IMG/VR virus record: IMGVR_UViG_3300009537_000229
Span: 1 to 20,160 of that record
Length of the DNA: 20,160 nucleotides
DNA from: a virus
Direction: 5' to 3' (one strand)
Below the pieces are notes generated by a model. The model worked only from the letters and a program-made list of their open reading frames with translations. It was not told the origin of the DNA and searched no databases. Positions 1 through 20,160 of the stretch are shown piece by piece (within the stretch, counting starts at the first letter, position 1; the number at the start of each line of letters is the position of its first letter). The translations under genes and the position numbers were made by a program.

Positions 1-122
1 TACAGAAAATCTGAAATATAAAATATTGTCTGACCTGCATATGCAATAAATGATTGGCTTTTTACTGTATGATTTGCATTAATTGCATCCCCAGGTGCCC
101 AGATAGATGCACTGGTAGTCAT
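1..122 (-). CDS. Partial N-terminus of a tail fibre/tail tip-like protein
   Basis: An open frame starts at an ATG read leftward from 122 and runs off the window after 40 codons. The peptide begins MTTSASIWAPGDAINANHT and includes the segment SFIAYAGQTIFYISDFL. The pattern 'AGQT-x-F-x-[hydrophobic]' near the N-terminus is common in the virion-binding domain of podovirus tail fibres and tail tip proteins; that is family knowledge applied to a short fragment. An AAGGA Shine-Dalgarno lies at 133-138, and the gene begins 4 bp after the adaptor stop, so it belongs to the same operon. The gene order adaptor then tail component fits. Most of the protein is outside the window, so the call rests on the N-terminus and position only. 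Confidence 0.5.
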   Translation of the reverse strand, partial: MTTSASIWAPGDAINANHTVKSQSFIAYAGQTIFYISDFL

Positions 123-126
123 AGTA

Positions 127-720
127 TTAGTATCCTTGTGCCAGAATATTAGAATTTCTGAGAAGTATAAACTGCTCTGCTACTTCTCTCTGCATTTGCG
201 CGGCCTGCTCATCATAACCAGTAGTTTTGAATATCTTACTTACCGCTTCAAATTCTATTGCATATGGATGCTCTACTGCAATCCAGGAATTATATGAAGT
301 TTCTTGTATGTCTGGATGCACATAGCAGCCAAGAAGCATATGCTCATCTTCTGTAGATGACCGTATTTCTAACTGCTCACCTGCAAGATAGCATACATTT
401 TCTTTATTAATTCCATATCCATTTACTGTTTGCTCTGGAGTAAGAATAGTAAAAAACACTCCTGGCACATCACCAACAGCGTCATACTTACGTAAGTATT
501 TAAACGCACGCCATCTCGGTACAACAGTTCTATAATCTAATGATTGCCTGTATGCAACAGGGTTCCAGGCAATACCTGTTTCAAATAAATCTTTAGGATA
601 GAAATCAGATTGATGTGCCTTGAGAGTGGCAGCTTTCACAGCAAGTTTAATCTCCGTATCGAGATCTGGCCGGTTAGTAAGAATTTTTACGTCTGAAACT
701 AACTCTGCGAAAGTTGCCAT
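127..720 (-). CDS. Head-tail adaptor protein (SU10-type phage adaptor)
   Basis: This 197-residue protein begins MATFAELVSDVKILTNRPDL. The opening helix (TFAELVSDV-x(3)-TNRPDL-x-TEI-x-LAVKAAT) is typical of small phage adaptor/connector proteins that form a ring under the portal and link it to the tail tube. The same N-terminal pattern occurs in adaptors of podoviruses with SU10-type capsids. The length fits the family. It lies downstream of the capsid genes and just upstream of a tail gene, as expected for an adaptor. The start has a weak Shine-Dalgarno, so translation may be coupled to the upstream gene, which ends 16 bp away. A tail-completion protein is the main alternative. Confidence 0.7.
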   Translation of the reverse strand: MATFAELVSDVKILTNRPDLDTEIKLAVKAATLKAHQSDFYPKDLFETGIAWNPVAYRQSLDYRTVVPRWRAFKYLRKYDAVGDVPGVFFTILTPEQTVNGYGINKENVCYLAGEQLEIRSSTEDEHMLLGCYVHPDIQETSYNSWIAVEHPYAIEFEAVSKIFKTTGYDEQAAQMQREVAEQFILLRNSNILAQGY

Positions 721-736
721 TTTCTAAGTCTCAAAT

Positions 737-1126
737 CTATTTTGATTTTCCAACAACACCAGCGCTAATACTGCCAGAGGCAATTGGAGCGATTGTTTTA
801 CTAGTTGCCATTCCAGAAATTACATTTCCCTTATCTGAACTTGACTCGCCATTATTCAATGACCTTTCCTGATTAGCCAGATATTCTGCAATTATCTTTG
901 CCTTGAAAACTGCTACTGGATCAAGATCGTCTGAATCTATTTTCTCTTGCCCAGGAATTACTGCTATTGATTGCAGACCTGCTGCTATTTCTGCATTCAG
1001 TTCATCTATTTCTACTTGCTTACTTGTGCGATACCAATTATTCTCAAAAACAGCCATTGCACCATTTTTAAAAACATACCTGCAAGATGGCATATCAGCA
1101 CGAAATTGATGCAGCATAGTACCCAT
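737..1126 (-). CDS. Small protein of the virion operon, function unknown
   Basis: This 129-residue protein has an N-terminal beta-rich part (residues about 8-35; CRYVFKNGAMAVFENNWYRT) followed by QVEIDELNAEIAAGLQSI. The pattern 'F-x-NG-x-x-AVF-x(4)-Y-x-T ... EI-x-EL-x-x-EI-x-x-G' is one I associate with small conserved phage proteins encoded near head genes, but I know no function for it. The C-terminal 40 residues are serine-, glycine- and alanine-rich and look disordered. The start chosen is the ATG at 1126, with a modest AGGAT upstream; a second in-frame ATG lies three codons later. It sits between the capsid and adaptor genes, which suggests a virion or head-assembly role by context only. 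Confidence 0.65.
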   Translation of the reverse strand: MGTMLHQFRADMPSCRYVFKNGAMAVFENNWYRTSKQVEIDELNAEIAAGLQSIAVIPGQEKIDSDDLDPVAVFKAKIIAEYLANQERSLNNGESSSDKGNVISGMATSKTIAPIASGSISAGVVGKSK

Positions 1127-1165
1127 GATTTATAATCCTATTTGTGAGTTTGGGGCGATGGGAAT

Positions 1166-1202
1166 GCCGGTTTTTATCTTGTGCGAGAACCGGCAAACTC
1201 GC
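1166..1202 (-). other. Two mutually exclusive hairpins in a 127-bp intergenic gap
   Basis: Between the 64-residue gene and the 129-residue gene lies a locally GC-rich segment. GCCGGTT (1166-1172) can pair with AACCGGC (1188-1194). GCGAG (1183-1187) can pair with CTCGC (1198-1202). The two stems share bases, so only one can form at a time. No run of T follows on the minus strand, so it is not a standard terminator. It may be an RNA processing or translation control site for the downstream gene, or it may be chance. Confidence 0.3.
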
Positions 1203-1253
1203 AGGGGAACCAGGAAAGCGCGAAAACCTAGCTCCACCGATGACACTTCTATC

Positions 1254-1448
1254 TTATCCAGTAATAAGTTTAACTTTCGCCCAGGCTTGGACAAGTCTTG
1301 TAGCAGCAGCTTCTGAAACAGTAATCTGTCCAGTAGTTGCATTTGGAACAAGTGCAGAATCTCCCCCAGCAGTACGAACAGTTATAGATGAAATATAACC
1401 TTCATCTGTACTTGCCATTCCTGGGGTGTTTACTTGAATAACTGCCAT
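1254..1448 (-). CDS. Small protein just downstream of the capsid gene, unknown
   Basis: A 64-residue open frame begins MAVIQVNTPGMASTDEGYIS at an ATG preceded by a clear AGGAG Shine-Dalgarno, 8 bases upstream. Residues 18-45 alternate polar and hydrophobic positions (SSITVRTAGGDSALVPNAT), which suggests a small beta-structured protein. No transmembrane segment or cysteine motif is present. It starts 32 bp after the major head protein stop and so lies in the head operon. A minor capsid or stabilising protein is possible from position, but the sequence does not prove it. A second open frame on the same strand (1130-1351) overlaps it; that frame lacks a ribosome binding site and was rejected. 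Confidence 0.6.
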   Translation of the reverse strand: MAVIQVNTPGMASTDEGYISSITVRTAGGDSALVPNATTGQITVSEAAATRLVQAWAKVKLITG

Positions 1449-1480
1449 GGTATAAGCTCCTGTATTCTACCAGCCCTACC

Positions 1481-2716
1481 TTAACCAGCAGCTCCAGCAG
1501 TAAGGCCAGTAATAATGGCATTGGCAGCCGGATTACGCACCACAGTAGTAACTTCAGTCGTAAGCGTACCACCCAAAGCATCAGTGCCAGTATCAGTTTC
1601 TGAATTGGCATTGAAGTCTGCGCTCTGTGTCTTACGATCACCGAGGTAGGCAAGGCTGAAAGTAGAAAGATCTACTACAATTGCCATTTTTGACCAGATA
1701 GTATTGGTATTAAACAGAGGATGTTCAATTACCCTGAAAGTACCACGGGAAGTTTTAAATGTGGTAAATTGCAGGCCCCAAGAGGTCTGACCATCCACCA
1801 TCATATAAGTACCATTCAAACGACCAATGGCATTCAATACTCGTTTGGCAGCACCACCAACAAACATCACACGTTCATTGGCAACTTTTGGGTCAGTAGC
1901 TTGATCAAATACCGGATCAAGTGCAGCTTCCAATTGCGTGTAATTAGTGGTAGACCCTGCAATAGTAGTATTTGCACTTGCGCCAGAAGGATACAGAGTA
2001 GTATCATTGATCGCAGCTACTAGACCTGCCATGGTACGGAACGGTTGACCATTTCTAGTAGACTGAGATTTCTGACCAAAGAAAATTGCTTTCTCAATAT
2101 CTGCGGCATGGAATCCAGCGCAATCTTGCTTCGATTCTGCTACGTTACTATCTCCAGCAATTACCAGCGTTGCCCGAACAGTATCAGTAATTGCCCAGCT
2201 ATTGCGGAAAATCTGAGTAAAGTTCGTAACACGCACCGGAGTAACATTCAGTGCAGTTGGACGCACAGAACCTTCTTCAAATGCATTACCTACCATCAGG
2301 TATACACCACCGCTGGTAGTGGTACCAGCAGCAACAGTACCTTGCGCACGAGAAACCACAATCTGTGTGCTAGAAATAATACTATTGATAATCACATTCT
2401 CACCGAGGTTATTAACGCCGGCGGTAGAAGAACGGAAAATCATGCCAGGAAGTAGATTAGCAGTAGAAACCACATCAAACGTAGTCTGACCTGCCGCCGT
2501 TACTGCTGCACCAAGAGTAAAGGACGGGAAAATTGCAGTCTTTGCAAAGAACCCATGCTCTACTTGTACAGCAGTTTCTGATGGAAGCATAGAAGTCATA
2601 CCAAATAGCGGTGCGCTACCATTTGGCATCAGGCGGGTGATCATGCCTGCAAATGATTTCTTTGCAAGATCAGTAGTGAAATTACTAGTAGTAAACATCC
2701 CAGTGAAAACAGCCAT
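1481..2716 (-). CDS. Major head (capsid) protein, SU10 family
   Basis: This 411-residue protein should form the icosahedral shell. It resembles the SU10-type major head protein family. The N-terminus carries an assembly arm (FTTDLAKKSFAGMITRLMPNGSAPLFGM). A beta-rich insertion follows at about residues 75-150, then the segment VTNFTQIFRNSWAITDTVRAT (about 164-184). After that come HAADIEKAIFFGQKS and NGQPFRTMAGLVAAI, both hallmark regions of the family. The C-terminal half contains the conserved VIEHPLF-type strand and ends in an alanine/threonine-rich tail. Length is as expected, and AGGAG precedes the ATG. It lies after the scaffold- and decoration-like genes in the usual head-gene order. 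A 12-bp perfect palindrome lies in its leader at 2740-2751. Confidence 0.9.
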   Translation of the reverse strand: MAVFTGMFTTSNFTTDLAKKSFAGMITRLMPNGSAPLFGMTSMLPSETAVQVEHGFFAKTAIFPSFTLGAAVTAAGQTTFDVVSTANLLPGMIFRSSTAGVNNLGENVIINSIISSTQIVVSRAQGTVAAGTTTSGGVYLMVGNAFEEGSVRPTALNVTPVRVTNFTQIFRNSWAITDTVRATLVIAGDSNVAESKQDCAGFHAADIEKAIFFGQKSQSTRNGQPFRTMAGLVAAINDTTLYPSGASANTTIAGSTTNYTQLEAALDPVFDQATDPKVANERVMFVGGAAKRVLNAIGRLNGTYMMVDGQTSWGLQFTTFKTSRGTFRVIEHPLFNTNTIWSKMAIVVDLSTFSLAYLGDRKTQSADFNANSETDTGTDALGGTLTTEVTTVVRNPAANAIITGLTAGAAG

Positions 2717-2739
2717 TTGAATCTCCTGTCAATATTTTA

Positions 2740-2751
2740 AATTTGCAAATT
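2740..2751. repeat. 12-bp perfect palindrome in the capsid gene leader
   Basis: AATTTGCAAATT reads the same on both strands. It lies 24 bp upstream of the major head protein ATG, in the 43-bp gap after the decoration-like gene. It could be a protein binding site, but in AT-rich DNA it may be chance. Confidence 0.3.
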
Positions 2752-2759
2752 ACTAAATC

Positions 2760-3158
2760 TTACAGCACACAGGCATCCATTGTAGTAGCTGCTGTTTTAG
2801 TGAGCACTACCAATTTCGCTGCCGCATTAATCACCACATTACCAGTCAATGTAATTCCGGTATTGGTAGTAACAGTAGCTGCCTGCGCCGCGGTATTTTG
2901 AATCCAAAAGCTGTAAGTACCGCCAATGTCAAGATTCGGCAATGCAGCGATCAGATCTGTTGCAAGCGGCAAAGTATATGCAACAGCACCAGCAGCGCCA
3001 GTAAACTGTGCAATACCGCCAAGTACTGCTGTGACAGTAAGTGTCCTATTGCCAGCAGTTGCATCAGTAGTAATTTTTAGCTGATTCAAAGTACCGTCAC
3101 CTACGCGGGCCTCTCTGTATACTCCACCATCACGCACCATCGCTCGCACTGCGCCCAT
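2760..3158 (-). CDS. Decoration/head-fibre-like structural protein
   Basis: This is a 132-residue protein with no predicted membrane segment. The first 30 residues (GAVRAMVRDGGVYREARVGD) resemble the capsid-anchoring start of small head proteins. Residues about 45-125 are rich in T, A, V and G and alternate in a beta-strand pattern (FTGAAGAVAYTLPLATDLI, YSFWIQNTAAQAATVTTNTG). Such a repetitive beta domain is common in trimeric decoration or head-fibre proteins that bind the outside of capsids; this is inferred from composition and location. GGAG lies 9 bases before the ATG. It is placed directly upstream of the capsid gene, which supports the call. The exact attachment role is unproven. Confidence 0.6.
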   Translation of the reverse strand: MGAVRAMVRDGGVYREARVGDGTLNQLKITTDATAGNRTLTVTAVLGGIAQFTGAAGAVAYTLPLATDLIAALPNLDIGGTYSFWIQNTAAQAATVTTNTGITLTGNVVINAAAKLVVLTKTAATTMDACVL

Positions 3159-3202
3159 AATATGTATTCTCCAAAAAATTAATTAAGATATAAACTTACA
3201 AT

Positions 3203-4006
3203 CTATTTCAAAAATTCTTCCCAATCTGTCTCGCCCTTTTTATTCCTATCTACCGGTGCTGCTGGCGGTTTAGGAGCAAAAGAAGTGCCGAGCAGTTCTA
3301 CATATTGTTTCGCCATGGCTGTAATTTCCGATGCAGACGCATTTGGATATTTTACAGTCATTTGGGCTTCTAATGCAGAAATGATTGGCTGTACTGCGGG
3401 GTTAGCAAAGATTGGGTTTTCAACCCTGAGACTGTCAGAAACTGTCTGTCTCTTGATATGCTGGGGAAGTTCTTGGAGGAATGTTTCTTTAGAGCGGTTT
3501 AAAGCTTGTTCTACTATTTTAGTAGTAGCAAACGCAGACTGAGCATACACACCCTGAGCTACTTTATTCATTGCTTCTGCAAATGCTGTCTGTGCTGCTT
3601 CGCCACCTGCTGCGATTGCTTGTAATGTTTCTGGAGTTACTGCTTTAGAAAAATCTATTCTACCAGCAGCTTCCATGAATTTCTGGGGATCAATGTTTCC
3701 AAATACTCCAGATGCAGGAGCTTTTGGATCAATAGGATCATTTTTCCACAGATCCTTAAACGAGTCGAAAGGAGTTGTGTCTTTGCTTTGTATGGGATTT
3801 CCATCCGCGCCAAGTGCTGGCAGCATTCCATTTGGAGCTGCACCAGTCCCAGATGCACCGGTATTAGGAGTTCCTGCTGGAATATTTCCAGGATTTGCTG
3901 GAGGTGTAACATCCCCAGGAGTAGCAGGTTGCGCAGGCGCAGCTTGCTGTCCAGACCCGCCGCCCATAAGATTTGAAAACATAGACATAATTCCACTAGC
4001 AGCCAT
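3203..4006 (-). CDS. Putative capsid scaffolding protein
   Basis: This 267-residue protein has three zones. The first, residues 1-80, is low-complexity and rich in proline, glycine and alanine (for example QQAAPAQPATPGDVTPPANP). The second, about 105-225, is a long helical part with QAIAAGGEAAQTAFAEAMNKVA and IVEQALNRSKETFLQELPQHI. The third is a short C-terminal end, GETDWEEFLK. A flexible N-terminus, an all-helical middle and a short C-terminal capsid-binding tail are typical of phage scaffolds that drive procapsid assembly and do not remain in the virion. AAGGAG precedes the start. It sits between portal and capsid genes, the normal scaffold position. No serine protease triad was seen, so a fused prohead protease is unlikely. 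Confidence 0.7.
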   Translation of the reverse strand: MAASGIMSMFSNLMGGGSGQQAAPAQPATPGDVTPPANPGNIPAGTPNTGASGTGAAPNGMLPALGADGNPIQSKDTTPFDSFKDLWKNDPIDPKAPASGVFGNIDPQKFMEAAGRIDFSKAVTPETLQAIAAGGEAAQTAFAEAMNKVAQGVYAQSAFATTKIVEQALNRSKETFLQELPQHIKRQTVSDSLRVENPIFANPAVQPIISALEAQMTVKYPNASASEITAMAKQYVELLGTSFAPKPPAAPVDRNKKGETDWEEFLK

Positions 4007-4029
4007 TGTAATTCTCCTTACTGTTAAGA

Positions 4030-4314
4030 TTATGATTCATTTTGGGTTTTCTGAGAAAGCTCAGATGCATCTATAAGATGCTGCAATATATCTAATTGTC
4101 CTTTAAGAAATGCTTCCTGCTGAGTGAAGGACAACACATCATTAGGAGTAAATTCAAGATTAAGTTTTTGCTCCGCAATACTAGCTCTCAAATTCTGAAT
4201 TACTGCTAAGTTTAGCGACGTAAGAATATGACCCGTAAGTGTGTCACGATCTGAGAGTTCTAGTTTTGTAAAGCTAGTGTTAGTTTTATTTCCAAATACT
4301 GGAAGTTGAAACAT
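4030..4314 (-). CDS. Small helical protein between portal and scaffold genes
   Basis: This 94-residue protein starts MFQLPVFGNKTNTSFTKLEL, 3 bp after the portal stop codon. Residues 45-90 are strongly helical and amphipathic (QEAFLKGQLDILQHLIDASELS). No cysteines, signal peptide or membrane segment are visible. The Shine-Dalgarno lies inside the end of the portal gene and is weak, which suggests translational coupling. Small genes in this slot are common in podovirus head operons and are usually of unknown function. I do not recognise the family. Confidence 0.6.
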   Translation of the reverse strand: MFQLPVFGNKTNTSFTKLELSDRDTLTGHILTSLNLAVIQNLRASIAEQKLNLEFTPNDVLSFTQQEAFLKGQLDILQHLIDASELSQKTQNES

Positions 4315-4317
4315 AGA

Positions 4318-6348
4318 TTACACCGCCTGTCTGTTTTGAACAATATTTGATTCTGGCATACCAGAACCTCCTTGTTGTTGTGGATTATATCCAAACTGTT
4401 CTGGCGTTGGCTGCTTTGGCATGTCTTTCATAATCTTTTCAATTGTAACAGGATCAGCACCTTTTATTGCTTCTGAAAGCATTTGCATTGCATTTTGCCA
4501 CTGTGCAAGTGCTTGTTCATACGCCATTTGCTCAGGAGACTTTTCAAACTCTTGTATATGCCCACCTTGAGTTTTAATGAAATATGAAAACATTGGTGCT
4601 AGATTATACCCTGCTGCAATTTCAGGTGAAGATCCAATTACCTGCATCGCTACTTGCAATGTATCAGCATTAATTAGTTTATCTGACGGCGTAAGCCCAT
4701 CAGAGATTTTAAAGTCCAATACAGCTTTACGCAAAGCAATTGGATCAATTGTAACTTCTCTTTGCAATTCACGGTTGAATAGGCTAACTCCACCTTGGTA
4801 TTGCAATATATTAATTTTCAATATTTCTTTCACTGGTGTGAATATTTGTGATTCTAATAGTATTGAAACTATTTGATCCCTGCCGTTTGCATTAGACATT
4901 ACAGATTGAAATTCATGTAATGTCTTATTACCTTTTACAAATTGTCCTTGACGTACTGGATTCTGTCCAGAAATTACATTCCCCATCTGGAGCAAGGCTT
5001 GTGTGTCTTGCATTACAAGCTGTGATTGCTCATCGCGGAATGGTATTGGATAGTATGCTTCTTGTACTGGCTTACCATATGCAGCAGGTCTCACTGGAAT
5101 CTTTGCAGCAGGATTATCACTATTTATATGCGCTTCTGAGATTCTTGAAGGATCATAAATTCCACGATCGCTGATAGCACGGCGCCGCGCTGCGATGTTA
5201 GAATTCCAAAGAGCAGAAGTAAGATCTTGAATCGGCTGTACATTAGTTGCAAGGCTTTTAGTTTGGAATCCAAGACCATCTTCCAATGGCTGCCCTAACA
5301 GAATCGGTAAAAATCCATGAGCGTTAGTTTGTCGCTCTGCATAGATTAGTACTGAATGATTTATATAAATTAGTTTCCAGATTTGTGGAGTGTTTGGCGC
5401 AGGTACTCGTAACCCAAAATCTGAAGGTATAATTTTTGCATACAAAGTAGTAATTTCATACATATCTTTGTATTTTATTTTATTATCTTGTCCTGTAATC
5501 CCGGCCCACGCAAGCCAATTAGTAGACCTACGAGGGTCTTGATTAATCAGCGCTTCCGGATTAATCTGTGGAATGTAATATCCGCCATAAGATTGTGCAG
5601 TTGTGATACCGCTGAACCCAAGACCTGATTCGAAAGCAGGCACTATATTATCTACCATTTTATCTGGTAGTCTATTAATGAATGACTTTAATTCTACTCT
5701 AGACATTACTTCAGTATACCCTGCATACTCTCCTTTGGTATATACTTCTGTAGGATGTACTCTGGTATCAAATACTAAATTATACGGGTCTCTACGGCGA
5801 ATTGCATTACCTTCCCAAATTACTTCTTTAGGTCGTGCTTGAGTTGTTGAAAAGCTTAAATCAGTTTCAAGAGCAGCAGTTACAACACGGTCCCAAACTA
5901 CTTCCAATGCGAATAGATTATATTTAAATCCATCCCTAAATGCCAACATAAACTCGCGTGTCCAACCGCCGCGTACTGACTGATCTTCTATTACTGTTTC
6001 CATCTGTACTGCAGCATCAATAGTTTTTGGATTTGAAACTACTCCAAATATTGGATGCCCAGTAAGAAATACACTTGCTTGATATGTAACTGCTGCTTCT
6101 ACCATCGGCATTACAACAGGTACAGTTACATTCTGAAACTTTCTTGAATCACCAAGCCTGTTAGCAACTTTTGCGCGCTGATGCTCTTCTGTAAGATCTT
6201 GCTCTCGCATGTATGCAAGATCAATTTGCTGCATTTTACTTCTGATATTCCAATTTTGCGCTTGTAGATTATAGCATTGGTGATGGTATTGAATCAACGC
6301 TTCCTGTGTTTTACGAGGAAGGATCATTGGAGTATTTGGCTGGGGCAT
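4318..6348 (-). CDS. Portal (head-tail connector) protein
   Basis: The portal forms the ring at one capsid vertex through which DNA is packaged and released. This 676-residue protein has a helical N-terminal part (LAYMREQDLTEEHQRAKVAN), then a wing/core region with MVEAAVTYQASVFLTGHPIFGV, RDPYNLVFDTRVHP and the membrane-free stem region beyond. The segment TQALLQMGNVISGQNPVRQGQ and the long helix before the C-terminus fit podovirus portals of this size. The C-terminus is glutamine/glycine-rich (GYNPQQQGGSGMPESN). A spaced AAGGAAT precedes the ATG. Placement between large terminase and scaffold supports the identification strongly. Confidence 0.85.
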   Translation of the reverse strand: MPQPNTPMILPRKTQEALIQYHHQCYNLQAQNWNIRSKMQQIDLAYMREQDLTEEHQRAKVANRLGDSRKFQNVTVPVVMPMVEAAVTYQASVFLTGHPIFGVVSNPKTIDAAVQMETVIEDQSVRGGWTREFMLAFRDGFKYNLFALEVVWDRVVTAALETDLSFSTTQARPKEVIWEGNAIRRRDPYNLVFDTRVHPTEVYTKGEYAGYTEVMSRVELKSFINRLPDKMVDNIVPAFESGLGFSGITTAQSYGGYYIPQINPEALINQDPRRSTNWLAWAGITGQDNKIKYKDMYEITTLYAKIIPSDFGLRVPAPNTPQIWKLIYINHSVLIYAERQTNAHGFLPILLGQPLEDGLGFQTKSLATNVQPIQDLTSALWNSNIAARRRAISDRGIYDPSRISEAHINSDNPAAKIPVRPAAYGKPVQEAYYPIPFRDEQSQLVMQDTQALLQMGNVISGQNPVRQGQFVKGNKTLHEFQSVMSNANGRDQIVSILLESQIFTPVKEILKINILQYQGGVSLFNRELQREVTIDPIALRKAVLDFKISDGLTPSDKLINADTLQVAMQVIGSSPEIAAGYNLAPMFSYFIKTQGGHIQEFEKSPEQMAYEQALAQWQNAMQMLSEAIKGADPVTIEKIMKDMPKQPTPEQFGYNPQQQGGSGMPESNIVQNRQAV

Positions 6349-6374
6349 GGTATTATAATTCCTTCTTTAAATTC

Positions 6375-7952
6375 TTAGAATGCACAATTTAATTCTGGCG
6401 GTAATACCTGAATTGCAGTGTTCTCTTGTTGAATCATTACATTCATAGCCACTACAAACTCACCGTACATTTCTAATACCTTTGGCGCGTATGTAAGTAA
6501 GTCTAAAATGTCATCAGCATTATCTCGCCGCAGCGGATTGAATTGCATAATCTGTAAAAATACCTCAGATTTGCATTCCGGTGAAATAAACACTTCTCCC
6601 GATGATAATGCTTTAAACATATTAAGGATACGGGAGTTCTTACTAAAGCCGCCAGGATAAATTTCCACACACTCTACGCCATATATTTCCATTTGCTCAC
6701 AGATAAACTTAAACCAGTAATTCAATGTTGCTTGGTATGCTACAGATTCTACACAAATAAGACGACAGTTTTTTCGTAATGCAAACTTTAAAGCTTCTCT
6801 AATTGTTTCCCCAGGGCTATATCTTTCATTTTTTAATTCTTTTAATACTGGGAATCCATTGAATACTTCAAAGTATCCAATTGCAACTGTATCAGTATTA
6901 ATTTTTCCAGTGGCAGGGTCAATTAGAATGAAATTACCTACTGGTATGTCACCTTCTTGGTATGGTAATTCTGGAAGTTTAGAAAGATCAATTAAGTTAT
7001 TTGTACTTGCAGTTTCATCATTCAACACTTCTGCATAAAATATTTCTGGCCTTCCCATCGACACATCATTTTCATACTCTTTAAGCAATTGCTTTATTGG
7101 TTGCAAATCTTCCCAAAGAGATGTGCCATCTGCAAGAATTCCACCTGCAATAAATTTAATCCAGTTAGGATTATTCTTAAGTTTTCGTAAGATGCTAAAC
7201 TTGGTAGGATACATGTTTCCAATGAAAATGAAAAGACAGCCATGCGGAGATTTTGCTTTCATGGCAGTACCGGTCATTTCACGCTCTAGAGTTTCAGACT
7301 GGATCTGAGATTCTGCACATACTCTAGATTGTATGTCATCAAATAGCATTACATCTGGACGCTCATTTTTCAGAGAGATTCCTCGAATTACTTCTACAGT
7401 ACCTGCCATTAGAATTATATTCCTACCACGGAATCCAAATTTTTTCTGATCTAATCTCTCTGTCTCTAGCCCTAATTTCCAATCTCCGAATGTTTTAATT
7501 ATATTCGGTTCATTCAACATATCTGATACGTCTGCAATTATATTATTTGCCTTGGTTTGATTTTCACAAAGTACCAGTATAAATTTGCGCGATGTGAACA
7601 GTATGCAATACAACACAAATAGTTTCATCAGCATTGTCTTACCAAAGCCACGAGGTAAGCCTAATGCAAGCTGACTAAAATCTCTAGATTTGTGTATGTA
7701 TTCTAATAACCAAGTCCAAACTGCAAGAAACACTGGCGGAAATGGATATTGGTATACTGTAGGTACTGCAATACCAGCAAGAAAATCCAGACTTTTCTTT
7801 GACAGTTCTATTACTTGCTGAGCTTGGAAAGAAGCTTCAGTTACAGTCTGTTCTGGTACTGTATTATCTACTGTAGGATCACCGCCGGGACCCCACTTAT
7901 CTAATAAGCTTGGTTCTGCAAATCCAAGACGAGAAAGAAGAAGATTTGCCAT
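6375..7952 (-). CDS. terL: Terminase large subunit (packaging ATPase/nuclease)
   Basis: This is the motor that cuts and pumps DNA into the prohead through the portal. The 525 residues show both domains. In the ATPase domain, Walker A is LPRGFGKT (99-106) and Walker B is DVMLFDD (200-206). In the RNase H-like nuclease domain, the acidic residues are D345 in FILIDPATGK, E402 in LICVESVAYQ, and an aspartate in NADDILDLLTYA (about 480-484). Length is normal. The ATG lies 3 bp after the Acb2-like gene stop and has no visible Shine-Dalgarno, so translation is probably coupled to that gene. The small terminase lies upstream in the same operon. Confidence 0.92.
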   Translation of the reverse strand: MANLLLSRLGFAEPSLLDKWGPGGDPTVDNTVPEQTVTEASFQAQQVIELSKKSLDFLAGIAVPTVYQYPFPPVFLAVWTWLLEYIHKSRDFSQLALGLPRGFGKTMLMKLFVLYCILFTSRKFILVLCENQTKANNIIADVSDMLNEPNIIKTFGDWKLGLETERLDQKKFGFRGRNIILMAGTVEVIRGISLKNERPDVMLFDDIQSRVCAESQIQSETLEREMTGTAMKAKSPHGCLFIFIGNMYPTKFSILRKLKNNPNWIKFIAGGILADGTSLWEDLQPIKQLLKEYENDVSMGRPEIFYAEVLNDETASTNNLIDLSKLPELPYQEGDIPVGNFILIDPATGKINTDTVAIGYFEVFNGFPVLKELKNERYSPGETIREALKFALRKNCRLICVESVAYQATLNYWFKFICEQMEIYGVECVEIYPGGFSKNSRILNMFKALSSGEVFISPECKSEVFLQIMQFNPLRRDNADDILDLLTYAPKVLEMYGEFVVAMNVMIQQENTAIQVLPPELNCAF

Positions 7953-7955
7953 GCA

Positions 7956-8183
7956 CTAGAAAAAAGTAGGCTTAGCAATTGCTCTTGTGAGTGCCATCAA
8001 TCCTGTTTGCAAATCGGTAGCACCAATAGAAACCCAACGCTGATCAAATATTGAATCAGAACGCAAACTGGCAACTATATCTCCTAGTTTGACGCCAAGT
8101 TCTTTCACCTCATTCATCTTTGCAATTTCTTCAGCATTCAATTCCCTGTAGCCTTTTATTTCTCTGTGCTGGTTATCCATCAT
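7956..8183 (-). CDS. acb2: Acb2-type cyclic oligonucleotide sponge (anti-CBASS)
   Basis: Acb2 proteins bind the cyclic di- and trinucleotide signals made by CBASS enzymes and so block this bacterial anti-phage defence. This 75-residue protein shows the family pattern: IKGYRELNAEEIAKMNEVK, then DQRWVSIGATDLQTGLMALTRAIAKP. Two adjacent ATGs (8183, 8180) can start it; GGAG is 4 or 7 bases upstream. With the second ATG as residue 1, the tyrosine of GYR is Y11 and the lysine of NEVK is K26. As I recall, these are the ligand-binding residues reported for the PaMx33 Acb2. The small helical-hairpin size fits. It lies between the small and large terminase genes and is probably expressed with them. No CBASS genes are in the window. 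Confidence 0.85.
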   Translation of the reverse strand: MMDNQHREIKGYRELNAEEIAKMNEVKELGVKLGDIVASLRSDSIFDQRWVSIGATDLQTGLMALTRAIAKPTFF

Positions 8184-8215
8184 ATTTCTCCAAAGTATGA
8201 AATTAAAATTATCCC

Positions 8216-8416
8216 TTATCTACTCTCTACTCTCTTACTCACAGTACTGTCTCCCAAAACCCCGAGCAAAAGCAATCTAGCAGCTTCTTTATTCGCTGCA
8301 AGCAATTGCTTTCTCTTCTCTTCTTGGCATTCCAATTTCTTTTTCCTCTCTATATTAGAATTTTCTGATACTTTCTTAAATATCAGAAACTCCAATTTCG
8401 AGGGCGGGGCTGTCAT
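8216..8416 (-). CDS. Small basic coiled-coil protein between terminase genes
   Basis: A 66-residue frame begins MTAPPSKLEFLIFKKVSENS at the ATG at 8416. AGGAG lies 6 bases upstream, which favours this ATG over an adjacent GTG one codon earlier. The middle part is rich in K, E, R and Q (NIERKKKLECQEEKRKQLLA) and should form a charged helix or coiled coil. It overlaps the end of the small terminase gene by 41 bp in another frame. Position suggests a packaging accessory or another counter-defence protein beside the Acb2-like gene; neither is shown by the sequence. I do not recognise the family. Confidence 0.6.
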   Translation of the reverse strand: MTAPPSKLEFLIFKKVSENSNIERKKKLECQEEKRKQLLAANKEAARLLLLGVLGDSTVSKRVESR

Positions 8417-8969
8417 CACTTACTCCTAGTCTCTTACTTTTCTCCGCACTTTTTTCTTTTACTAAGCCATCCAAAGCACCAGATTGTATTGTAAGTAAAT
8501 TCTGATCGCCAACTGTAGTAACCTGTCCATTGACATTAGTTTGAAATTTGTTCAATATTTGGATTGGCACTACTAATTGAATTACTGCTTGTTTCTCTAC
8601 TATTGCTTCTGGCGTGCTCACCCCGCGCCTTTTTGCACTATTGATTGTTTGAATTGCTTTTAGTATCTCCATTGGACGATGCATCAATGGTAAGCAATCT
8701 TTTAACCTCTCAATTAGTGTTGCCTCTAGTCCATCATACTCTGAATCAATTTTATTATACTTCGCTAAATTTTCATAGCGCAGTTCTGCTACTTTTGCAG
8801 CAAACTTCTCATCAGAAAGTAAATGACTTATCGCACCATGTGTAAGTCCAAGACTTGCTGCCACTGTAGATGCTGGAATTCCAGAACCTAACAATGCTAA
8901 TGCTCTACTCTCAGTAAGAGTTGGGGGCGGGCCGATGTGAGTGCCGGCACTTTCAGTAACTGTGTCCAT
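8376..8969 (-). CDS. terS: Terminase small subunit-like DNA-binding protein
   Basis: Small terminase recognises the packaging site on phage DNA and regulates the large subunit. This 197-residue protein has a helix-turn-helix at about residues 20-52 (ESRALALLGSGIPASTVAAS followed by LGLTHGAISHLLSD). A central helical region with KYNKIDSEYDGLEATLIERL follows, then PMEILKAIQTINSAKRRG, the kind of oligomerisation segment seen in this family. The C-terminus is polar and probably binds the large subunit. It is the first gene of the leftward operon and is followed by packaging genes. The start at 8969 has no good Shine-Dalgarno, so the exact start is less certain. A simple regulator is possible but less likely. 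Confidence 0.75.
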   Translation of the reverse strand: MDTVTESAGTHIGPPPTLTESRALALLGSGIPASTVAASLGLTHGAISHLLSDEKFAAKVAELRYENLAKYNKIDSEYDGLEATLIERLKDCLPLMHRPMEILKAIQTINSAKRRGVSTPEAIVEKQAVIQLVVPIQILNKFQTNVNGQVTTVGDQNLLTIQSGALDGLVKEKSAEKSKRLGVSDDSPALEIGVSDI

Positions 8970-9035
8970 ACTTGCTATAGTATCATCTTACTCTACAATC
9001 TCCAGAGGAGAGTCAGAGCATGGCATCTGGTATTT

Positions 9036-9069
<34 letters not shown>

Positions 9070-9211
9070 ACTTTCTTTCTATTCTCTCTATTTTTTATAT
9101 AATTTTCTTTTTTAAGGTAGGGCATGTGTAAAATTTTAGTGAAATTTGGATGTTTCCTTAGGAACCAACCCGGACGCGATCCCAAAAAGGCTTCCACCCC
9201 CGGATGCGAAT

Positions 9212-9336
9212 GGTAATACGAATCATTATCATTAGCATTAGCATTCGTACCTTGGTTCTCACCTTGATTCTCATTCTCATATGTCAAATACCATGCCAGA
9301 ATACAGTATAGGTAATGATAATGAGAACCATTACAG
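9212..9336. promoter_or_regulatory. Hexamer-rich segment with two Fur-box-like sites
   Basis: On the minus strand, 9215-9233 reads AATGATAATGATTCGTATT. On the plus strand, 9314-9332 reads AATGATAATGAGAACCATT. Each matches 16 of 19 positions of the idealised Fur-type site AATGATAATGATTATCATT. Between them the minus strand has GAGAATGAGAATC, which has Fur-like hexamers. GGTA/ACGAAT (9212-9223) also pairs with ATTCGTACC (9243-9251). The 10-mer GATAATGAGA recurs at 9317-9326 and 9382-9391. These may be Fur sites, sites for a phage protein with similar taste, or AT-rich repeats. Confidence 0.4.
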
Positions 9337-9392
9337 ATTGCCTGACATTCCCACGACATGAGATAGGTTATCACACTATGGGATAATGAGAC

Positions 9393-9408
9393 TGTTGAGA
9401 GTTCGACA
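9393..9408. promoter_or_regulatory. Operator-like dyad 1 (TGTTGA-N4-TCGACA)
   Basis: TGTTGAGAGTTCGACA is a 16-bp imperfect palindrome with 5 of 6 arm pairs. It overlaps the -35 box of the promoter at 9395-9423. Two further copies follow at 9412 and 9480. Confidence 0.65.
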
Positions 9409-9423
9409 CTGTGTTGATATATC
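9395..9423 (+). promoter_or_regulatory. Sigma70-like promoter under operator dyads 1 and 2
   Basis: TTGAGA (9395-9400) and TATATC (9418-9423) are separated by 17 bp, giving a plausible -35/-10 pair with a start near 9430. Each box lies within one of the 16-bp dyads, so a protein bound there would block RNA polymerase. The -10 matches the consensus at only 4 of 6 bases. Confidence 0.5.
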
Positions 9424-9427
9424 GACA
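9412..9427. promoter_or_regulatory. Operator-like dyad 2 (TGTTGA-N4-TCGACA)
   Basis: TGTTGATATATCGACA has the same arms as dyad 1, and its centre is 19 bp away from that of dyad 1. It covers the -10 box of the promoter at 9395-9423. Confidence 0.65.
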
Positions 9428-9479
9428 GGCAGTTAAGCGTATGATCTGTAAAGGTTTTTATGTGGTTTAGCTAGATTGG

Positions 9480-9495
9480 TGTCGAGAGTTCGACA
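9480..9495. promoter_or_regulatory. Operator-like dyad 3 (TGTCGA-N4-TCGACA)
   Basis: TGTCGAGAGTTCGACA has perfect 6-bp arms and shares its centre GAGT with dyad 1. It lies about 68 bp downstream of dyad 2, between the two candidate rightward promoters. Confidence 0.65.
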
Positions 9496-9581
9496 GTTAC
9501 TGGAGAGGTAGGGCATGGTGCAGCACGGTAAGTACTTGATTATTAAGGGAGTGTTGGACATGGTGGGTATGGCATAGATTG

Positions 9582-9590
9582 TGCTAATAT
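9582..9590 (+). promoter_or_regulatory. Candidate extended -10 promoter
   Basis: TGTGCTAATAT contains TG-N-TAATAT, with the -10 at 9585-9590. The -35 is poor (TGGTGG at 9561-9566, spacer 18). The start would be near 9597, about 45 bp before the first rightward gene. Confidence 0.4.
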
Positions 9591-9641
9591 ACTAGTGTCC
9601 GCTTGGACTATTTACACACTACAGACTGAAAGGATTCTATC

Positions 9642-10259
9642 ATGAGCGCAAGTCAATACTTTGTTGTTAAGACCACAGATGCGAAGACTGGAGAAGGACA
9701 AACCACGATTCCAATTAGCAGGACTGATGGGAAGAAAGGGAAAAGCGGATTGTGCATCGTGGTGCCAGTGGTATCAGATAGCGTTGTCACGCTAGTACAG
9801 AATGATGAACATGGGAAGCAATGGATTGCAAATCACATAGATGCAGTACGTAGTATGATCGCGTCAAAGCTGAATAAGGCTGGAGAAGTCATTACAAGCG
9901 ATAAGCTCGGTATTACAGCGATACTGGCAGCAATTAAAGAGGATACAGAGAACCAGCGCATGACTAAGGAAAGCATCGGTATATGGTTTGATGCTGACTT
10001 GGCAGACGCGATCGGTGCGAGAGTCAAGGAATTGATGACCGGAATCTCGGAGGATAAGGTAAAGGCGATTGTTGCAGGATACAAGGCACAATTCCAGTCA
10101 TTAAGCGCGAGAGATGTAAGCATGAAGGATACGGTGCGCGACCAGATGATAAGGGCGCTGGAATTGCTTGGGGAGGATTATGAATCCCCGATAGGCACTA
10201 AGGTTGCAGCTAAACTTGCCACAGTCACAGAGGCAAGTGAAGTGTTGGTAGCATTGTAA
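9642..10259 (+). CDS. First gene of the rightward block, conserved-looking, unknown
   Basis: This 205-residue protein starts MSASQYFVVKTTDAKTGEGQ after AAGGA (7 bases upstream) in a TTCTATCATG context. The N-terminal 60 residues look beta-rich (GLCIVVPVVSDSVVTLVQND). Residues 60-205 are mostly helical, with an ESIGIWFDADLADAIGARVK segment and a lysine-rich middle. There are no cysteine clusters, membrane helices or recognised catalytic motifs. It is the first gene after the operator-controlled promoter region and shares a short unit with the 55-residue gene, ending at the terminator at 10550. Base composition is more GC-rich than its later neighbours. An early regulator or nucleic-acid-associated protein is possible, but I do not recognise it. 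Confidence 0.75.
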   Translation: MSASQYFVVKTTDAKTGEGQTTIPISRTDGKKGKSGLCIVVPVVSDSVVTLVQNDEHGKQWIANHIDAVRSMIASKLNKAGEVITSDKLGITAILAAIKEDTENQRMTKESIGIWFDADLADAIGARVKELMTGISEDKVKAIVAGYKAQFQSLSARDVSMKDTVRDQMIRALELLGEDYESPIGTKVAAKLATVTEASEVLVAL

Positions 10260-10296
10260 GACAGGATACTGATTAACCCAATGGAAGGATAAAATC

Positions 10297-10464
10297 ATGA
10301 TTATGGACCAATATCACGTAGATCAATTTGTCGCCAGCGTAGAAAATCTTACAGGTAAACTGGAGGATGGAACTTATGAGAAATTAGATCAATATCAAGT
10401 TCGGCAAGTAATGGATGCGCTGAAGGCTGTTGCTGAACTTGTATATCGTTCTGTGATACAATAA
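10297..10464 (+). CDS. Small 55-residue protein, unknown
   Basis: This short frame begins MIMDQYHVDQFVASVENLTG and ends LKAVAELVYRSVIQ. GGAAGGA lies upstream, and the start has the ATCATG context common in this block. The protein is acidic in the middle and largely helical, with no membrane or metal motif. It starts 37 bp after the 205-residue gene and ends 18 bp before a strong hairpin terminator. The two genes are therefore likely to form one transcript. Function is unknown. Confidence 0.65.
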   Translation: MIMDQYHVDQFVASVENLTGKLEDGTYEKLDQYQVRQVMDALKAVAELVYRSVIQ

Positions 10465-10482
10465 TATGACATTGTAAGAGAC

Positions 10483-10550
10483 TGCGAGCTAGCATAGACA
10501 GGAAGAAAGCAGGTGTAGTATCCTGTCTATGCTGACGCGCAAGTTTTTTT
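10483..10550 (+). terminator. Strong intrinsic terminator
   Basis: A perfect 13-bp stem pairs 10491-10503 with 10521-10533 (loop 17 bases). Pairing extends outward with TGCG (10483-10486) and CGCA (10538-10541). Two bases later comes a run of seven T (10544-10550). It should end the short transcript from the divergent region. Confidence 0.8.
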
Positions 10551-10609
10551 GTTGCGTGAGGTAGGATTCTAGGATGGTATGGTAAACTTGAAAATGAGGA
10601 AGACACGCC

Positions 10610-11020
10610 ATGCATGATATTGAAAAGCAATTAGTGGTAGAAAGACTGTATGCTGAAGTATGGCAAAATTATGCCGTGGTATATGGTAATAAACTGCCAG
10701 CGATTGCGCTGCTTGACGCGGGCGCAAAAGCAGTAAAGTATGCTGGTAGGTATTGGCCCAAGATGCCTAGAGTAGAAATTAATACAGCATACTATGATGG
10801 CACAGAAAATAGTGCTACCAAGTTACGAGAAACAATAGCGCACGAGCTAGCACATCATATTACATACCATCTGTATCCAAAAGCGAAACAATGGCATGGC
10901 CCAGAATTCAAGTCAGTGATGCAGAGTATCGGATACGGAGGAAATACATACCATACAATGAGTGTTGCAAAGGCAAAGCAGATTGCAAAGGAAGGAAAGA
11001 ATGAATTGTTTAAGCTGTAA
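10610..11020 (+). CDS. SprT-like zinc metalloprotease
   Basis: This 136-residue protein has the zincin motif HELAHH (H78, E79, H82), followed by the third ligand region WHGPEFKSVMQSIG (H96). That order, HExxH plus a downstream HGxEF, is typical of SprT-like domains, which in cellular Spartan proteins cut proteins crosslinked to DNA. E79 would be the catalytic glutamate. The usual C-terminal zinc ribbon of SprT is missing, so this is a compact, catalytic-core-only form; such forms are known in phages. GAGG precedes the ATG by 10 bases. It is transcribed after the upstream terminator, so it needs its own promoter or read-through; I found no clear promoter. Its substrate in the infected cell is unknown. 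Confidence 0.8.
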   Translation: MHDIEKQLVVERLYAEVWQNYAVVYGNKLPAIALLDAGAKAVKYAGRYWPKMPRVEINTAYYDGTENSATKLRETIAHELAHHITYHLYPKAKQWHGPEFKSVMQSIGYGGNTYHTMSVAKAKQIAKEGKNELFKL

Positions 11021-11021
11021 T

Positions 11022-11044
11022 GGTGAGGGTGAGGGTGAGGGTGA
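11022..11044 (+). repeat. Tandem GGTGAG repeat, nearly four copies
   Basis: Three perfect GGTGAG units and a fourth lacking its last base begin directly after the SprT-like stop codon. The four G-runs (GG, GGG, GGG, GGG, separated by TGA) could form a two-layer G-quadruplex on the plus strand or in RNA. It ends 16 bp before the Shine-Dalgarno of the next gene. Confidence 0.85.
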
Positions 11045-11072
11045 CATAACTTAACTAGTGGAGAATAGAATC

Positions 11073-11357
11073 ATGACATTTAAATCAGGTAAAGAAAACG
11101 CATACAACATATTACAAGCAAGGCTGAAAGAAGTAGAAAATCAGCTAGCCCAAGAAAGGCGTAAACCAATGTTAAAAGAATTTGCAACTAGACTTGGCGA
11201 CGCGATGCTAGCTATACTAGCACTAACACCATATGAAGATTGGCCACAGTTTGCAAAAGATACATTCGTATGGGTAGAAAGAGAAACCCCTACTACAGCA
11301 TGGGAATATAAACAGTTACTTCCAAAAAAGGAAAAAAATAACATTGTCATAGGCTGA
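11073..11357 (+). CDS. Small coiled-coil protein, unknown
   Basis: The start chosen is the ATG at 11073, with GGAG 9 bases upstream. An in-frame GTG at 11058 overlaps that Shine-Dalgarno and is rejected. The 94 residues begin MTFKSGKENAYNILQARLKE. Residues 10-35 form a probable coiled coil (LKEVENQLAQERRKPMLKEF). The middle has a short hydrophobic helix (GDAMLAILALTP), then a tryptophan-containing tail (YEDWPQFAKDTFVWVER). I do not recognise the family. Its stop codon coincides with the first base of the inverted-repeat module at 11357-11672. Confidence 0.65.
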   Translation: MTFKSGKENAYNILQARLKEVENQLAQERRKPMLKEFATRLGDAMLAILALTPYEDWPQFAKDTFVWVERETPTTAWEYKQLLPKKEKNNIVIG

Positions 11358-11389
11358 TTGGCACAATGCCAGAATGCCAATTTGCCAAT

Positions 11390-11424
11390 GCGCCCTACCC
11401 TGCTAGTTCCGAGGGGTAGGGCGC
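11390..11424. repeat. Perfect 11-bp stem hairpin
   Basis: GCGCCCTACCC (11390-11400) pairs fully with GGGTAGGGCGC (11414-11424), with a loop of 13 bases. It is very GC-rich for this region. No run of T follows it, so it is not a usual terminator. Confidence 0.8.
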
Positions 11425-11463
11425 GCGCAGGTATATAATACCATTAGGCTACCACTGCAATAG

Positions 11464-11543
11464 ATTGTATACATACCATACCATGCTAGATTCTAGTATA
11501 TATCTATATAGTATCTAATATATTGGTATGGTATGTATATAAT
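11464..11543. repeat. Large AT-rich hairpin, 15-bp perfect stem
   Basis: ATACATACCATACCA (11469-11483) pairs perfectly with 11524-11538. Pairing extends outward to 11464/11543 with one G-T wobble. The 40-base loop is AT-rich and holds smaller dyads, including CTAGA-T-TCTAG and CTATATAG. TTTTT follows at 11550-11554, so termination is possible. An origin cruciform is the other reading. Confidence 0.75.
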
Positions 11544-11608
11544 AATTAATTTTTAAATGGGGTCAAATATGATGCATAGAACTATAGATACTAGGAAAGT
11601 AAGCCCTA

Positions 11609-11637
11609 TTGACAGGCAGGTAGAGGCAGGGTATAGT
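11609..11637 (+). promoter_or_regulatory. Near-consensus sigma70 promoter
   Basis: TTGACA (11609-11614, 6/6) and TATAGT (11632-11637, 5/6) are separated by exactly 17 bp. The start falls near 11644, inside the TTGGCAGA repeats. It should drive the genes from 11729 onward, and the repeats at the start site could be an operator. Confidence 0.8.
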
Positions 11638-11639
11638 CG

Positions 11640-11672
11640 ATTGGCAGATTGGCAGATTGGCAGATTGCCAAT
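11640..11672 (+). repeat. Three tandem TTGGCAGA units plus TTGCCAA
   Basis: TTGGCAGA is repeated three times from 11641 and followed by TTGCCAAT. The last unit and TTGCCAA can form a 6-bp hairpin (TTGGCA-GAT-TGCCAA). The array lies on the expected start of transcription of the promoter at 11609-11637. Confidence 0.85.
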
Positions 11673-11728
11673 TAGACTATGACAATAGAAAGATTTTTGT
11701 AAGCACAACCATATAGGAGTCTAGAATC

Positions 11729-11941
11729 ATGACAAGGTATTATAATGGTAAGGCATACACATCGCGGCAAGAGTTTATTATCCAATGGAAAAAAGATTTC
11801 GCTGTATTCATTGCAGAACTCTCTGCCGGCAAGTATGATGTAAAGCATATAAATTGGAAACGCGCAGAGCATATGATGAATATAAATTATAGCGCAAAAT
11901 ATGCTGCTAGGATATATCTTAGTTATAAAACTGACGCGTAA
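11729..11941 (+). CDS. Small basic protein, unknown
   Basis: This 70-residue protein begins MTRYYNGKAYTSRQEFIIQW and is rich in tyrosine, lysine and arginine. AGGAG lies 9 bases upstream of the ATG in a TAGAATCATGAC context, identical to that of the gene at 11073. The pattern (YNGKAYTS-x(4)-FI-x-QWKKDF, then WKRAEHMMNINYSAKYAARIYL) suggests a small helical protein that may bind nucleic acid, but no known domain is recognised. It is the first gene after the strong promoter at 11609-11637 and so is probably abundantly expressed early. Confidence 0.65.
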   Translation: MTRYYNGKAYTSRQEFIIQWKKDFAVFIAELSAGKYDVKHINWKRAEHMMNINYSAKYAARIYLSYKTDA

Positions 11942-11967
11942 TTGAAATTATTGGAGATTCTATCATC

Positions 11968-12993
11968 ATGGCAACAGTCCTGTGTTCAATCAGTGGAATT
12001 CAATTTAAAACTGAACATTTTCCAATCAATCTTACGCAAGGTGAATCACATCACCCAATTTTTGATGTGCCATTACCAAGATTATGGAAAGTGTTTCCAA
12101 AATGGCAAGCAGGTGAACTTACTAAAACAGATAGTTTCCTGCTATTTCTTGCATACATGAAAGCAACAGAACTAGTAGAATTCCGCTGTCATGTATGGCA
12201 ACGTCCTGATACAGATCGAATTATTGCCAATAACATGGAGAATTTATACCATACAATTGGTAATATAATTCAGATCAAACACCCGAAATTCTCTGTGCCA
12301 AGAATTGTAATCTCTCCAGAGACAAGAGATCTTGGCAATGTGAGATACTGGATTCAGACATGGCAACAATGCTATGAGGATTTTTGTAATGGTCTTAAAG
12401 ACGTAGATTTACGAGCAAGGCTTGTTCGTAAAGAAGCAATGCTAGAAAGATTAATTAAAAATCCAAGTCTTAAGCCTTCTAGGTATGCAAAAACACTTGC
12501 ATCATGGGCAGCAGAGGCAGCAGAGTTTCCAGATTTTTCTATTGGCATAGATTCAGAATCAGGTGAGGACATTACATTGTCAGAATACTGGCAAGAAATA
12601 ATTGTAAAATGCCATACTGATACTAACATAGTAAGTGTGCCAGAAAAAGACTTGCAAGAACTAATCACTCACTGCGAAGAAAACTTAGATGCAGGTAGTA
12701 TTCAGGCACATCATCTATTTCAAACAATTCGTAATGGATTTAAAACTCTTACAGATTTCTTTTCTGTGGGCAGTCCAACATTTATGATTCTTGACGATGG
12801 GACTGGCAATACTATTAACAGTGTAGAAAAAACTAATTTACAGATGCTAATAGATTCTGCACCGGCAGTAGAACCTAAAAGAACAGAATATGTGAATGAA
12901 TTCCAATTCATTAAAGCAAAAATGAAGTGGAATCTTGCACAGCAGAATCAAGAATTAGTTCAGCCAGTGAATAAAACACTAGAGAATCTATAG
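11968..12993 (+). CDS. Conserved-type phage protein, unknown (341 aa)
   Basis: GGAG precedes the ATG by 11 bases. The N-terminal 60 residues (TVLCSISGIQFKTEHFPI; SHHPIFDVPLPRLWKVFPKW; GELTKTDSFLLFLAYMKATE) resemble the start of phage proteins encoded near replicative helicases, though I know no proven function. The rest is helical, with an ETRDLGNVRYWIQTWQQCYE segment and a lysine/arginine-rich patch (ARLVRKEAMLERLIKNPSLK). No Walker, nuclease or metal-binding motif is visible. It lies in the operon led by the promoter at 11609-11637, upstream of the SF1B helicase. A helicase-loader or DNA-binding role is possible from position only. Confidence 0.7.
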   Translation: MATVLCSISGIQFKTEHFPINLTQGESHHPIFDVPLPRLWKVFPKWQAGELTKTDSFLLFLAYMKATELVEFRCHVWQRPDTDRIIANNMENLYHTIGNIIQIKHPKFSVPRIVISPETRDLGNVRYWIQTWQQCYEDFCNGLKDVDLRARLVRKEAMLERLIKNPSLKPSRYAKTLASWAAEAAEFPDFSIGIDSESGEDITLSEYWQEIIVKCHTDTNIVSVPEKDLQELITHCEENLDAGSIQAHHLFQTIRNGFKTLTDFFSVGSPTFMILDDGTGNTINSVEKTNLQMLIDSAPAVEPKRTEYVNEFQFIKAKMKWNLAQQNQELVQPVNKTLENL

Positions 12994-13002
12994 GAAATAG
13001 CC

Positions 13003-13353
13003 ATGAATACAAACTTACCTAATGTGATTCACACAAGCACAGTTCATGGTGTACGACATTTTAATCAATACATTTTTAAGCTACCAGAACCAGTAGTAAC
13101 AGAATACTTTTCTCAATATTATTTACTCTATTGGTCTGGTGCATATATAAAAGCTCACATTGAAAATCTCGCGGGATGCATTCATCGCAATGGTGTATTA
13201 TTTCAAATAGTATATAAACCGCCCTTGACAAGGGGAAAGATTTTTGCTAGACTGCAAGATCAATTTGCATTGAGCTTCAGGGTGCCGAAAATGAAATATG
13301 GACTGAAACCAGTAGTAATAATTGCATTCACAGACAGAAAGAATCAATCATGA
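13003..13353 (+). CDS. Small basic protein, unknown (116 aa)
   Basis: The protein begins MNTNLPNVIHTSTVHGVRHF and has an aromatic-rich middle (FSQYYLLYWSGAYIKAHIEN). The C-terminal third is basic (FRVPKMKYGLKPVVIIAFTD). TAGGAAA lies just upstream of the ATG, and the gene follows the 341-residue gene after 9 bp. It ends in an ATGA overlap with the next gene, so translation is likely coupled. No recognised domain or catalytic motif is present. Confidence 0.65.
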   Translation: MNTNLPNVIHTSTVHGVRHFNQYIFKLPEPVVTEYFSQYYLLYWSGAYIKAHIENLAGCIHRNGVLFQIVYKPPLTRGKIFARLQDQFALSFRVPKMKYGLKPVVIIAFTDRKNQS

Positions 13354-13712
13354 AAATTGTAATTAATACCTGTTTTGGTGGATTTAGCCTTTCAGAGAAA
13401 GCATACCTTGAATTGAATAAACTTGGCATACCAATAGTGGATTATGATGAATCAGTACAAAATCAAGGCAAAGTAATTTTTAAACCTACGGAAACAGGAA
13501 AATTTCCAATTAACCGTTATTGGGATACTTGGCTTGGCGAGAACAGAACTAATCCATTGCTAATTCAAGCAATAGAAAATATAGGCGTAAAAAATGCCGC
13601 AGGTGTATTTGCAGAATTAAAAATTATAAACATACCAGATGATATAGAATATACCATAGAAGAATATGATGGTATGGAACATATCGCAGAAAAACATAGA
13701 ACTTGGGGCTAA
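13350..13712 (+). CDS. Conserved phage protein of the MKIVINxCFGGFxLS type
   Basis: This 120-residue protein begins MKIVINTCFGGFSLSEKAYL and ends with EEYDGMEHIAEKHRTWG. That combination is a widespread small phage and prophage family: the MKIVIN-x-CFGGF start, the R-x-(N/D)P-x-LI-x-(A/V)(V/I)E-x-(L/I)G segment and the EYDG-x-E...HRTW end are its marks. To my knowledge no function has been established. Here the central part reads ENRTNPLLIQAIENIGVKNA, followed by a beta-like LKIINIPDDIEYTIEEYDG. It overlaps the upstream stop codon by 4 bases (ATGA). Confidence 0.8.
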   Translation: MKIVINTCFGGFSLSEKAYLELNKLGIPIVDYDESVQNQGKVIFKPTETGKFPINRYWDTWLGENRTNPLLIQAIENIGVKNAAGVFAELKIINIPDDIEYTIEEYDGMEHIAEKHRTWG

Positions 13713-13747
13713 AAGCAACTTATTCTACTCTTATTTGAGCCTATATC

Positions 13748-15502
13748 ATGTCAAAACTATCTGAAATTCTCGCAGCAGCAAAAGCAAAAATTGCAGCAGA
13801 AAAAGAGGCAAAAAACACTGCTGCTAATGCAATTATTGCAACTGCTGTAAAGCAAACAATGCCAGAAGCAGCAGAAATACAGTCTGCTGACTCAATTCAT
13901 TATGGCATTGACCGCTATGGTAATTCTATAGAATGGAATGCAGATCAATGGAAATTCATTCAACTAGTATCACAAGAATTCAAATCCGCAGTATTAATTG
14001 GCGCTGCTGGAACTGGTAAAACAACTACAATGCGAGGTGCAATAGAATCATTGATTCAAAACCGATTTTATCCACCTATGAATGATGAACATAAGCATTT
14101 ACCAGAATCAACTCCTGGCATAGTCTGTATTTCTTATACCCGACGTGCTGTAATGAATCTGAGAAAAGCATTGCCAGAAGATTTGAAATCTAACTGTATT
14201 ACAATTCACAAATTGCTAGAATACCAGCCAGTATTCTATGAAATTTTTGATGAACTTGCTGGCGAATGGAAAAAAACAATGCGATTTGAGCCGGGTCGCA
14301 ATGCAATGAATCACTTGTCAGAAAATATTAAAACAATTATAATTGATGAAAGCAGTATGGTGTCAGTAGATTTATTTCACAAAGTATGGACTGCATTACC
14401 TAATCCAAGCGCAGTGCAATTCATTTTTCTTGGCGACATACAACAACTTCCACCAATTTTTGGCTCTGCAATTCTTGGATTTAAAATGCTGTCATTACCA
14501 TTGGTAGAACTTACCATAGTATACCGACAAGCATTAGAATCTCCTATCATCCGATTTGCGCACAGGATTCTCAGTGGTATACCAGTACCAGAATCAGAAT
14601 TCCCACAATGGAAGTTTCCGAATCAATTAACACTTCACCCATGGAAAAAACGTATCAGTTCTGATTCAGCTATTCTTACAATTGCAGCATTTTTCAAGAA
14701 AGCGTATGATGCTGGCCAATATGATTCAGCAGAAGATATGATTCTAATTCCATTCAATAAAGCATGTGGAACTGATGAACTGAATAAGCACATTGGTAAT
14801 CACATCGCGCGAAAAAAAGGATTAATAACTTATGAAGTAATTGCAGGCTTTGTAAAGCATTACTTCTCTGTAGGAGAAAAAGTATTATTTGAAAAAGAGG
14901 ATGCAGAAATAATTGAGATTCGCCGCAATCCTACATATGCAGGTAAATGGCCGCAACCGCCAAGCACTAGATTAGATTACTGGGGAACTGTGCAAGAATC
15001 TGAATCGAAAGAATCTGAACATCATATCACTGAAAAAGAGCCTAGTGAATCAGAATCAGAACAGGATATTGATGCTTTGCTTGCAGGGATTGCAGCTAAC
15101 GTAGGAGACGATGAAAGGGTTAAAGAAGCATCTCACATAATTACAGTAGAACTTCTAGATTCTGAACGGACAGTAGAATTAAAATCTGCGGCAGAGATTA
15201 ATGCATTGATTATGGCATATGCTCTTACAGTGCATAAATCCCAAGGCTCTGAATGGAGAAAAGTATTTTTAATTCTTCACCAAAGTCATAATACCATGAT
15301 TCAGAGAGAACTATTATATACAGCAGTAACAAGAGCAAGAGAAGAATTGTATGTGATTTGTGAACCAAATCATTTTGAGCAAGGAATTACAGGACAAAGA
15401 ATTAAAGGTAATACATTGCAGGAGAAAGCATCATTCTTCCAAGGTAAATTAGATAATGGAGAGAATGATTTGGTAGCATTAATGAATAATTCACAGGAAT
15501 AG
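13748..15502 (+). CDS. SF1B DNA helicase, RecD/Dda-like
   Basis: The protein should unwind DNA 5' to 3' in phage replication or recombination. Its 584 residues show motif I GAAGTGKT (85-92), motif II IIIDESSM (197-204), motif III GDIQQLPP (229-236) and motif IV IVYRQ (257-261). Motif V is ALTVHKSQGSEW (about 492-503) and motif VI is ELLYTAVTRAREEL (521-534). N-terminal to motif I is a 60-residue alanine/lysine-rich extension. Residues about 416-463 form an acidic serine/glutamate-rich insertion (ESESKESEHH...ESESEQD) between motifs IV and V, which is unusual and may be a flexible linker. The 35-bp upstream gap holds no strong Shine-Dalgarno. Neighbouring nuclease and RecA-like genes fit a replication/recombination set. 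Confidence 0.9.
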   Translation: MSKLSEILAAAKAKIAAEKEAKNTAANAIIATAVKQTMPEAAEIQSADSIHYGIDRYGNSIEWNADQWKFIQLVSQEFKSAVLIGAAGTGKTTTMRGAIESLIQNRFYPPMNDEHKHLPESTPGIVCISYTRRAVMNLRKALPEDLKSNCITIHKLLEYQPVFYEIFDELAGEWKKTMRFEPGRNAMNHLSENIKTIIIDESSMVSVDLFHKVWTALPNPSAVQFIFLGDIQQLPPIFGSAILGFKMLSLPLVELTIVYRQALESPIIRFAHRILSGIPVPESEFPQWKFPNQLTLHPWKKRISSDSAILTIAAFFKKAYDAGQYDSAEDMILIPFNKACGTDELNKHIGNHIARKKGLITYEVIAGFVKHYFSVGEKVLFEKEDAEIIEIRRNPTYAGKWPQPPSTRLDYWGTVQESESKESEHHITEKEPSESESEQDIDALLAGIAANVGDDERVKEASHIITVELLDSERTVELKSAAEINALIMAYALTVHKSQGSEWRKVFLILHQSHNTMIQRELLYTAVTRAREELYVICEPNHFEQGITGQRIKGNTLQEKASFFQGKLDNGENDLVALMNNSQE

Positions 15503-15517
15503 AAAAGGAGCATTAAA

Positions 15518-15805
15518 ATGACTAAACTTAAATTTCTCAGTCTTACTCTTTGCACTTATGGTGTAAATGAAAATCGCTATACAGGTGAACTTTCATTTAT
15601 GAATGAATATGGAGAAATAAAATTAAATCTTGACCCAGATACAAGTGATAAAGTATTAAAAGTAATTTCAAACCAGCTTATATCTTCTGCAAAAACAATC
15701 GGTGCTAATCTTACTACTGCATGCATTGAAGATGTAGTAAAAAATAAAGCACTTGACAGCCCCACCGTCCCAGAGTATGCTGTACCCACTGGCGAAAAAA
15801 TTTAG
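15518..15805 (+). CDS. Small protein after the helicase gene, unknown
   Basis: This 95-residue protein starts MTKLKFLSLTLCTYGVNENR, with AAGGAG 8 bases before the ATG and only 15 bp after the helicase stop. The first 45 residues look like beta strands (YTGELSFMNEYGEIKLNLDP), the next 40 like helix (SDKVLKVISNQLISSAKTIG). No cysteine pair, membrane segment or active-site motif is seen. It may be a helicase partner, but that is a positional guess. Confidence 0.65.
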   Translation: MTKLKFLSLTLCTYGVNENRYTGELSFMNEYGEIKLNLDPDTSDKVLKVISNQLISSAKTIGANLTTACIEDVVKNKALDSPTVPEYAVPTGEKI

Positions 15806-15855
15806 CCGGTATTTTATAACCCTACGCAGTAAAACTAAATAAGGATTTTACAATC

Positions 15856-16527
15856 ATGGCTGAAATCGATACCACTGATAACGCAGTTGTTGATTCTGCA
15901 CCTGAAGCAGAAAAACCGAAACAAATCATCCCTAAATTTGACAATAAGGTAGATCTAAAAGAATACAAGTTTCATTTTAAAAAGGATAACCTTGGAAACA
16001 AACGTGAAACTATCGAACTAAAGCTTCCGAGTCCCTCAGTAGAAGGATTGGTTGCCATTCTAGAAGCAGGCGGAAAAGAACTAGAAATGCTTTTGAAAGC
16101 TGCTGAAGATGTTACTACAGCACAAGCAAGAGCAATTCTTAATGAAAATGAAACAATGACGGCAGCGAATTTCCCAATTGAACAATGCACTTGGGAATTC
16201 ATTGCAAACATGCCGGAGTCTGAAAAGCGTGGACGTGGTATTGCAAAAGAAGTATGGGAAGATTTTGCTATTGACTATATGGCAGTAATGCCTGGGGTCA
16301 CGGGTAAATCTGATGAACAAGTATCTTTGGCAGCAAAGCTGTTCTTGAATAAGTTCCAGTCAGTGAAAACAAATAAAGCAGTGATTAAAAAACTGAAAGA
16401 ACAGCTTACAATTTATACGAATGGAAGTCCTAACGCAGAGAATTTCTACGATTGCATCAAGTTTCTTGATGAAAAAGCTGATACTCTGCTCGCTGCGGAT
16501 GAAGCAGCACTGCTCGCTAATTTGTAA
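15856..16527 (+). CDS. Conserved phage protein, unknown (223 aa)
   Basis: AAGGA precedes the ATG (TTTTACAATCATGGC). The N-terminal 25 residues are acidic and disordered. The core begins EYKFHFKKDNLGNKRETIEL and continues with LPSPSVEGLVAIL. The rest is helical, with FIANMPESEKRGRGIAKEVW, then YMAVMPGVTGKS. The end is NFYDCIKFLDEKADTLLAAD and EAALLANL. I recognise this pattern as a conserved family of tailed-phage proteins in DNA-metabolism regions; no function is known to me. It is the last gene before the terminator at 16638-16683, so it closes the transcript that contains the helicase. A recombination or single-strand-binding accessory role is only an inference. Confidence 0.75.
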   Translation: MAEIDTTDNAVVDSAPEAEKPKQIIPKFDNKVDLKEYKFHFKKDNLGNKRETIELKLPSPSVEGLVAILEAGGKELEMLLKAAEDVTTAQARAILNENETMTAANFPIEQCTWEFIANMPESEKRGRGIAKEVWEDFAIDYMAVMPGVTGKSDEQVSLAAKLFLNKFQSVKTNKAVIKKLKEQLTIYTNGSPNAENFYDCIKFLDEKADTLLAADEAALLANL

Positions 16528-16563
16528 GAATTGAGCGCAGGAAATAGTGGATAATTGTATGCA

Positions 16564-16590
16564 GCCGGGTAACTCCACTTAAGCCCCGGC
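16564..16590 (+). other. Hairpin after the 223-residue gene
   Basis: GCCGGG (16564-16569) pairs with CCCGGC (16585-16590), with a 15-base loop. It lies upstream of the terminator at 16638 and could stabilise the 3' end of the transcript. No T-run follows it. Confidence 0.4.
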
Positions 16591-16637
16591 ATTACTTTCA
16601 ACTTCATACTTTCACGCTGCTCCACTTGTAAGCAAGT

Positions 16638-16683
16638 CCACGGGAAATTCATTTTTAATATTGCATTTCCCGTGGCATTTTTT
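16638..16683 (+). terminator. Intrinsic terminator after the 223-residue gene
   Basis: CCACGGGAAAT (16638-16648) pairs fully with ATTTCCCGTGG (16665-16675). Two bases later comes TTTTTT (16678-16683). The loop is AT-rich. The next gene starts only 17 bp after the T-run. Confidence 0.85.
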
Positions 16684-16699
16684 CTAGTCTCTCTAATTG

Positions 16700-16948
16700 A
16701 TGGCATACCCACCAAGTAAATATCTTCCAATATGGAACCAATTAAAAGCAAAGAAGATTTGCAAGATCACCGCCCCCATAATTTACCATAAAACAATTAT
16801 AAAAATGGTAAAAAATAAACGGGACGATGATCTTGCATATCGTTTTGAGCTTGCAGAATTAGGTCTTACACATGAGATTAAAACTGTAGTGGATGGTACT
16901 GTAATTACATTCATTCTGAAAAAGCGAGCTACATTAAATGGACTATAA
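16700..16948 (+). CDS. Conserved small phage protein, unknown (82 aa)
   Basis: The ATG at 16700 is preferred over an adjacent in-frame TTG (16697). No Shine-Dalgarno is visible, and the start lies 17 bp after the terminator T-run, which is odd. The 82 residues begin MAYPPSKYLPIWNQLKAKKI. They contain the pattern 'YPPSKY-x-x-IW-x-x-LK ... TIIK-x-V-x-K-x(2)-DD-x-(A/G)-(Y/F)-x-F', which I associate with a small conserved phage protein family of unknown role. The C-terminal half (HEIKTVVDGTVITFILKKRA) is beta-like. It overlaps the next gene by 11 bp in another frame. Confidence 0.65.
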   Translation: MAYPPSKYLPIWNQLKAKKICKITAPIIYHKTIIKMVKNKRDDDLAYRFELAELGLTHEIKTVVDGTVITFILKKRATLNGL

Positions 16949-17132
16949 AAGTAAACAACATCGTAGTAACTCCAACACTACAGCAAAGTATGTGGAGAAA
17001 TTAGTATGCCTTTTTATAGTACCCCCAATTGTTGGGGTAACAATTGCAATTGCATTTAATGCATTCTGGATTGGAATCATAGTTGGTGTTTGCATACTCA
17101 TCGCAATGACAAATCTTGGAGCAGAAAAATGA
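16938..17132 (+). CDS. Small two-helix membrane protein
   Basis: This is a 64-residue protein with a basic start (MDYKSKQHRSNSNTTAKYVE). Two hydrophobic segments follow at about residues 22-40 (LVCLFIVPPIVGVTIAIAF) and 43-58 (FWIGIIVGVCILIAMT). A short polar end follows. It begins within the end of the previous gene and ends in an ATGA overlap with the next membrane protein gene, so the two are likely co-translated. Size and topology are compatible with a holin or a small inner-membrane effector. No endolysin gene lies nearby in the window, so the holin reading is only a possibility. Confidence 0.6.
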   Translation: MDYKSKQHRSNSNTTAKYVEKLVCLFIVPPIVGVTIAIAFNAFWIGIIVGVCILIAMTNLGAEK

Positions 17133-17356
17133 CTGAATTTAATTGGCACATATTAAGTATCTTTATTTCCGGCGTATTACTTGGTATATATCTTGGCACT
17201 GTTATTACAGATAAACTATACCAAAAACATGCAGAAGAAATAAAATCATACTATAGATTTATAGAAAAAGAAACGGTGTCTCTAATTACAAATCTTAAAA
17301 AAGAATTAGAACAAGAAAAACAGTTAAACAAAATCACACAAACACGCACAAAATAA
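17129..17356 (+). CDS. Single-pass membrane protein with a coiled-coil tail
   Basis: The start chosen is the ATG at 17129, overlapping the upstream stop as ATGA, with GGAG 9 bases upstream; an earlier ATG at 17090 lies deep inside the previous gene and is less likely. The 75 residues begin MTEFNWHILSIFISGVLLGI. A transmembrane helix covers about residues 6-25. Residues 30-70 are charged and helical (YQKHAEEIKSYYRFIEKETV and LKKELEQEKQLNKI) with coiled-coil character. The layout resembles an Rz-type spanin, but the protein is shorter than usual, so this is a weak alternative. Confidence 0.6.
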   Translation: MTEFNWHILSIFISGVLLGIYLGTVITDKLYQKHAEEIKSYYRFIEKETVSLITNLKKELEQEKQLNKITQTRTK

Positions 17357-17375
17357 GACAAGGCAGGTATAAACT

Positions 17376-17639
17376 ATGTCATTACTTTCACCGCAAGAAA
17401 TTCAGATGAAAATCGCAGAACTACAAGATTGTATCTTGAAAGCGCACCCACGTATGCCAATGCTGCTGCGTGAAATTCATACTGTGCTAAAAAATGATCC
17501 AGATAATGTTGCTTTACTTTCTGAAGAAGATATTGGAATTTTAGTGCAAGGTTTGATGAAACAGACAGACACTGAAATTGCTACCAATACTTTGAAAAAG
17601 AAAGTTAAGCTGAAAGATGTTGGACTGATGGATTTGTAA
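17376..17639 (+). CDS. Small helical protein, unknown (87 aa)
   Basis: The protein begins MSLLSPQEIQMKIAELQDCI. It is nearly all helical, with PRMPMLLREIHTVLKNDPDN and LSEEDIGILVQGLMKQTDTE, and ends in a lysine-rich stretch, KKKVKLKDVGLMDL. AAGGCAGG lies upstream, and the start has an AAACTATG context shared with the genes at 17655 and 19078. No membrane segment or cysteine motif is present. I do not recognise a function. Confidence 0.65.
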   Translation: MSLLSPQEIQMKIAELQDCILKAHPRMPMLLREIHTVLKNDPDNVALLSEEDIGILVQGLMKQTDTEIATNTLKKKVKLKDVGLMDL

Positions 17640-17654
17640 AAGGAGATTAAAACT

Positions 17655-17864
17655 ATGGAAGATTACTACTGGGCAAAATACAAAGATACCCAAGAACTTA
17701 CAATAATACTGCACGATCATACAACTAACGAATACGGAGATTTAAAAGAGGATAGATGGCTTAGTAAAGATGATCTTGCTAACTTATACAATGAGATTCA
17801 ACTCATTCCTAAGCCAGAAGAAATACAAAAACTTCAAAATGAATCCGGCAGAATTACAGACTGA
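17655..17864 (+). CDS. Small acidic protein, unknown (69 aa)
   Basis: AAAGGAG precedes the ATG (AAACTATG context) and the gene follows the previous one by 15 bp. The 69 residues begin MEDYYWAKYKDTQELTIILH. They are acidic, with a beta-like first half and a helical second half (SKDDLANLYNEIQLIPKPEE). The gene overlaps the start of the next frame by 26 bp if the ATG at 17839 is used. No known motif is seen. Confidence 0.65.
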   Translation: MEDYYWAKYKDTQELTIILHDHTTNEYGDLKEDRWLSKDDLANLYNEIQLIPKPEEIQKLQNESGRITD

Positions 17865-18273
17865 GATGCAAGCAGAACCTTTTCCACTATCTCACTTTCT
17901 TTATCTCTATGAGATTGGAAAGTCCCATGCAGTATATTGCAGATACATGCAAGGCGCAAAATTACTTGCAGCTTGGCTGAAACCGATAGTCACATCGCAG
18001 CAATACCAACCCTGCCTCATTCCGAAACTGTTCCATTCATACGAAATGCAAGAACTTGCCTCAATACTAAAAATTCCCCAATATGCAATCTATCAAGAGT
18101 ATGTAAAAAACCCATGGATATTCGACTTAAACAGTTATCATACAGTAGCAGACTTACCTTACATTCTTGTCCAAGAAAGTACCAGCTGTATAAACTCTCA
18201 AGCAAAGAAAATACTGATGATGAAGAAGATTCAAGCAGTGAATCAGTTACATTTGCCTTTGGACATGCCGTAG
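17839..18273 (+). CDS. Possible protein overlapping the nuclease gene out of frame
   Basis: This frame encodes 144 residues from the ATG at 17839 (MNPAELQTEMQAEPFPLSHF), or 135 from the ATG at 17866. Neither has a strong Shine-Dalgarno. It fills the stretch 17865-18113 that otherwise has no gene: the nuclease frame there gives an improbable, basic, cysteine-rich sequence. Its middle looks like an ordinary soluble protein (MQGAKLLAAWLKPIVTSQQY; MQELASILKIPQYAIYQEYV). It then runs 160 bp into the nuclease gene in another frame before stopping. No function is recognised. Either this is a true overlap, or the last part is a spurious tail of a gene whose stop was lost. Confidence 0.5.
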   Translation: MNPAELQTEMQAEPFPLSHFLYLYEIGKSHAVYCRYMQGAKLLAAWLKPIVTSQQYQPCLIPKLFHSYEMQELASILKIPQYAIYQEYVKNPWIFDLNSYHTVADLPYILVQESTSCINSQAKKILMMKKIQAVNQLHLPLDMP

Positions 18274-19058
18274 GCACAGGAATCCAAGAATTACTGGTAC
18301 ATGGAAATATAGAAAAAGCAATATACCAAGCTTTTCTTGCTTGGAAAGCAGACTTTCTTGCAGATAATTCTAAACAAAATAAATCATTCTGGATTGCAGC
18401 CGCAGCAATTAAAAAATTCGAAAGTCTGCTTCAGAATGGATTTCTTAGCGGCTGGGATTTATATACTTATAATGGCAAACCTGCCACAGAACTTTCATTT
18501 ATAATTACTTTTCCTGATGGTTTTACATACAAAGGATTTGTAGATGCAGTATTAGTAAATCAAGAATCCGGTGCTGTAATGGTGTTGGAATGTAAAACTA
18601 CAGGCATGAGCTATGTAAGTGCTGCTACATACAAAAATAGCGCACAGGCATTAGGATATTCTATTGTATTGGATAGTTTGTTTCCAAATCTTTCTCATTA
18701 TAAAGTAAAATATCTAATTTATAAAACTAAGGCACTAGATTTTGAAGTAATGGATTTTGAAAAAGACTATCTGTCAAGAGCATTGTGGATTCGAGAAATA
18801 CTGTTAGACATTGAAATGCTTAAATTGTATGACAATGCAAGTATCTATCCAATGCATGGGGAGTCTTGCTTTTCTTTCTATAGAGAATGCGAGTATCTTG
18901 GACTATGTACTTTGTCTACGGAAAAACTTACAAATCCATTAACTGAAAGCATAGTTGAACAAATTCAGAAAAGCACTGAATCAGATTTTGAAATCAAGCT
19001 TGGATTGAATGATCTCATATTGAGTCAGCTAGACAAAGAAATTCTTGCCATACAATAG
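18114..19058 (+). CDS. PD-(D/E)XK exonuclease, Cas4/RecB-like, with Fe-S cysteines
   Basis: The start is placed at the ATG at 18114 (MDIRLKQLSYSSRLTLHSCP), because the LSYSS-x-x-TLH-x-CPRKY segment is the usual start of this family; upstream in-frame sequence looks noncoding. In the 314 residues, H51 lies in FGHAVGTGIQ and D144 in GFVDAV. E159 and K161 form LECKTT, and Q178/Y182 form the QALGY motif of RecB-type nucleases. C19, C252, C259 and C265 (CFSFYREC-x(5)-C) fit the four-cysteine iron-sulfur pattern of Cas4 and AddB. It should be a single-strand DNA exonuclease acting in recombination or replication with the helicase and RecA-like genes. No Cas1 or repeats are near. Confidence 0.88.
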   Translation: MDIRLKQLSYSSRLTLHSCPRKYQLYKLSSKENTDDEEDSSSESVTFAFGHAVGTGIQELLVHGNIEKAIYQAFLAWKADFLADNSKQNKSFWIAAAAIKKFESLLQNGFLSGWDLYTYNGKPATELSFIITFPDGFTYKGFVDAVLVNQESGAVMVLECKTTGMSYVSAATYKNSAQALGYSIVLDSLFPNLSHYKVKYLIYKTKALDFEVMDFEKDYLSRALWIREILLDIEMLKLYDNASIYPMHGESCFSFYRECEYLGLCTLSTEKLTNPLTESIVEQIQKSTESDFEIKLGLNDLILSQLDKEILAIQ

Positions 19059-19077
19059 AAAGCAAAGGAATTAAACT

Positions 19078-19314
19078 ATGGCTATGTCATTGTATGATGA
19101 ATATTTTGACGATCCTAATGATAATCTCAATGCAGATATTCAGTCAGAAAAGCACTGTAAATACTGTGGTAAAGGAAATTTACACTGGGAAGATGATAAT
19201 GGAAAATGGGTATTGACCGATTCTAAAACAAACGAAATTCACAGATGCAAAGAATATGAAAAGAAATTACACACAACAATAGATAACTTTCTTAACAGGA
19301 AAATATTTAAATAA
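19078..19314 (+). CDS. Small zinc-ribbon protein
   Basis: AAAGGAA precedes the ATG (AAACTATG context). The 78 residues begin MAMSLYDEYFDDPNDNLNAD. A likely metal site follows: HCKYCGKGNLHWED (C27, C30, H36) and later NEIHRCKEY (H55, C57). The pattern CKYCG-x(2)-(L/N)LHWE ... WVL-x(6)-HRC is common in small phage proteins of unknown function. An acidic N-terminal tail and a basic C-terminal helix flank the site. It may help assemble a protein-DNA complex with the nuclease, but this is inferred from neighbourhood only. Confidence 0.7.
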   Translation: MAMSLYDEYFDDPNDNLNADIQSEKHCKYCGKGNLHWEDDNGKWVLTDSKTNEIHRCKEYEKKLHTTIDNFLNRKIFK

Positions 19315-19326
19315 GAGAGAGAGAGA
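19315..19326 (+). repeat. (GA)6 tract in the position of a ribosome binding site
   Basis: GAGAGAGAGAGA starts right after the TAA of the zinc-ribbon gene and is followed by AAGAA and then the ATG at 19332. The only purine-rich Shine-Dalgarno candidate for that gene is this dinucleotide repeat. Changes in its length would change the spacing. Confidence 0.8.
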
Positions 19327-19331
19327 AAGAA

Positions 19332-19505
19332 ATGACATACAATTTAACTTATGAAGATGTAATACAGCTTATAAAACAAGGTTTTAATCTTTCCAGCGAA
19401 GGCTATAATGGAGAATATAGTAATTATACAGATGATGAATTATGGAATGATTTTAGACGCGTGGCTGATGAATATCTTGTTGAAAAAGGTTTACCAATAG
19501 TATGA
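19332..19505 (+). CDS. Small acidic protein, unknown (57 aa)
   Basis: This short frame begins MTYNLTYEDVIQLIKQGFNL and ends DEYLVEKGLPIV. It is acidic, aromatic and probably helical, with no metal or membrane motif. It lies between the zinc-ribbon gene and the RecA-like gene and overlaps the latter by ATGA, so it is probably real and co-translated. Its ribosome site is the GA repeat noted at 19315-19326. Confidence 0.65.
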   Translation: MTYNLTYEDVIQLIKQGFNLSSEGYNGEYSNYTDDELWNDFRRVADEYLVEKGLPIV

Positions 19506-20047
19506 AACTCACAGACAAAGCCCCCAGTGCCACACATCGCGTGCTAATCTATGGCGCACCTAAGTCTGGAAAAACTCAACTTGTAGGTGAGCTATCTTCG
19601 AAATATAAGCTATTGTATTTCGACTTGGAGAATGGCTATGCCACATTACTTAAGCTACCGAAGGCTAGTCAGGAAAACATCGAACTTATATCCTTACCAG
19701 ATAGCAAAACTTTCCCCATTGCAATTGAGACGATGCTCAAAGTCATTACTGGTAATAAAGTTTCAATATGCCAGCAGCATGGAAAGGTTAGTTGCCCTCT
19801 GTGCAGAAAAGAATCTGGACCCGAAACAGAAGTCTGCCTTGCAGAAATGGATAATGAATGGATTGTAGTAATAGATTCACTCACTCAGCTTACAAATAGC
19901 GCAATTGCATTCATTACAAAAACACAACCAGAAGATTATAAGATGCAATTCGATGACTGGGGAAATTTAAAAGCAGTTGTAGAAAAATTTCTAAGTCAGG
20001 TTCAGGACAACTTGTATCAGTTACAGATAATACGGGATTTGACATGA
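19502..20047 (+). CDS. RecA/Sak4-like phage ATPase, short form
   Basis: Phage proteins of this AAA/RecA-like family help load recombinases or act as single-strand annealing partners. The 181 residues carry Walker A GAPKSGKT (18-25), a Walker B-like IVVIDS (121-126) and, between them, a small metal-binding insertion (C90, H93, C98, C101 in CQQHGKVSCPLC), all typical of Sak4-like ATPases. As I recall, members are usually longer, with a further core after the VVEKFLSQVQ helix; this one ends about 20 residues after that helix with a sequence unlike the family, so it appears truncated. The next gene starts in an ATGA overlap. The start also overlaps its upstream neighbour by ATGA. Confidence 0.75.
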   Translation: MKLTDKAPSATHRVLIYGAPKSGKTQLVGELSSKYKLLYFDLENGYATLLKLPKASQENIELISLPDSKTFPIAIETMLKVITGNKVSICQQHGKVSCPLCRKESGPETEVCLAEMDNEWIVVIDSLTQLTNSAIAFITKTQPEDYKMQFDDWGNLKAVVEKFLSQVQDNLYQLQIIRDLT

Positions 20048-20160
20048 ATATGATGTTAATAGTTGGGTGCGTTGGAGTAACACTAGCAATGGGAGTTTTT
20101 TTTTATAGGGAAATTAAAACTATCAAAGCATCCGACATCGGATTCGAGTCGCACCGATGC
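20044..20160 (+). CDS. Partial small membrane protein at the window edge
   Basis: A frame starts at ATG 20044, overlapping the stop of the RecA-like gene (ATGA), and is open to the window end (39 codons). The N-terminus is hydrophobic: MNMMLIVGCVGVTLAMGVFF, a likely transmembrane helix or signal anchor, followed by YREIKTIKASDIGFESHRC. GGGATTTGACATG upstream gives a weak ribosome site. The rest is outside the window, so the function is unknown. It could also be part of an insertion that truncates the ATPase gene. Confidence 0.45.
   Translation, partial: MNMMLIVGCVGVTLAMGVFFYREIKTIKASDIGFESHRC

What the first reader, a model, noticed from the sequence alone, without database searches (positions are those of the whole stretch)
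7956..8183. Acb2-like anti-CBASS gene between the two terminase genes
The protein matches the Acb2 pattern, and its Y11 and K26 (from the second ATG) fall on the ligand-binding positions I recall for the PaMx33 protein. The gene sits in the packaging operon, so the sponge is probably made with virion proteins, and terL appears to depend on it for translation because it has no Shine-Dalgarno of its own. Losing the sponge gene could thus reduce packaging, which would tie the two functions together.
Basis: partly seen in the sequence, partly recalled or inferred. Interest (0 to 1): 0.7.

Follow-up and report, generated by a model that had tools for sequence, protein, structure and literature searches.

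The report
Acb2 sponge gene before terminase gene
A virus of bacteria carries, wedged into its DNA-packaging genes, an ordinary copy of a known small protein (Acb2) that soaks up bacterial alarm molecules; the protein is as expected, and its place next to the packaging motor gene is a local acquisition, not a proven link between the two jobs.

Summary
ORF 7956-8183 (-) is a true Acb2: Pfam Acb2_Tad1_hairpin, 62.5 bits against a cut-off of 27; best PDB hit p26 of phage PaP2 (8h2j), E=2e-17; its predicted fold finds solved Acb2 first. Y11 and K26, counted from the second ATG, match p26 and are invariant in 56 homologues. It lies between terS (8376-8969) and terL (6375-7952), but a small ORF (8216-8419) stands between terS and acb2. 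In 93 distinct relatives of this terminase module with both genes, none has acb2 there. In most of 42 examined, that small ORF ends at or over the terL start, and terL has no Shine-Dalgarno either. So terL's missing ribosome site is an old lineage trait, and acb2 was slipped into an existing coupled junction. Whether terL now needs acb2 translation is plausible but unshown; no RNA structure hides the terL start. Acb2 in head or packaging operons is already visible in Beetrevirus, Xanthomonas PB119 and Mu-like phages. Verdict: new member of a known family in a mildly unusual spot.

The parts
7956..8183 (-). acb2 gene (likely start codon at 8180, 74 aa; alternative start 8183)
   Evidence: PF24729 4.1e-17; PDB p26/Acb2 2e-17; fold match to 8h2x/8h2j; alignment with 56 homologues
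8187..8191 (-). GGAG Shine-Dalgarno of acb2, about 7 nt before the second ATG
   Evidence: sequence; duplex -6.4 kcal/mol
6375..7952 (-). terL, large terminase; start 3 nt after the acb2 stop (TAG TGC ATG, same frame), no Shine-Dalgarno
   Evidence: phrog_38 2.2e-45; duplex -1.6 kcal/mol
8216..8419 (-). conserved small ORF (67 aa, GTG) between terS and acb2; in most acb2-less relatives its homologue abuts or overlaps the terL start
   Evidence: phrog_33640 0.0013
8376..8969 (-). terS, small terminase
   Evidence: upstream of terL in nearly all 43 relatives; homologous to PaMx33 ORF4, annotated small terminase
4318..6348 (-). portal protein gene
   Evidence: phrog_15554 1.3e-79
1481..2716 (-). 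major capsid protein gene, SU10 type, same strand as acb2
   Evidence: PF17236 1.3e-45

Best explanation
An ordinary Acb2 nucleotide sponge was acquired by one member of a podovirus-like lineage (distant kin of Pseudomonas phages PaMx33/PaP2) and settled in the late operon between a conserved small ORF and terL. It carries its own ribosome site and is presumably made with packaging and head proteins. It most likely assembles into hexamers that sequester cyclic di- and trinucleotides, keeping CBASS effectors off while virion proteins accumulate. Shown: family, fold, conserved pocket residues, position, absence from relatives at that junction, lack of a terL Shine-Dalgarno across the lineage. 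Inferred: binding, hexamer, late timing, anti-CBASS effect. terL is probably translated by ribosomes that finish the upstream gene, a role the small ORF had before and acb2 has now (inferred).
For: (family and fold). (Y11, K26 conserved; T4 Y8A is reported to disrupt cyclic dinucleotide binding, PMC12657218, and T4 Y8 aligns to Y11 if the PDB chain has one extra N-terminal residue). (absent at the junction in relatives; positive control). (small ORF ends at terL; terL lacks a Shine-Dalgarno in relatives); terminator-like sites in 6200-9800 do not exceed shuffles and none falls between terS and terL on the minus strand. Published: PaP2 Acb2 is a sponge of 3',3'-cGAMP (8h2j, PMC11722364); Acb2 binds cyclic di- and trinucleotides (PMC12043709).
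Against: No biochemistry; host and its defences unknown. Transcription timing is inferred from gene order only. The protein lacks a 19-20 residue insertion that p26 has between its helices, though most close homologues lack it too. No structure occludes the terL start, so coupling rests on gene spacing and the missing Shine-Dalgarno alone.
Confidence: 0.85

Rival explanations
1. Hard-wired sponge: terL translation now depends on acb2 translation, so nonsense or frameshift loss of acb2 also lowers packaging, and the phage cannot easily shed the sponge when it meets a sponge-sensing defence such as Panoptes.
For: acb2 stop and terL start are 3 nt apart and terL has no Shine-Dalgarno while most genes of the window do. 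T4 escaped Panoptes mainly through acb2 loss-of-function mutations (PMC12657218), so a cost on loss would matter.
Against: terL lacks a Shine-Dalgarno in relatives without acb2, so this is not an adaptation of the sponge; precise loss may restore coupling to the small ORF. No inhibitory structure at the terL start.
Confidence: 0.25
2. Acb2-family fold put to another use, for example as a small packaging accessory protein.
For: Sits in the packaging operon; acb2 genes lie near terminase genes somewhat more often than random placement predicts (6 of 26 within 2 kb, 2.4 expected, P=0.03, threshold chosen afterwards, kin not removed).
Against: Pocket residues invariant; homologues lie beside helicases, reductases, methyltransferases, portal and capsid genes alike; absent from nearly all relatives, so not needed for packaging.
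Confidence: 0.04
3. Read-through of the acb2 TAG stop makes some Acb2-TerL fusion, since both are in one frame with no further stop between them.
For: TAG TGC ATG is in frame (sequence).
Against: No relative or homologue looked at shows such a fusion; same frame is a one-in-three chance; no read-through signal was identified.
Confidence: 0.02

Closest known systems
Acb2 of Pseudomonas phages PaP2/PaMx33 (p26, gp24; PDB 8h2j, 8h2x)
   Same: 44% identity over full length, same helical hairpin, Y11 and K26, C-terminal RAIAxPxxF
   Different: 19-20 residues shorter between the helices; the PaMx33 gene lies 19.6 kb from terL at the end of the replication genes, not in the packaging operon
Vs.4 / Acb2 of coliphage T4 (PDB 7uq2)
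   Same: same fold and conserved N-terminal IKGY motif
   Different: about 27% identity; T4 Phe82, reported to stack on ligand (PMC12657218), aligns with Ala here
acb2 in Beetrevirus PM105/AV002, Xanthomonas PB119, contigs L081 and L107
   Same: acb2 inside late head or packaging gene runs
   Different: other exact positions: after the capsid gene, or just before terS; only L081 has it between a terS-like gene and terL, with another gene between
Tad1
   Same: shares the hairpin family PF24729
   Different: lacks the N-terminal beta-sheet domain of Tad1; only 74 aa

Membership tests
Acb2 | Match to Acb2_Tad1_hairpin profile above curated cut-off | tested here: met
   62.5 bits against 27, profile 1-58 of 58
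Acb2 | Long antiparallel helix pair matching solved Acb2 | tested here: met
   model pLDDT 88.6 with H16-40 and H47-69; best nine PDB hits are Acb2/Vs.4
Acb2 | Conserved cyclic-dinucleotide pocket residues (Y11, K26) | tested here: met
Acb2 | Hexameric assembly | not testable with these tools
   only single chains could be predicted
Acb2 | Binds cyclic di-/trinucleotides without cleaving them | not testable with these tools
   needs purified protein
Acb2 | Protects phage from CBASS | not testable with these tools
   needs infection tests
Tad1 | N-terminal beta-sheet domain before the hairpin | tested here: not met
   protein is 74 aa, no strands in the model
Translationally coupled gene pair acb2-terL | Downstream start near upstream stop and no own Shine-Dalgarno | tested here: met
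   3 nt between stop and start; duplex -1.6 kcal/mol
Translationally coupled gene pair acb2-terL | Missing Shine-Dalgarno specific to the acb2-bearing arrangement | tested here: not met
   terL of acb2-less relatives also lacks it
Translationally coupled gene pair acb2-terL | RNA structure that hides the downstream start | tested here: not met
   z-score 0.09

The most novel reading that the evidence does not exclude
A counter-defence gene inserted at a coupled junction makes an essential packaging gene dependent on its translation, so selection against the sponge (for example by Panoptes) is countered by a packaging cost.
Probability: 0.15. Interest if true: 0.55.

Novelty: new member of a known kind. 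Interest (0 to 1): 0.3.

Why it matters
It adds an uncultured phage lineage to the carriers of Acb2 and shows the gene as a portable cassette with its own ribosome site that enters different late-operon junctions. CBASS has been reported to respond to the prohead protease of phage Bas13 (PMC12409349), and acb2-deleted phages carry capsid mutations that help them escape CBASS (PMC10419184), so making the sponge together with head proteins would be sensible timing. A cost on losing the sponge would be a testable idea about how phages keep counter-defence genes.

Tried and rejected
Acb2-terL dependence as the cause of the missing Shine-Dalgarno: rejected by relatives. Start-codon hiding by RNA structure: not seen. 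Foreign base composition of acb2: none (0.40 GC against 0.37-0.40 for neighbours). Strong terminase linkage of acb2 in general: only weak; one search looked stronger (7 of 26, P=0.005) but included PB119 and Zuri, fetched for other reasons. Host: TerL relatives in genome bins carry conflicting names (archaeon, Coxiella, Anaerolineae, Ponticaulis), probably phage contigs binned with unrelated genomes. PADLOC gave no match; megablast of the window to known phages gave none. The original Acb2 papers (Cell 2023, Mol Cell 2024, Nature 2023) are not held, so residue roles come from later papers, and K26's role rests on memory.

Full report
Observation. The window is a 20,160-base virus record. ORF 7956-8183 (-) encodes MMDNQHREIKGYRELNAEEIAKMNEVKELGVKLGDIVASLRSDSIFDQRWVSIGATDLQTGLMALTRAIAKPTFF. 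It matches Pfam Acb2_Tad1_hairpin over the full profile (62.5 bits, cut-off 27), and among solved structures the p26 chains 8h2j/8ixz and then T4 Vs.4. 8h2j is the PaP2 Acb2-cGAMP complex (PMC11722364). AlphaFold gives two long antiparallel helices (pLDDT 88.6) and Foldseek returns solved Acb2 and Vs.4 as the first nine hits. The start is probably the second ATG (8180), with GGAG about 7 nt upstream. From there Y11 and K26 are identical to the PaMx33/PaP2 protein and invariant in 56 homologues. Compared with p26 the protein lacks 19-20 residues between the helices; most close homologues lack them too.

Surroundings. On the minus strand the order is terS (8376-8969), small ORF (8216-8419), acb2, terL (6375-7952), portal (4318-6348), a 94-aa and a 267-aa gene, a weak scaffold match and an SU10-type capsid gene. 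The other strand from 9642 carries a SprT-like gene, a Dda-like helicase and an AAA_24 protein. PaMx33, a distant relative by TerL (32%), has the same terS - small ORF - terL - portal order, but its acb2 is 19.6 kb from terL. So the module is shared while the sponge gene sits elsewhere.

Is acb2 part of this module? No. Of 43 viral contigs with related TerL (38-80%), none has acb2 at the junction, and of the 43 whole records only one (G018) has any PF24729 protein, a divergent one just after its capsid gene; many of these records are fragments. A wider scan brought this to 93 distinct relatives with both terS and terL; terS-terL gaps run from -4 to 252 nt against 423 here, and an Acb2 profile found nothing in any of these loci (positive control). 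The one G018 match shows that this clade can pick up Acb2-family genes at more than one late-operon site.

Is terL tied to acb2? In the window most genes have a usable Shine-Dalgarno and terL and terS do not. But in acb2-less relatives terL lacks it as well (median -1.5 kcal/mol; random sites -1.9). In 39 of 42 of them a small ORF lies between terS and terL, mostly ending within a few bases of the terL start or overlapping it, often as ATGA or TAATG; the window's ORF 8216-8419 is its homologue (best hits 6e-10 to 2e-7 in that small search). So terL was probably coupled to that small ORF and acb2 was inserted between the two; terL now follows the acb2 stop by 3 nt. Coupling is plausible, but it is inherited context and not a designed tie between sponge and packaging. 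The start region is no more structured than shuffles (z=0.09).

Is the location special? Acb2 genes sit tightly packed beside many kinds of neighbours: helicases, methyltransferases, reductases, portal, tail sheath, terminase. Late-operon sites are common: after the capsid gene in Beetrevirus PM105 and AV002, between portal and head genes in Vibrio D80, just before terS in Xanthomonas PB119 and L107, 4 nt before terL in L080, and between a terS-like gene and terL, with a lipoprotein-like gene between, in L081. Reading the terS-like genes of L081 and L107 as Mu-type small terminases is my own judgement from the sequence. Among 26 long viral contigs with acb2 and a recognised TerL, 6 have them within 2 kb against 2.4 expected (P=0.03, threshold chosen afterwards, kin not removed): a weak tendency at best.

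Mechanism. From published work Acb2 is a hexamer that sequesters cyclic di- and trinucleotides (PMC12043709, PMC10419184). That is the best explanation here, by homology. Making it with virion proteins would fit reports that head proteins can trigger CBASS or modulate escape (PMC12409349, PMC10419184), but timing is inferred from gene order. The opposing pressure is Panoptes, which is set off by Acb2 and selects for its loss (PMC12657218); the patchy presence in this clade fits such gain and loss but does not prove it.

Verdict. Observation confirmed; identity secure; the packaging-dependence story is weakened but not excluded. New member of a known kind.

Noticed in passing
L060:5001-5681: The Acb2 frame has no stop and runs on into a lipoprotein-like tail (AKPTFF-VALCALLFAACTSG...), a possible Acb2-lipoprotein fusion or a stop-loss.
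   Followed up: no
L131:1435-1668: A relative (TerL 64% identical) has a divergent Acb2/Tad1-hairpin protein of 78 aa without the usual C-terminal PxxF, directly after the major capsid gene.
   Followed up: partly
window 8216-8419: A small conserved ORF family (42-90 aa, motif NKxAAxxLL) sits between terS and terL in most relatives and usually overlaps or abuts the terL start; function unknown.
   Followed up: partly
window 7956-8183 (match to phrog_717): This 289-position PHROG of unknown function matches Acb2 only at positions 198-285, so some members may carry an N-terminal domain fused to Acb2.
   Followed up: no
window 10610-11020: SprT-like metalloprotease-family protein in the opposite-strand (probably early) genes.
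   Followed up: no
window 8376-8969: The terS start has no Shine-Dalgarno (duplex -0.6 kcal/mol), so its start may be misplaced or unusual.
   Followed up: no
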